NCBI RefSeq assembly: GCF_900162815.1
Contig: NZ_FUGD01000049.1
Span: forward strand, 1-64,000
DNA: 64,000 nt
Source of the DNA: Psychrobacter pasteurii
GTDB taxonomy: Bacteria; Pseudomonadota; Gammaproteobacteria; Pseudomonadales; Moraxellaceae
Direction of reading: 5' to 3'
Shown one piece after another: positions 1 through 64,000 of this stretch. Position numbers and translations under genes: made by a program. The notes under the pieces were generated by a model. The model saw only the letters and a list, made by a program, of their open reading frames with translations. It was not told where the DNA came from and ran no database searches. Positions within the stretch are counted from its first letter, which is position 1. Each line of letters starts with the position of its first letter.

Positions 1-390
1 CAAGAGACGTCCGTCAAGGGTGCAGATATTAGTCAGTGGTATTATTGGCGTTGGCAAATAGAATCTTATTTTAAATTGCTTAAAAGTGCAGGACTTCAGT
101 TAGAGTCCTGGTTACAGCAAAGTGGAGACGCTTATTTTAAGCGGTTGTTAATTGCCTCTCAGGCTTGTACGCTCGTGTGGCGTATTATGCAAGTATCTGA
201 TAAACAGTCGAAAGAGTTTGCTTTGTTTTTAGTGCGCCTCTCAGGTCGGCAAGTGAAACGGAGCAAACCAATAACCGCACCTGCTGTGATGGCAGGATTG
301 TTCCAGTGGCTTAATTTTACCGAACTGGTAAATCATTATCCCCCTGACAAACTAAGTGAATTCGCTGATGCCGCTAGTAAATTTGTGTAG
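1..390 (+). CDS. IS4-family transposase, C-terminal fragment (cut by window edge)
   Basis: The frame is open from base 1, so this is the last ~129 codons of a longer gene that starts outside the window. Residues 14-28 of the visible part fit the Y-x2-R-x3-E-x6-K signature of IS4-type DDE transposases (Y14, R17, E21, K28); E21 would be the catalytic glutamate. The rest is a basic C-terminal tail ending in SKFV. The catalytic aspartates and left end of the element lie outside the window, so activity cannot be judged. The 69 bases between its stop and the next gene may hold the right end of the element, but no terminal repeat can be confirmed without the left end. Confidence 0.8.
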   Translation, partial: QETSVKGADISQWYYWRWQIESYFKLLKSAGLQLESWLQQSGDAYFKRLLIASQACTLVWRIMQVSDKQSKEFALFLVRLSGRQVKRSKPITAPAVMAGLFQWLNFTELVNHYPPDKLSEFADAASKFV

Positions 391-459
391 ATACCTATGC
401 ACTTCAGGGGGTGGATATAGGGCGAATGGTGATAAAATAAAGCTATTAACCCTTTTGAC

Positions 460-684
460 TTATTCGCCTGCAACTACCGCATCAAAGCCTGCCTCTTCAA
501 TAGCTTCTACTATAGCATCAACAGCTACTGCTGAGGAATCATAAGCCACTGAAGCTTTATTGCCTTCTAGATCTACTTCTACTGACTGCACCCCATCAAG
601 CTGTGTTAAAGCGCTGTCTACGCTTTTTACGCAGCCGCCGCAAGTCATACCATCGATGTTAATTACTTGGGTTTCAATGCTCAT
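460..684 (-). CDS. CopZ-like heavy-metal-binding (HMA) protein
   Basis: A 74-residue single HMA domain, the usual length of a copper chaperone. It has the metal-binding motif GMTCGGC with Cys15 and Cys18 in the first loop, followed by a typical beta-alpha-beta pattern (SVEVDLEGNKASVAY). Proteins of this family carry Cu(I) in the cytoplasm to P-type ATPases or regulators; no such ATPase lies in the window. An AAGGAG ribosome site sits about 7 bases before the ATG. It is the last of three genes on the minus strand (kdsA, HMA-like protein, this gene), 65 bases after its neighbour. The metal is inferred from the family. Confidence 0.85.
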   Translation of the reverse strand: MSIETQVINIDGMTCGGCVKSVDSALTQLDGVQSVEVDLEGNKASVAYDSSAVAVDAIVEAIEEAGFDAVVAGE

Positions 685-749
685 TATCTACTCCTTATCA
701 TTTTTTATTGTTTTGGCTTATATTTAATTTATATTCTACTCGATGCTGA

Positions 750-998
750 CTAGTTTTTTGGATTGGCGGGAGCATCCACAGGGAAAGGCTGAGTAACATA
801 ATCTACCATACGGATGGCCGCCTTAATGGCATGGATAGAGGTTTTGGTATCTTCAAATTTTACAACCCCGGTATCACTCTCAGGAGATAGCTCGGCTGCC
901 AGCACCCCATCCATATTTTGTAAGGCAGTAATGACACCCTCAATACCTTCAGCATCATCAATGTTTTTGATACTAAATTGCACCTGTTGAATAGCCAT
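750..998 (-). CDS. HMA-fold protein without the CxxC metal site
   Basis: An 82-residue protein whose strand and helix pattern (VQFSIKNI, then VITALQNMDGVLAAEL, then TGVVKFED and IHAIKAAIRMVDY) resembles an HMA domain. The first-loop GMTCxxC is replaced by IDDAEG and there are no cysteines, so it cannot bind metal in the usual way. The C-terminus is a short Pro/Ala/Asn tail. A strong GGAGG ribosome site precedes the ATG. It lies between kdsA and a canonical CopZ-like gene on the same strand, which suggests a duplicated HMA domain that lost its metal site. Its function is unknown. Confidence 0.7.
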   Translation of the reverse strand: MAIQQVQFSIKNIDDAEGIEGVITALQNMDGVLAAELSPESDTGVVKFEDTKTSIHAIKAAIRMVDYVTQPFPVDAPANPKN

Positions 999-1082
999 AC
1001 TGCCTCCGTTTTATCATTTAGATTAATATCGTTGTTTTGGGTTTATGTGTGGCATATATTGTGCGGCATATAGCAGGTCAAA

Positions 1083-1955
<873 letters not shown>

Positions 1956-2086
1956 TTATTATCCAAAGTTGGCTGATTTTTTAAATAGGTCTTGTTCATT
2001 AAAAAATTGATAGATATAAGGATTGTAGTACATGCTAAGCCAAATACAAACCTTATATACAAAACACCAAACTTAGCTTAAAAACG

Positions 2087-2121
2087 AAAAAAGAGGTCAG
2101 GATAGCCCAACCTCTTTTTTT
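2087..2121 (-). terminator. Hairpin terminator after pyrG
   Basis: An inverted repeat AAAAAAGAGGT (2087-2097) / ACCTCTTTTTT (2110-2120) with a 12-base loop. It is symmetric, so both strands end in a T run, but only pyrG (minus strand, stop at 2177) transcribes into it. Confidence 0.8.
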
Positions 2122-2176
2122 ATAAAACGGATTGTTAATCGCACAACCCGTTTATGACTCATGAAATATTATGAGC

Positions 2177-4133
<1,957 letters not shown>

Positions 4134-5183
4134 TTAGAATTTGTATTCTAGACCGCCACCAAATGCGAATACTTTACCGTCGCCAAGGTTGCCACTAAGA
4201 CGCTTGCCGTCCTTATCAACCCATACAACATTATCAGCATCGTTTTGACCAATGTAAGCATGAGCAATCATGTTTTTCTGATAGTAGTACTTACCACCAA
4301 CAACGATTTGGCTTGAGTCAAAACCATCTACACCGTCTAAGTTAGAAGTGTTGTTATACTGAGTGTAAATAGTAGCAGGCTTAGCAAAGTTAGTTAGACC
4401 CATTTGAGCACTAATTACATAGCCTTTTTCTTTCTTATCGCCGTAATCGTAGTCAGCTTCTTGATATAAGCCACCTAGCGTTACAGGGAAACCTGAGTTG
4501 AAAGTAGCTAGGTCTAAAGTAGCAGTACCACGGATTAAGCTACCAGCAAGGTTTACATCATCATCATATGCAACACCAGCCGTGAAACCTTGACCTTGGT
4601 CATACATTAATGAGGCACCCCAGCCACTGTTATTATCGTCACTGATATCATCATCATTGGCATACATAGCAGCAAACTGTAATGGAATACCATCAATCTT
4701 AGGTGCTTGCCAAACCACAGAGTTTGAGATACGACCGCTGTCTGCCATGTTTAAGGCAGCAACTTTCTGTTCTGATTTAATCTTAGTAGTACCTAGGTTA
4801 TCCCAATAGCCTTCGTTTACTACTACGTTGTTGATATAGTCAGTAGTTGATTGGTTATGACCAACGCGGAACTCACCAAAAGTGTTGTTTTTAACACCTA
4901 GGAAAGTATCACGGTTTTTGAAGGTTTGGTCATCATCATTATCAACATCAACTGCGTACTCTAATTGATAAATAACATCAGTGTTAGCACTTAATGGCTC
5001 TGAGCCTTTAAGGCCTAGACGTGAACCATTAGAGTTAATTTGAACGCCGTCATCGCTTTTGTTGCCTAGCTCTTCATCAACGTAATCAGCAGTCATAAAT
5101 ACTTTGCCGTAGAACGTTGGAGCAGCGTTAGCCGCAGATACAGATAGAGCAGCAACAGCTGATGCTAAAAGTAGTTTTTTCAT
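4134..5183 (-). CDS. Outer-membrane porin (general diffusion type)
   Basis: A 349-residue beta-barrel porin. The ATG at 5183 was chosen because it gives a clean signal peptide (MKKLLLASAVAALSVSAANA, cleaved before APTFYGK) and has GGAG nine bases upstream; the frame can be extended five codons to a GTG that overlaps this ribosome site, which is unlikely. After the signal come the typical alternating strands and acidic loops, including GLKGSEPLSANTDVIYQLEY and FGEFRVGHNQ in the constriction region. It ends in a Phe (LEYKF), the usual outer-membrane insertion signal. The long upstream AT-rich region suggests complex regulation. Substrate specificity cannot be told from the sequence. Confidence 0.92.
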   Translation of the reverse strand: MKKLLLASAVAALSVSAANAAPTFYGKVFMTADYVDEELGNKSDDGVQINSNGSRLGLKGSEPLSANTDVIYQLEYAVDVDNDDDQTFKNRDTFLGVKNNTFGEFRVGHNQSTTDYINNVVVNEGYWDNLGTTKIKSEQKVAALNMADSGRISNSVVWQAPKIDGIPLQFAAMYANDDDISDDNNSGWGASLMYDQGQGFTAGVAYDDDVNLAGSLIRGTATLDLATFNSGFPVTLGGLYQEADYDYGDKKEKGYVISAQMGLTNFAKPATIYTQYNNTSNLDGVDGFDSSQIVVGGKYYYQKNMIAHAYIGQNDADNVVWVDKDGKRLSGNLGDGKVFAFGGGLEYKF

Positions 5184-5462
5184 GGGGTAAATCTCCACTT
5201 TACAATTTTAGTTATGGGCTGCCCTAACAAGCTAACGCCCAGTTTCTTCCATAAAAGATCTAAACTTTACTTGTACCTAAAAAAAGAGACAAACTTAGTT
5301 AGAACTGACTTAAATATGATTATGGCAACATTATGTGACATATCTGTTAAATGAGTAACTGAATTTATCTATTCGTTTCATATTATAACGATACAAGATA
5401 AAACTATATTTATAGTTCTGTTACATCACTAACCAAACTCATACTTTCGATCTAAGGATATC

Positions 5463-5501
5463 AACTTTGAAATAATTTGCAACATTTATTTCAAAGTTTT
5501 T
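5463..5501. repeat. 13-bp perfect inverted repeat followed by T5
   Basis: AACTTTGAAATAA (5463-5475) pairs fully with TTATTTCAAAGTT (5486-5498) around a 10-base loop, and T5 (5497-5501) overlaps the end on the plus strand. No plus-strand gene leads into it. It could be the end of an unannotated plus-strand small RNA, or a structure in the porin mRNA leader. Confidence 0.5.
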
Positions 5502-5728
5502 ATCTGCTGCATCCCCCTATATTTTATTTAAAACACTGATTTTCTTAAAAAAATTAGTGCTAAAAAAATTATTTAGCCCCTATTGATAACCGATCTTAGA
5601 TACATTTTGGGCTGATATTTGCTACTTACTGGATTCTGCCCCTATCTAAATGATGGTTATTAATATTTGGCTTCAATATGGATCTGTAGCACCAGGTTAA
5701 TAGATCACAGCACTTTCCTACAGGCAAT

Positions 5729-5759
5729 AAAAAACCCTAAGGCGTATATCAAATACGCC
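5729..5759 (-). terminator. Probable terminator after glcB
   Basis: Stem GGCGTAT (5741-5747) / ATACGCC (5753-5759) with a 5-base loop. On the minus strand it is followed, after TTAGGG, by six T residues. It is about 65 bases beyond the glcB stop. Confidence 0.6.
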
Positions 5760-5824
5760 AAAGTGAAATTAGGACGGATAATAAAGACTAAGCTATATAA
5801 AGCCTATTTTATTCACCAGTCGGC

Positions 5825-8026
5825 TTAGCGCGCTTTTAGCTCTAAGCGGGCAGCGTGTAGCAATGGCTCAGTGTAACCACTTGGCTGCTCACGACCTTTA
5901 AATACTAAGTCACAAGCGGCTTTGAAGGCGATTGAATTGTCGAAGTTATCAGCCATAGGCATGTAGTTTGAATCGCCTAAGTTTTGCTCATCAACAACTT
6001 TGGCCATACGCTTCATAGATTCCATAACCTGCTCTTCAGTTACGATACCATGGTGTAACCAGTTAGCGATGTGCTGGCTTGAGATACGTAGCGTTGCACG
6101 GTCTTCCATTAGACCAACGTTATTGATGTCAGGCACTTTTGAACAACCCACACCTTGATCAACCCAGCGTACAACGTAACCTAAGATACCCTGTGCGTTG
6201 TTATCAAGCTCTTGACGCTTCTCTTCTCCACTCCAGTTAGTGTCTTTGGCTAATGGAATGGTCAAGATATCATCTAGGCTAGCACGCTCACGGCCTTTAA
6301 ACTTCTCTTGAATCTCTTTAACGTTGTTTTGATGGTAGTGGATACTGTGTAGCGTTGCGCCAGTTGGTGAAGGTACCCAAGCAGTCGTCGCACCCGCTTG
6401 AGGATGGTTAGACTTAGTCTCAACCATTTCTTTCATTTCATCAGGCTTCGCCCACATACCTTTACCGATTTGAGCACGACCAATTAAACCTGTCTCGATA
6501 CCCACATCTACGTTCCACTGCTCATAAGCAGGTAACCAAGCTTGTGACTTCATGTCGCCTTTACGTACGAACGGACCGGCATTCATACTGGTGTGCATCT
6601 CATCGCCTGTACGGTCTAAGAAGCCTGTATTAATGAAGATCACACGCTCTTTAGCTTGGCGGATACACTCTTTTAGGTTAACAGTAGTGCGACGCTCTTC
6701 ATCCATTACCCCCATTTTTAGAGTGTTACGTGGTAATCCTAGGGCATCTTCAACCGCTGCGAATAATTCGTTAGCGAACTTAACTTCTTCAGGACCATGC
6801 ATTTTCGGCTTAACGATGTACATTGAACCTTCACGAGAGTTTGAACGCTCATTGTTGCCTTTAATATCATTGATGGTTAATAATGGCGTTACCAAGGCGT
6901 CCATGATGCCTTCGAAAATTTCTTCTTGACCTTCGCCTAGATCTACCAATACCGCTGGGTTTTGCATTAAGTGACCCACGTTACGGATTAACAATACCGC
7001 ACGACCTGGTAATACTAGCTTGCCACCATCTGGAGTAGTGTATTCACGATCTGGATTTAGTTTACGGGTTAACTCTTTACCGCCTTTATAGAAAGTCTCA
7101 GTTAGGTCGCCGTTCATTAAACCAAACCAGTTACGGTAAGCTTCTACTTTTTCTTCAGCATCTACAGCCGCTACTGAGTCTTCACAGTCTTGAATAGCAG
7201 TAATAGCTGATTCTAATAACACGTCTTTAATATGAGCGGGGTCAGTTTCGCCCACTGGATGGCTGGCATCAATTTGGATTTCAACGTGTAAGTTATTGTT
7301 CTTTAATAAGATACCTTTTGGATTGCTCTCTTCACCCACATAGCCTACAAACTGAGCGGTATCCGCCAATGTAGTGCTGTTATCACCTTGAGCAATTTTT
7401 AATTCGCCACCTTCAACGCTAAAACCAGTAACGTCTGTGTAGCTGCCTTGCGCCAGTGCAAAGTTCTCATCTAAGAATGCTTTGGCATAAGCTACAACCG
7501 CTTCACCACGTTTTGGATTGTAGCTGCTGCCTTTGTCTTTACCATCAGCGGTATCGATTACATCAGTACCATATAAGGCATCATAGAAGCTACCCCAACG
7601 AGCATTGGCTGCGTTAAGTGCGTAGCGAGCATTACGAACAGGTACTACTAGCTGTGGGCCAGGGATACTAGCGATTTCAGGATCAACATTCTCTGTTGAA
7701 ACTTCGAAGTCATCGCCTTCTGGTAATAGGTAGCCGATTTCAGTTAAGAATTCTTTGTATTTTGGATAGTCGATTTCGCCATCTTTGGTTGGGTTGTCTA
7801 AGTGCCACTGGTCAATCTTGGCTTGTAGCTCATCACGCTTGGCCAAAAGCTCTTTGTTGCGTGGCGTGAACTTCTTGACAATCTCTTCAAAGTTAGACCA
7901 ATAAGCGTCTGATTCCACACCAACACGGGGTAGCACATCATTTTCAATAAAATTATAAAGTTGGCTATCAATGGCTAAGATGCCTTTTTGAACGCGATTT
8001 TCATTGTTATTAACAGAGTTACTCAT
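5825..8026 (-). CDS. glcB: Malate synthase G
   Basis: Condenses glyoxylate with acetyl-CoA to give malate in the glyoxylate shunt or glycolate/glyoxylate use. At 733 residues it is close to the ~720-730 of the G isoform, much longer than isoform A. The recognisable core includes [17 protein letters not shown]-like [16 protein letters not shown], the signature [17 protein letters not shown], and [13 protein letters not shown]. The C-terminus carries [14 protein letters not shown]. The start is supported by AAGGA upstream. It is divergent from miaE and stands alone; no glycolate oxidase or isocitrate lyase is in the window, so the partner enzymes are elsewhere. Confidence 0.97.
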
Positions 8027-8651
8027 ACCATATGATCCTTTGTTGGTGAATGAATTAATCAGTGTCTTCAGTGTTTCCTATAAGCCTACCCTATGCACAA
8101 GCATCTTTAGGCTAGTTATTATTAATTTTATTGAAACAAATTAGCGCTATACCCATAGCTGAAATACACTCTTATACTGATTGACGACCCACTAGGAGGC
8201 CGTCTTTCTTCATACTACTATCATTGAGATAAATAAACAAGAAACCGCCATTTTTTAAATAAATGTTTAATCTTTACTGCCTTGATACTCCTAATTAAAC
8301 CCTTTATTATCAATGTATTACCAAATATTTTTATAGAGAACTTATGAGTTCTTTGTCATTAATTGGCCGTTAGTAGCTGTAACAAAAGATTTTTATAGCC
8401 CTAAATAGTGCCTTATTAACGTTAATTTCAAAGCCATAAAGTAAGTTGCTAAAAACTAGAAGTATAACTGTGGCTAATATGTTACCTCTAATTTGTTACA
8501 ATAGTCATTTTTAACTTTATGCCCTTTAATCTGAATACTCTTTAACCTAAATACTCTTTAATCCGAATACACAATCAACCTGAATAAAATATAACCTTAT
8601 TGATTTACACCTGCTGTCTGGCTTAGTCAAAGGTATAAATGAGCTGCTATT
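8027..8651. other. Divergent promoter region between glcB and miaE
   Basis: 625 bases, AT-rich, without a credible gene. It must hold the promoters of glcB (minus) and miaE (plus). Near glcB there is a 6-bp stem AGCCTA (8083-8088) / TAGGCT (8108-8113). Next to miaE lies a short tandem repeat (8525-8588). No clear sigma-70 hexamer pair could be assigned. Confidence 0.5.
8525..8588. repeat. Degenerate 16-bp tandem repeat, about four copies
   Basis: Successive 16-base units TTTAATCTGAATACTC, TTTAACCTAAATACTC, TTTAATCCGAATACAC and a more diverged AATCAACCTGAATAAA run head to tail at 8525, 8541, 8557 and 8573. They end 63 bases before the miaE start, so they lie in the miaE leader or promoter. 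Confidence 0.75.
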
Positions 8652-9383
8652 ATGAGTGACGATCTTCTTAATGACCAAAACAACACCGTGACTGCTCCTG
8701 CCAAAACGGATATCTCTCACATTCATGATTTCTTGGGAGCCCCTACCCCTAAAGCTTGGCTTGAAGCTGCCGTCAATGATTTACCGACTATTATTCAAGA
8801 TCATGCCAACTGTGAGAAAAAAGCCGCAGGCACTGCGATGAACTTAATATTCCGTTATGAGTTCCATCAAGATTTACAAATGAAACTGGCGCAGTTAATC
8901 CGTGAGGAAATGCTGCACTATGAGCAAGTGGTGGGAATTATGGAAGAGCGCGGTCAAAAGTGGCGCCATTTACCCGCCAGCCGCTATGCCAAAGGTATGT
9001 TGAAGCACAAACGCACTTATGAACCCGCTGCGATGATTGATATTCTGATTATCGGGGCCTTTATTGAGGCTCGATCTTGTGAGCGTTTTGCCGCCTTAAG
9101 TGAGGTGGTCGATGATGAGCGCTTGGCAAAATATTATCGCTATCTACTCAAGTCTGAAAGCCGTCATTATGAAGACTATATCACCCTCGCCCGCTCATTA
9201 CAGCCTAAAGACGGAGCAAGTGTGGATCTTGAAGCCTTATCGAAAGCTACTAATGGCAGTATCAATACCGATGAGGACACCATGAATGTTGATCAACGTA
9301 TTGCTTTTTTTAAGCAAGTTGAAGCTGAGCTGATCAATAGTCCAGATACCGAGTTAAGATTTCACAGTGGTATACCTGTTTAA
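8652..9383 (+). CDS. miaE: tRNA-(ms2io6A)-hydroxylase
   Basis: Non-haem diiron monooxygenase that hydroxylates the isopentenyl group of 2-methylthio-N6-isopentenyladenosine at position 37 of tRNAs reading U-starting codons. The 243-residue length is typical of the clade. Ferritin-like metal ligands can be placed: E55, E86-x2-H89 (REEMLHY), E139 (FIEARSCERF) and E169-x2-H172 (SESRHYED). The N-terminal ~25 residues are polar and probably disordered. The ribosome site before the ATG is weak. It is a single-gene unit followed by a bidirectional terminator; its tRNA-modifying partners miaA and miaB are not in the window. Confidence 0.93.
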   Translation: MSDDLLNDQNNTVTAPAKTDISHIHDFLGAPTPKAWLEAAVNDLPTIIQDHANCEKKAAGTAMNLIFRYEFHQDLQMKLAQLIREEMLHYEQVVGIMEERGQKWRHLPASRYAKGMLKHKRTYEPAAMIDILIIGAFIEARSCERFAALSEVVDDERLAKYYRYLLKSESRHYEDYITLARSLQPKDGASVDLEALSKATNGSINTDEDTMNVDQRIAFFKQVEAELINSPDTELRFHSGIPV

Positions 9384-9444
9384 AGTGCTGAGCCTCTTCT
9401 ATTAATTAGTAAGCTGCAAGTTCGAGTCCTTAAGCTTATCAAAT

Positions 9445-9486
9445 AAAAAAAAGACCCACTAACTTAGTTAGTAGGTCTTTTTTATT
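9445..9486. terminator. Bidirectional terminator between miaE and the acidic small gene
   Basis: AAAAAAGACCC-ACTAAC (to 9463) pairs with GTTAGT-AGGTCTTTTTT (9467-9482) around a TTA loop. It lies between convergent genes (miaE plus, the 112-residue gene minus) and has T runs on both strands. Confidence 0.9.
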
Positions 9487-9543
9487 AATGAGACTTTTAA
9501 TAAATGGCATTTATTCTAATCTATGCCGCTTACTCTCGTCACA

Positions 9544-9882
9544 CTAGTCGTTATCATGACGACCTAAATCAAAGGCGTTTAAGTCACCGACATTTTTACC
9601 CGCTGGCGGTAATTTAGCATCCTTTTCGCGACCATCTTCATAGACATCATCAGTTTCTTGAGAAGCCTGTTGTGGTCCATCAATGTCAGGCTTATGTTTT
9701 CTGCCTTCATAATCACCAGGCTCTAGATTACCTTTGTCACTGGTCTCAGTATCCACATTCTGATCAATAGAAGGGGCTTGTTTAGGATCAGCCTGTAATC
9801 TACGCTCATCTTTTACTTGCTCTTCTTCATTCAGGCTACGATTATTATCATCAACTACTTTTATGGTTTGATTAATAGACAT
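9544..9882 (-). CDS. Small acidic hydrophilic protein, function unknown
   Basis: A 112-residue protein rich in D, E, K, N and Q with almost no hydrophobic stretch and no cysteine, so probably disordered and cytoplasmic. I do not recognise a family. Visible features are a Lys/Glu/Arg-rich segment (NEEEQVKDERRLQ, about 18-30), a G-D-Y-E-G-R-K-H-K-P run near residue 57, and a C-terminus VGDLNAFDLGRHDND. An AAGAG ribosome site precedes the ATG and a good terminator follows the stop, which supports a real gene. It is preceded on the same strand by a second small acidic gene (9997-10173). Composition recalls stress-related hydrophilins, but that is only an analogy. Confidence 0.65.
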   Translation of the reverse strand: MSINQTIKVVDDNNRSLNEEEQVKDERRLQADPKQAPSIDQNVDTETSDKGNLEPGDYEGRKHKPDIDGPQQASQETDDVYEDGREKDAKLPPAGKNVGDLNAFDLGRHDND

Positions 9883-9951
9883 ATTTTTCTCTTTATTATA
9901 GTTATGGGTTTAAAATATTTAGGTGGTTTGGTTAATTGTATGTCGCATAGC

Positions 9952-9974
9952 TTTAATGAAAATGATTCATTAAA
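9952..9974. repeat. 9-bp inverted repeat between the two acidic small genes
   Basis: TTTAATGAA (9952-9960) and TTCATTAAA (9966-9974) around AATGA. It lies 23 bases beyond the stop of the 58-residue gene and upstream of the 112-residue gene. It could be an operator or an intercistronic mRNA hairpin; it matches the Fur consensus only weakly and is not called a Fur box. Confidence 0.4.
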
Positions 9975-9996
9975 AAAATGCTAAAACCTTAGCCAA

Positions 9997-10173
9997 CTAC
10001 TTATCTGTACGTAACTCATCATCGATAAACGGCGTTTCTTGCTGTTCTGATAAGTTGGCTGAGTTTGATTCATCACTTTCAGCATTATTAGGGTCTAGGT
10101 TTTCACTAACTTCACTTGGGTTTACTTCTTCAACTGCTTGTTCGATATCCGTTTTATTATTATCGTTACTCAT
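9997..10173 (-). CDS. 58-residue very acidic protein, function unknown
   Basis: A short open frame starting MSNDNNKTDIEQAVEE and ending DDELRTDK. About a third of its residues are D or E, with many N and S, no cysteine and no hydrophobic segment. A clear AAGGA ribosome site stands seven bases before the ATG, which is the best evidence that it is translated. It shares strand and composition with the 112-residue gene downstream (114 bases between stop and next start), and the ppk terminator at 10385-10407 separates it from ppk, so the two may form a unit of small hydrophilic proteins. No family is recognised. Confidence 0.6.
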   Translation of the reverse strand: MSNDNNKTDIEQAVEEVNPSEVSENLDPNNAESDESNSANLSEQQETPFIDDELRTDK

Positions 10174-10376
10174 AATATATTCCTTGTGAGTGGGACTAAT
10201 TTAAGTTTTAACCTAACTATTTTTTAACCTGACTACCTGAGTATAGTTCGAACCTTACAGTTCACGTCTTACTCAAAGCCTTTATAGTTATAACTTATTG
10301 GTTATGCTTATTATCATATAGGGATTAATGGTTAGTTAACTACTGGAAACACGTAGCTTTGTGTTTATTTATGTTG

Positions 10377-10414
10377 AAAAAAAAGCAACTTTGTTAACCA
10401 AAGTTGCTTTTTTT
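10377..10414 (-). terminator. Terminator after ppk
   Basis: A perfect 9-bp stem GCAACTTTG (10385-10393) / CAAAGTTGC (10399-10407), loop TTAAC, with an A8 run on the left and T7 on the right, 45 bases beyond the ppk stop on the minus strand. Confidence 0.9.
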
Positions 10415-10451
10415 ACTATTAGCCAAGTAGTTATATTAAAAGAAAATATTA

Positions 10452-12668
10452 TTACTGCTGTGCTGGGTGGACCACGATATCTGAGACATTATTAATTTTC
10501 TGCAGAAGATAATCTTGGGCAATAAACGGAGTTTCGCCTGGTTTAGGCTGAATCCGCTGCCAACTGCCATCCCCTTTTAACTCCCACGCTTGTACATTAT
10601 CCTTTAAATAGCTAATTAAGCCATCTTGGTAAACCCGCTTAAATAACTTACGGTCTTCTACTGGGAAGGCTACCTCAACACGGTGGAACAAGTTACGACT
10701 CATCCAGTCCGCACTACCGCAGTACAGACGTTCATCCCCGCCATTATAGAAATAATACACTCGGGTATGCTCTAAGAAGCGGCCCACAACAGAGCACACG
10801 GTAATATTTTCAGATAAGCCTTTCACCTGTGGACGAATACAGCTCATAGAACGCAAAATAAGCTCAATCTTCACCCCTGCTTGTGACGCATCATATAACT
10901 TATCAATTAAATTACGCTCAGTTAAAGCGTTACATTTGACGATGATATGAGCTTTTTTGCCAGCTTTGGCATTGGCAATCTCATCATCAATAAATGACAT
11001 TAACTGAGTATGCAACGTAAAGGGCGCATGTAGCAGTTTATTAACATTGGCTGCTTTGCCCATGCCGGTAAGCTCTTGGAAAATCTTGTGCACATCTTCT
11101 GAGATATCAGGATCTGCGGTAAATAAACCATAGTCGGTATAGGCTTTCGCATTACCTTCGTGATAATTACCCGTACCCAAATGCACATAACGGCGAATCT
11201 TATTGTCTTCACGGCGCACAATCAGCATTAACTTGGCATGGGTCTTATAACCGACGATACCGTAAACCACGACGGCCCCTGCTTCTTGTAGCATATTGGC
11301 CACTTCAATGTTCGATGCTTCATCAAAACGGGCGCGCAGCTCAATAATAGCCGTTACTTCCTTACCATTTCTGGCAGCTGCAGCTAAGGCTTTCACAATC
11401 TCAGAGTTTTTTCCTGAACGGTACAAGGTTTGTTTAATGGCCAAAACTTTAGGATCGTTTGCCGCCTGCCAGATCATATTGACCACAGGGTTAAATGACT
11501 CAAAGGGATGATGTACCAACACATCACCACGACGAATGGCCGTAAACATACTCTCGCCCTTGTCAAACGACTCACGGCGAAAAGCTTTGGGCATAATGTG
11601 TGAAAATGGCTGAAAGCGCAGCTTAGGAATATCAAAATCAAATAGCAAACGGGTTAAGTTAACCGGGCCATTGACTCTGTAAAGCTGGTTGTCGTGTAAA
11701 CCAAATTCATCTAGTAGGTAGTCTCTAATCTCTTTTGGACAATTGGTGGTGACCTCTAAGCGGACTTTGTCACCAAAACGGCGATTATCCAGCTCTCCTT
11801 GCAGGGCTTTGGCGATGTCCTCCACATCATCCGATAACTCAAGATCAGCGTTTCGAGTCAAACGGAACTGATGACAGCCAGTGACACTCATACCTGGGAA
11901 CAGCTTACCGACATGCTCATGAATCACAGCAGACAGCATGATGTGGTGCTCTTTACCCCCAGTTAGCTCATCCGGCAGGCGAATAACCCGCGGTAGGCTG
12001 CGAGGTGCTGGGACTACGGCCAGATTAATATCGCGGCCAAAGGCATCTTTGCCCTCTAAGCTGACCATAAAGTTCAAGCTTTTATTCACCAGACGCGGGA
12101 ACGGGTGCGCCGGATCAATGCTAATAGGTGTTAACACCGGCATGACCTGCTCAATAAAATACTCTTTCATCCACTGCGCTTGCTTGGCATTAAGCTCATT
12201 GCGCTTTAGATAGCGAATGTCTTCTTTGGCCAGCGCTGGCAAGATATCTTCATTTAAGATTCTATACTGCTCTTCAATGGCGGTATGCGCCACATCTGAA
12301 ATCTCTTGCAGCACTTCGCTCGGACGCATTTTGTCAGGCTTGTGTGAGATATTGCCATGATTTAGCTGCTGCATTAATCCTGCCACGCGAATCTCAAAAA
12401 ACTCATCCATATTGGAGGAGAAAATAATTAAGAAAAACAAACGCTCTAATAAAGGATGACGCGGATTAGTAGCTTGGGCTAAGACTCTTATATGAAACTG
12501 AAGCCAAGATAACTCTCTATTGATATAGCTGTTTGGCGAGTAAGTCCCATCTTCATAACGCTCCCAGTCCAAAGTCGTCAGCTGAGACCCTGATTTATCG
12601 ATAGCATTATCAGTGCCTGTGGCTTGTGGCTTATCTTTTGCCTGATCTTGTTTATTGGCTGTGGTCAT
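10452..12668 (-). CDS. ppk: Polyphosphate kinase 1
   Basis: Reversibly transfers the gamma phosphate of ATP to polyphosphate. At 738 residues it is slightly longer than E. coli PPK (688), with an extra polar N-terminus of about 35 residues. It begins the conserved part with [16 protein letters not shown] and [13 protein letters not shown]. The phospholipase-D-like core carries the autophosphorylated histidine in KTHAKLML (about His477) and the second histidine in EHTRVYYF (about His634). A strong GGAAGGAGG site precedes the start. No exopolyphosphatase (ppx) is adjacent. mtgA lies upstream on the same strand with a 118-base gap. Confidence 0.96.
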
Positions 12669-12786
12669 AGTGCAACTCGCCTCCTTCCTTTATAGGTATG
12701 GGTTATATTCTGGCTACTCTGTGGCTAATACTTTAGCTGAAAAATCACTTTGGTCTATACTTTACCATGCAAATCTGACAAAGGTA

Positions 12787-13464
12787 TTAAGGCAGTACCG
12801 CCTGGTGCATACGGCGCATAATAATTCGCTGCTTATTGCGCAGTCGCTGATTGCTCATGTTTTTTTCATAATATTTAGGATTGGTCAGCATACTAATTAG
12901 CAAAGCAGATTCATCTCGATTTAAGTTTCTGGCCGATTTATTGAAGTAATATTTGGCCGCCTCTTCAATCCCATAGATACCATTACCAAACTCGGCCACG
13001 TTCAGATAAGCGGTCAAAATACGCTGCTTATCCCACATGCCCTCAATCATGACCGTTATGCTGGCCTCAAGCCCTTTACGCACATAAGAGCGATGGGAAG
13101 TTAAAAATAGGTTTTTTGCCAACTGCTGAGTAATGGTCGACCCGCCAGCGGCCACTGTACCCGTACTTTCATTCTTCTTCATCGCCGCTTCGATACCTTC
13201 CATATCAAAGCCGTGATGGCTCACAAATCGAGAGTCTTCACTGACAACCGCCGCCTGCTTAGCAGACTTGGCAATATTGTCATATTCCACCCAAGTTTGG
13301 GTCACCTCACCCCCGCCCAAACGGTGGGTTAACATGAACATACTGTTATTAATAGGCTGTGTCTTCCACACCATTAACAGGCCAGCGACAGAGACATAAA
13401 ACGCCACTGCCAATATCATTAGTGCCCAAAAGATACGCTTAAAAAAAGTAGAAACTGCCGTCAT
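12787..13464 (-). CDS. mtgA: Monofunctional biosynthetic peptidoglycan transglycosylase
   Basis: Polymerises lipid II glycan strands at the outer face of the inner membrane. The 225-residue length fits the family. A single N-terminal membrane anchor spans about residues 9-34, followed by a GT51 domain. The catalytic glutamate is probably Glu76 in AAVVSEDSRFVSHHGFD, and the second conserved block GGSTITQQLAKNLFL is present, followed by ERILTAYLN-type DKQRILTAYLNVAEFG. No transpeptidase domain follows, hence monofunctional. It lies upstream of ppk. Confidence 0.95.
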   Translation of the reverse strand: MTAVSTFFKRIFWALMILAVAFYVSVAGLLMVWKTQPINNSMFMLTHRLGGGEVTQTWVEYDNIAKSAKQAAVVSEDSRFVSHHGFDMEGIEAAMKKNESTGTVAAGGSTITQQLAKNLFLTSHRSYVRKGLEASITVMIEGMWDKQRILTAYLNVAEFGNGIYGIEEAAKYYFNKSARNLNRDESALLISMLTNPKYYEKNMSNQRLRNKQRIIMRRMHQAVLP

Positions 13465-13637
13465 AATTTTTGACTCGGCTAACGGTTAAAATTAAAACAA
13501 TGATAAACTAACTTTACGCTGACTGGTAGCGGTCTTTTCCAAGGCTCACTAGAGGCTATCTAGTAACCAACTGCCCAATCAAGGAATAACTACCAGACAA
13601 CGAAAAATTAATTAAATTAGCCACATAGGATAACACT

Positions 13638-13943
13638 TTGACTGATATTGCCACTACCCGTCAGCTAATTATGGATCAGGCCCAACTGGATCTAAGGCCC
13701 GATAACGCTGAAAGCACTTGGTTTTTATTAGGTACTCTAGGCTGCCACTTGTGTGATGAAGCCGAAAATACGCTTAGGCTATTTTCAGGCGTTGTACCTA
13801 TTACTCTTCAAAAAGTAGATATTGCTGATTTTGATGAAGCGCTTATGAATCAGTTTGCCACTATCATTCCAGTTGTTCTTACGCCAACCCAGCAATTAAA
13901 TTACCCTTTTTCTGTGGCAGACCTTATGGCACATGGCGTATAA
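13638..13943 (+). CDS. Glutaredoxin-like (DUF836-type) protein
   Basis: A 101-residue thioredoxin-fold protein. The redox motif CHLC (Cys36, Cys39) sits at the start of the first helix after the strand TWFLLGTLG, and the cis-proline strand is IIPVVLTP. The TTG start is chosen because AGGA stands seven bases upstream; an ATG 11 codons later (13671) would give a shorter protein but has no ribosome site. Members of this group are small cytoplasmic oxidoreductases of mostly unknown substrate. It is divergent from mtgA. Confidence 0.75.
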   Translation: MTDIATTRQLIMDQAQLDLRPDNAESTWFLLGTLGCHLCDEAENTLRLFSGVVPITLQKVDIADFDEALMNQFATIIPVVLTPTQQLNYPFSVADLMAHGV

Positions 13944-14052
13944 AAAATACTTATGACGGATAATACTATTGTTTACTTGAGTGCTAAATATCAATAAAAT
14001 AGCCAACCCGCTTAACATTTATTGAGGAATAACCGCTCCGTTTAAGCGTATG

Positions 14053-14066
14053 AATCTAAATAGATT
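14053..14066. promoter_or_regulatory. Palindrome upstream of lldP, possible operator
   Basis: AATCTA-AA-TAGATT, a perfect 6-bp inverted repeat with a two-base centre, about 150 bases before the lldP start. A similar AA-centred palindrome lies upstream of lldD. No regulator gene for lactate is in the window, so the binding protein is unknown. Confidence 0.35.
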
Positions 14067-14215
14067 TAGCCAATTAATCATTCTGATTTTAGTTATCTAA
14101 ATCTTATTTCTTTTTTTAAGTTACTAGCATTTTATTTAAACCCAATTGTTACTTATAGGTTATTAAGTCAATAACTACTACCCTCAAGCACTTCTAAGCT
14201 AAACAAGGATGTTTT

Positions 14216-15979
14216 ATGTTTACTTTTTTGGCGCTCACGCCTATTTTAACCGTCTTCTTATTACTGGTGGTGCTACGCCTGCCAGCTAAGTATGCGATGA
14301 CCGCCTCTTATTTGGTCACCGCGTCACTGGCCTTGTTTGTGTGGCAAACTGGCACCGCAAAAGTAGCGGCGGCCACCACCAACGGGGTTATCGTTGCCCT
14401 AACCATCTTATTTATTGTTTTTTCGGCTATTTTGCTCCTCAATACGCTAAAAGAAAGTGGCGCTATGATGGCTATCCGTCGCGGCTTTATGGATATCACG
14501 CCCGATAGGCGCGTTCAGGCCATTATCGTCGCTTGGCTGTTTTGTTCTTTAGTCGAGGGGTCATCTGGTTACGGTACGCCTTCAGCGGTTGGCGCGCCTT
14601 TATTACTCGCGCTAGGATTCCCTGCGATGGCCGCGGTTATGGTGGTATTGATTATCCAGTCCACACCTGTTTCTTTTGGCGCAGTTGGTACACCACTCCT
14701 ACTTGGTGTTTGGTCAGGTATTGATAATAAACAGGACTTGGCTGACTCTATTGAGCCACTTACAGTTGCAGATTATTTATTACAAATCACGGCCAATGTC
14801 GGTTTCTTTCATGCCTTAATCGGGGTATTAATCCCTCTAATTTTAAGTGCTTTTTTAACCCGTTTCTTTGGTGAGAAAAAGTCCTTCGTTGAAGGCTTAA
14901 AAGTTTGGCCTTTTGCGCTTTTCGCAGGCATTTGTTTTACGCTGCCCTACTTCTTGGTCGCCAAATACTTAGGCCCAGAATTCCCCTCGCTGGTTGGTGG
15001 CTTTATTGGTTTGCTTATTGTCATTCCAGCAGCCAAGCGCGGTTTTTTAATGCCCAAAGAGATCTTTGACTTTGGCCCTAGAGAAAACTGGGACAAAGAA
15101 TGGCTAGGTACGCTTGCCCAAGAAGACTTTGATGACAATGTCACACCAAAGTTCTCTGTTTTAAGAGCTTTTTCTCCGTATGCTATTGTGATTGGTCTAT
15201 TGATTATCACCCGCATTATTGAACCGCTTCAGAAATTTTTAACCGGCGACTCTGCGACGATTGTACTTAGCAATTTATATGGCAGTGACATCTCTAGTAA
15301 AATTCAAATGCTATATTCGCCGGGCACTATTTTGATTATCACCTCTTTATTGTGCATGTGGATTTTTGGCATGAATAAAGGTGAGGTTAAACGCAGTTGG
15401 TCGAACTCTGCAAAAACCATGGTCGCAGCAGCGCCTGCCTTGTTATTGTCTGTGCCTATGGTTCAAGTGTTTATTAACTCTGGATCAAGTATTGATGTTG
15501 CCACCGACTTGCCAGCAATGCCTATCTTATTGGCACAAAGTGCCAGTGATGCCTTTGCTCAGACATGGCCACTGGTATCACCATGGATTGGGGCCATGGG
15601 TGCTTTCATTGCTGGATCGAATACCATTAGTAATATGATGTTTTCTTACTTTCAATGGTCAACAGCCAGTCAAATTGGATTAAGTACCGACCTTGCTGCT
15701 CAAGTTGTGGCTCTACAAGCTATTGGCGGTGCTGCTGGCAACATGATTTCAGTGCATAACGTGGTGGCTGCCTGTGCGGTTGTGGGTTTGGTTAACAAAG
15801 AGGGATACGTCATTCGTAAAACCTTGGTTGCCATGACCTACTATGTGGTTCAAGCTGGCTTCTTAGGCATGGCAGTTATCGCAGGTGGTCTAATTTGGTG
15901 GTTATTAGCCATTATATGGCCCATCGTATTTTTGACAGTGATGTCTGTTACCAGTAAATCAGCGGCCTCTAAAAGCTAA
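14216..15979 (+). CDS. lldP: L-lactate permease
   Basis: Inner-membrane lactate/proton symporter of the LctP family. At 587 residues with about 13 hydrophobic segments it has the usual size. Conserved stretches include [44 protein letters not shown] and [22 protein letters not shown]. An AAGGATG ribosome site precedes the ATG. lldD follows on the same strand 171 bases later, so uptake and oxidation of lactate are paired. No lldR-type regulator is adjacent. Confidence 0.96.
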
Positions 15980-16048
15980 AGTGTTTTGCTTAATTTTGTT
16001 CAAACAACTTACTTAAGCTTCGAATAAATAGATCCGTTGTGCTATCAG

Positions 16049-16064
16049 TGTATTAAATAATACA
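16049..16064. promoter_or_regulatory. Palindrome upstream of lldD, possible operator
   Basis: TGTATTA-AA-TAATACA, a perfect 7-bp inverted repeat with a two-base centre in the lldP-lldD gap, 87 bases before the lldD start. It could be an operator or part of an lldD promoter. Confidence 0.4.
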
Positions 16065-16150
16065 ATCGATAATCCTGACCTATTAACTCTAATTTTCATT
16101 AGCCTTTGGGCATCCCTGCATTGACGCCCACACCAGTTGAGTGTATTACT

Positions 16151-17362
16151 ATGAAAGATTTATCAAAAATCACCGAAATTGAAGATTTACGCAAAATCGC
16201 TGAGCGTAAAGTACCGCGTATGTTCTACGATTATGTGGACTCAGGCTCATGGACGCAGACGACTTACCGCAATAATGAGACCGACTTTGACCGCATTAAA
16301 TTGCGTCAACGTGTCTTAGTAGATATGGACAATCGCAGTCTGTCCACCACCATGATCGGTGAAGACGTCAGCATGCCTATCGCAATTGCGCCAACTGGAT
16401 TTACCGGTATGATGTGGGCCAATGGCGAGATGCATGCCGCCAAAGCTGCCAAAGATTTTGGCATTCCTTTTTCACTGTCTACCATGAGCATCAACTCTAT
16501 TGAAGATGTGGCGGAATATACCAATCACCCGTTTTGGTTTCAGCTGTACGTGATGCGTGATAAGGACTTCATGGCCAATCTAATCCGCCGTGCCAAAGAA
16601 GCCAACTGCTCTGCCCTTATTTTAACCGCAGATTTGCAGGTATTGGGTCAGCGTCACAAAGACATCAAGAACGGTCTATCAGCGCCACCGAAGCCTACTT
16701 TGGCCAATATCTTAAACCTAATGACCAAGCCTGAGTGGTGCTTTAATATGCTCGGTGCTAAACGTCGTACCTTCGGTAATATTGTGGGTCATGCTAAAGG
16801 TGTGGGTGATTTGTCCTCGTTGTCTTCATGGACCGCTGAGCAATTTGATCCAAGCTTAAGTTGGGATGATGTGGCTCGTATTAAAGACATGTGGGGCGGT
16901 AAACTAATTATCAAAGGCATTATGGAACCGGAAGATGCGGTATTGGCTGCCCGTAGTGGCGCTGATGCTATGGTCATCTCTAACCATGGTGGCCGTCAGC
17001 TAGATGGTGCGCCCTCCTCTATTGCCTGTCTGTCAGACGTGGTCCAAGCGGTACAAGCGGAAAAAAGTGACATTGAAATCTGGCTCGACAGTGGTATTCG
17101 CTCAGGTCAAGACGTGCTTAAAGCCGTTGCTTTAGGTGCAAAAGGCACTATGATTGGTCGTTCATTCTTATACGGACTGGGCGCTTATGGGGAAGATGGC
17201 GTTCGCCGTGCGTTAGAGATTCTTTATAAAGAGTGCGACGTGACCATGGCATTCTGTGGTCATACCAATATTAATAATGTAACCGACGACATTTTAGTCA
17301 AAGGCACCTATGAATATTTGAAGACCTCTATTCCGCAATTAGAGCCTATCCGCTGGGGCTAG
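16151..17362 (+). CDS. lldD: FMN-dependent L-lactate dehydrogenase
   Basis: Oxidises L-lactate to pyruvate and passes electrons to the respiratory chain at the inner membrane. The ATG at 16151 gives 403 residues and fits the family N-terminus (EDLRKIAERKVPRMFYDYVDSG); a TTG 15 codons earlier is open but unlikely. FMN-binding and catalytic features are visible: AIAPTGFTGMMWANGE, KGIMEPEDA with the active Lys, the catalytic His in ISNHGGRQLDGAPSS, and DSGIRSGQDVLKAVALGA. It follows lldP, which supplies the substrate. It is longer than many LldD proteins by a C-terminal segment (TNINNVTDDI onward). Confidence 0.93.
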   Translation: MKDLSKITEIEDLRKIAERKVPRMFYDYVDSGSWTQTTYRNNETDFDRIKLRQRVLVDMDNRSLSTTMIGEDVSMPIAIAPTGFTGMMWANGEMHAAKAAKDFGIPFSLSTMSINSIEDVAEYTNHPFWFQLYVMRDKDFMANLIRRAKEANCSALILTADLQVLGQRHKDIKNGLSAPPKPTLANILNLMTKPEWCFNMLGAKRRTFGNIVGHAKGVGDLSSLSSWTAEQFDPSLSWDDVARIKDMWGGKLIIKGIMEPEDAVLAARSGADAMVISNHGGRQLDGAPSSIACLSDVVQAVQAEKSDIEIWLDSGIRSGQDVLKAVALGAKGTMIGRSFLYGLGAYGEDGVRRALEILYKECDVTMAFCGHTNINNVTDDILVKGTYEYLKTSIPQLEPIRWG

Positions 17363-17372
17363 GCCGGCTGAG

Positions 17373-17411
17373 GTTTGTCTTAGGATAAAGACTTCCTAAG
17401 GCAAACTTTAT
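17373..17411 (+). terminator. Probable terminator after lldD
   Basis: GTTTGTCTTAGGA (17373-17385) pairs with TCCTAAGGCAAAC (17394-17406) with one G-T pair and an 8-base loop, followed by the weak T-rich TTTATTG. It lies just after the lldD stop. Confidence 0.6.
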
Positions 17412-17529
17412 TGTCAGTGAGTCGGTATTTTCAAGCTATTTTTATTAACGCTGTCAATAAGTGTGCGATGGCTATACTGTGCCTTTAGCTATGCTAAAAT
17501 AGCCACACCTTGTGTTATAAAAAACTATT

Positions 17530-18276
17530 ATGCCTATCACTACGTTATTCAGCCGTGCCCCGGTCACCGTCTTATTGCTGCTAAGCTTCGTGGGTTTATT
17601 TATAATCCAGATTGCCACAGGAGTCGACATTAATGAGCCCAGCTTAGAGTCGCTTATCCAGTGGGGAGCCAACGCCTTGCCTTATACCATAGGCTATGAG
17701 CCTTGGCGCTTGGTAAGTAGTGGCTTTTTGCACATAGGCTTAATGCATTTATTATTTAACTGCTTTGCGATGTATTACTTCGGTCAAGTGGCGGAAGTTA
17801 CCTTTGGTTCAGTTAAGTTTTTGCTATTATTTTTGCTCTCTGTCGTGGGCGGAAACCTATTAAATAACTATGTAACTTGGTGGCAAATCTTCCACAATGA
17901 TGGCGCTCCTGGTATTTCCGCGGGTGCCTCAGGTGGCATTATGGGCATAGGTATGGCCCTACTCATGGTTGAGTTATTAAAGAAAACTTTACTCAACTTC
18001 CCTGCAAAAGGTGGCAATCCCCAATTAAAAAGCTTAGCCATCATCATGGGTATCAACCTGATGTACGGTTTTGCTGTCCCTGGTATCGATAATGCCGGCC
18101 ACATTGGTGGCGCTCTAACCGGTGCGGTCTTAGCCGTTGGCATCATGCTTGGCTACCGCTACTCTGCCCACAGTAATAAACTTTCTTTTACCGCCTTACC
18201 TTGGTTAATTTTTGCTATTATTGCGCTTATATTTTATAAGTTATGGCTAGACTTACATCTACAGATAGGGCTATAG
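17530..18276 (+). CDS. Rhomboid-family intramembrane serine protease
   Basis: A 248-residue protein with six to seven hydrophobic segments. The catalytic dyad can be placed: Ser134 in AGASGGIMG and His191 in DNAGHIGG. The oxyanion-hole histidine and asparagine are His73 and Asn77 in LMHLLFN. The loop before them carries PWRLVSSGFLHIG, the usual rhomboid L1 region. Rhomboids cut transmembrane segments of membrane proteins; the substrate here is unknown. No good ribosome site is visible before the ATG. It is followed by mipA on the same strand with a 60-base gap. Confidence 0.92.
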   Translation: MPITTLFSRAPVTVLLLLSFVGLFIIQIATGVDINEPSLESLIQWGANALPYTIGYEPWRLVSSGFLHIGLMHLLFNCFAMYYFGQVAEVTFGSVKFLLLFLLSVVGGNLLNNYVTWWQIFHNDGAPGISAGASGGIMGIGMALLMVELLKKTLLNFPAKGGNPQLKSLAIIMGINLMYGFAVPGIDNAGHIGGALTGAVLAVGIMLGYRYSAHSNKLSFTALPWLIFAIIALIFYKLWLDLHLQIGL

Positions 18277-18336
18277 TTAATTGAATTTTCTTCTCCTTTT
18301 TCGCTGCAGCCCCCTAACCACAATACGAGTATCCCA

Positions 18337-19140
18337 ATGAAAATTTCTACCAGTAAACTTATGAACACAGCTGCGATTACCCTAGCATTAGGGGTACTTA
18401 CGTTAGCTTCCACCTCAGCCCAAGCTGAGTCTGCCCCGACTGTATCGACTAGCGACAATGATAAGCTAGGCCTACAGTTGGGTGTGAACCTTAGATGGAA
18501 CAACAGCGCTTACGACTTGGATGACAATGAAGTCTCTGTACTGCCTAGCATGTTTTATGACGACGGTAAGTATTATGCCCGTGGCAGCCAACTGGGTACC
18601 TACTTAGTGAATGATCGCGACAATGAGGTCTTAGCCTTTGTACAGCCAGGTGGCGAAAACTTTGACCCTGACGATGCCAAAGGTGACCTAGCTCAGCTTG
18701 ATGAAAGAAAATGGTCAGGCTTAATTGGTGCAAGCTATATGCGTGCCACGCCTATCGGTGGCTTTAGAGCTCAGCTTTCAACCGATATTACTGGACGCAG
18801 TGAAGGTACCGTGGCTCGCCTGACTTATCTGGCCAGACTAAACCCAGGTAAATGGACCATCTATCCTAGTGCAGGCCTTGAGTGGGTAAACAGCAACTAT
18901 AACGAATACTACTACGGTATTAGCCAAAAAGAGGCCAACAAGACCAGCTTAGATGCTTACAAGCCAGGCTCAAGCATCAGTCCGTATCTCAGCGTCAACG
19001 GCATTTATGATATTAATAAAGACTGGGACTTATTCTTAGGTCAATCCGTTAAGTTCTTAGCAGATGAGCAGCGCGATAGCCCAATGGTGGATGAGAAGGT
19101 AAGCTACACAACCACACTGGGTCTTATGTACCAGTTTTAA
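18337..19140 (+). CDS. MipA/OmpV-family outer-membrane protein
   Basis: A 267-residue protein with a signal peptide ending ...STSAQA (cleavage after residue 30). The mature part is a predicted beta-barrel with alternating strands and acidic turns, including VLPSMFYDDGKYYARGSQ, GLIGASYMRATPIGG, WTIYPSAGLEWVNSNYN and the C-terminal LGLMYQF ending in Phe. This matches the MipA/OmpV family, some of whose members scaffold murein enzymes while others are salt- or acid-regulated porin-like proteins. The specific role here is not visible. It lies between rhomboid and an unknown gene. Confidence 0.88.
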   Translation: MKISTSKLMNTAAITLALGVLTLASTSAQAESAPTVSTSDNDKLGLQLGVNLRWNNSAYDLDDNEVSVLPSMFYDDGKYYARGSQLGTYLVNDRDNEVLAFVQPGGENFDPDDAKGDLAQLDERKWSGLIGASYMRATPIGGFRAQLSTDITGRSEGTVARLTYLARLNPGKWTIYPSAGLEWVNSNYNEYYYGISQKEANKTSLDAYKPGSSISPYLSVNGIYDINKDWDLFLGQSVKFLADEQRDSPMVDEKVSYTTTLGLMYQF

Positions 19141-19258
19141 TAGAACAAAAGCTATAATAAATAATTATGCGTGCTATCTAAGCCAGCTAAAGCGCAGTAG
19201 CGCAGCCTATTTCTTGTCCTATTTTTAACATTTTTGGCTCATATTAAGAGGAATTTAC

Positions 19259-20035
19259 GTGCAACAAACTCAACAAGCTATCAGCCAGGTTCCTGATAAG
19301 TCTTATGAAGATTTTGATGAGGGAATGAAGTTTAGTATCTCTGACGTTTGGTCCTTCGTTACCGACAAAGTAAAATCTGCTTACGGTAAGGCGGCCAACT
19401 CTATTGATGATGAGTTCTCGTTGCCGGTTAGCCAAGAGCAAGTAAATGGCGCTTTAAAAAAGTTTGTCACAGACAACGTGAAAGCCATTTTAGAGCTGAG
19501 GGTTGAGCTTCATGATGACTGGTTTAGACTGTTTTGTACTATTGATATCAAGGGTATTTACGTCGAGGTTGCCAGTAACTTTGAGCTGGTACACGTTCAG
19601 ATAGACCGGGATGTTCAGCGCTTTGTGTTTGGTCAGCTGACCAATACCGATGTGTTAAAACTGCGCTGTGATTCTGTCTTTAAACGTTATGGTATTAAGC
19701 TTGTGATTTGGTTTTACCACAGTGTTCTAAAAAAAGACCCACTGGGTATGATTTTGCATAAAATTAATATCGTTAAGCCAAAAGACAATGTGCTGTACCT
19801 AGATATTAACCGCTGGCTTAGAAAGAATAAGAAAATCATCAGCACTCTGCACAAGGTTCAGGTCAACTATGGCCTAACTGAAGAAGAGCAGCTGATTTTG
19901 AAAACTAAAGTTAACGTCCGTGATCTTCTGGTTAATTCAAATATTGAAGACATCATTACGCCAAAAGATGATCCCGAACTGTTAAAAGGTCCGCTTAACC
20001 CTATTTCTGATGCGATAGAACCTAGCCAAGAATAA
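19259..20035 (+). CDS. Conserved-looking hypothetical protein, 258 residues
   Basis: I do not recognise a family. It starts at GTG with AGAGGA upstream. No signal peptide or membrane helix is visible. The middle (about 75-200) looks like a folded alpha/beta domain: ILELRVELHDDWFRLFCTID, then FELVHVQIDRDVQRFVFG, then GIKLVIWFYHSVLKKDPLGM and NVLYLDINRWLRKNKK. The alternating hydrophobic pattern WFRLFCTIDIKGIYVEVASNF suggests beta strands, as in proteins that bind or coat lipids, but this is only an impression. The C-terminus is polar. It ends at a strong bidirectional terminator shared with the convergent nhaC. Confidence 0.7.
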   Translation: MQQTQQAISQVPDKSYEDFDEGMKFSISDVWSFVTDKVKSAYGKAANSIDDEFSLPVSQEQVNGALKKFVTDNVKAILELRVELHDDWFRLFCTIDIKGIYVEVASNFELVHVQIDRDVQRFVFGQLTNTDVLKLRCDSVFKRYGIKLVIWFYHSVLKKDPLGMILHKINIVKPKDNVLYLDINRWLRKNKKIISTLHKVQVNYGLTEEEQLILKTKVNVRDLLVNSNIEDIITPKDDPELLKGPLNPISDAIEPSQE

Positions 20036-20087
20036 TAGAACAATTTTCTTTTTTTGCCGGCAAATATCAACCTGACCTCATATCAAA

Positions 20088-20124
20088 TTAAAAAAGCCTC
20101 AATTTTAAAATTGAGGCTTTTTTT
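20088..20124. terminator. Bidirectional terminator
   Basis: An 11-bp perfect stem GCCTCAATTTT (20096-20106) / AAAATTGAGGC (20107-20117), preceded by A6 and followed by T7. It serves the convergent 258-residue gene (plus) and nhaC (minus). Confidence 0.93.
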
Positions 20125-20167
20125 GTGGCTGATTACTTCTTACTTAGCCTAACTTAGCTCTGAGCAT

Positions 20168-21577
20168 TTACTGAGCAGCTACTGTTTTTTCAGCATCGGT
20201 TATTTTAGAGATGGTAATACCCGTGTAGCCAAATAAAACCGTCAATAAGAAGGATAAGTAACAGAAGAACGCATATGGCAGATAATCAAGAACCGGTACA
20301 CCTAACGCTTGGCTAATAAACACACCACACACACTCCAAGGTACCAATGGGTTAATGACCGTACCTGCGTCTTCTAGCGTACGAGATAGGTTTTTTGGAT
20401 GTAGGTTTAATCGCTCAAACACAGGTCTAAACGCGGTCCCTGATAACAGTAGACTTAAATACTGCTCACCAATCAACACGTTAATACTTAGTGCAGACAT
20501 GGCAGCGGCAGCAATGGCTCGGCCAGAAGTGGTTAGACTGTCTTTAATACCCGATAACAGCGCTGGCAAGATACCCAGTGCAGTTAACAATCCACCCAAG
20601 CTTAAAGCTAGGATAACGATGGTCTGGGTAAAGAACATACTGTTTACCCCGCCACGAGATAGCATACCGCCTACTTCGCCTAGCTCTAGGCTTTCAGCAG
20701 GTTTATACCCTCCAAAGAAGTAACCACCCAGCTCGCCAATGCTCGGTGAGCTATGGATATAAGTCACAATAAGCGCGGCGATAATGGTACAAATGATGGT
20801 ATAAATCGCATTCACTCGCATTAATGCCAGCGCTATTAATACCACAAAGGGTAAGACAGCATAGCCATGCACTAAGCCACTATCAATCAGCTGGGCTTGC
20901 AAGGTGATCACCTGACTTAAGTCAGAGGCCGTAGTGTTGCCCGACATAAACCAAAATAAGAAGGCGGTAATTAGCCAAGCAGGTACTGTGGTGTACATCA
21001 TATTGCGAATGTGCTCGAACAAATCGATGCCCACCACATAGGCTGCAATGGTACAGGTATCTGATAAAGGCGACATCTTATCACCAAAGAATGCACCTGA
21101 TACTACCGCACCTGCTGCAATCGCTACGTTGGCATCAAACGCATGGCTCATGCCAATAAAAGCCACACCAAGTGTGGCTACAGTAGTCAAACTACTGCCC
21201 AGTGCAATACCAATAATAGAGGTTAAAACAAACGCAGAGATGTAATAAAACTCTGGTGAAATGAGCTCAAAACCAAAATACATTAAGGTTGGAATCGCCC
21301 CTGACATCATCAAGGCAGCGACCATCAATCCAATGAAGAAGAACAGATAAATAGCCCCAATACCTCGCATGACACCGCTTGCCATTTGGGTCTGCATGTC
21401 ATCCAAGGTTAACCCTTTAAACAAGCCCACTGCCAATAGAAAACAAATGGCCAAGATTAGAGATAAATGGGGTACCCAGCCAAAGCCGATCATGGTCACA
21501 CCCATAATCACAATAATTAAGGTGGAGAGCACGAACGCTAGCTTTGGCGAAACCTGAGTTAATATTTGTGGAGGCAT
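20168..21577 (-). CDS. NhaC-family sodium/proton antiporter-like transporter
   Basis: A 469-residue inner-membrane protein with about 11-12 hydrophobic segments. NhaC-type stretches include SGAFFGDKMSPLSDTCTIAA, IGIALGSSLTTVATLG, and EDAGTVINPLVPWSVCGVF near the C-terminus. The family includes Na+/H+ antiporters but also antiporters that carry organic acids (for example malate/lactate). It is the last gene of a minus-strand run hpd, phhA, phhB, nhaC (90 bases after phhB), so a role in moving aromatic amino acids or their products is possible. That is inference from position only. A good AAGGAT site precedes the ATG. Confidence 0.88.
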   Translation of the reverse strand: MPPQILTQVSPKLAFVLSTLIIVIMGVTMIGFGWVPHLSLILAICFLLAVGLFKGLTLDDMQTQMASGVMRGIGAIYLFFFIGLMVAALMMSGAIPTLMYFGFELISPEFYYISAFVLTSIIGIALGSSLTTVATLGVAFIGMSHAFDANVAIAAGAVVSGAFFGDKMSPLSDTCTIAAYVVGIDLFEHIRNMMYTTVPAWLITAFLFWFMSGNTTASDLSQVITLQAQLIDSGLVHGYAVLPFVVLIALALMRVNAIYTIICTIIAALIVTYIHSSPSIGELGGYFFGGYKPAESLELGEVGGMLSRGGVNSMFFTQTIVILALSLGGLLTALGILPALLSGIKDSLTTSGRAIAAAAMSALSINVLIGEQYLSLLLSGTAFRPVFERLNLHPKNLSRTLEDAGTVINPLVPWSVCGVFISQALGVPVLDYLPYAFFCYLSFLLTVLFGYTGITISKITDAEKTVAAQ

Positions 21578-21667
21578 AACACATCCTTATGTTGCCGTTG
21601 TCTTAAAAATCCATTTTATTTAAAAGCTACCAATGAATGGCTGTGTCCGCTATATACGATATATACG

Positions 21668-22009
21668 TTATTTAGCAAACAGCTCATCGGTCTTTGCCGC
21701 CATAACAAAGTCATTGCGATGCAAGCCTTTGATGCTGTGTGACCACCAGCTGACCGTTGCCTTGCCCCACTCTACTAAAATACCTGGGTGATGGCCTTCC
21801 GCCTCGCTGATTTCAGCTAATTGGTTAGCAAAATTCATTGCTGCCATAAAGTTTTTGAACTTATAAACTCTATGTAGCTGTTTAATGCCATCGACATCCA
21901 CCAGTGACCACTCAGGGATTTGGGTCATTAGCTCATTGGCTTCGTCTTGAGTGACAGTTGGTGCCCCAATGCGACAGGCTTCACAGCTTGATTGAGATAG
22001 GGTTGTCAT
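21668..22009 (-). CDS. phhB: 4a-hydroxytetrahydrobiopterin dehydratase (pterin carbinolamine dehydratase)
   Basis: Recycles the 4a-carbinolamine of the pterin cofactor used by phenylalanine hydroxylase. The 113-residue length is normal. The core pattern is present: [45 protein letters not shown] with the paired active-site histidines, then [19 protein letters not shown]. The N-terminus has three residues CEACRIG that recall a metal-binding hook found in several bacterial PhhB proteins. It lies 108 bases downstream of phhA, the enzyme it serves. Confidence 0.95.
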
Positions 22010-22117
22010 AATAATTTCCTTTTATTTATTTTCAATTGAGTGTTCAGTTATTTTAAGTTTTTTGAGTTTAAGTTGTTTGAATCTTGAAGCAGCGCTATGG
22101 ATTTGGTTCACTTCAAG

Positions 22118-22957
22118 CTAATAAGTGGGATCAAATAAGCCAAGCGACATCGCTTTTTTTACTTCGCTCATCACATCACTGTTTGCAATATCAAACAGAG
22201 TGTCCAAATCATCAATCACATAATAAATGGGCTGAATATGGTCAATGCGATAAGGCGTGCGCAGGACGTCTATCAAATCAAACTCTCGATACTCAGGCTC
22301 ACCACTTAAGGCGTAAACTGTCTCAGAAGGAGAGCTTAAGATGCCGCCACCGTAAATACGGCGCTCATCCAGCTTGCGGCCCACCAAGCCAAACTCAATG
22401 GTAAACCAATACATACGGGCTAAAAACACCCGCTCTTCTTTGCTTGCCTCAAGACCGAGCTTGCCATAAGTTTCATTAAATGCTGCAAATGCAGGGTGTG
22501 TCAGCAATGGACAATGCCCGACAATCTCATGAAAGATGTCAGGCTCTTGAATATAGTCCATATCCTCAGGGCGGCGAATGAAGGTCGCCACAGGGAATTG
22601 TTTATTCGCCAAAAGCTTGAAGAATTTACCGAAGCTGATTAAAGCAGGTACCGCAGCCGTTTGCCAGCCTGTGGTGCTTTGTAGTACCGCGTCAATATCA
22701 CTCAATTGAGGAATATTGTTTTGCGGTAAGTTTAGTTTCTCAAGTCCTTCTAAATACTCTGGACAAGCTCTATTGGGAATCTGCTTTTCTTGACGAGATA
22801 ATAAAGCGTGCCACATCTCGTTTTCTGGCTGACTGTATTGGATAAAGCCATTAGAATCCGGTGTATGAGAGACGTAAGGCTCTTTGGTCGGCGCAGAGGG
22901 CGACGAATTCTGATCTTGGATCAGGGAAGATTGGGTCGGTGAAGCAGTGCGTTCCAT
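22118..22957 (-). CDS. phhA: Phenylalanine 4-monooxygenase
   Basis: Iron- and tetrahydropterin-dependent enzyme that converts phenylalanine to tyrosine, the first step of the catabolic route encoded here. At 279 residues it is a bacterial single-domain form without regulatory ACT domain. Iron ligands are His143 and His148 in FHEIVGHCPLL and Glu188 in FTIEFGLV. The first ~35 residues are polar and poorly conserved. AGGAGA precedes the ATG. It is followed by phhB and preceded by hpd on the same strand (206-base gap with a hairpin), so it may have its own promoter. Confidence 0.97.
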   Translation of the reverse strand: MERTASPTQSSLIQDQNSSPSAPTKEPYVSHTPDSNGFIQYSQPENEMWHALLSRQEKQIPNRACPEYLEGLEKLNLPQNNIPQLSDIDAVLQSTTGWQTAAVPALISFGKFFKLLANKQFPVATFIRRPEDMDYIQEPDIFHEIVGHCPLLTHPAFAAFNETYGKLGLEASKEERVFLARMYWFTIEFGLVGRKLDERRIYGGGILSSPSETVYALSGEPEYREFDLIDVLRTPYRIDHIQPIYYVIDDLDTLFDIANSDVMSEVKKAMSLGLFDPTY

Positions 22958-23111
22958 GCCAGCTCTCCTTCTATTAACTGTAAGCTATAAGATTACTGCA
23001 AGCTATAAATCGTTAGTTTATCGGCCTAAAAGTTTGGCCTATATCGGTTAGATTGCATCCTTTCATCTAACGCTGATTGTGTTGTTTAAAGCGGATTATT
23101 TTATTTGAACT

Positions 23112-23144
23112 TTTTGCTTAGCCCTATCGTAGAGCTAAGCAAAA
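23112..23144 (-). terminator. Hairpin after hpd
   Basis: A perfect 11-bp stem TTTTGCTTAGC (23112-23122) / GCTAAGCAAAA (23134-23144), 20 bases beyond the hpd stop. There is no T run after it on the minus strand, so it may be an RNA-stability hairpin or a Rho-assisted terminator. Confidence 0.5.
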
Positions 23145-23163
23145 CGTCTACCCTCTATTAAAA

Positions 23164-24282
23164 TTAAGCACCAGCAACATCAGTGTCATCATTGGTACCA
23201 TCAGTTTCAATCGCACCACGGCGTACCTGATCACGTTCAATAGATTCAAATAAGGCCTTAAAGTTACCTTCGCCAAACCCATCTTCATAATCTCCTTTAC
23301 GCTGGATAAACTCGAAGAATACTGGGCTACCTAAAATGGTTTCTGAGAAGATTTGTAGTAGTAATCTTGGCTTACCCCCCTCTGTGGTACCGTCTAATAA
23401 GATGCCACGGGTTTGCAGCTCTTTCACATCTTCACCATGACCTGGTAGACGCTCACTGAGCATCTCATAATAGGTGTCATTTGGCGCAGTCATCAGTGGA
23501 ATACCCGCTTTTTTAAGCATATCGATACTCTCTAACAGGTTGTCACTTAATAGCGCAATATGCTGAATACCCTCACCATTAAACTGCATCAAGTACTCTT
23601 CAATCTGACCACCGCCTTGACGGGCTTCTTCGTTAAGAGGAATACGAATCTTGCCGTCTGGTGCAGTCATCGCCTTACTGGTTAGACCGGTATATTCACC
23701 TTTAATATCAAAATAACGGATCTCACGGAAGTTAAATATACGCTCATAGAAGTTGGCCCAGTACGCCATACGACCACGGTAAACGTTGTGCGTTAGGTGA
23801 TCAATGACCTTAAAGCCATACCCTTTTGGATGTCTATCCACACCAGGCAAGAACTCAAAGTCGATGTCATAAATTGAGCTGCCTTCATCGAAGCGGTCAA
23901 TTAAATAGATTAAAGAGCCGCCGATACCTTTAATTGCTGGTAATTTAAGCTCCATAACACCAGTTGGCACTTCAACAGGTTGAGCGCCCATTTCAATAGC
24001 ACGTTTATACGCTTTGCGAGAGTCTACTACGCGAAAGCCCATGCTACACGCCCCAGGACCATGCTCTTCAACGAAGTAGCTGGCGTGGCTTTTTGGCTCT
24101 CGGTTTAAGATAAGATTAATGTCACCTTGGCGATATAAGGCAACATCTTTTGAGCGGTGATTGGCGACGTGGGTAAAGCCGAGTTTTTCAAATAATTCCT
24201 CGACAAGTTTTGGCTCGGGCGATGCAAATTCTACAAAGTCAAAACCACATAAGCCCATTGGGTTGTCAAATAAATCTGCCAT
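23164..24282 (-). CDS. hpd: 4-hydroxyphenylpyruvate dioxygenase
   Basis: Fe(II) enzyme that makes homogentisate from 4-hydroxyphenylpyruvate. At 372 residues it matches the family. It has two VOC-fold halves; the C-terminal half holds the iron ligands His162 (DHLTHNV), His241 (GIQHIALL) and Glu324 (VFFEFIQR). The last ~20 residues ([15 protein letters not shown]) are an acidic tail. AAGGA lies before the ATG. It is divergent from a LysR regulator gene, the usual arrangement of a regulator and its target. Its product must be ring-opened by a homogentisate dioxygenase, but no cupin-type hmgA gene is in the window. Confidence 0.97.
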
Positions 24283-24480
24283 GTCAAATCGTCCTTAATA
24301 TTGTGTGAGCACGCCCCGTCTTAGGTTAGTCTTCGCTGAAATACCTAGACCTTCTGGTGCTGCTCTATCCTTAGAGTTCATTTAAAGAGGTGTCAAAAAT
24401 TGTGTTGTCATCTAGCAGGTAAATAGCCAGACAATACATTTATCAACAATAGTTGACCTGATATTTATATTAGAATAGGT

Positions 24481-24520
24481 TTATTTATAAGACTAATCGT
24501 ATTTTATGATTTATTTATAA
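24481..24520. promoter_or_regulatory. Two TTATTTATAA elements in front of the lysR gene
   Basis: The same 10-mer occurs at 24481-24490 and 24511-24520, 30 bases apart (about three helix turns), directly before the lysR ribosome site in the hpd-lysR divergent region. A third copy lies upstream of fahA at 25537-25546. The spacing suggests a bound regulator; the AT-rich content means chance cannot be excluded. Confidence 0.35.
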
Positions 24521-24529
24521 GGTTTTCCT

Positions 24530-25474
24530 ATGAATGTAACTCTACGTCAATTAAATGCGTTTATTAACGTGGCTGAAACGGGCAGTTTTACTCGAGCCAG
24601 TGACAAAATGCATTTGACCCAATCTGCCGTTAGCGGACTGATCAAAGAGCTTGAAAATAATTTAGAAGTGTTGCTATTTGATCGCACTACCAGACAACTA
24701 TCGCTCTCTGTGGTGGGTTATCATTTACTGCCTCAAGCTCGGCGCGTGCTCAATGAAATGACCTTATTTGAGAATGAAGCCTCAAGCCTGACCAGTTTGG
24801 CTCAAGGCAAAGTTAGGTTGGCTGTCTCCCAGTTTGCCGCCTCTTCCATGCCTGCAGTCATTGCTCAATTTGCCAAGCAATACCCAGACATCAATGTCAC
24901 TTTGCTGGACTGTTCGGCTGAGCATGTGCTTCAGCATATCGAGAATATTGAGGTGGATTTAGGGGTGGGTGTTGAGCTGGCCGAGGTCGATGAGGATGAT
25001 AATTTAACCGCTGATTTATTATATGAACTGCCCTTTTGTGTTGTCGTTCCTGAAGAGCATCGTTTGGCCAGCTTCACTGAAGTGACTTGGAGCGACTTGG
25101 CGGGTGAGCCACTAATTACGCTAAATGGCCCCTTCATTGATCATGTCACTTTAGAGCTTAGTGAAGATATTGCTCACCAAATCAAAAACGCGCCTTACAA
25201 AGTCAACTTTATGTCGACGGCACTAGAGATGACGCGCCAAGGCTTTGGGGTAACCTTGTGCTTGCCCTATATGCCAGAGGTCATTGACTGGGTGAGCGCC
25301 AATAAGTTGGTTCTAAAACCGCTTTCTGAACCTGTCAAACTGCGTAAGTTTTATATTTATCAACGCTCATCACGTGCCCTATCGCCTGCCAGCATGACCT
25401 TCAAAGACTTCTTGCAGCGTTATTTTGATGATTACTTTACTGAGTTATCTCAGTTACACATGTTGCCTTCTTAG
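24530..25474 (+). CDS. LysR-family transcriptional regulator
   Basis: A 314-residue regulator. The winged helix-turn-helix fills about residues 1-60 (LRQLNAFINVAETGSFTRAS, TQSAVSGLIKELENNL, LFDRTTRQLSLSVVG), followed by a linker helix and a two-lobed effector domain starting near residue 90. It is divergent from hpd (247 bases) and upstream of fahA in the same direction, so it probably controls tyrosine or phenylpyruvate catabolism; the effector is unknown. AGG precedes the ATG. Within this cluster it adds to a separate IclR regulator at 27747-28568. Confidence 0.9.
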   Translation: MNVTLRQLNAFINVAETGSFTRASDKMHLTQSAVSGLIKELENNLEVLLFDRTTRQLSLSVVGYHLLPQARRVLNEMTLFENEASSLTSLAQGKVRLAVSQFAASSMPAVIAQFAKQYPDINVTLLDCSAEHVLQHIENIEVDLGVGVELAEVDEDDNLTADLLYELPFCVVVPEEHRLASFTEVTWSDLAGEPLITLNGPFIDHVTLELSEDIAHQIKNAPYKVNFMSTALEMTRQGFGVTLCLPYMPEVIDWVSANKLVLKPLSEPVKLRKFYIYQRSSRALSPASMTFKDFLQRYFDDYFTELSQLHMLPS

Positions 25475-25673
25475 TGACTCTATTAGCAACACCGTTAAAA
25501 AATTTTAACTTGCAAAGCATCAGTGAATAAATTACATTATTTATAAACAATTACCTATATCGTAATATACCGTTTGTTTATTTTATTATTGAATAATTAA
25601 TTACTGAGTTAAATTACTAAGCCAAACCATAACCCACTAACGATATTCAGACTTTCAGAAAAAGGATTTTTCT

Positions 25674-26963
25674 ATGTCATCAATTGATAAAAACCTAACC
25701 TCATTTGTTGAAGTGGCTAACGACAGCGACTTTTCTATTCACAACCTACCTTACGGTATCTTTAGCGAAACCACAGGTGGCAAACGCCGTGCGGGTATCG
25801 CTATTGGTGATCAAGTTTTAGATTTGTCTGTCCTTGAAGATGCTGGATTATTAAAGCTCTCTGGCGGCCCGTACTTTGATAAACCCACTCTAAATAGCTT
25901 TATCGAATCTGGTAGAGACAACTGGACCACTGCCCGTAACACAGTGCAAAAGCTACTGTCTGCCGACAATGACACCTTACGTGATAACGACGGATTACGC
26001 CGTAAAGCCTTGTTTAATCAATCAGACGTTACCCTTCACCTGCCGCTACACGTGCCTGGCTACACCGACTTTTATTCTTCAAAAGAGCACGCCACTAACG
26101 TTGGCACCATGTTCCGTGACCCAAATAATGCACTACTACCAAACTGGACAGAACTTCCAGTAGGCTATAACGGCCGTGCCAGCACCGTCATTGTCAGTGG
26201 TCATGATGTGGTTCGCCCCTCAGGTCAGCTAAAGCCTAATCCAGATGAGCGCCCTATCTTCTCTGCCTGTAAGCGTTTAGATTTTGAATTAGAAACCGCG
26301 TTTGTGGTAGGTAAGCCCAACCATATTGGTCAGCCTATCTCTATCGATGATGCTTGGGAACATATCTTTGGTATGGTGCTGTTGAATGACTGGTCTGCCC
26401 GTGATATCCAGAAGTGGGAATACGTGCCACTAGGTCCATTTAATGCCAAAACATTTGCCTCTTCTATCTCACCTTGGATTGTGACTTTAGATGCTCTAGA
26501 GCCTTTTAAAACCTCGGTGCCAGTACAAGATCCACAGCCTCTGGCCTACCTGTGTGAAGACAAAACCGACAATACTTACGACATCAACTTATCCGTTGAA
26601 CTAATGACGGAGAAATCTGATCAAGCGACCGTCGTTTGTGAAACCAACTTCAAATACATGTATTGGTCTATGGCGCAGCAGCTTACCCATCACACCATTA
26701 CCGGCTGTGCCGTACAAGTGGGCGATCTGATGGGGTCAGGCACTATCTCAGGACCAACGCCAGAGTCTTATGGCTCTATGCTAGAGATTGCTTGGAACGC
26801 AACCAAACCTGTGACCTTAAAAGACGGTGAAACCCGTACCTTTATTGAAGATGGTGACACAGTCATTATGAAAGGCTATAGCGAAAAAGACGGTATTCGA
26901 GTCGGCTTTGGTGAAGTGCGCGGCAAAGTACTGCCTGCATTGAACTTTAATTTCACCAACTAA
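25674..26963 (+). CDS. fahA: Fumarylacetoacetase
   Basis: Hydrolyses fumarylacetoacetate to fumarate and acetoacetate, the last step of tyrosine catabolism. The 429-residue length is typical. An N-terminal SH3-like domain is followed by the FAH fold. Metal and catalytic residues lie in YTDFYSSKEHATNVG (Asp and His), RLDFELETAFVVGK (Glu-x-Glu), LLNDWSARDIQKWEY (Asp) and LGPFNAKTFASSISPW; the region TGCAVQVGDLMGSGTISGP is also conserved. AAAGGA precedes the ATG. It is followed 95 bases later by the VOC-protein gene on the same strand. Confidence 0.97.
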   Translation: MSSIDKNLTSFVEVANDSDFSIHNLPYGIFSETTGGKRRAGIAIGDQVLDLSVLEDAGLLKLSGGPYFDKPTLNSFIESGRDNWTTARNTVQKLLSADNDTLRDNDGLRRKALFNQSDVTLHLPLHVPGYTDFYSSKEHATNVGTMFRDPNNALLPNWTELPVGYNGRASTVIVSGHDVVRPSGQLKPNPDERPIFSACKRLDFELETAFVVGKPNHIGQPISIDDAWEHIFGMVLLNDWSARDIQKWEYVPLGPFNAKTFASSISPWIVTLDALEPFKTSVPVQDPQPLAYLCEDKTDNTYDINLSVELMTEKSDQATVVCETNFKYMYWSMAQQLTHHTITGCAVQVGDLMGSGTISGPTPESYGSMLEIAWNATKPVTLKDGETRTFIEDGDTVIMKGYSEKDGIRVGFGEVRGKVLPALNFNFTN

Positions 26964-27058
26964 TACGCTGAACAACTGGCCTTAAAACATTATCGGCTTA
27001 ATAAAATTAGCTGGTAAATAGTGACTACATAAAGGCATTAAATCAAAAGGATTTTGAT

Positions 27059-27634
27059 ATGAGCTTTGCAATTGAAAAGATTCACCACGTGGCCTATCGC
27101 TGTAAGGATGCCAAAGAAACGGTTGAGTGGTACCAAAAGAATTTAAATATGGGTTTCGTACTGGCTTTTGCAGAGGACTATGTACCCTCTACCAAAGCCT
27201 ACGACCCTTATATGCATATTTTTTTGGATGCCGGTAACGGTAACGTATTGGCCTTCTTTGAGTTGCCCAATCAGCCAGAGATGGGCTCTGACCCAAACAC
27301 GCCAGACTGGGTTCAGCACTTGGCGCTTAAGGTTAAAGATGAGCAGGCCTTGCTGTCAGCTAAAGCCCAGTTAGAGGCCAATGGTATTGATGTGGTAGGC
27401 GTTACCAACCATGGTATATTCCATTCAATCTACTTCTTTGACCCCAATGGCCATCGTTTAGAATTGACCTATGATGATCCAACTTCTGAACAAAAAATCT
27501 CGCTGATTACCGAAGAGATGAAGGTCGAGATGTTAGAGGAATGGACACGCACCAAACGGGCACCCACCCACACTCAATTCTTACACAGTGATGAGCTGGC
27601 TGAAGTCAAAGAGGTTGCTCCTGTTGGGGAGTAA
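27059..27634 (+). CDS. VOC-fold metalloprotein, possible homogentisate ring-cleavage enzyme
   Basis: A 191-residue protein of the glyoxalase/type I extradiol dioxygenase superfamily. Two beta-alpha-beta-beta-beta modules are visible (about 5-72 and 85-140). Candidate metal ligands are His10 (or His9) in KIHHVAYRC, Glu68 in AFFELP, His87 in VQHLALKV and Glu135 in GHRLELTYDD. This set fits both glyoxalase I (H-E-H-E) and a one-domain extradiol dioxygenase (H-H-E). The family alone cannot decide. The gene sits between fahA and maiA, exactly the steps that surround homogentisate cleavage, while the usual cupin-type hmgA is absent. The last ~45 residues are an extra acidic/basic helical tail. Fe-dependent dioxygenase activity is inference. 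Confidence 0.75.
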   Translation: MSFAIEKIHHVAYRCKDAKETVEWYQKNLNMGFVLAFAEDYVPSTKAYDPYMHIFLDAGNGNVLAFFELPNQPEMGSDPNTPDWVQHLALKVKDEQALLSAKAQLEANGIDVVGVTNHGIFHSIYFFDPNGHRLELTYDDPTSEQKISLITEEMKVEMLEEWTRTKRAPTHTQFLHSDELAEVKEVAPVGE

Positions 27635-27672
27635 CAAAGCAAACAGCCTAAAGTATTGAAGAGCAGTTAGAG

Positions 27673-27706
27673 AAAAAACCACAGTCAGTCAACCTGCCTG
27701 TGGTTT
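27673..27706. terminator. Hairpin between convergent VOC and iclR genes
   Basis: AAACCACAG (27676-27684) pairs with CTGTGGTTT (27698-27706) around a 13-base loop. The minus strand ends in T6, the plus strand in only TTTA, so it best fits the iclR transcript but probably serves both. Confidence 0.7.
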
Positions 27707-27746
27707 ATCCAGACAACACATTTAAGTGGATAGCTAAGTAGGTAAC

Positions 27747-28568
27747 TTAACTGGGTAAATGCTTACGCATAATATGTTGAATAGCTTCTACCATACGCTG
27801 ATCTTGAGTCTCTGGTAACTGTTCTGTGGTACCAATGACCGTCAGTGCATACTCTGCATATTGAGTTTGACCAGCCCCATTTTCAGGTGCGCTATTAGAT
27901 AAAGTACTAATCGGTAAGCTGATGGCACTGATTCCCATCAGCATATCACCAGTGACCGTGGCATAACCTTTACTTCGGATATCATTAAGTAGCTGCTCAT
28001 AGTGTTGCCACTTGAGATCTAAATCGGCATTGGTATCAGCGTCTAGCCACTCAGCATTTAACAGCGCTTTGATAGTGCTTTTATCTTGCAGACTGGCAAA
28101 TAAGCGGCCTGTCGCCGAAGTGGTCAGTGGCATACGCGAGCCAATTCGAGTAATGATGCTCACCGGTGAATCCGATTCAACCGACTGGATTACCACGGGT
28201 CCATCTTTGAACCATTTGGCAATCTGCACACTGCATTGCATCGCGTCTTTAATCTCAGTTGCCGCACGTGTTAGGTGCTCAAGTAGGTTGTTTTGATTAA
28301 GCCCACTATAGCTTAAAGAGTTGACTCGATTGCCAAGTGCATATCGCCCGTCTTCTATTTGTCTGGCATAGTCCTTACGAATCAGGCTCACCAGATAACG
28401 GTGAACTTTAGCAGGGTGCATATCAATGGCTTGTGCAATCTCTTTGAGCATCATCGGCTCATTATGATCGATAAGTACATCCAGTACCGTTAGCCCAACT
28501 TCAAGCGATTGTACACCGCCTTGTACTTTATTCGAGGGAGACTCTTTAGAAGCTTGAGAAGATGACAT
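27747..28568 (-). CDS. IclR-family transcriptional regulator
   Basis: About 273 residues from the ATG at 28568; a GTG five codons earlier (28583) is also possible and neither has a clear ribosome site. The winged helix-turn-helix spans about residues 20-85 (SLEVGLTVLDVLIDHNEPMM, IAQAIDMHPAKVHRYLVSLI) and the IclR effector domain follows (SVQIAKWFKDGPVVIQSVES, TTSATGRLFASLQD). It is divergent from maiA and convergent with the VOC gene, so it may repress maiA or the fahA unit. IclR members often sense aromatic intermediates; the ligand here is unknown. Confidence 0.88.
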   Translation of the reverse strand: MSSSQASKESPSNKVQGGVQSLEVGLTVLDVLIDHNEPMMLKEIAQAIDMHPAKVHRYLVSLIRKDYARQIEDGRYALGNRVNSLSYSGLNQNNLLEHLTRAATEIKDAMQCSVQIAKWFKDGPVVIQSVESDSPVSIITRIGSRMPLTTSATGRLFASLQDKSTIKALLNAEWLDADTNADLDLKWQHYEQLLNDIRSKGYATVTGDMLMGISAISLPISTLSNSAPENGAGQTQYAEYALTVIGTTEQLPETQDQRMVEAIQHIMRKHLPS

Positions 28569-28702
28569 GGCTGATTTACCCACTAGACCAAATGTATTAA
28601 TGTTTAATAATGAAAATGACGGAATAAAATAGGCGTAATAATAACGACTGGCTGATTATCACGATTATAACCCCATTTAACATCTTAATAAGGAAAGTGA
28701 TG

Positions 28703-29377
28703 ATGAAGCTATATGGATATTTTCGCAGTGGCACCTCCCATCGCACTCGTATTGCCATGAATTTAAAGCAATTGGACTATGAGTCAATCTCAGTCAATCT
28801 GGCTCAAGATGAACAATTAGAATCTGCTTTTAAATCTATCAACCCGCAAGGTCTTGTGCCTGTTTTACAAGCCTCTGCATTAGAAGCCTCTAAATCAGAA
28901 ACCCAAGATTTGGTTATGTTTCAAAGTCCAGCCATTTTAGAATGGTTGGAAGAAGCCTATCCCCAACATCCATTATTGCCGCAAGAGTTGACAGGCCGCG
29001 TCAAAGTCAGAGCACTGAGCGCCATGATAGGCTGTGATATTCATCCGATTAATAACCGCCGAATCCTGCAGTATTTAAGAAATGAGCTTAACGTCGATGA
29101 ATCACAAGTTATGGCCTGGTGTCAGCGCTGGATCTCTGACGGGTTTACCGCTTTAGAGTCTCTTTTGGCTCAAGATAAAGAGCGTGGTAACTTTTGCTAT
29201 GGGAATCAGCCAACACTAGCCGATTGCTACTTAATACCCCAAGTATATTCAGCACGCCGATTTAAAGTAGATTTAACGCCCTACCCTAATATCGTTGCTA
29301 TCGACAAGCACTGTCATACTCTGCCTGCTTTTATTGAAGCAGCACCAGAAAATCAGGCTGATGCTCCTTCCTCATAA
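28703..29377 (+). CDS. maiA: Maleylacetoacetate isomerase (zeta-class glutathione transferase)
   Basis: Glutathione-dependent cis-trans isomerase that turns maleylacetoacetate into fumarylacetoacetate. The ATG at 28703 (AAGGA eight bases upstream) starts MKLYGYFRSGTSHRTRIAMN; a second ATG and a GTG immediately before are possible. The N-terminal thioredoxin-like domain (1-85) has the zeta-type active-site stretch SGTSHRTRIAM and NPQGLVPVL; the helical domain ends with ADCYLIPQVYSARRF. Length 224 fits. It is divergent from the IclR gene and belongs to the same pathway as hpd and fahA. Confidence 0.94.
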   Translation: MKLYGYFRSGTSHRTRIAMNLKQLDYESISVNLAQDEQLESAFKSINPQGLVPVLQASALEASKSETQDLVMFQSPAILEWLEEAYPQHPLLPQELTGRVKVRALSAMIGCDIHPINNRRILQYLRNELNVDESQVMAWCQRWISDGFTALESLLAQDKERGNFCYGNQPTLADCYLIPQVYSARRFKVDLTPYPNIVAIDKHCHTLPAFIEAAPENQADAPSS

Positions 29378-29417
29378 TCTTGATGTTTTATCACAAAATT
29401 TGTCATAAGATTTATCA

Positions 29418-29448
29418 TAAAAAAATGCCCATTAATTTAATGGGCATT
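29418..29448 (-). terminator. Terminator after the ferredoxin-NADP reductase gene
   Basis: A perfect 11-bp stem AATGCCCATTA (29424-29434) / TAATGGGCATT (29438-29448), with a T7 tail on the minus strand. It lies between convergent maiA and the reductase gene. Confidence 0.85.
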
Positions 29449-29473
29449 GTTATAACCAATAAGCAACGACATC

Positions 29474-30295
29474 TTACCAGTAGTTTTCAACTGCGATATT
29501 ACCTTCACCGCGGCGGTTCATGACCAGACCCATATCTTTTAAGGTCTCTTTGGTATCTTCAACCATATCTGGGTTACCACATAACATCACATGTGAATGT
29601 TCCGTAGTCAGTTTCTCACCCGCTACTTCTTCTAGCTTACCACTGGTTAATAGTTCTGGCAGACGCTTATCTAAAGCCCCTTCTACATTTTCACGGGTAA
29701 CGATAGGAATAAAAGTAAGCTTCGCAGGTGAAGTTACTAAGCCACCGAAGTCCTCTTCGAATGTTTTAATAAGCTCAACATACGCCAACTCCGCTTCGTT
29801 ACGAGCACTGTAAGCCAGTACGATGTGCTCATAATCTTCCCATGTCTTCATATCTTGAAGCATCGATAAGAAAGGCGCTAGTCCTGTACCTGTCGCTAAT
29901 AACCATAAGTCTTTTGGCAGTGGCGCCTGATAGCGGGCTAAAGTTAGGAAGCCAAAAGGAATGGTGTTTAACAACAGCTCATCACCGACTTGTAAGTGCT
30001 GTAGCTGTGAGGTAAAGGCGCCATCAGGGATAACAATTGAGAAAAACTCTAGCGTCTCATCATAAGGGGAAGATACGACTGAGTAAGCACGATAAATATC
30101 TTCATCAGGAACATCTGGAGTCTTGTTATCAACATGATGTTTTAACTGGCTAGGATTGACACCCAAGCGTACCCACTGGCCTGCTGTAAATTTGAAGCTT
30201 TCAGGGCGAGTTACTGTGAAGCTAAATAAACTGGGGGTCCAAGTTGTAATACTCAGCACCTCTACTTTTTGAATATTATCTGATTTATCAGTCAT
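29474..30295 (-). CDS. fpr: Ferredoxin-NADP+ reductase
   Basis: A 273-residue flavoprotein that moves electrons between NADPH and ferredoxin or flavodoxin. The FAD-binding barrel (about 1-110) has the RxYS motif in YRAYSVVSSPYDE and GQWVRLGVN; the NADP domain has LLATGTGLAPFLSML and VMLCGNPDMV. The C-terminus ends NIAVENYW, close to the usual Fpr tail. It lies just beyond the nuo operon on the same strand, but a terminator (30340-30376) separates them, so co-transcription is not expected. Confidence 0.93.
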   Translation of the reverse strand: MTDKSDNIQKVEVLSITTWTPSLFSFTVTRPESFKFTAGQWVRLGVNPSQLKHHVDNKTPDVPDEDIYRAYSVVSSPYDETLEFFSIVIPDGAFTSQLQHLQVGDELLLNTIPFGFLTLARYQAPLPKDLWLLATGTGLAPFLSMLQDMKTWEDYEHIVLAYSARNEAELAYVELIKTFEEDFGGLVTSPAKLTFIPIVTRENVEGALDKRLPELLTSGKLEEVAGEKLTTEHSHVMLCGNPDMVEDTKETLKDMGLVMNRRGEGNIAVENYW

Positions 30296-30339
30296 AGTTT
30301 CTACTTTTTTATAAGTTAATTATTAGTGTTTATGAAGAC

Positions 30340-30376
30340 AAAAAAATGCTTGTAGAGCATTTCACCCTACAAGCAT
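30340..30376 (-). terminator. Terminator at the end of the nuo operon
   Basis: A 10-bp perfect stem ATGCTTGTAG (30346-30355) / CTACAAGCAT (30367-30376) with an 11-base loop; on the minus strand it is followed by seven T residues. It lies 57 bases beyond the nuoN stop. Confidence 0.85.
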
Positions 30377-30432
30377 AACATATCACGCTATTTAACTCAT
30401 CCAAATGAGGCCAGACTCAATAGACTCTAGGC

Positions 30433-31908
30433 TTACCAGATAACCGATTGAGTAGCCCAACTGATGAATTCATTAGGCAGAACCCCGACGTATAACACTA
30501 TTAAAGTCACTAGGATTACCATAAAGCCACCCGCTTGAATACCCCAGTCACTTAACGCGTCAAACTCAATTGTCTTAGTAGGACGCTTAAATAAAGTTAA
30601 CATCACACGTAGGTAATAGAATAGACCAATGGCACTACCCACAACGATCATCGCTGCTAAGAACCACTCTCTACCATCTACTGCTGCTACGATAGCGAAG
30701 AACTTAGTGATAAAGCCTGCCGTCAATGGAATACCTGCCATAGACAGTAACATCACTGTCATTACCCCAGTCAATACTGGACGACGCCAGAATAGACCTT
30801 GGTAATGATAAAGCTCAGCGGCCTCACCTGCGTCTCTATAAGTACTAGACATTAGGGTAATTACCCCAAACAGACCCAGTGAAGTTAAAGCATACATCGC
30901 CATGTACATATTAGTGATGGAGTACGCCCCGGGACCAATACTTACCGCTACTACCAACACATAACCCATATGCGCAATAGAGGAGTAACCCAATAGGCGC
31001 TTTAAGTTGGTTTGACGTAATGCCAGTAAGTTACCAAATAAGATAGATAAAGTAGCAATCACAACCAACAACGTATTTACCGCTGGTAAGGCCAACACCG
31101 CAGCATCCAACATAAATCTAATGGCCAATGCCATCATAGCCACTTTGGTCACGGAAGCTAAGTAAGTCGCAACCGGCGCTGGTGCCCCTTGGTACACGTC
31201 TGGTGTCCAGATATGAAAAGGAGCTGCTGATAATTTAAACGCGATACCAAAGGTCATCATTGCAGCGCCCAAGATCATCAGCGGTGACTCAAATACGTTA
31301 CCTAACGCATGAGCAATGCCTTTGAATTCTAGAGTACCTGTTGAAGCATAAATAAATGCCATACCCATTAGCAAAGTCGCTGAAGCGGTGGCAGACAATA
31401 CCAAGTACTTCAAGCCAGATTCTAGCGAGCGATCACGCATGAAGGCATAAGCCAACATACCGTATAAAGGCACGGATAATAACTCAAGACTCATAAAGAA
31501 TGAGGCTAAGTTGTGTGCCGATACCATTAGCAGTGCGCCAACCGTCGACAATAGCAATAATAGGTACAACTCTTCTTTATGATCTTTAAAGGTCTTGAAG
31601 TACGGATACGCCAAAGTACAGCAAGCCAATGAAGCTAAGAAAATAAATACCATATTGAACTGAGCAAAGGGATCAATGATAAACATACCACTGACGATCA
31701 CTTGCTCAGGAACGGCAAACCAGCCCATTATCTGACCGATCAAGGCGATCAAACCTAAGTTTAATCCCACAACTGATAGCGTACCCGTTAAGAAGTGAGA
31801 ACGCTTAATAGCAATAGCGATCATCACAACCAATAAGGTAATCGCGACAATAATTACTGGAGCAAAAGGTAATAATACAGGCCAAGCATTTGCTAGAAGA
31901 TTATTCAT
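30433..31908 (-). CDS. nuoN: NADH-quinone oxidoreductase subunit N
   Basis: An antiporter-like, proton-pumping membrane subunit of complex I. At 491 residues with about 14 hydrophobic segments it has the normal length. Conserved stretches include SLELLSVPLYGMLAYAF with the membrane Glu, FKLSAAPFHIWTPDVYQGAP, LLGYSSIAHMGYVLV and LSMAGIPLTAGFITKFF. Its ATG overlaps the nuoM stop (TAATG), so it is translationally coupled. It is the last gene of the operon. Confidence 0.97.
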   Translation of the reverse strand: MNNLLANAWPVLLPFAPVIIVAITLLVVMIAIAIKRSHFLTGTLSVVGLNLGLIALIGQIMGWFAVPEQVIVSGMFIIDPFAQFNMVFIFLASLACCTLAYPYFKTFKDHKEELYLLLLLSTVGALLMVSAHNLASFFMSLELLSVPLYGMLAYAFMRDRSLESGLKYLVLSATASATLLMGMAFIYASTGTLEFKGIAHALGNVFESPLMILGAAMMTFGIAFKLSAAPFHIWTPDVYQGAPAPVATYLASVTKVAMMALAIRFMLDAAVLALPAVNTLLVVIATLSILFGNLLALRQTNLKRLLGYSSIAHMGYVLVVAVSIGPGAYSITNMYMAMYALTSLGLFGVITLMSSTYRDAGEAAELYHYQGLFWRRPVLTGVMTVMLLSMAGIPLTAGFITKFFAIVAAVDGREWFLAAMIVVGSAIGLFYYLRVMLTLFKRPTKTIEFDALSDWGIQAGGFMVILVTLIVLYVGVLPNEFISWATQSVIW

Positions 31909-33665
31909 TAACGTACCTCCGCTGCGGCAACTGCTGACTGTATTGACTCTACAGCTTCAAAATTAACAACTTCATGATAAGTATAAGCATTATTAATCCA
32001 CTGCATAGCATGACTTGACGTGTCTAGGACAGTTTGTGGATATAAGCCCAACCAGACCAGTCCAACTGCCAAGATAAAAAGTAACGCCAGTTCACGTTTA
32101 TTTAAATCATGTAGATTAATAGGCTTATCGTGCGACTCTTCGCCTTCGTAGCTGTGGTTAATCATATGCGTCGTGTTATTTTCATTGACTGCCAAAGTAG
32201 CATTCGCAGGCTGTACCTTAGCTTTCTCTAACTCAGCAGGTTGAGCGCTATTTGTGGCTACTGATGCCGCTGCATACTTAGGCACAGTCTCTTCCCCAAA
32301 TAAAGCGCGGTAAATAATAATCAATGAATATAATCCTGCCCATACCAAGCTGAAAGTAGCAATAACTACGAACCCTGGATATTTTTCGAAAGAGCCTAAT
32401 AAGATTAAGATTTCACCAATAAAGTTACCGGTACCTGGGATACCCAATAACGCTGCACAGAAGAACATTAAGAAAGGTGCGTAGTAGCGGAACTGGCCCC
32501 ACATGCCTCCCATCAATGGCAATTCACGTGTGTGCATACGCTCATATAACTGACCGGCCATGATGAACAGAGCTGCTGACGATAAACCGTGAGCCAACAT
32601 CTGAACCATAAGACCTTGCAGACTGATTAAGGTACCTGCATAGATAGCCAGTACCACAAAGCCCATGTGCGAAATACTGGTATAGGCTAATAAACGCTTA
32701 ATATCGGTTTGGACGAAGGCCAACCAAGCACCATAGAAGATACCAATGGCGCCTAGAGTGATGGCAATCGGTGCAAACTCTTGTGAAGCTGTTGGGAATA
32801 ACGGTAAAACAAAACGAATCAGACCATAAGCAGCCGTCTTAATTAAGATACCTGCCAAGTCAACCGAACCCGCTGTTGGTGCTTGAGCGTGGGCATCAGG
32901 TAACCAGCCATGAAATGGCATGATAGGTAACTTAACCGCAAAACCAATGAAGAAGCACAGCATGATTGGGTATTCCCAACCGCCAAGTTGTGTGCCTAAT
33001 AGGTCATTGTAGTTAAAGCTAAAGATACCTGAAGTGCGGTAATTCATGATGACCAGTAATAAAATGCCAATCAACATAATCAAACCAGAGGCCTGAGTAT
33101 AGATAAAGAACTTAGTGGCCGCGTATTCTTTGGTCTTACCATTGATGGCGTTATGACCCCAGATGGCAATTAGGAAGTAGATGGGAACTAACATCATCTC
33201 CCAGAAGAAGAAGAATAAGAATAAGTCGATGGCTAAGAAAACCCCGATTACCCCGCCCAAGCTCCATAGAAGGTTCAGATGGAAGAAGCCAACACGGCGC
33301 TGAATTTCGCCCCATGAACAGCCTACCGCCATAATACCTAAGAAAGCAGTTAGCGAGACCATCAATAGCGACATACCATCAAGAGCCAAGTGGAAGCTAA
33401 TACCAAAGGACTCAATCCAAGGCACACTAAACTCAGCAAACCAAGGCAGTTGAGCCGTTGGGGCCAGCACTTGCTCACTCATACCAGCAAAAGCACCTTC
33501 ACGCCATAAAACTAACGTTAGGCCAAAGGTGATGATCATACCGATCAAGGCGATCCAGCGTGGCAGACGATTATTAATTTTCTCTACTAACCAGCATAGC
33601 GTACCCGCGATGAACGGGGTCGCAATCAATGCTGGCAACATCCAAGCTAATTGAAATTCTGTCAT
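31908..33665 (-). CDS. nuoM: NADH-quinone oxidoreductase subunit M
   Basis: Proton-pumping antiporter-like membrane subunit. Core motifs are typical: FFFFWEMMLVPIYFLIAIWG with the key Glu, VKLPIMPFHGWLPDAHAQAP, LLAYTSISHMGFVVLAIYAG and GIPGTGNFIGEILIL. At 585 residues it is about 75 longer than E. coli NuoM. The excess comes from a hydrophilic loop of about 60 residues (roughly 464-524) before the last helix, rich in A, N, E and K (from YAAASVATNS to HDLNKR), and a longer C-terminal tail (YHEVVNFEAVESIQSAVAAA). Overlaps nuoN. Confidence 0.96.
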   Translation of the reverse strand: MTEFQLAWMLPALIATPFIAGTLCWLVEKINNRLPRWIALIGMIITFGLTLVLWREGAFAGMSEQVLAPTAQLPWFAEFSVPWIESFGISFHLALDGMSLLMVSLTAFLGIMAVGCSWGEIQRRVGFFHLNLLWSLGGVIGVFLAIDLFLFFFFWEMMLVPIYFLIAIWGHNAINGKTKEYAATKFFIYTQASGLIMLIGILLLVIMNYRTSGIFSFNYNDLLGTQLGGWEYPIMLCFFIGFAVKLPIMPFHGWLPDAHAQAPTAGSVDLAGILIKTAAYGLIRFVLPLFPTASQEFAPIAITLGAIGIFYGAWLAFVQTDIKRLLAYTSISHMGFVVLAIYAGTLISLQGLMVQMLAHGLSSAALFIMAGQLYERMHTRELPLMGGMWGQFRYYAPFLMFFCAALLGIPGTGNFIGEILILLGSFEKYPGFVVIATFSLVWAGLYSLIIIYRALFGEETVPKYAAASVATNSAQPAELEKAKVQPANATLAVNENNTTHMINHSYEGEESHDKPINLHDLNKRELALLFILAVGLVWLGLYPQTVLDTSSHAMQWINNAYTYHEVVNFEAVESIQSAVAAAEVR

Positions 33666-33666
33666 C

Positions 33667-35541
33667 TTAAATCACCGTCGTCATGACTAGTATCAATAAC
33701 ACTGCCATCCCCAATCCAAAGCTTGCGGCATATCCTCGAAGCGAACCTGTCTGAGTCATGGCCATCACTTTGTTACCCGCTGAAGCAATTGCAGGTAGGA
33801 TGTTCCATGTCTTATCAACCGGATCCGCTTTAAGTAATTTACCAATTAATAAAAATGGTTTTACGAACACTAAATCATATAAAGCATCAAAGCCTAAACC
33901 GTTGTAGCACCAGTAATAAATAGCACCACCTAGGCTCGACGCTTTGAACTTAGCCAATAATTTACCGCTGTTAGCCACATACAGTAAGAAAGCTAAGATT
34001 AAGCCTGACGCCATAGCACCCATGGCAATAAATTCTGCCGTGTGTTTGGCATGAGCCTCACCATTTAACTCTAATAGATGACCCACACTCTCAGGCAACA
34101 CACCTTGTAGCGGCGGCGTAATTAATGCGCCCACTGCGGTAGATAATACCAGTAGTACGACTAGAGGTAACTGATAAGAGATCCCTGATAGCTTATGTGC
34201 CTCGGTTTTTTCTTCACCGAAGAAAGTGAACCAAATCATACGGAAGGTATAAAGTGACGTTAGTAACGCACCGAACACCCCCATGTAGAATAGGACTTGA
34301 TGACCGGTTGCATAGCTCTCCCAAAGGATTGCTTCTTTTGAGTAGAAACCTACTGTTACCCAAGGAATAGCGGCTAGCGCGCCACCACCGATGATGAAAC
34401 ACCAAAATACCAAAGGAATCTTCTTACGCAGACCACCCATCTTAAAGATATTTTGTTCATGATGCACAGCCGTAATCACCGCACCGGCTGATAAGAACAA
34501 TAAAGCTTTAAAGAAAGCGTGAGTCATTAAGTGGAAGATAGCCCCTTGCCAAGCGCCAACGCCTAAAGCTAAGAACATATAACCAATTTGGCTCATGGTC
34601 GAATACGCTAGGATACGCTTGATGTCTGTTTGTGCTAGTGCACAGAAACCAGCCACTACTAAGGTAATCGCACCCACAGCACCAACCCAGTACAATAAAA
34701 TACCTGGTGTTAATATAAATAGTGGGTGTAAACGGGCAATTAGATAAACCCCAGCCGTTACCATGGTCGCAGCGTGAATTAACGCAGAAACAGGCGTTGG
34801 ACCTGCCATCGCATCAGCAAGCCAAGTGTGCAGTGGAATCTGTGCTGATTTACCCATGGCACCACCTACCAACATCATCGTTGCTAATATCAACGTAGAG
34901 TTATTGGCTTCGAACAGTTGCGGTGCTTGAGTAATAATATCTTGGATATTTAGCGTGCCGAATTCACGGAACAATAAGAATAAACCAAAGGCTAAGAATA
35001 CGTCACCGATACGAGTTACGGTAAAGGCTTTAATAGCTGCACGGCCATTGGCTCGGTCTTGATAATAAAATCCAATTAGTAAGTAAGAACAAATACCTAC
35101 CCCTTCCCAACCTAAATAAAGAAGCAGTAAGTTATCCGCCAATACCAACAAGATCATGCTGGCAACGAACAAATTCATATAACTAAAGAAGCGAGCAAAG
35201 CCAACATCACCTTTCATGTACCATGAGGCAAATAGGTGAATTAAGAAGCCCACACCCGTGATAACGCCTAGCATGGTTAAGGCTAAACCATCAAAGCTTA
35301 GACCAAAGGCTGGCGCAAAGTCGCCCACCTGTAACCAGGTCCATAAAGGAATGTTTATCACCGTGCTAGGATCATTGTTTTGCAAATAGCTTACTGAGGC
35401 TACTAAGGCACATAAGGCAGATAACCCCATGCTACCAACGCCCAGCCATTTGGCAACATTCTCGGATAAATGATCGCGCATTGTCGCCAATATTAAGAAA
35501 CTAAGGGCTGGAAAAATAAAGGTTAACGCTAATAAACTCAT
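33667..35541 (-). CDS. nuoL: NADH-quinone oxidoreductase subunit L
   Basis: The largest antiporter-like subunit, at the distal end of the membrane arm. At 624 residues it is close to the usual ~613. Conserved stretches include YLGWEGVGICSYLLIGFYY, AQIPLHTWLADAMAGPTPVS, ILAYSTMSQIGYMFLALG and HAFFKALLFLSAGAVI. The C-terminal lateral helix region (about 470-600) and final helix (SFGLGMAVLLILVMTTVI) are present. GAGAGG precedes the ATG; it starts four bases after the nuoK stop. Confidence 0.97.
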   Translation of the reverse strand: MSLLALTFIFPALSFLILATMRDHLSENVAKWLGVGSMGLSALCALVASVSYLQNNDPSTVINIPLWTWLQVGDFAPAFGLSFDGLALTMLGVITGVGFLIHLFASWYMKGDVGFARFFSYMNLFVASMILLVLADNLLLLYLGWEGVGICSYLLIGFYYQDRANGRAAIKAFTVTRIGDVFLAFGLFLLFREFGTLNIQDIITQAPQLFEANNSTLILATMMLVGGAMGKSAQIPLHTWLADAMAGPTPVSALIHAATMVTAGVYLIARLHPLFILTPGILLYWVGAVGAITLVVAGFCALAQTDIKRILAYSTMSQIGYMFLALGVGAWQGAIFHLMTHAFFKALLFLSAGAVITAVHHEQNIFKMGGLRKKIPLVFWCFIIGGGALAAIPWVTVGFYSKEAILWESYATGHQVLFYMGVFGALLTSLYTFRMIWFTFFGEEKTEAHKLSGISYQLPLVVLLVLSTAVGALITPPLQGVLPESVGHLLELNGEAHAKHTAEFIAMGAMASGLILAFLLYVANSGKLLAKFKASSLGGAIYYWCYNGLGFDALYDLVFVKPFLLIGKLLKADPVDKTWNILPAIASAGNKVMAMTQTGSLRGYAASFGLGMAVLLILVMTTVI

Positions 35542-35545
35542 CTCA

Positions 35546-36016
35546 TTAACCTCTCATCTCATTGGCCGAATCAATGTCTAGGTGACCACGGCGATGGTAG
35601 AACTGTAATAGAATTGCTAAGCCTAATGACGCTTCAGCAGCTGCTAGGGTTAAGATAAAGATAAACATCACCTGACCGTCAGCACTTAACCAATGGCTAC
35701 CCGCCACAATAAAGGCTAAACCGGCAGCACTCATCATAATCTCTAAGCTCATTAGCATGAATAAGAAGTTGCGACGAACCATAACGCCACATAAGCCAAT
35801 GGCAAAAATGATGCCTGCTAATATTAGGCCATGCTCCATTGGGATAGGACCTAAAATAGAGTTTTCTACTACCGTGTTATTCGGTGTACCCTGCACCATT
35901 TCGACAGGCTTTACTTGCAGCGACTGAACTGAAGTTGCTGAAGTAGCATCTGGATTTGCATTACTCACAGCTGCCCCTTCAAGGGTGGTAGCTGTTTCAG
36001 AGGTTGCAGTTGCCAT
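35546..36016 (-). CDS. nuoK: NADH-quinone oxidoreductase subunit K with N-terminal extension
   Basis: The small membrane subunit of complex I. The conserved core starts at about residue 55 ([14 protein letters not shown]) and has three helices with the two functional membrane glutamates in [12 protein letters not shown] and [17 protein letters not shown]. It is normally about 100 residues; here 156. The extra ~54 residues are polar, Ala/Thr/Ser/Asn rich ([20 protein letters not shown]). The start is well supported: ATG overlaps the nuoJ stop as TAATG, with AAGGAGG eight bases before. No ribosome site is evident before the inner methionines. The extension may be disordered or be processed. Confidence 0.93.
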
Positions 36017-36723
36017 TAACTATCCTCCTTATTGTGCAGGTTAGATCTAGCGTTGTATTGAGTATTGGTATCAATGAAGTCTTTGGCATCAACAGGTTGA
36101 TAGTCATAAACCTCATCGGTATGGCCTCTTGGGGCTGAAAGACGGCTGGTATGACTTTCATTTTCATCATCCAACGCTCTTTTACCCAAGTGATAAGCCG
36201 CAACTAGCGCTGCCAATAATAGTAAAGCTGCCACTTCTACTAATAATAGGTATTCCGTAAATAAGGCGATACCCACTTGCTTAGCAGAGACCGTTTGCGC
36301 ACCTATTGTGGCTCCCGCTACCTCTGTACCCTCTACAGTAGAAATGCCACCGCCTAAAGACAGCATATAAACCAAGACCACTGCAATAACAAAAGTTAAT
36401 GCGGTAGGCACTGCCCAAACATCTGAGGCCAGCCACTTACTTTCACGAGCATCGTTCTTGGTGCCTAAATTCAGCATCATAATAACGAAGACGAACAGTA
36501 CTAAAATTGCACCAGCGTAAACAATAACTTGCAACGCTCCGGCAAAAGGCGCGCCGATAATAAAAAAGATACCTGCCAAAGCAAGTAATGTCACAATCAT
36601 AGACAAAATGGCATGAACAGGATTAGCGAGCATAATGACACGCAAGCTGGCAATAATTGCCACCAAGCCCAATGCGTAGAATCCTACCAATGCAGTGTTA
36701 TCAAACCAGTGTAGCCAACTCAT
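36016..36723 (-). CDS. nuoJ: NADH-quinone oxidoreductase subunit J
   Basis: Membrane subunit with five helices. The core includes [40 protein letters not shown] (the conserved pi-bulge helix) and the last helix [18 protein letters not shown]. At 235 residues it exceeds E. coli NuoJ (184) by a C-terminal hydrophilic tail of about 50 residues ([16 protein letters not shown] to NLHNKEDS). It overlaps the nuoI stop by four bases (ATGA) and the nuoK start. Confidence 0.96.
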
Positions 36724-37268
36724 GGCAATAGACTCCTTAAATCGACAGGTTGAGCCTCATTTTGGGCAGCACCTTTTGGTTTGTCTTTAATCGCCATACC
36801 GCTAACACGGTAATAGTTATAGTCAGGATATTTACCTGGACCTGAGATTAATAGGTGTTCTTTTTCGTATACTAAGTTTTGGCGTACATATTCACCCAAC
36901 TCGAAATCTGGAGTTAGCTGAATGGCTGTCGTCGGACAAGCTTCTTCGCACATACCACAAAAGATACAGCGAGAGAAGTTAATACGGAAAAACTCAGGAT
37001 ACCAGCGCCCATCTTCACGCTCAGCTTTTTGTAATGAGATACAAGCCACAGGGCAAGCTACTGCACATAAGTTACATGCCACGCAGCGCTCATCCCCATC
37101 AGGGTCACGGGTCAGTACAATACGACCCCTGAAACGTGGTGGCACAGGTACAGGCTGTTCAGGATACAATATGGTATCTCGAGGTCTAAACGCATGACTG
37201 TTAACCATCCACATAGAGCGCACAATGGTAAACATGCCCACGACTGTATTTTTCAACGTTTTAAACAT
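36720..37268 (-). CDS. nuoI: NADH-quinone oxidoreductase subunit I
   Basis: Peripheral-arm subunit carrying clusters N6a and N6b. Two 4Fe-4S motifs are visible, [16 protein letters not shown] and [16 protein letters not shown], about 40 residues apart. The N-terminal amphipathic helix ([18 protein letters not shown]) lies on the membrane. The 182-residue length is normal. Upstream is a 186-base gap to nuoH, the longest in the operon, which contains a 15-bp palindrome right before this gene. Confidence 0.97.
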
Positions 37269-37285
37269 GTTAACTTCTCTAATTG

Positions 37286-37300
37286 CTTATCAGTGATAAG
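37286..37300. promoter_or_regulatory. 15-bp palindrome before nuoI
   Basis: CTTATCA-G-TGATAAG is perfect around one central base. It ends 18 bases upstream of the nuoI start in an unusually long (186-base) gap within the operon. It may be an operator of an internal promoter or an mRNA structure near the ribosome site. Confidence 0.35.
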
Positions 37301-37454
37301 ACCCCTAAAGCGTATTAGCCGGTCTATCTAACCCAATAAATAGAAGATTCAAAAACTCAGTATTTTATTATTAAACTAAGTCTTACTTAACTATACTTTT
37401 TCTAAATTGCTGTCTTACTATCAGTGTCTTTAGTTTATAGTGGCTTTAACTATA

Positions 37455-38501
37455 TTAAGCGGCAGAGATTAAGATTAAGGCCGCAGTAATTAATAAGTTA
37501 ATTAAAGTCACAGGTAAACACACCTTCCAACCAAAGTTCATAACTTGGTCATATCTTGGACGCATTAATGAGCCGCGTGCTAAGACGAACATAGTCATGA
37601 AGAATAAGGTTTTGATCATGAACCAAAAGGCTGGCGGTAAAATGGTAAAGCCTAGATTTAACGGCGCATCCCAGCCCCCGAAGAACAGACAAGTCATTAA
37701 CGCTGAAATAAGCACAACGTTGACATACTCACCAATAAAGAACATACCAAACTTCATGCCTGAATATTCGACATGATAACCTTCAGCCAGTTCTTGTTCT
37801 GCTTCTGGTTGGTCAAAAGGATGTCGGTGAGTCACAGCGACACCGGCCACAACGAAGGTTAAGAACCCTAAAAATTGTGGGAAAATATTCCAGTGCCAAA
37901 AGCCGCCTGTTTGTGCTTCAACAATCTCACGCAGGTTAAAAGAACCTGTCATCGCCACAACACCCATTAGCGACAACCCTAAGAACACTTCATAACTGAT
38001 GGTCTGTGCTGCAGAGCGAAGGCCGCCTAGTAAAGAGTATTTATTTTCAGAGGCCCAGCCACCGAACATAACCGCGTAGACTGCCATACCTGCCATAGCA
38101 AAGAAGAATAAAATACCAATATTCCAATCTGCCACGCCTAACATTGGCGAAATAGGAATAATGGCAAATGAAGCAAGCGCTGTGAACATGGCAATTGCTG
38201 GCGCTAGGATAAACATAAACTTATCAGCAAACTTTGGCGTCCAATCTTCTTTAAAGAAGATTTTCAACATATCTGCCACAAGCTGTAATGACCCCCAAGG
38301 CCCTACTCGGTTTGGACCATAACGGTCTTGCCATAAAGCCAGCATACGACGCTCATAAATAATCATTAACGCAGCGACGATAACCACAACTAAGAAAATA
38401 ACCAAAGCTTGGCCTACTAGGAATAAAGTATTCCAAGCTTCTACCGATAAGCTTTGACTTAGAAAGCCTGGCACCTCAGGGATGATTCGAATAGATTCCA
38501 T
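37455..38501 (-). CDS. nuoH: NADH-quinone oxidoreductase subunit H
   Basis: Membrane subunit that forms part of the quinone-binding chamber at the junction of the two arms. At 348 residues with eight helices it is close to the usual ~325-340. Typical stretches are [38 protein letters not shown], and [20 protein letters not shown] with conserved acidic residues near the quinone channel, then [23 protein letters not shown] lies before its ATG inside the end of nuoG. Confidence 0.97.
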
Positions 38502-38502
38502 A

Positions 38503-41500
38503 TTAACCTCCCTGACCCTCTAACTGTGGTTTGTTATTCATTATGTTTGAAGCTTTTGGTGGATCTATTTTTACTACAGAGGCTGGTAAATGGCCATGTA
38601 AAATTGGCACTTGGCCCACTGGGTAACCAATACAGCCTTCTGCAAGATAAGTCACAATAGTTACTGGTAACTCGACGCGCTGCCCATCTACAGTGATGGC
38701 TAGCCAATCGTTATTACTCACTTGCCAATGCTCAGCATCCTCTACACCAATATAGAAGGCAGGTTGCTGCATTTGTTCTGCAACCACTGGGCTTCTATGT
38801 GCCATTGCAGAGCTGCCATATATATTATGCACCGGAACTAACTTGGCTTGACCTTGGAAAATACTGGTCTTAATAGGCTGAGCTAATTCTGGACGAATGT
38901 ATTCACGCTTAGCACGCTTTTTGGTTTCATCCATTAAGTCAAATAGACGGATACCTGGGTCGCCTTGTTTTAGGCTACCTCCTACTTTGTCTTGATACTT
39001 ATTCCAAGCTTGTGGTGAGTTCCAACCTGGTGCTTGAGCAAATGGAATCATTGAGCCTGGTGTCTGAGTGCCGCTATAACCTTCCATCGAGAAAGTTAAA
39101 CCGGTATCTAGATCTTTTGGCTGCATAGGCTCATGCACTGAGATATTGGCACGCATTGCGGTACGACCAGAATAACGTCTTGGCTCACGCGCAATTTTTA
39201 GACCTGAAATACGGAAGTCTGAATCAGGAGCTGCCTGTTTGATCCCTTCTAAATTCGGATGGGTTTTAATCAGCTCATTGATAACATCATCTAGCTGAGT
39301 CCAATCTAGAGGCAACTGATTTAGACTGGTTTCAACAGCATGTAGCCAGCGCCAGCCCTCTTTAATACAGTTTTTATTATCGTAATAGCTTGGATCATAA
39401 ACTTGGAAGAAGCGCTGAGCACGACCTTCAGCAGAAACTAAAGTACCATCTGCTTCGGCGAAACTTGCTGCAGGTAAGACGATATCCACAAATTTATGCC
39501 AGTATAAGCTTTGATGATCTAAAGCAATCACGGTCTTATCGCTTAACAGCTGAGCTAATTTATCGATATCTAAAGCATCGGTTAGTTGGTTTTCGGCGAC
39601 AATAACCGCATCGAAGTCTGATGCCAATAATTCTTCAACCGACTTACCACCTAATAGACAAACCCCAAAACTGTTGGCATTGGGCACACTTAAGTATAGT
39701 CCCGCTTGCTTACTGTATTTTTCATTGGCTTGCTTTAATTCTAAAGGCTCTTGGTTTGGCTGACGTTCTAGATTATCAGCTGCTTTAGATTGACCGGCTT
39801 GATCTGGTTTGGCATCCAGCTCTTTGTCCTCAGCAGGCTGTTGCTGAGCTTGTTGAGCACGAACCTTAGCATTATGAACTTCAATTTGCTCAAGCTCATA
39901 AGCTTTGATTTGATCACGTTTGTCCGTTAAGGCTTGGGCAATTTGAGCAGAAGCTTCGATAATAGCCACGCTAAACTGACCGGTACCTGAGACAACCAAT
40001 GGCTTATCAGCGGTCACTAAATCAAATGCGATTTGCTGAGCCAACTCTTGCATAGGGTCTTCTGGCTGCTCTTGTAGTGTAGCCTGCTTAATTTGCTCAA
40101 GATCATTACCCAAAGCCTTAATGGCATCTGCTACTGCAAAGCCTAAGCTGGCAATGTCTTCTGGCGTCGCCACACAGCTGACTTTACTGATGTCATCTAA
40201 CTTAGTTTGCACCGTATCAGCAATGTAGACTGGGCTTAGCTCTTTTTGACCAATACGCTGCACAGGCTCTGCTAACCAAGACTCTGTTCTTAGAGCTTCA
40301 GCCATTTTGATTTTTTTGTTTTTAGCAGCTTGACGGATGGCCAAAGCAATACGAGGGCTGGTCTGGGTAACATCTTCACCCAACACAAATACCGCATCAT
40401 ATTCTTCAATTTCAGCCATAGTTGGGTTATAAATGCCTTGAGTACTTAAAATCTCAATACATTTTTCGACCAGACTCTGTTGATGGCTGTTTAGACCGGT
40501 TGAGAAGTTATCAAAGCCAACTAATTTTTTTAGAGCGAAGTTGGTTTCTAAACTGGCTCGTGGTGAACCAATACCGATAACTTTTTTGTCCTTTAAGCGC
40601 TTCACAGTCTCATCTAAAGCATAGTCAACATTAATTTTGACGTGCTTGTCATTGATGTGCTCAATGGCTTGAACAGGACGGTCTTCACGGTTCACATAAC
40701 CATAGCTAAAGCGACCTAAGTCACATAAGAAATAACGGTTTACTTCACCGTTGTAACGGTTCTCAATACGACGTAACTCGCCATAGCGCTCACCGGCTGA
40801 AATATTACAGCCCGCTGAACAACCATGACAGATGCTTGGCGCATACTGCATGTCCCATTTTCGGTTATAACGGTCTGAATGCGTCTTATCAGTGAATACA
40901 CCGGTTGGACAAACTTCGGTTAAGTTACCTGAAAACTCGCTTTCAAGTTGACCGTCTTTGTCGCGACCAAAATAAACGCGGTTATTTGAGGCATAAACGC
41001 CTAAGTCTTCACCACCTGCGTAATCTTTATAATAACGAACACAGCGATAACAAGCGATACAGCGGTTCATTTCATGTGCAATGAATGGCCCTAACTCTTG
41101 GTTATGGTGTGTGCGCTTGGTGAAACGGTAACGACGTTTGTTATGACCTGACATATAAGTCATGTCTTGTAAGTGACAATGACCGCCCTCTTCACACGTT
41201 GGACAATCGTGAGGGTGGTTGGTCATTAAGAATTCAACAATAGATTTTCGAAATGCTTTGGCCTCAGCATCATCAACCGAAATATACATGTCATTGGTAG
41301 GAGCTACCATACATGACATGACCAATCGGCCTTTGCCTGCTGCTGCATCTTCTGCGTTGTTAAACTGCTTTACCGCGCACTGACGGCATGAGCCGACTGA
41401 ACCAAGTGCAGGGTGATAGCAGAAATAAGGCACATCGATACCCAGTGACAAACACGCCTCTAATAGGTTGTCTGCTCCGTTTACCTCGACCTGCTTACCG

Positions 41501-41520
41501 TCAATATGTATGACCGCCAT
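38503..41520 (-). CDS. nuoG: NADH-quinone oxidoreductase subunit G, with a polar insertion
   Basis: The iron-sulfur subunit that conducts electrons from NuoF/E towards NuoB. The N-terminal region binds a 2Fe-2S cluster ([20 protein letters not shown]) and 4Fe-4S clusters ([48 protein letters not shown]). The rest is a molybdopterin-oxidoreductase-like domain without active site. At 1005 residues it is about 100 longer than E. coli NuoG; much of the excess is a hydrophilic Q/A/E/K-rich insertion at roughly residues 545-600 ([20 protein letters not shown] and onward). AGAGGAG precedes the ATG. Confidence 0.96.
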
Positions 41521-41536
41521 GCCTGTTTCTACTCCT

Positions 41537-43150
41537 CTACTTCACATCACTAGGGTTAGAAGTTGGGGTCTTATTCCCGGCTTCTGCGCCTGCTGTTGTA
41601 TCCGAATTAACGTTACTACCGGTATCTGCGCCTGAATTAGACGATGCTGCAGGACTGCTATTTCCCATAGATGACATTACTTTTTTAATTTCCGACTCAG
41701 CCCATTCCGAGGTCTCAGCATCTACTTCAACGGCTGGTACCACGATTTTGCTGTCAAATTCATGACGGAAATATTTAAGCGCACTCATTAATGGCTCCAT
41801 AGCCCCTGGTGCGTGCGCACAGAAAGTCTTGCCTAACCATAAATCACGAGTTAAGCCTTCAAGCTTTTCAACATCACCGACTTGACCTTCACCATCATCG
41901 ATAGCGGTCAATAGCTTCACGCCCCAAGGTAAGCCATCACGGCAAGGGGTACAAAAACCGCAGGATTCACGTTGGAAGAAAATCTCTAAGTTTTTAAGTA
42001 GTGGCACCATGTCCTGTGACTCATCAACCACCATAATCAGACCGGTACCCATACGGCTGCCCGCCTTTTGGATACTATCAAAGTCCATTGGGACATCTAA
42101 GTGATCTGTAGTTAGGAAGTCGGTAGAAGCCCCGCCTGGTAGCCAAGCTTTTAGACGCTTGCCCTGCTTCATGCCGCCGGCCAAGTCTTCAATGATTTCA
42201 CGTGCTGTATAACCAAATGGCAATTCCCAAAGACCTGGATCATTCACCAGACCAGAACAGCCAAAGATTTTGGTTCCTGGCGTGGTACTGTTGCCCTTCT
42301 CATTTGGCAGACTTTGATACCACTCAACACCATTCACCAAGATGGCTGGCATATTACTTAAAGTCTCTACGTTGTTCACAACGGTTGGACGACCCCAAGC
42401 GCCTGACACTTGTGGGAAAGGTGGCTTAGTACGTGGGTTAGCACGGCGGCCTTCTAGACAGTTAATTAAAGCAGTTTCTTCACCGCAAATATAACGACCG
42501 GCGCCAGTGTGTACGTGTAGGTTAAAGCCAAATTCTGAGCCTAAGATATTATCGCCCAATAAATTGTTGGCCAAACACTCATCAATGGCAGCCATTAAGC
42601 GCTCTGCTGCTAAAATATACTCACCACGGATAAAGATATAACCGTCAGTGGCACCAATGGCATGAGCGGTAATTAGCATACCTTCGATAAGCTGAAATGG
42701 CAGACGCTCCATTAACAAGCGGTCTTTAAAGGTGCCTGGCTCCATTTCGTCAGCGTTACAGATTAGGTAGCGTGGGCCCCCATCTGGAGGCGTCATAAAT
42801 GACCATTTAAGACCTGCGTTAAAGCCTGCACCACCACGGCCGCGAACGTTGGCCGCTTTAATCATATCGCCCACTTCTTTTGGCGCTTTATTTAAAGCGG
42901 TCTTTAGACCTTCAAAACCACGTAAAGATTGATAAGTTTCTAAATCTAAAATGGCATCATGGTGTGCCAAACGCCAAGTTAACGGCTTAGTCTCGATTGT
43001 CGCAGTAGCTTTGCCACCATAGATAGGCACACGTTGATTGTTCAACTGGCTGGGTGCTTGACCTTGCTTACGACGAGCAAACTGCTCAGCAATGCTCAAT
43101 CTTGGTGTTGCAGCATTTTCGGCAGCTAAATTTTGTTCATTCTGACTCAT
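41537..43150 (-). CDS. nuoF: NADH-quinone oxidoreductase subunit F
   Basis: The NADH-oxidising flavoprotein subunit. Visible are the NADH-binding [16 protein letters not shown], the FMN site [36 protein letters not shown], and the 4Fe-4S ligands in [12 protein letters not shown] plus Cys in [13 protein letters not shown]. It is 537 residues, about 90 more than usual: an N-terminal polar segment of about 50 residues ([20 protein letters not shown]) and a C-terminal Ser/Asn/Thr/Gly-rich tail of about 40 ([20 protein letters not shown] onward). It overlaps the nuoE stop by four bases. Confidence 0.97.
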
Positions 43151-43659
43151 GGATAATACTCCAATAACTCGGCAACCTGATCAGGAGTAACAGGACCAAA
43201 AGTATCTTCATCAATTAACACAGAAGGGCCTTTATCGCAGTTACCTAAGCAGCAAATAGGCAATAAAGTGAAGCGACCATCTGCTGTGGTCTGACCAAAA
43301 TCAACCCCTAACTGGCTTTTTAACTCAGCGGCCAACTCTTCATAGCCTGTTAAATAGCAGGCAATAGAGTCACAAACCAAAATCACATGGCGTCCCACTG
43401 GCGAGCGATAAATACGGTTAAAGAAAGTAGCAACCCCTTCAATATCGGTTACTGGCACATCAAGTAAATTAGCAATCGCATTTACTTGAGCATCATCTAC
43501 CCAACCATTGCGCTTTTGAACCAATTTCAAAGCATCCAATGAAGCCGCTCTTGCTTGAGGATAATGATGAATGTACTCATTAATTCCCTCAATCTCTTGA
43601 GCAGTCAAGATGCTGGCAACATCTACGGTTGGGGTTTTATCGGTAACAATCTTAATCAT
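43147..43659 (-). CDS. nuoE: NADH-quinone oxidoreductase subunit E
   Basis: Thioredoxin-like subunit that binds the N1a 2Fe-2S cluster. The four cysteines lie in [15 protein letters not shown] and [13 protein letters not shown]. The N-terminal helical region contains [19 protein letters not shown] and [15 protein letters not shown]. Its 170-residue length is normal. Stop overlaps the nuoF start (ATGA). An 86-base gap separates it from nuoCD. Confidence 0.97.
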
Positions 43660-43745
43660 TGTATTATTTTCTCTTTAACTGCTAGCCAGGTTTAATGGCC
43701 CTGCTGGCTTGATACCCTAGAAAATTGAAAACTATCCGCTATCTT

Positions 43746-45533
43746 TTATCTGTCTGTATCGGCCATAACAATATCAATTGAGGCTAAATAGATAATCGCG
43801 TCTGACACCAAACTGCCGTTAATCACAGAAGGCATTTGCTGTAAATGAGCAAATGTTGGCGTACGAATACGAGTACGATAACTCATGGTCGAGCGATCTG
43901 AGGTAATGTAATAGCTATTAATACCCTTAGTCGCTTCCACCATCATTGAGGCTTCACCCGCTGGCATTACTGGACCCCAAGATACCGAAATAAAGTGATT
44001 AATTAGGGTTTCAATATCATTTAAAGTACGGTCTTTTGGTGGTGGCACAGCCAATGGATGATCGGCTTTATAAGGCCCAGACGGCATATTATCCATACAC
44101 TGTCTGATAATGCGTAATGATTGACGAATCTCTTCAATCTTCACCATACAGCGGTCATAAGCGTCGCCGTTATAGCCTACGGGAATTTCAAAGTCGTAGT
44201 TCTCATAACCCATGTACGGACGAGCTTTACGCAAGTCAAACTCAACGCCAGTAGCACGCAGACCCGCACCGGTAACACCCCAAGCTAAAGCTTGTTTGGC
44301 ATCATACTGAGCGACGTTTTGAGTACGGCCTTTTAGTACTGAGTTCTCCATTGCTGCTTTAACATATTCGTCTAAGCGTTTTGGCATCCAATCTAAGAAC
44401 TCACGTACCAGACGCTGCCAACCACGAGGTAAGTCCGCTGCTGTACCGCCAATACGGAACCAAGCAGGGTGCATACGGTAACCGGTCACCGCTTCAATCA
44501 CGTCATAAGCTTTTTGACGGTCGGTAAACATATAGAATACTGGGGTCATACCACCAGCATCTTGAATAAAGGTACCGAAGTACAATAAGTTGTTGGTAAT
44601 ACGGAAGAACTCACTCATCATCACACGGATGGTTTGAGCGCGCTCTGGAACAGTAATTCCTGCTAATTGCTCAACCGCCATAACATAAGGCAGCTCATTC
44701 ATTACGCCGCCAAGATAGTCGATACGGTCAGTGTATGGAATGTATGAGTGCCAAGTTTGACGCTCTGCCATCTTCTCAGCACCACGATGGTGATAACCGA
44801 TATCTGGAATACAGTCGATGATCTCTTCACCATCTAGCTGTAGCACCAATCTGAATGCACCGTGAGCTGAAGGGTGGTTAGGTCCTAAGTTTAGGAACAT
44901 AAAGTCTTCATCACGACCACTGCGCTTCATGCCCCACTCTTCAGGAACAAAACGTAGGTTCTCTTGCTCAAACTGTTGCTTAGCAGCGTTTAAGAAGTAA
45001 GGCGTAAATTCTGTGGCACGCGCATGATACTCTTTGCGTAGCGGGTGACCTTCCCAGTATTTAGGCAATAAAATACGGGTTAAGTGAGGATGTCCTTCAA
45101 AGACAATACCAAACATATCCCACACTTCACGCTCATACCAGTTGGCATTTGGCCAAATCTTGGTCGCTGTAGGAACGTTTAGATCATCTTCTGACAAGGC
45201 TACTTTGACACGAATATCGCTATTACGCTCAAGAGACATTAAGTGGTAAAAGACTGTGAAATCACTGGCAGGCAACCCATCACGATGTTTACGCAAACGC
45301 TCATCCATTGCAGATAAGTCAAGTAACATCACATAAGGCTTAGGCAGGGTGCGTAAGAACATTAGGATTTCAAGTAAATCACTTCGTGCAACCCAAATGG
45401 TAGGAATGCCATCAAAAGTAAATTGCTCTGTAAATTTACCCGCAAATTTAGTTCCAAGTTCACGCAGCACGGGATGCTGTGTCGTATTTGGATTGGCGCT
45501 ATTATTAGTCGCGTTGCTATTATCCGTTACCAT
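43746..45533 (-). CDS. nuoC: NADH-quinone oxidoreductase subunits C and D, fused
   Basis: A 595-residue fusion of the NuoC and NuoD subunits (often called nuoCD), as in enterobacteria and Moraxellaceae. The NuoC part (about 1-190) includes [19 protein letters not shown] and [19 protein letters not shown]. The NuoD part has [20 protein letters not shown] with quinone-site His residues, [32 protein letters not shown], and the C-terminal [12 protein letters not shown]. NuoD helps form the quinone pocket. The gap to nuoB upstream is 160 bases. Confidence 0.97.
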
Positions 45534-45693
45534 GGTTACCGCTTACCTCAGAGTCATTGCAATTATTGCGAATACGGAAGGGTGAATATTTTTATGAAGG
45601 GTTCTGTACTTTGGGCACAAAACCCTATTTTAACTGTCTAACTTTACTGGCTATCAAATTTACTCGCTAGCAAATAAGCTAATAAAGCCTAGT

Positions 45694-46362
45694 TTAGATG
45701 CTATCTGGGCTGCGTAAGTTCTTCACTGCAATGCGATCGGCTTGTTTGCGATCACGCTCAGGCAACATTTGTGGCTGGTAGATACCTTTTTCATTTACAT
45801 AAGCCCCTAATGGACGGCGCTCTTTGGTAATAGAATCTTGTAATAGCATCAAGCCTTGAATCAACGCTTCAGGGCGAGGTGGACAGCCTGGTACATAGAC
45901 ATCCACGGGAATAATTTTATCCACGCCTTGTACCACTGAATAAATGTCGTACATACCGCCAGAGTTAGCACAAGAGCCCATAGAGATTACCCATTTTGGC
46001 TCAAGCATCTGTTCATATAGACGCTGAATAACTGGGGCCATCTTCACAAAACAAGTGCCAGCCACAATCATTACGTCAGCCTGACGAGGAGAAGCACGAA
46101 TAACCTCAGCCCCGAAACGTGATAAGTCATGCACTGCTGTTAAAGTCGTTGCATATTCAACGTAGCAGCATGAAGTACCAAAGTTAAATGGCCAAAGTGA
46201 GTTTTTACGTCCCCAGTTAGCTGAGGCATGTACCATATCCTCAAGCTTACCCATAAACACGTTACGGTTGACTTCATCCTCAATAGGATTATTAACTGTT
46301 TGACGTGTCTGCGCAGGATAAGTTTCGGCGTCAGGATTAGCACGGGTTAGCGTATATTTCAT
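45694..46362 (-). CDS. nuoB: NADH-quinone oxidoreductase subunit B
   Basis: Carries cluster N2, the last iron-sulfur centre before quinone. Ligands are the tandem Cys in [13 protein letters not shown], a Cys in [14 protein letters not shown] or [12 protein letters not shown], and [14 protein letters not shown]. The 222-residue length is normal for this group, with a basic C-terminal tail ([16 protein letters not shown]). AAGGG precedes the ATG. It follows nuoA by 10 bases. Confidence 0.97.
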
Positions 46363-46372
46363 GATTTAACCC

Positions 46373-47011
46373 TTAAGAAGACGATTTATTAGACGAAGAT
46401 GAAGGAGTTGAAGCTTGGCTGAAGTCAGCTGTGGTGATATTACCCGTCACGTTAATACGGTCAATATTCGCTAAGTGACGTTTATTGGCTTCAATATCAT
46501 TAGAGACATTAACTTGACCAGAAGATTGAGCAGGCACTTTGCCTGTTGGGTCGGTATGTAGCTCATCAATACCATTAAACTGAGTGATACTGGCTAGGTC
46601 GAAACCTGCAGGAGCTTGAGTTAGACGCTCTTTTTTACGGCGTTTATCAGAAGGTGCCCAGTTCATTGCCCCTAATTTAAGTTCATAAACCAGACCAACA
46701 AACAAAATACCAATAAAGACGGCGGCGGTAGCAAAGCCAATCCAGCCCACTTCTCTTACAGATACGGAATAAGCATACAGATATAAAGCTTCTAAATCGA
46801 AAATAACAAAGAAGATGGCCACAAGATAGAATTTTGCAGACATACGAATTCGGGCATTGCCAGCTCCGACAACGCCCGATTCAAATACTTCTTCTTTTTC
46901 TGTACCTTGCGAGCGTCCACCTAATAAACGGGGTACTACCAGCATGAATACAACCAAACCAATAGCTGCCAAAATGAAGGCTAATGCTGACCAATTAAAG
47001 GCGGAACTCAT
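46373..47011 (-). CDS. nuoA: NADH-quinone oxidoreductase subunit A with long C-terminal tail
   Basis: First gene of the complex I operon; a three-helix membrane subunit (helices about 5-30, 62-85, 92-115). The conserved acidic loop KEEVFESGVVGAGNARIRMS and the helix VAIFFVIFDLEALYLYAYS are present. It is 212 residues, where 120-150 is usual: after residue ~130 comes a hydrophilic tail of about 80 residues ending in a run of Ser/Asn (TPSSSSNKSSS). AAGGAGA precedes the ATG. A promoter candidate lies about 100 bases upstream. Confidence 0.96.
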   Translation of the reverse strand: MSSAFNWSALAFILAAIGLVVFMLVVPRLLGGRSQGTEKEEVFESGVVGAGNARIRMSAKFYLVAIFFVIFDLEALYLYAYSVSVREVGWIGFATAAVFIGILFVGLVYELKLGAMNWAPSDKRRKKERLTQAPAGFDLASITQFNGIDELHTDPTGKVPAQSSGQVNVSNDIEANKRHLANIDRINVTGNITTADFSQASTPSSSSNKSSS

Positions 47012-47114
47012 CTGTATATCTCCTTACTGGCACGTATCCTCTGAAGCCCTTAGTTTATTCTGAGGATAAGAGCAGTGATTTATAGGATACATCGGCTGGT
47101 AAAATTAAGGTGCT

Positions 47115-47144
47115 ACTATACTTTTTTTACAGACTAAATGCCAA
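47115..47144 (-). promoter_or_regulatory. Candidate sigma-70 promoter of the nuo operon
   Basis: On the minus strand TTGGCA (47144-47139) is followed after 18 bases by TATAGT (47120-47115). This would start transcription near 47108, leaving a leader of roughly 97 bases before nuoA. Sequence match only. Confidence 0.45.
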
Positions 47145-47298
47145 TTTAATACTGAATGAGAAGGTCATATTTCAAAATATATTCCCTCTTTACATGCATT
47201 GACATTTATGGCTTTTTACAGCAACACCTTTCAGTAAACGTTTGAATATAAAATAATTTATCGCATTTCACGATTGGTGCTTAAGTCACTCTTAAGCC

Positions 47299-47874
47299 CT
47301 ACGTGCGAGGTAGAGTTACCCCTACCTGACCTTGGTACTTACCCCCACGGTCTTTATAACTGGTCTCACAAACATCATCAGCATCACTTTGGAAAAATAG
47401 CATTTGTGCTACCCCTTCACCGGCATAAATACGAGCAGGTAAAGTGGTGGTATTACTAAATTCTAAAGTAACGTGCCCTTCCCACTCAGGCTCAAGCGGG
47501 GTAACGTTGACGATTATACCACAGCGAGCGTAAGTAGATTTACCTAAGCAAATGGTTAAAACATCACGAGGGATTCTAAAATATTCTACCGTACGCGCTA
47601 GGGCAAATGAGTTGGGAGGAATAATACACTCATCTCCAACGATATCGATGAAGCTGTTTTCATCAAAGTTTTTAGGATCGACTATGGCAGAGTGCACATT
47701 GGTGAAAACTTTAAACTCACGGGCACAGCGCACATCATAGCCATAGCTAGAAGTACCGTAGCTAACCAGCTTATCGCCAGCGTCATTAAAACGGACTTGG
47801 CCGGGTTCATATGGCTCAATCATGCCATGTTCTTCAGCCATTTTACGAATCCAGCGGTCAGATTTAATTGACAT
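47299..47874 (-). CDS. dcd: dCTP deaminase
   Basis: Deaminates dCTP to dUTP for thymidylate synthesis. At 191 residues it matches the E. coli enzyme (193). Conserved stretches are [60 protein letters not shown] (with the residues of the active site) and [20 protein letters not shown] with the catalytic Glu region. GAGGG lies before the ATG. Its place near apbC and metG is common in gammaproteobacteria. Confidence 0.96.
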
Positions 47875-48141
47875 TTTACACCCTCAAACTATTGATTTAA
47901 AACTATTAATTTAAAATAAGATATTATACAAAAGGTAAATTATAAAAGATTCGACCTTGTAATTACAGCTTCATTACTCATCGTGCTATCGATTTAAGCC
48001 ATTTAGTGTGGCTATTTTACGCTCATTAATCACTTTGTGCTAATACTGTAGCGTATTCACTCATTTAAAATGTAAACAGCACCTACTGCCTTTATTTTTG
48101 TTTTGGGTAAATTGGTCAAATAACAGTCTTTACCATTTGCT

Positions 48142-49245
48142 TTACCATTTGGCAAAATGATCTTCTGCTAGCCCCATCACCTGGTCTAAAACGATAATCT
48201 CTCCCTCTGCAAGCTTTATATGACCTGAATAATGGCCTATCCATTGCTCGAAGATACTGGCTAATAATCCATAGTTATCCGTCTTTTTATAGACTTTAAG
48301 CGGAGTAAAAGTCAGCTCAATATCGACCAGACTCCAGCCTAGGTTTTGATGACTAATACTCCAAGCAGAGTTGCTTTCACTGTCTTGACTGTCTCTTCGG
48401 AACATTACTGAAGGGAGATGATAAATTTCACCGTCTAGCCAGCAAGCATTCTCACTCACCCCAGTCTCATTAACGCCCATAGATAAATTCAGCATGAACT
48501 GCCGGCCGTCAACAAGCTGGGTATTAATACAACTCCAAAACCAGTTGGTCTCATGGCGCATAAAGCCTAAGGTCCAATCTAAGTTGGCACGGGTGGAGGA
48601 CTCAAATTCAAGATGAGTCAGAGTGCTTTGTTCGCCTTCACTCTCACTGGTTATAGAATAATGCTTGGACGAGCTATGTAGGATTAACTCTCCTGAGGTC
48701 GCTTCAAATGGCTCTTTTTGGGTAAAGGTCCAGCCTCGTCTACCTGAAGGCGAGCATACGGCTAACGGCTGCTTGGCTCGCTGCAAGTCGGCATTCACCG
48801 TAAATACTTCACTATTTAATCTGACACTCGCAAACTCAGGGGAGAAGTGCATTTTCACCGTCAGCTTGTCATGTTCGAAGACCATCTCGCCATTTTGATG
48901 ATCACCGCTAAACTGAGTGTTTAATGTCAGAGGTAGTAAGGCTTCAACTATCTCAAACTGTTTAGTGCCTTCATGATAAATATAAGCAAACGCCGTCGTC
49001 GCCAACTTAATCGTAGCCACAGCCAGACAGATTCGATAAGGCCCATGTACTATTTGAATAAAGGCAAACTGATTGGCTTTTAATTGCTTGCGCCACTGAG
49101 CGACTGGCTTTTGCGAAATCAGGTGGCTGTGATAATCCAAATAATTTATTTGGTTTACCTGAGAGAACACCCCAAACTTAGGCTGCCCTTGCTCAATAAG
49201 CTTATCAATGGCAGCTAAGTCATAAGAAGCTGTATTATTTATCAT
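48142..49245 (-). CDS. DUF2804-family protein
   Basis: A 367-residue protein that I assign to DUF2804 from its overall pattern, including the block KQPLAVCSPSGRRGWTFTQK around residue 158-177, then NLDWTLGFMRHETNWFWSC and LNLSMGVNETG. No signal peptide or membrane helix is visible; the sequence looks beta-rich. The family has no established function known to me. Its ATG overlaps the apbC stop as TAATG, so it is translated in step with apbC. Confidence 0.75.
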   Translation of the reverse strand: MINNTASYDLAAIDKLIEQGQPKFGVFSQVNQINYLDYHSHLISQKPVAQWRKQLKANQFAFIQIVHGPYRICLAVATIKLATTAFAYIYHEGTKQFEIVEALLPLTLNTQFSGDHQNGEMVFEHDKLTVKMHFSPEFASVRLNSEVFTVNADLQRAKQPLAVCSPSGRRGWTFTQKEPFEATSGELILHSSSKHYSITSESEGEQSTLTHLEFESSTRANLDWTLGFMRHETNWFWSCINTQLVDGRQFMLNLSMGVNETGVSENACWLDGEIYHLPSVMFRRDSQDSESNSAWSISHQNLGWSLVDIELTFTPLKVYKKTDNYGLLASIFEQWIGHYSGHIKLAEGEIIVLDQVMGLAEDHFAKW

Positions 49246-50495
49246 TAAAAGATACGACCATCATCACGTTTTTTGGCAAATTTGGCTATATTTGCTTCGA
49301 TATTAGTAGCGATATCAAGATAGAACTGCGCATAATCATCGCCCTGACCCTCATTAGCAATAACGCTCGGTACCCCTTTGTCAGCTTGGGCACGAATGTC
49401 ACTTGCTAGCGGAAGTTGTCCTAACAATGGCACTTGATATTCTTTAGCAATAGACTCGCCACCGCCTGCGCCAAATATGGCTTCAGTATGCCCACAGTTT
49501 GAGCAGGTATGCAATGCCATATTCTCCACCACCCCTATCACCGGAATGCTGGTTTTATTAAACATCTCAATCCCTTTTTGGGCATCCATTAGCGCGATAT
49601 GCTGTGGCGTGGTAACAATTACTGCACCCGTCACTGGAATGCGCTGTGCCAAAGTTAGCTGGATATCACCCGTACCTGGTGGCATATCAATAACCAAGTA
49701 ATCTAGCATCGGCCAGTTGGTCTGATTAAATAGCTGCATCAATGCACCGGTGGCTTTTGGACCACGCCAGGCCACAGGAGTGTTATCGCCATCCAATAAG
49801 CTACCGATAGATAACATCGCCAGACCATGCGCTTCTACAGGTACAAACTGCTCATTTTCTAACTGAGGCTTAACCCCTTCTACCCCAAGCATACTGGGCA
49901 TAGAAGGTCCATAAATATCTGCATCCAGCACCCCTACTTTATTACCCAGCTTTTGTAATGCCAAGGCGATATTGACGGTGGTGGTAGATTTACCCACACC
50001 GCCTTTGCCTGAGGCCACTACTAAAATATGTTTAATACGAGGATGAGGTTGCAGACTCGATTGAGTCGGAGCACGCTTGGTGATTGGTGGCTCGGCTGCA
50101 GCAGCAGTTTTTGGAGCCGCATCGATGGTTTTTGGTAAGGTTTTGCCACTTCCTTTGGTAGAGCTAACAGGCATAGCGTTATTGTCTGACATGGTTTTGG
50201 CTCCAGTAGCTTTAGGCAGCAGGGTAATATTTAAGTTAACTTCTTCTATACCGTGAGGCTTAAGCTTGAGACCCAGTTGTCTTTGGACCTCTTCAGGCTC
50301 TGCGCTCTCATCTAGGCGCAAATCTAAAGTTACCGTATCCCCATGATGTTGAAACTTGATTAACTCGTTTCTGCCACGACCCTGCGGATAGTTAGCCATC
50401 ACCTCTTTTGCTGCGGCTTCTAATTTTGCTGCTTGCTGAGAGTCTTCACTTTTGAGGGTGTTTTTATGAATCGTTTTTTTTATGAAATCAAACAT
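49245..50495 (-). CDS. apbC: Iron-sulfur cluster carrier protein ApbC (Mrp/NBP35 family)
   Basis: P-loop ATPase that delivers Fe-S clusters to target proteins. The ATG at 50495 (GGGG upstream) gives 416 residues; a TTG seven codons earlier is open but unlikely. An N-terminal DUF59-like segment (about 1-100) is followed by a Pro/Ala linker and the ATPase domain with ILVVASGKGGVGKSTTTVNI, DADIYGPSMPSMLG and VIDMPPGTGDIQLTL. The C-terminal cluster-binding pair is in HTCSNCGH. DUF2804 follows, overlapped. In E. coli mrp and metG are adjacent and divergent; here about 6 kb of other genes lie between them. Confidence 0.94.
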   Translation of the reverse strand: MFDFIKKTIHKNTLKSEDSQQAAKLEAAAKEVMANYPQGRGRNELIKFQHHGDTVTLDLRLDESAEPEEVQRQLGLKLKPHGIEEVNLNITLLPKATGAKTMSDNNAMPVSSTKGSGKTLPKTIDAAPKTAAAAEPPITKRAPTQSSLQPHPRIKHILVVASGKGGVGKSTTTVNIALALQKLGNKVGVLDADIYGPSMPSMLGVEGVKPQLENEQFVPVEAHGLAMLSIGSLLDGDNTPVAWRGPKATGALMQLFNQTNWPMLDYLVIDMPPGTGDIQLTLAQRIPVTGAVIVTTPQHIALMDAQKGIEMFNKTSIPVIGVVENMALHTCSNCGHTEAIFGAGGGESIAKEYQVPLLGQLPLASDIRAQADKGVPSVIANEGQGDDYAQFYLDIATNIEANIAKFAKKRDDGRIF

Positions 50496-50668
50496 TAATG
50501 CACTGCCCCTTAGCAACTTGTAACTGCTATCTATTGTGGTGCGTTATGTGGTTAATTAATAACTGACTCGTAGTATCTGTTTACGGTCGACACCTTTATA
50601 GCCTGCTAGCAAGTAAACTTAATATATAGCGAATCAGTTTAGCTCAATTTATGACTTAAAAAAACCAC

Positions 50669-50692
50669 AATGGCTTTGATGCTATTGCCATT
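50669..50692 (-). terminator. Weak hairpin after mgtE
   Basis: A 6-bp stem AATGGC (50669-50674) / GCCATT (50687-50692); on the minus strand it is followed by GTGG and then T7. It lies about 75 bases beyond the mgtE stop. Confidence 0.35.
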
Positions 50693-50765
50693 TTCTTTTT
50701 ATCTAAGAATAAAACCAGCTTTTATAAAACCAGATTTTCTACATCTTCTTTATTACAGCACCAAG

Positions 50766-52103
50766 TTACAGTACTAAAAACTTAGAAGCGATGAACAAAT
50801 AAATAGCGACCCCTGAAGCATCACACACTGAGGTGATTAATGGCGCACTGGCACTGGCAGGGTCAAAGCCAAATTTATTTAGTATAAAAGGCAAGCTCAT
50901 GCCGATCACACAACCAATCATTACCACAGAGACCATACTCAACGCGAGTACTAACGATACCATGGCATCGCCACGGAAATAACCAATGACCGAAATCGCG
51001 GCAGCCATAGTGATACCCAGCAATAAAGCAACCATAGCTTCACGGCCCAATAATGTGAACCAATCTCGCATGACCACCTCTCCGGTAGCCAAAGCACGTA
51101 CCATCAAGGTGGCAGACTGAGAGCCCGCGTTACCGCCACTATCTACGAGTAAGGGCAAGAAGAATACCAGTACTAAGTTGGCAGCAATCACATCCTCAAA
51201 GTGAGCAATTCCCACTCCTGAGATTAGGTTACCAAATACTAAAAACACCAGCCAAAACACACGCTTACGATATAAAATTCGAATACTGGTGTCTTTAAAG
51301 CTACCTATTAAACTTGAAACACCCCCTGACTTATGGAAGTCATCTGTGGCCTCATCACTGGCCACGTCCATCGCGTCATCGTGGGTGACAATACCGACTA
51401 AGGCTCCGTTATTATCAATAATAGGTAACGCAATTAAGTCATAGCGGGCAATGGTTTTTGCCACATCTTCTTGGTCTTCATGCACATTCGACGCCACTAC
51501 TTTGGTCAGCATGATGTCGCCAATAATCTGATTGGGCGAGGCCAAGATTAAGGTTCTTAGAGAGACCACCCCTTGTAGCTTACGCTGTTCATCGATGACG
51601 TAAGCATGATAAATAGTTTCTGCATCAGGGGCCTCTAATCGCAAAGCGGCTAAAGCTTGTGCTACCGTCATTTGCGCCTTTAAAGTAGCGTAGTCTGAGG
51701 TCATTAATGCCCCAGCTGTTTTTTCAGCATAGGCAGACAGTCGTCTGATGTCTTCGCGTTCAGCCTGAGCCAAGGCAGGTAATAAGGCATCGCGCTGATC
51801 TTGGTCCAAACGCTTATATAAGTCGGTTCGCTCATCCGATGGCATCTCGCCCACTAGCTTCGCAAGACTGGCTCGAGGAAATAAGAAGGCCATTTCCATC
51901 TGTTCTTCTGGGTCAAGATAAGAAAAAACAGTGGCTCTATCTGGCAGCTTTTCTAATAACTTCCACGACATATCAGAGTCTAATAAAGTCAGTATGTCGG
52001 CAATGTCGATCGGACGCAAATCCTTTAATTGATCTACGGCTTGGTCAAATTGTTGATTTTCAATGGCATTTTCTAAGAATAATGCAGTCGCTTTATGATC
52101 CAT
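50766..52103 (-). CDS. mgtE: Magnesium transporter MgtE
   Basis: A 445-residue Mg2+ channel. The cytoplasmic N domain (about 1-125, helical, LKDLRPIDIADILTLLDSD) is followed by two CBS domains (about 130-250) that gate it in response to Mg2+, then the connecting helix and five membrane helices (about 280-445). The pore helix contains VFFLPLLVDSGGNAGSQSATLMVRAL, the MgtE signature. AAGGAG precedes the ATG. Between it and the hbdH module lie terminator hairpins, so it is a separate unit. Confidence 0.95.
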   Translation of the reverse strand: MDHKATALFLENAIENQQFDQAVDQLKDLRPIDIADILTLLDSDMSWKLLEKLPDRATVFSYLDPEEQMEMAFLFPRASLAKLVGEMPSDERTDLYKRLDQDQRDALLPALAQAEREDIRRLSAYAEKTAGALMTSDYATLKAQMTVAQALAALRLEAPDAETIYHAYVIDEQRKLQGVVSLRTLILASPNQIIGDIMLTKVVASNVHEDQEDVAKTIARYDLIALPIIDNNGALVGIVTHDDAMDVASDEATDDFHKSGGVSSLIGSFKDTSIRILYRKRVFWLVFLVFGNLISGVGIAHFEDVIAANLVLVFFLPLLVDSGGNAGSQSATLMVRALATGEVVMRDWFTLLGREAMVALLLGITMAAAISVIGYFRGDAMVSLVLALSMVSVVMIGCVIGMSLPFILNKFGFDPASASAPLITSVCDASGVAIYLFIASKFLVL

Positions 52104-52157
52104 AATTTGTACTCCTTGCAGCCCAGTCTTTGTTGCAAGTAACCATAGAAATAAAAT

Positions 52158-52191
52158 AATAAAAAAGAGCCAATAGTTATATTATTGGCTC
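52158..52191 (-). terminator. Terminator upstream of mgtE
   Basis: A 9-bp perfect stem GAGCCAATA (52167-52175) / TATTGGCTC (52183-52191), loop of seven, followed on the minus strand by T6 and more T-rich sequence. It stops readthrough from the hbdH module into mgtE. Confidence 0.8.
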
Positions 52192-52338
52192 CTGATTTAG
52201 GCTCTAAATACTAGCTTTATTAGGGCAGTTGAAATAAGTGGCAGTCTAAAAGAGTCATTTACATAACACTATTTATATATAAATTTAGAGTTTGTCTTCA
52301 CTGACTTAGCAATAGTATTGACGGTTTAATTTTTCGTC

Positions 52339-52367
52339 AAAAGCACCTAAAATCGTCTTTTTGGTGC
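52339..52367 (-). terminator. Probable terminator after hbdH
   Basis: On the minus strand GCACC pairs with GGTGC, extended by an A-A mismatch and AAAA/TTTT, then a TTTT tail (52342-52339). It is about 125 bases beyond the hbdH stop. Confidence 0.5.
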
Positions 52368-52492
52368 CCATTAACTCGGTTTAAACAAAACTCAAACAAA
52401 TGCTAAGCGATTGCCATTTTTTTAACAAGGGGCTGTTTGTTAAAAAAGTGACTTCTAAATTTAAACTGCCTGCTTATTTTCTAGATAAAAAG

Positions 52493-53290
52493 TTAATTCA
52501 TAAACCAACCGTGACTAGCTACAATCGACTGCCCAGTAAACACATTAGTTGGGAATGCTGCCAAAAATAGCGCTAACTGTGCAATATCTGCCGTACTGGT
52601 AAATTCCTTATCCACTGTATTAACTAGCATAATATCATTAACTACTTGCTCCTCACTAATGCCCTTTTCCCTTGCCTGTTCAGGAATCTGCTTCTCAACC
52701 AGCGGTGTTTTCACAAACCCTGGGCAAATCACATGAGAACGAACATTATATTGAGCGCCTTCTTTCGCCAATACACGACATAACCCCAGTAGCCCATGTT
52801 TTGCTGTTACATAAGGTGCTTTAAACAAAGATGCTTCATGTGAATGTACGGAGCCGGTATAAATCACCGTACCCACTTTGTCACTATCATACATATACTG
52901 TAGTGCCGCTTTTGTGGTCAAAAATGCACCGTCTAAATGAATAGATTGCATCTTTTTCCAATCACTAAAGCTTAACTTATGAATGGGATCAATGATTTGA
53001 ATACCTGCATTAGATACCAAAATATCAATACTACCGAAGTGTTTAACTAAGGCCTCTACTCCCTCATTTACCGCTGTTTCAGAGGAGACATCCATAGCGA
53101 TGGCTAAAGCCTTACCGCCTGACTCTTCAATGACTGCTGCTACTTTTTGTGCAGCTTCAAGATTAATATCTGCCACACCAACGGCTGCGCCTGCTTTGGC
53201 ATAAGTTTCAGCAATGTCACGACCAATACCACTAGCAGCGCCAGTAACCAATGCCACTTGGCCGGTTAAATCTTGATTTAGTTGACTCAT
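52493..53290 (-). CDS. hbdH: 3-hydroxybutyrate dehydrogenase
   Basis: Short-chain dehydrogenase that interconverts (R)-3-hydroxybutyrate and acetoacetate with NAD+. The 265-residue protein has the Rossmann motif TGAASGIG (17-24), NAG (94-96) and the catalytic set Ser147, Tyr160 and Lys164 (YVTAKHG). The substrate-family pattern [20 protein letters not shown] fits HBDH. AGGAG precedes the ATG. It is the last gene after scoA and scoB; together they turn 3-hydroxybutyrate into acetoacetyl-CoA. The start is 97 bases after the scoB stop. Symbol bdhA is also used. Confidence 0.93.
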
Positions 53291-53387
53291 CCTTGTGTAC
53301 TCCTAAGTGCCGAATAGCATCTTAAAATTGACGCTATTCGGCTGTATATAGATTTATACTTGCAATTTAATAGTCATATAAAAATAA

Positions 53388-54017
53388 CTACTGACTAATA
53401 GTAACTGGCGTATTTTTTTGTAGCTCTTCAAAACTTACACCATCAGCCAACTCTACTAGCTTAAGACCATTTTCAGTGACATCCATTACCGCAAGCTCAG
53501 TGATAATACGGTCAACCACTTTTTTTCCAGTTAAAGGCAGCTGACACTCAGCCAAGATCTTAGGTTCGCCATGCTTATTAATTTGCTCCATAAGTACGAT
53601 GACTCGCTGCACGCCAGCCACTAAGTCCATAGCACCGCCCATGCCTTTTACCATCTTACCTGGTATCATCCAGTTGGCTAAGTCGCCGTGCTCAGATACT
53701 TCCATTGCACCCAAAATAGCCAGGTTAACATGACCGCCACGAATCATAGCAAAAGAGTCTGAACTGCCAAAGAAGCTGGCGCCAGTTTTAGCAGTTACCG
53801 TTTGCTTACCGGCATTAATTAAATCTGGATCAACTTTATCTTCTGTAGGAAACTCACCAATACCTAATAGACCATTCTCTGACTGTAGCCAAACCTTCAT
53901 ACCTTCAGGGATATAGTTAGCTACCATGGTAGGCAGTCCAATCCCTAAATTCACATAAAACCCATCTTGTAATTCTTTAGCGGCGCGTTGAGCCATTTGC
54001 TCTCTCGTCCATGCCAT
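53388..54017 (-). CDS. scoB: 3-oxoacid CoA-transferase subunit B
   Basis: Beta subunit of succinyl-CoA:3-ketoacid (acetoacetate) CoA-transferase. The ATG at 54017, with AAGGAGT seven bases upstream, gives 209 residues starting [16 protein letters not shown]; the frame is open 21 codons further but that part is not typical. The catalytic glutamate is Glu47 in [15 protein letters not shown]. The motif [20 protein letters not shown] is also conserved. It follows scoA by 76 bases. Confidence 0.96.
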
Positions 54018-54093
54018 GTTAATACTCCTTGTTTGCTTTTTTATTCTTACAAAATATTTATACCAATCATTGATAACCATTCACTGTATGGTT

Positions 54094-54795
54094 TTATTTT
54101 TTGACAGTGATTTTTTCAATGCGTTTTTCTGGTGTGCTATTTAATACCAAACGCTGTACGAAAATACCCGGCAAGTGAATCTCATCAGCATCTAGCTCAC
54201 CAATCTCAACGATTTCTTCTACTTCAGCCACGGTGATTTTGCCCGCCATAGCACAATCTGGGTTAAAGTTACGGGCAGTTTTATTGAAAATTAGGTTCCC
54301 AGCTTTATCCGCTTTTTGGGCCTTCACTAACGCCACATCGGCTGTAAGTGAATGCTCTAGGATATAAGTGCGACCATCAAATTCACGGGTCTCTTTGCCC
54401 TCAGCCACTTGAGTGCCCACACCTGTAGCTGTATAAAAGGCTGGAATACCTGCCCCACCTGCACGCAGTTTTTCTGCCAAAGTCCCTTGTGGGGTTAATT
54501 CAACTTCTAATTCACCGCCTAGGAATTGACGCTCAAACTCTTTGTTTTCACCCACATAAGAGGAAATCATCTTTTTGATTTGACGCGTTTGTAATAGCAG
54601 GCCTAGCCCAAAGTCATCTACCCCAGCGTTATTACTAATACAAGTCAGCTCTTTAGCGCCGCTGTCTCTTAAAGCCAGGATTAGAGCTTCAGGAATACCG
54701 CATAGGCCAAATCCGCCGATGGCCAAAGTTTGTCCGTCCTGGATGATATCTTTTAGCGCAGCTTCGGCACTATCGTATACTTTTGATTGACTCAT
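54094..54795 (-). CDS. scoA: 3-oxoacid CoA-transferase subunit A
   Basis: Alpha subunit of the acetoacetate CoA-transferase, which moves CoA from succinyl-CoA to acetoacetate. The 233-residue length is normal. The family block [19 protein letters not shown] (about 20-38) is present, followed by [17 protein letters not shown] and [23 protein letters not shown] lies before the ATG. It is the first gene of the hbdH module and is divergent from the GntP permease with a 351-base shared region. Confidence 0.96.
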
Positions 54796-55146
54796 TATTC
54801 TCTCCCTGTTGAATCAACTTAATTTGTTGCGTAGACATTATCTATGCTGATAATGTAGGTTTTAGTAGAGCTATGAAATTTTTGGCTAGTTACGTACTCT
54901 TTTTTCAATAGTTATAGTGTATATTCGTAATATCTAATACAATGCAATTAGCCAGTAAATAGCTTATGAGCTCATTAGTTTACTGTATTTATCACTTATG
55001 GTACAACTGTTTACTTATACTCTTGTTTATCCTTCTATTTATATTGATCTACTTGATATAAGGACTTATCAGTAGCACAGCCAATTAAAGAAATTTAATT
55101 GGCTGAATGTTTCTTTATTCATACTCAAGCCAAGGAGAAGGCGTTT
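54796..55146. other. Divergent promoter region of scoA and the GntP permease
   Basis: 351 bases, AT-rich, no credible gene. It must hold promoters for both directions. The clearest structure is the 28-base hairpin at 55078-55105 in the leader of the permease. No sigma-54 type site was seen. Confidence 0.5.
55078..55105 (+). promoter_or_regulatory. 12-bp leader hairpin with GAAA loop before the GntP gene
   Basis: CAGCCAATTAAA (55078-55089) pairs perfectly with TTTAATTGGCTG (55094-55105) around a GAAA tetraloop, a very stable loop in RNA. It is 41 bases before the permease ATG and is followed by a T-rich stretch (TGTTTCTTTATT). It could attenuate or stabilise the permease mRNA, or act as a DNA palindrome for a regulator. 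Confidence 0.55.
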
Positions 55147-56557
55147 ATGTTTAGCACACTTGCGATTATCATTACTTTATTATTGCTGATGTTTTTTTGC
55201 CTATCGCGGCTACTCAGTTTTAATCTTAGCCCCTATCATGGCTGTTTTAGCAGTCCTGTTGTCAGGTGACTTTTTAAGCAGTATCCCTGCCTATACTGAT
55301 GTATTCATGTCCGCGCTTAGTGGGTTCTTACTAAAGTTCTTCCCAATATTTTTATTAGGCGCATTATTTGGTCGTTTGATCGCCGACTCGGGTGCTGCAA
55401 CTGCCATTGCAAATACTGTTGTCGATAAGTTAGGCAGTAATAAAGCTATCTTAGCGGTAATTTTAGTATGTGCTATTTTAACTTATGGTGGTGTTTCATT
55501 ATTTGTGGTGGCTTTCGCAATCTACCCGATTGCCAAAAACCTATTTAAAGCCGCTGATGTCCCTAAGCGTTTAATTCCAGCAGCCATCGCTTTAGGGTCA
55601 TTTACCTTTACCATGACAGCTTTACCTGGCACACCTGCAATTCAAAATGCCATTCCTATCCCATACTATAATACCAACGTATTTGCCGCACCCATTCTTG
55701 GAATCATAGGGGCCGCGATTATGTTTTTTGCTGGTTGGTACTGGCTACAATCTCGTGCCAATAAAGCAAAATTAGCTGGCGAAGGCTATGGTGAACATGA
55801 TGATGATTTAGAGCAAAAAGGAGACATTGATCACAGCCAAACCACATCTGATAATCAAATTTCCTTTGTTACAGCAATGATTCCTCTTATCCTAGTTATT
55901 GGCCTAAATGCCCTATTAACTTATGTCGTGTTCCCAAGTCTAGACTTCAGCAGTTTGCAAGCTCAGTATCCTGACTTAAATATTCAGGGCTCTTTAGGAC
56001 TTTGGTCAATTATTATTGCTCTACTTGTAGCATGTACCGTCTTGGTTATATTACGCATTGGTCATTGGCATAATCTCAAGACCTCTATCAACCGTGGTAC
56101 ATATGAGTCTATGCTGCCCATCTTCAACACTGCCTCTGAAGTGGGATATGGTGCAGTTATTGCCTCTTTAGCCGGCTTTATTATTATTCGTGATAGTATT
56201 TTAAATCTTACCCCAGATAACCCCCTTATTTCTGAAGCAGTAGCTATGACTACTTTAGCCGGTATTACAGGCTCCTCTTCAGGCGGTCTAAGTATTGCAC
56301 TATCAACCCTAGGGGAAAACTATTATCAAATGGCACTGGCCACAGGCATTAACCCTGAGCTTATGCACCGAGTAGCAGTTATGGCCGCAGGTGGACTAGA
56401 CACGTTACCGCATAGTGGTGCGGTGATTACTTTACTGGCAATTTGTGGTCTTACTCACAAACAATCTTATTTGAATATAGCTATGGTAACCATGCTGATC
56501 CCTTTAGTAGCCACTACTACTGTAATTATTTTAGGAACGTTACTAGGGTCTTTTTAA
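55147..56557 (+). pseudogene. GntP-family permease, broken by one extra T
   Basis: The gene should start at the ATG at 55147 (AAGGAGAAGG upstream): it reads MFSTLAIIITLLLLMFF, then reaches T7 at 55192-55198 and runs out of frame to an early stop. With six T the frame would continue AYRGYSVLILAPIMAVL into the long frame that ends at 56557, about 469 residues in all. The rest is a normal GntP permease (LKFFPIFLLGALFGRLIADS, SFTFTMTALPGTPAIQNAIP, ITGSSSGGLSIALSTLGENY, GGLDTLPHSGAVITLLAI). It probably imports 3-hydroxybutyrate or acetoacetate for the divergent sco/hbdH genes (inference from position). The slip may be a sequencing error, a mutation, or phase variation. Confidence 0.8.
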
Positions 56558-56584
56558 TAAAAGAATAGAGTAAAAAAACTTATT

Positions 56585-56625
56585 TAAAGAAGCCTTCTTA
56601 TTTAGGTAAGAAGGCTTCTTTAGCA
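56585..56625 (+). terminator. Terminator after the GntP gene
   Basis: A 16-bp perfect stem TAAAGAAGCCTTCTTA (56585-56600) / TAAGAAGGCTTCTTTA (56607-56622), loop TTTAGG, then a short T-rich tail (GCATTTTATTT). Confidence 0.85.
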
Positions 56626-56850
56626 TTTTATTTATATAAAAGTAAAATTTATATCCCAACCTCCAACAATTTTTTCACCAACTTACGCCAATATATCTTC
56701 ATAACCACCCTATTTTAGAGCCCTCTATTTCTAATTGAGCCTATTTAAATAGAGGTTAATTCCCATTTTTATGCCATTTGCGGTATCATAGGCACACATC
56801 TTAAATTCAGATAATCTTCTTAAAAACCAATAAACTTTATAGGTGATTTT

Positions 56851-58938
56851 GTGCGTCAAATTCTTGTTACCAGTGCCCTTCCCTATGCCAATGGTCCTAT
56901 TCATCTAGGCCACTTGGTTGAATATATTCAAACTGACATCTGGGTAAGAGCTATGAAGGCTCAGGGTCATCAAGTAACTTATGTTTGTGCTGATGACGCT
57001 CACGGCACCGCTATTATGTTAAAAGCTGAAGCCAATGGTATTAGCCCAGAAGAGCAAATTGCGAACGTAAAAGCTTCACACGAAACTGATTTTAGTAAGT
57101 TCTTAATTAACTTCGATAACTATCATTCAACTCATTCAGAAGAAAACCGTGAGTTGTCTGAGCTAATTTATCGCCGTTTAAATAGTGAAGGTCATATCTC
57201 AACCAAAGATGTTGAGCAGTTATTTGACCCAGAAAAAGGCTTATTCTTAGCGGACCGTTTCGTTAAGGGCGAATGTCCTGAATGTGCGGCGCAAGATCAA
57301 TACGGTGATAACTGTGAAGTGTGTGGTACCACTTATAACGCTACTGAACTAAAAAACCCGTACTCAACTCTTTCAGGCTCAACCCCGGTTCTAAAAACCT
57401 CTAAGCACTATTTCTTTAACTTGCCAGAGTTTGAGCAGTTCTTACAACAGTGGACTAAAGATGAGGGCCGTTTGCAGCCTTCAGTATCCAATAAGCTACA
57501 AGAGTGGTTTGAAGCGGGACTTGCCAGCTGGGACATCTCACGTGATGCTCCCTACTTTGGTTTTAAAATCCCAGATACACCAGAAAATGAGCCAGACAAA
57601 TACTTCTACGTTTGGCTAGACGCGCCTGTTGGTTATATGGCCAGCTTCAAAAACTTATGTGAGCAGCGTAAGGACTCAACTGATCCTGCCAAGCCTGCCT
57701 TAAACTTTGACGACTACTGGCTAGAAGAAAACCAGCACAAAACTGAGCTGTATCACTTTATTGGTAAAGACATCGTTTATTTCCACGCTTTATTCTGGCC
57801 AGCCATGTTAGCCGGTGCTCAATACCGCACTCCAACTGGTGTATTCGCTCACGGCTTCTTAATGGTAAATGGCGATAAGATGAGTAAATCGCGCGGTACC
57901 TTTATTCAAGCAGAAACGTTTGCCAACCACTTACACCCAGAGTACTTACGTTACTACTTTGCCAGCAAGCTGTCTGAAAAAGTAGAAGACATTAACTTAG
58001 ACTTCGCTGACTTCATGCAAAAAGTAAACTCTGATATGGTCGGAAAAGTGGTCAACATTGCCAGTCGTAGTGCTGGATTTATTTATAAAAAATATGATGG
58101 CATGCTGTCTGAAACCTGTGCTGAGCCTGAGTTATTAAACGATATCGTTCGTACTGGTGAAGAGATCGCAACCGCTTATGAAAATCGTGAGTTTAGCCGT
58201 GCCATGCGTCTAATTATGCAGTGTGCGGACAAAGCTAACGAATACATTGATAGCAAAAAACCTTGGGCTATGGCCAAAGAAGAAGGTACAGAACAAGAAG
58301 TGCAAGATGTGTGTACTGTGGCCATCAATATCTTCCGCCAACTGATGGTATACCTAGCTCCAGTATTGCCTGAGCTTACCGATAACGCGAAAGCTTTCTT
58401 AAACATTGATGACTTAAGCTTTGCGAGCCGTCATGAGCTACTACTAGGTCATAAAATTAACAAGTTCAAACCACTAATGCAGCGTATCGAGCAATCACAG
58501 ATTGATGCCATGATTGAAGACTCTAAGCAAGACTTGCAAGCCGCGGCTGCTCCTGTAGCTGAAGATAAAAAATCTTCTTCAAATAAAGCAGAGAAAGCTG
58601 CCGACAGTGACCACATCGAATTTGATGACTTCATGAAAGTTGAAATGACTGTGGCTCAGGTGCTTGAATGCAACTATGTTGAAGGGGCTGACAAGCTACT
58701 TCAATTTACCCTTGATGTGGGTAAAGAGCAGCCTATCAACGTCTTTAGTGGTATCCGCAAGTTTTATGAGCCTGAGCAGTTGGCCAATAAAAAAGTCATC
58801 TGTGTGACCAACCTTGCCCCACGCAAAATGAAGTTTGGTGTGTCAGAGGGTATGATTTTATCTTCTGGTGACCCAAAAACAGGGTTGGTGGTCATTACGT
58901 TACCAGATGAGTGTCAAGTAGGTGACAAGTTGGCCTAA
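56851..58938 (+). CDS. metG: Methionyl-tRNA synthetase
   Basis: Charges tRNA-Met in the cytoplasm. At 695 residues it is the long form with a C-terminal tRNA-binding domain (about 585-695; [38 protein letters not shown]). Visible are the HIGH-type motif HLGH (18-21), zinc-binding Cys in [18 protein letters not shown] (four-cysteine type), and KMSKS at 343-347. A linker rich in K, S and A ([14 protein letters not shown]) precedes the last domain. The start is GTG with AGGTGA upstream. It is transcribed away from apbC and dcd. Confidence 0.97.
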
Positions 58939-58999
58939 AAACCCTCTATAATAAAAGACTATTCAGGCTAATAAATAGCTTGCGATTAGTCACCAAAAG

Positions 59000-59027
59000 G
59001 CCGATGTTACCCACATCGGCTTTTTTT
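59000..59027 (+). terminator. Rho-independent terminator after metG
   Basis: A perfect 8-bp stem GCCGATGT (59000-59007) / ACATCGGC (59013-59020), loop TACCC, followed by T7. Confidence 0.95.
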
Positions 59028-59073
59028 ATTACGCTTTATAGTCGTTGACTACTTTTTTTATTTCTTAGTTGTG

Positions 59074-59087
59074 TTACATTATTGTAA
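59074..59087. promoter_or_regulatory. Inverted repeat upstream of the first binding-protein gene
   Basis: TTACA-TTAT-TGTAA, a 5-bp inverted repeat with a four-base centre, 26 bases before the annotated ATG at 59113. It lies where a promoter would be expected, next to TTGTAATAT. Short enough to be chance. Confidence 0.25.
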
Positions 59088-59112
59088 TATAGACTTACAC
59101 TGTTAAACTTAA

Positions 59113-60240
59113 ATGGATTATCAAATGCAAAAACAGTCAAACCTCCCCTCATTGTTTCTTTCTGCCAAGCCAGCTTCTGTTATTAATTCTACTGTAAAAA
59201 GTAAGACAGTTTGGCGCAGTATGATGGCCATGACGCTTGGGGTTAGCTTAGCGACATTAAGTGGCTGTGCTGATAAGCCAGCAGCTGAAGCTGATGAAGC
59301 CGCTGCGACAACAACCAAAGAAGCTAAGACAGTGGCAATCACTCAAATCGTTGAGCATCCCTCATTAGATGAGATTCGCCGTGGCATTATCGAAGAGCTA
59401 GCGGACAGTGATTACATTGAAGGCCAAAACCTAACGGTTAACTTCCAAAGTGCGCAAGGTAATACTGCAACTGCAGGGCAGATTGCCAAACAGTTTGCAG
59501 GCGATATGCCAGACGCTATCGTTGCCATCTCCACCCCTTCTGCACAAACTATCGCGGCATCAACTACCACTATTCCTATTATTTATACCGCCATCTCAGA
59601 TCCTTTAGCGGCTAAATTAATTAATGAAAATAACGTGCCGACCCAAGCTAACCTAACCGGTCTGTCGAGCCAGTTGCCTATTGAACCACCTTTAGATTTA
59701 ATTCAAAAGATTGTTCCTGATGCTAAGACCATTGGCTATGTTTATAGCCCTGGCGAAGCAAACTCAGTTACCGTGTTAAAGCAGTTACAAGAGGCCGCTC
59801 CAGCCCGAGGTCTAAAAATCTTAGAAGTAACTGCCAACCGTCCTACTGACGTGGCTATGGCAACACGCAGCTTACAAGGCCGTGCCGATGTTATTTACAC
59901 CTCTTTAGACAACAACGTTATCAGCGCCTTTGAAGCTATGGCAAGCGCTGCTAATGAAATGAAAATTCCAGTAATTACCTCAGATGAGTTTAGTGTACGC
60001 CGTGGGGCGACTGCTGCATTAGGGGTTAACGACTATGACTTTGGTCGTGTTACTGGCAAGATGGTATACCGTGTGTTAAACGGAGATGCCATTACAGATA
60101 TTAAACCTGAAGTTATGAACAAACTGACTTTATACGTCAGTCCAAAACATGCCAAACAGCAAGGCGTTACTCTGGATTCTTCTGTTATAGCCGATGGCAT
60201 TAATGTCGATGAAACCAAGCCAAGCAATGAGGCTAGTTAA
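59113..60240 (+). CDS. ABC transporter substrate-binding lipoprotein (TrpX-like), copy 1
   Basis: A 375-residue periplasmic-binding lipoprotein of the COG2984 / ABC_sub_bind type. The lipobox LSGC has its cysteine at residue 52, giving an unusually long N-terminal region; the real start may be further in, but no better start codon with a ribosome site was found. The mature protein reads KTVAITQIVEHPSLDEIRRG, FQSAQGNTATAGQIAKQFAG, YSPGEANSVTVLKQL and ALGVNDYDFGRVTGKM. Homologous systems in Firmicutes import tryptophan; the ligand here is not visible. It is 69 bases upstream of a paralogue that shares the same pattern. Confidence 0.9.
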   Translation: MDYQMQKQSNLPSLFLSAKPASVINSTVKSKTVWRSMMAMTLGVSLATLSGCADKPAAEADEAAATTTKEAKTVAITQIVEHPSLDEIRRGIIEELADSDYIEGQNLTVNFQSAQGNTATAGQIAKQFAGDMPDAIVAISTPSAQTIAASTTTIPIIYTAISDPLAAKLINENNVPTQANLTGLSSQLPIEPPLDLIQKIVPDAKTIGYVYSPGEANSVTVLKQLQEAAPARGLKILEVTANRPTDVAMATRSLQGRADVIYTSLDNNVISAFEAMASAANEMKIPVITSDEFSVRRGATAALGVNDYDFGRVTGKMVYRVLNGDAITDIKPEVMNKLTLYVSPKHAKQQGVTLDSSVIADGINVDETKPSNEAS

Positions 60241-60309
60241 GAGCAGTAAACTCATGACTCTTATAGACGGAAACTTATAAGAGAGTACTATATCCCAGGA
60301 GATTGACCC

Positions 60310-61335
60310 ATGTATAATAAAAATCGCTTTATCAAAACCCTAATGTGGGGCGGCGTTGCAGCAGCAGTTTTAACTGGCTGTAACCAACCTGCTAACGACA
60401 ACGCGGCAGCAGATAATAATGCAGATACGCCAGCGGCCACAGAAGTCAAACAGGTAGCCATTACCGCCATTGTTGAACACCCTGCATTAGATGCTGTCCG
60501 CCAAGGTGTCATCGAAGAGCTTGCTGCTGAAGGTTATGAAGAAGGCAAAAACCTAGAAATTAACTTCCAAAGCGCTCAAGGTAACACAGCCACCGCAGGT
60601 CAGATTGCTAAGCAATTCGTGGGAGACAATCCTGACGTTATCGTAGCTATCGCTACCCCTTCAGCTCAGTCTGTAGCGGCTGCGACTAACTCAATTCCTA
60701 TCGTATTCTCTGCGGTTACAGATCCCGTTGAAGCCAAACTACTAAAAAGCTGGGATGGCTCAGGCACTAACGTAACTGGTGCCTCTGACGTCCTACCGTA
60801 TGAACCACAAATCGACCTAATGAAACAGATCATTCCAGGTCTAAAAAATGTGGGTTACGTTTATAGTCCAGGTGAAGTGAACTCAACTATTGTTCTAAAG
60901 AATCTAGAAGAAAAGCTAACGCCAATGGGCATCACAGTTCATTCAGCCCCAGCTCAAAAGAGTAACGACATTGCTATGGCAGCACGCAGTATCGCTGACA
61001 AAGTTGATGTTATCTATAGCTCTACAGACAACAACGTAGTCTCTGCTTATGAGTCGCTATATCAGGTGGCCAAAGAAAGCAAAGTACCTTTAATTGCGTC
61101 TGATACAGGCTCAGTAGAGCGCGGTGCAGTAGCAGCACTGGGCGTAAACTATCATGACTTAGGTCGTGAGACAGGTAAGATTGTGGTTAAAATCTTAAAA
61201 GGCGAAAACCCAGGGACTATCCCAGTTTATAAAGCCGAATCTTTAGACCTATACCTCAGCAAGAGCCATGCTACTGAACAAGGTATTGAACTGCCACAAG
61301 CTCTTCTTTCTCAAGCCAAAGAAGTTCAAGACTAA
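60310..61335 (+). CDS. ABC transporter substrate-binding lipoprotein (TrpX-like), copy 2
   Basis: A 341-residue paralogue of the preceding gene. It has a short, normal lipoprotein signal: lipobox LTGC with Cys24. The mature protein carries the same landmarks (VAITAIVEHPALDAVRQGVI, NFQSAQGNTATAGQIAKQF, VGYVYSPGEVNSTIVLKNLE, AALGVNYHDLGRETGKI). GGAG lies before the ATG. The two copies probably arose by tandem duplication and may bind different ligands, or the same one with different affinity. A terminator follows before the permease gene. Confidence 0.92.
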   Translation: MYNKNRFIKTLMWGGVAAAVLTGCNQPANDNAAADNNADTPAATEVKQVAITAIVEHPALDAVRQGVIEELAAEGYEEGKNLEINFQSAQGNTATAGQIAKQFVGDNPDVIVAIATPSAQSVAAATNSIPIVFSAVTDPVEAKLLKSWDGSGTNVTGASDVLPYEPQIDLMKQIIPGLKNVGYVYSPGEVNSTIVLKNLEEKLTPMGITVHSAPAQKSNDIAMAARSIADKVDVIYSSTDNNVVSAYESLYQVAKESKVPLIASDTGSVERGAVAALGVNYHDLGRETGKIVVKILKGENPGTIPVYKAESLDLYLSKSHATEQGIELPQALLSQAKEVQD

Positions 61336-61373
61336 GACAGTCGTTTAATTTGCCGTATATGTGCGGTATAAAA

Positions 61374-61401
61374 GGCACATGATTAATCTCATGTGCTTTT
61401 T
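61374..61401 (+). terminator. Terminator between the binding-protein and permease genes
   Basis: A perfect 8-bp stem GCACATGA (61375-61382) / TCATGTGC (61389-61396), loop TTAATC, followed by T5. It would limit expression of the permease and ATPase relative to the binding proteins, a common arrangement in ABC operons. Confidence 0.85.
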
Positions 61402-61621
61402 ATATTGTTTACGATTTAATTTATTTGCTAGAATAAATATTTTTCTATGACTACATTTAGTGTATTAAATTGTGGTCAATTGATATTGGTGGGTGCTATG
61501 CTATCGGTTGTTCATTTTCGCAATCATAATACTCATTGGTTTACTTTAAGTGCAGATTGCTTAATCTGTTAAATAAACTTTGCCGGACTGTGACGTATAG
61601 CAGCCTGTCAAACTCTAAGCG

Positions 61622-62533
61622 GTGTCTAAATATATTATGTCTCTCATTGCTTTTTTTGGTGCCCTTGAAAGTGGCCTGATTTACGCCTTAGTTGCCCTAG
61701 GCGTGCTTATGTCATTTAGGACTCTGGACTTTCCAGATTTAACAGCAGATGGTAGCTTTCCTTTAGGAGGCGCTATCGCAGGTATCTCCATTGTTTCTGG
61801 AATTGATCCTTGGATTGCTTGTGGCCTAGGCATGTTAGCTGGTGCAGCTGCTGGTGTGGTTACCGCTTTTCTTCATGTTAAGTTAGGCATCTTGCAACTG
61901 TTAGCCAGTATCTTAGTCATGGTGGCTTTATACTCAGTTAACTTGCGAATCATGGGTGCGCCAAACTTACCTTTACTGGGTGAAGAGACTGTATTTAGTA
62001 GCTTAGTGACCAATGAAAACGGTTACTGGATGCGCTGCGTTATTATTGGTGTCGTGGTATTGATAGCCAAATTGGCATTGGACTGGTTCTTTAGCACGGA
62101 GGCCGGCTTATCCATGCGAGCGACAGGCTCCAACCTACGTATGGCACAGGCTCAAGGCATTAACACTTCTTGGATGACCATCATCGGTATGGCCATTTCA
62201 AACTCTCTGATTGCTCTAGGGGGCGCGCTATTTGTTCAAACCCAAGGGGGCGCAGACATCTCAATTGGTATCGGTACCATTGTTATTGGTTTAGCAGCCG
62301 TTATTATTGGTGAGACCATCATTCCTGCCAAACGTATTTGGTTAATTACCTTCGCTGTTATTTTAGGGGCGGTCATTTATAAGCTGTTTATTCAAGTGGC
62401 CCTATCAAGTAACACCCTACGCAGCATCGGCTTTGGCTCACAAGACTTAAACTTGATTACCGCTTTATTGGTTGTAATTGCTCTTCAATTACCCTCAATT
62501 AAGTCAAAACTATTATCAGGTCGTCGAACTTAA
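61622..62533 (+). CDS. ABC transporter permease (TrpY-like)
   Basis: A 303-residue inner-membrane permease of the COG4120 type, with eight or so hydrophobic segments. Landmarks are GLIYALVALGVLMSFRTLDF, DLTADGSFPLGGAIAG, LGILQLLASILVMVALYSVN and FGSQDLNLITALLVVIALQL. The start is a GTG; an ATG five codons later (61637) would begin MSLIAFFGALE, nearer the usual family start. Neither has a clear ribosome site. It partners the ATPase that follows 53 bases later. Confidence 0.92.
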   Translation: MSKYIMSLIAFFGALESGLIYALVALGVLMSFRTLDFPDLTADGSFPLGGAIAGISIVSGIDPWIACGLGMLAGAAAGVVTAFLHVKLGILQLLASILVMVALYSVNLRIMGAPNLPLLGEETVFSSLVTNENGYWMRCVIIGVVVLIAKLALDWFFSTEAGLSMRATGSNLRMAQAQGINTSWMTIIGMAISNSLIALGGALFVQTQGGADISIGIGTIVIGLAAVIIGETIIPAKRIWLITFAVILGAVIYKLFIQVALSSNTLRSIGFGSQDLNLITALLVVIALQLPSIKSKLLSGRRT

Positions 62534-62586
62534 CCTCTGCCAAACTGTTACTTTTAGCTTCACTGAACCAATAAGGATATCGCCCT

Positions 62587-63381
62587 ATGATGCAAGCCAA
62601 TGACCTTAGGTTAACTTTTAACCGAGGAACCCCTATCGAAAACCCCGCTTTACGTGGCATTAGTTTAAATATTGCTGAAGGCGAGTTTGTGACTGTTATC
62701 GGTACCAACGGAGCGGGTAAATCAACCTTCTTGAATGCAGTCAGTGGCACCACCCGGGTAGACAGTGGCTCAATCCTATTAAACGGCATTGATGTGACTA
62801 AAAAGACGGCTCACCAAAGAGCACACTGGGTAGCCCGAGTTTTCCAAGACCCTATGGCTGGTACCTGTGAAGCGCTAACCATTGAAGAAAACCTAGCTTT
62901 GGCTTTTAAACGCGGCGGAAAACGCGGCTTAAGCTTTGCGCTAAATAACAAAAACCGTGAGCTGTTTAAAGAAAGACTGTCCATTTTAAAACTAGGCTTA
63001 GAGAATCGTCTGACCGATAGAATGGGTCTACTTTCAGGGGGTCAGCGTCAAGCGGTAAGTCTATTAATGGCTTCATTACAACCCTCAAAAATCTTACTAT
63101 TAGATGAGCATACAGCGGCCTTGGATCCAAAAACCGCAGCCTTCGTATTAGAGCTAACCGATCAAATCGTTACTGAAAATAATCTAACCACCATGATGGT
63201 AACGCACTCTATGCAGCAAGCCCTAACCCACGGCGACCGCACAGTAATGTTGCACCAAGGTCAAGTGGTATTAGACGTTGCAGGTGATAAGCGTAAAGGC
63301 ATGACCGTTCATGACCTACTTGATATGTTTGAAACCACCCGTGGTGAAAAAGTAGAAGATGACAGCTTAATTTTAAGCTAA
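62587..63381 (+). CDS. ABC transporter ATP-binding protein (TrpZ-like)
   Basis: A 264-residue ATPase of the COG1101 type. It has Walker A (GTNGAGKST, about 39-47), the signature LSGGQRQAVS, Walker B (ILLLDEHTAALD, where His replaces the more common Pro after Glu, as in this subfamily) and the H-loop MMVTHSMQQAL. AAGGA precedes two possible ATG starts (62587, 62590). It energises the permease and the two binding proteins upstream. A bidirectional terminator follows. Confidence 0.94.
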   Translation: MMQANDLRLTFNRGTPIENPALRGISLNIAEGEFVTVIGTNGAGKSTFLNAVSGTTRVDSGSILLNGIDVTKKTAHQRAHWVARVFQDPMAGTCEALTIEENLALAFKRGGKRGLSFALNNKNRELFKERLSILKLGLENRLTDRMGLLSGGQRQAVSLLMASLQPSKILLLDEHTAALDPKTAAFVLELTDQIVTENNLTTMMVTHSMQQALTHGDRTVMLHQGQVVLDVAGDKRKGMTVHDLLDMFETTRGEKVEDDSLILS

Positions 63382-63417
63382 CTGCTTTTAGACCCTCTGG
63401 TACGCATCGTTAAATGT

Positions 63418-63449
63418 AAAAGCCCACTCGTATAGAAGTGGGCTTTTTT
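63418..63449. terminator. Terminator between the ATPase and DUF302 genes
   Basis: AGCCCACT (63421-63428) pairs with AGTGGGCT (63437-63444), 8-base loop, followed by T6 on the plus strand and preceded by AAA on the left. It lies between convergent genes. Confidence 0.85.
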
Positions 63450-63506
63450 GGTTGCGAGAACTGTAATACTCTTAAGAGCTTACAAAGCTTTTAACCCTTC
63501 AGATGT

Positions 63507-64000
63507 TTACTGAGTCACTGTATTAGTAATCAGCTTCTCTACGCCTGCTAAGCTATTTTCAACATCGCTGTATTCTATCCCGCTGCCCTGTATTAATGCG
63601 CGCGTGTCATTAAAACTGACCTGAACCTGATTATCTACCTCAGTGACCAATACCTTTAGCGGCAGTTGTAGGGCAAAGCTAGGGTCTTTTTTCATAAGCG
63701 GCGTGCCTGCTTTCGGATGACCAAACACCAGCACAGTGGCAGGCTGCATATCTAAGCCGGCCTCTTTGGCGGCTTTAGTATGATTAATTTCTGCAAACAA
63801 AGTCATGTCTTTATTTGCAATAGCTGACTTCAATCGGCTAATAGTCTCAACATAATCATAGCGACTTACTACAGTATGAACCTTCTTCATATCGCTTGAT
63901 GTCATCTCCTGGGTATCCTTACTTAATAAATTATCCGTCATTTTATTGCTGTCGGTGGCTAATGAATGACTTTGACAGGCAGCTAGCAACAGGCTTGAGG
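63507..64000 (-). CDS. DUF302 lipoprotein, N-terminus outside window
   Basis: The reading frame runs to the window edge: before the listed TTG it continues with S-S-L, giving SSLLLAACQS, a lipobox with the lipid-modified Cys, so the true start and most of the signal peptide lie beyond 64000. The mature protein is about 156 residues. A polar linker (about 40 residues) leads to a DUF302 domain with SRYDYVETISRLKSAIANKD, LFAEINHTKAAKEAGL, TVLVFGHPKAGTPLM and LPLKVLVTEVDNQVQVSFND. DUF302 proteins are small, of unknown function, often exported. Convergent with the ABC transporter. Confidence 0.85.
   Translation of the reverse strand, partial: SSLLLAACQSHSLATDSNKMTDNLLSKDTQEMTSSDMKKVHTVVSRYDYVETISRLKSAIANKDMTLFAEINHTKAAKEAGLDMQPATVLVFGHPKAGTPLMKKDPSFALQLPLKVLVTEVDNQVQVSFNDTRALIQGSGIEYSDVENSLAGVEKLITNTVTQ

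Follow-up and report, generated by a model that had tools for sequence, protein, structure and literature searches.

Seven-T frame break in a GntP-type permease gene of Psychrobacter pasteurii: an apparent young frameshift allele or assembly slip

The stretch of 64,000 nucleotides analysed here, referred to as the window, carries a GntP-type permease gene of Psychrobacter pasteurii the reading frame of which is broken close to its 5' end. A ribosome binding site, AAGGAG (55132-55137, forward strand), was read in the window inside a GCC..GGC element and is followed by an ATG at 55147. The frame opened by this ATG (55147-55269, forward strand) codes for 40 residues and, according to the translation of the window, terminates at the TGA in 55267-55269. 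The remaining permease frame, taken from the ORF list, extends from 55190 to 56557 on the same strand; a stop codon lies directly before 55190, and the frame is then open up to the stop at 56555-56557, with a length of 455 aa in the comparison table. The first usual start codon in it is the ATG at 55238, which leads to 439 aa. The two frames are joined at a tract of seven Ts (55192-55198, forward strand), and past this junction no further stop or frame break was detected in the permease sequence. The initial annotation had described a good ribosome site with an upstream start at 55147 and had placed the break exactly at the seven-T tract. Both descriptions proved correct, and the start was found to be conserved in relatives, as the ribosome site is in most of their leaders.

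The gene is flanked by a terminator-like stem-loop of 18 pairs at its 3' side (56584-56623, forward strand) and upstream by an inverted repeat of 12 pairs with a 4-base loop (55078-55105, forward strand), a possible hairpin of the leader. The neighbouring genes on the reverse strand are all intact and code for 3-oxoacid CoA-transferase subunits A (scoA, 54094-54795, the divergent neighbour) and B (scoB, 53388-54080) and for 3-hydroxybutyrate dehydrogenase (hbdH, 52493-53290). On both strands of the window, seven-T words were counted 36 times compared with a shuffle mean of 33.9; as a chance-level word, T7 was rejected as an unusual motif.

The 439-aa part matched the GntP permease profile PF02447 with 44.2 bits at a cut-off of 22.5, and the permease of an intact relative resulted in 47.1 bits, the match starting at residue 5 and profile position 8. 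The permease is thus a member of the GntP family by its PF02447 match but is distant from the gluconate branch, since the score with the gluconate:H+ symporter subfamily TIGR00791 was 38.8 bits compared with a cut-off of 292.75. A second, typical GntP protein, with 322.7 bits, is encoded on another contig of the same genome. No related solved structure was detected by sequence (the best E-value, 0.15, belonged to unrelated proteins), and the Rfam scan gave nothing above the gathering score. Hydrophobic segment 1 falls within the first 30 residues of the intact permease, and segment 2 begins there as well.

The best 30 places of a genome search were made into loci, 29 of which represent other genomes. 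In all 29, the N-terminus runs on without a break as MFSTLAI..TLLLLMFFAYRGYSVLILAPI, apart from minor differences. The tract in these genomes was TTTTTT in 20 cases, TTCTTT in 5, TTCTTC in 2, and TTTTTC and TCCTTC in 1 each, so that a C is present inside the tract in 9 of the 29. A set of named loci, overlapping with the former one, was also read: 64 of 80 fetched loci, consisting of 54 from Psychrobacter and 10 from Halomonas/Vreelandella. The other 16, which were excluded from the tract reading, are homologues at a greater distance and include two Psychrobacter paralogues. All 54 Psychrobacter loci carry six bases (TTTTTT in 30, TTCTTT in 19, TTCTTC in 3, TCCTTC and TTTTTC in 1 each), with a C inside the tract in 24; the 10 Halomonas/Vreelandella loci have other codons at this position. 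A seventh T was found in none of the 29 other genomes or the 54 Psychrobacter loci. Among the named loci fetched, the closest relative is Psychrobacter piechaudii, the protein of which is 97% identical.

Reading upstream led to the usual Met in 52 of the 54 Psychrobacter loci; the two exceptions are L103, in which a stop is reached within a few residues, and L104, which has Ile instead of Met. The comparison with related strains that the initial annotation had proposed yielded the six-base, two-codon form in all the Psychrobacter relatives read and an intact permease in most of them; the other genomes of the 105-genome table are known from the open-frame length alone. Because the relatives have a continuous N-terminus and a six-base tract, the upstream start at 55147 is ancestral; the long tract was encountered in this assembly only.

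The dN/dS values against genome G039 were determined to be 0.015 for the permease over the shared 439 codons, 0.007 for scoA and 0.026 for scoB. Two outgroups were used to assign changes by parsimony; the branch of this genome received 33 synonymous and 2 nonsynonymous ones, and the branch of G039 27 and 6, respectively. The dS to the outgroups is near saturation, which leaves the G039 comparison and the counts per branch as the usable values. The purifying selection downstream of the break agrees with the earlier claim that the change is recent. Judged from these substitutions, the permease was working until very recently or works still. Such strong purifying selection beyond the break implies a lesion of very recent date, an artefact, or a break that is bypassed.

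A permease match was obtained in 89 of 105 genomes; G032 and G055 contain only a 52% paralogue, which leaves 87 orthologues by the count of the table. Uninterrupted genes, with open frames of at least 471 aa, were present in 77 (11 of these are split in the table by an insert inside one open frame), and the rest were the window's own gene and nine interrupted or shortened ones. The 3' half is lost and the gene joined to the terminator-like region after the permease in G023, G035, G057 and G041, the last of which appears to have a frame break too. Frame breaks were detected in G027, G048, G050 and G085; the permease of G067 stays in frame and is shorter at its 3' end. The deletion common to loci L033, L034, L035 and L038 (G023, G057, G035 and G041, respectively) appears to be a gene loss that was inherited.

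In the same 105 genomes, scoA was uninterrupted in all 94 orthologues (at least 85% identity). The hbdH gene was incomplete in 5 of 89 orthologues (G027, G041, G048, G081, G085), and the nearby mgtE gene in 5 of 55 orthologues among the matches listed (G004, G007, G027, G028, G050). Breakage is not special to the permease, since mgtE and hbdH are also incomplete in some genomes. Four of the 10 genomes with a broken permease have a broken hbdH as well. In L103, L104 and L038 (G085, G027 and G041, respectively), permease and hbdH are both broken and scoA is intact.

The completeness of the G048 and G050 assemblies is 84 and 86%, respectively; because of these low values, their permease breaks may be sequencing or assembly errors. 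The metG gene aligns only partly in L114 (Psychrobacter sp. JCM 18903, the G050 record; 71-695) and in L064 (WY6; 1-550), which may reflect sequencing errors in those assemblies. From the assemblies as they stand, the permease is read as a gene lost or broken in several Psychrobacter lineages. The fact that scoA is never interrupted and the permease, hbdH and mgtE sometimes are suggests that uptake of the substrate is dispensable in several lineages.

With moderate confidence, the seven-T tract is explained best by a recent single-base expansion, T6 to T7, in this strain, which would leave the permease frame-broken and null. The gain of one T in the six-T stretch would put the first permease codons out of frame with the remainder, and a frame break against intact orthologues, as expected of a recent pseudogene, is what the alignments contain. 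Translation from the ancestral start would end in a 40-residue peptide with one hydrophobic segment. For the remaining frame only the internal ATG, without a visible ribosome site, would be available, and its product would begin part-way through the second membrane helix, with the first one missing. A null allele is therefore the most likely outcome. Overall, the T7 permease looks like a common kind of frameshift allele of young age, or like a slip in assembly, and a switch is unsupported. The gene should be marked in annotation as frame-broken and not as a 439-aa permease with an internal start; beyond annotation the break has little meaning.

An assembly or sequencing error, with six Ts and an intact permease in the isolate itself, is the main alternative and somewhat less probable. 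Seven Ts were encountered in a single draft assembly only, consisting of 229 contigs, and the strong purifying signal beyond the tract is what an error, or equally a bypassed break, could produce too. According to the available part of the GeneTack survey (PMC3711429), a homologue-confirmed frameshift that occurs in one genome only is expected to be a sequencing error rather than a real indel. The permease break resembles these singletons, being likewise a single break confirmed by homologues and lacking a conserved frameshift site, and no feature that distinguishes it from those described in that part of the survey was found. Apart from the break the gene is clean, which makes the event either very young or an error.

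However, when 70 genes of the same contig, with 22,820 residues, were compared with G046, and 54 with G044, the permease remained the one gene found to be split between frames; the overlapping sets cover 104 kb of the contig. Seven-T words are common in the window, and a homopolymer-prone technology should have left more breaks. The split-gene test needs the second frame at an E-value of 1e-10 or better and is weak for breaks near gene ends; the permease's own break appeared in it merely through an end that failed to align. The same was true of 2 of the other genes among the 54 (G044) and 6 among the 70 (G046), and one weak partial match was obtained with G044 (44-121 of 128). These missing ends are probably due to the start choice of mechanical ORFs or to divergent ends. 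At the sensitivity of the test the contig is not error-rich, because no other gene is split between frames. An error-rich assembly as the sole cause was rejected for the same reason, and one error stays compatible: a single event in 22,820 compared residues may be a real indel as well as an error.

The initial annotation had also suggested that the tract could act as a switch through phase variation or transcriptional slippage, and this part found no support. Phase variation, in which replication slippage in the T tract turns the gene on and off, would call for a change of the T6/T7 kind near the start of a gene, as is present here. Nevertheless, the tract is short, whereas phase-variable genes are recognized by repeat tracts longer or commoner than chance, and T7 occurs at chance frequency. 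It was seen in no relative read, and in many of them the tract is interrupted by C. On these grounds phase variation is very improbable. That T6 (on) and T7 (off or leaky) exist as interconvertible alleles within the species is, likewise, highly improbable; if they did, populations would switch a hydroxy-acid permease while the ketone-body enzymes stay on.

A bypass would mean that T7 lets transcription slip, or the ribosome slip by +1, often enough to supply sufficient working permease, and would agree with the selection still seen downstream of the break. Judged from the codons, the same tRNA could re-pair fully after a +1 shift at TTT-T. A precedent for such a run at a frame junction is mxiE of Shigella. 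The genes with transcriptional slippage described in the available part of PMC1088944 (Thermus dnaX, mxiE and insertion sequences) are alike in having a T or A run at the junction, but the run of the permease is shorter than theirs and not conserved. Slippage in transcription is associated with about nine A or T in many genomes, the length differing between bacteria (PMC1088944, as far as its text was available), and with T runs longer than eight in the accessible text of PMC3711429. The latter text also describes seven-base A runs as known ribosomal slip sites, so that length alone is no bar to a ribosomal slip, although no sign of its use was found here. In the available portion of PMC5574713, no case of a transcription error that restores the frame was found. 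The tract is not conserved, unlike what a programmed site would need, and a programmed frameshift or slippage site was rejected since the slippery sequence is not conserved among the homologues. A bypass is thus given very little probability. That translation genuinely begins at the internal ATG 55238, where the long open frame has its first usual start, and that nothing ahead of it is coding, was rejected as extremely improbable: orthologues starting there, which the initial annotation had named as a finding that would speak against the break, were not encountered, the upstream 30 residues being conserved in frame and continuous in 29/29 and 52/54 relatives, and the ribosome site precedes the upstream ATG.

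The linkage to ketone-body genes, also claimed earlier, is real in Psychrobacter, where scoA accompanies the permease in 53 of the 54 loci and hbdH in 50; the four loci without hbdH (L045, L080, L086, L091) end early at contig ends. Neither scoA nor hbdH was found beside the other 26 loci, which comprise Halomonas/Vreelandella at 64-65% identity and the rest at 43-66%, including two Psychrobacter paralogues at 56%. Because the linkage is not seen beside these more distant homologues, the substrate suggested by it can only be inferred; a short hydroxy acid is plausible. Selected neighbours were scanned in five of the 26 loci. An iron-dependent alcohol dehydrogenase was detected in L106 and L107, an aldehyde dehydrogenase of the methylmalonate-semialdehyde type in L107 and L110, and IclR regulators adjoin the permease homologues of L106 and L110. 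The scanned neighbours are transport-type genes in L093; those in L118 consist of one frame without a match and one coding for an MgtC-type protein. These two loci gave no hint of a hydroxy acid. The homologues of L106, L107 and L110 are 54-56% identical, and their dehydrogenase context, with an IclR-type regulator in two of the three, hints at a family of short hydroxy-acid permeases.

When the leaders were folded, G039 and G044 also gave a hairpin close to this position, although its bases differ, followed there by a T-rich stretch about 20 bases before the ribosome site; this T-rich stretch is weaker in the window. No hairpin was seen by eye at that position in the other leaders folded. The hairpin at 55078-55105 might be an attenuator in a small clade formed by the window, G039 and G044. 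The ribosome site lies in GCCAAGGAG..GGC (55129-55142), which is kept with small changes in most of the Psychrobacter leaders read while the remaining leader diverges, and which may fold into a small hairpin that covers this site.

At 59113-61335 of the window, two similar adjacent frames of 375 and 341 aa resemble, by eye, substrate-binding lipoproteins and are followed by a membrane-protein-like and an ATPase-like frame. The two could have arisen by duplication of the binding protein of a single ABC importer.
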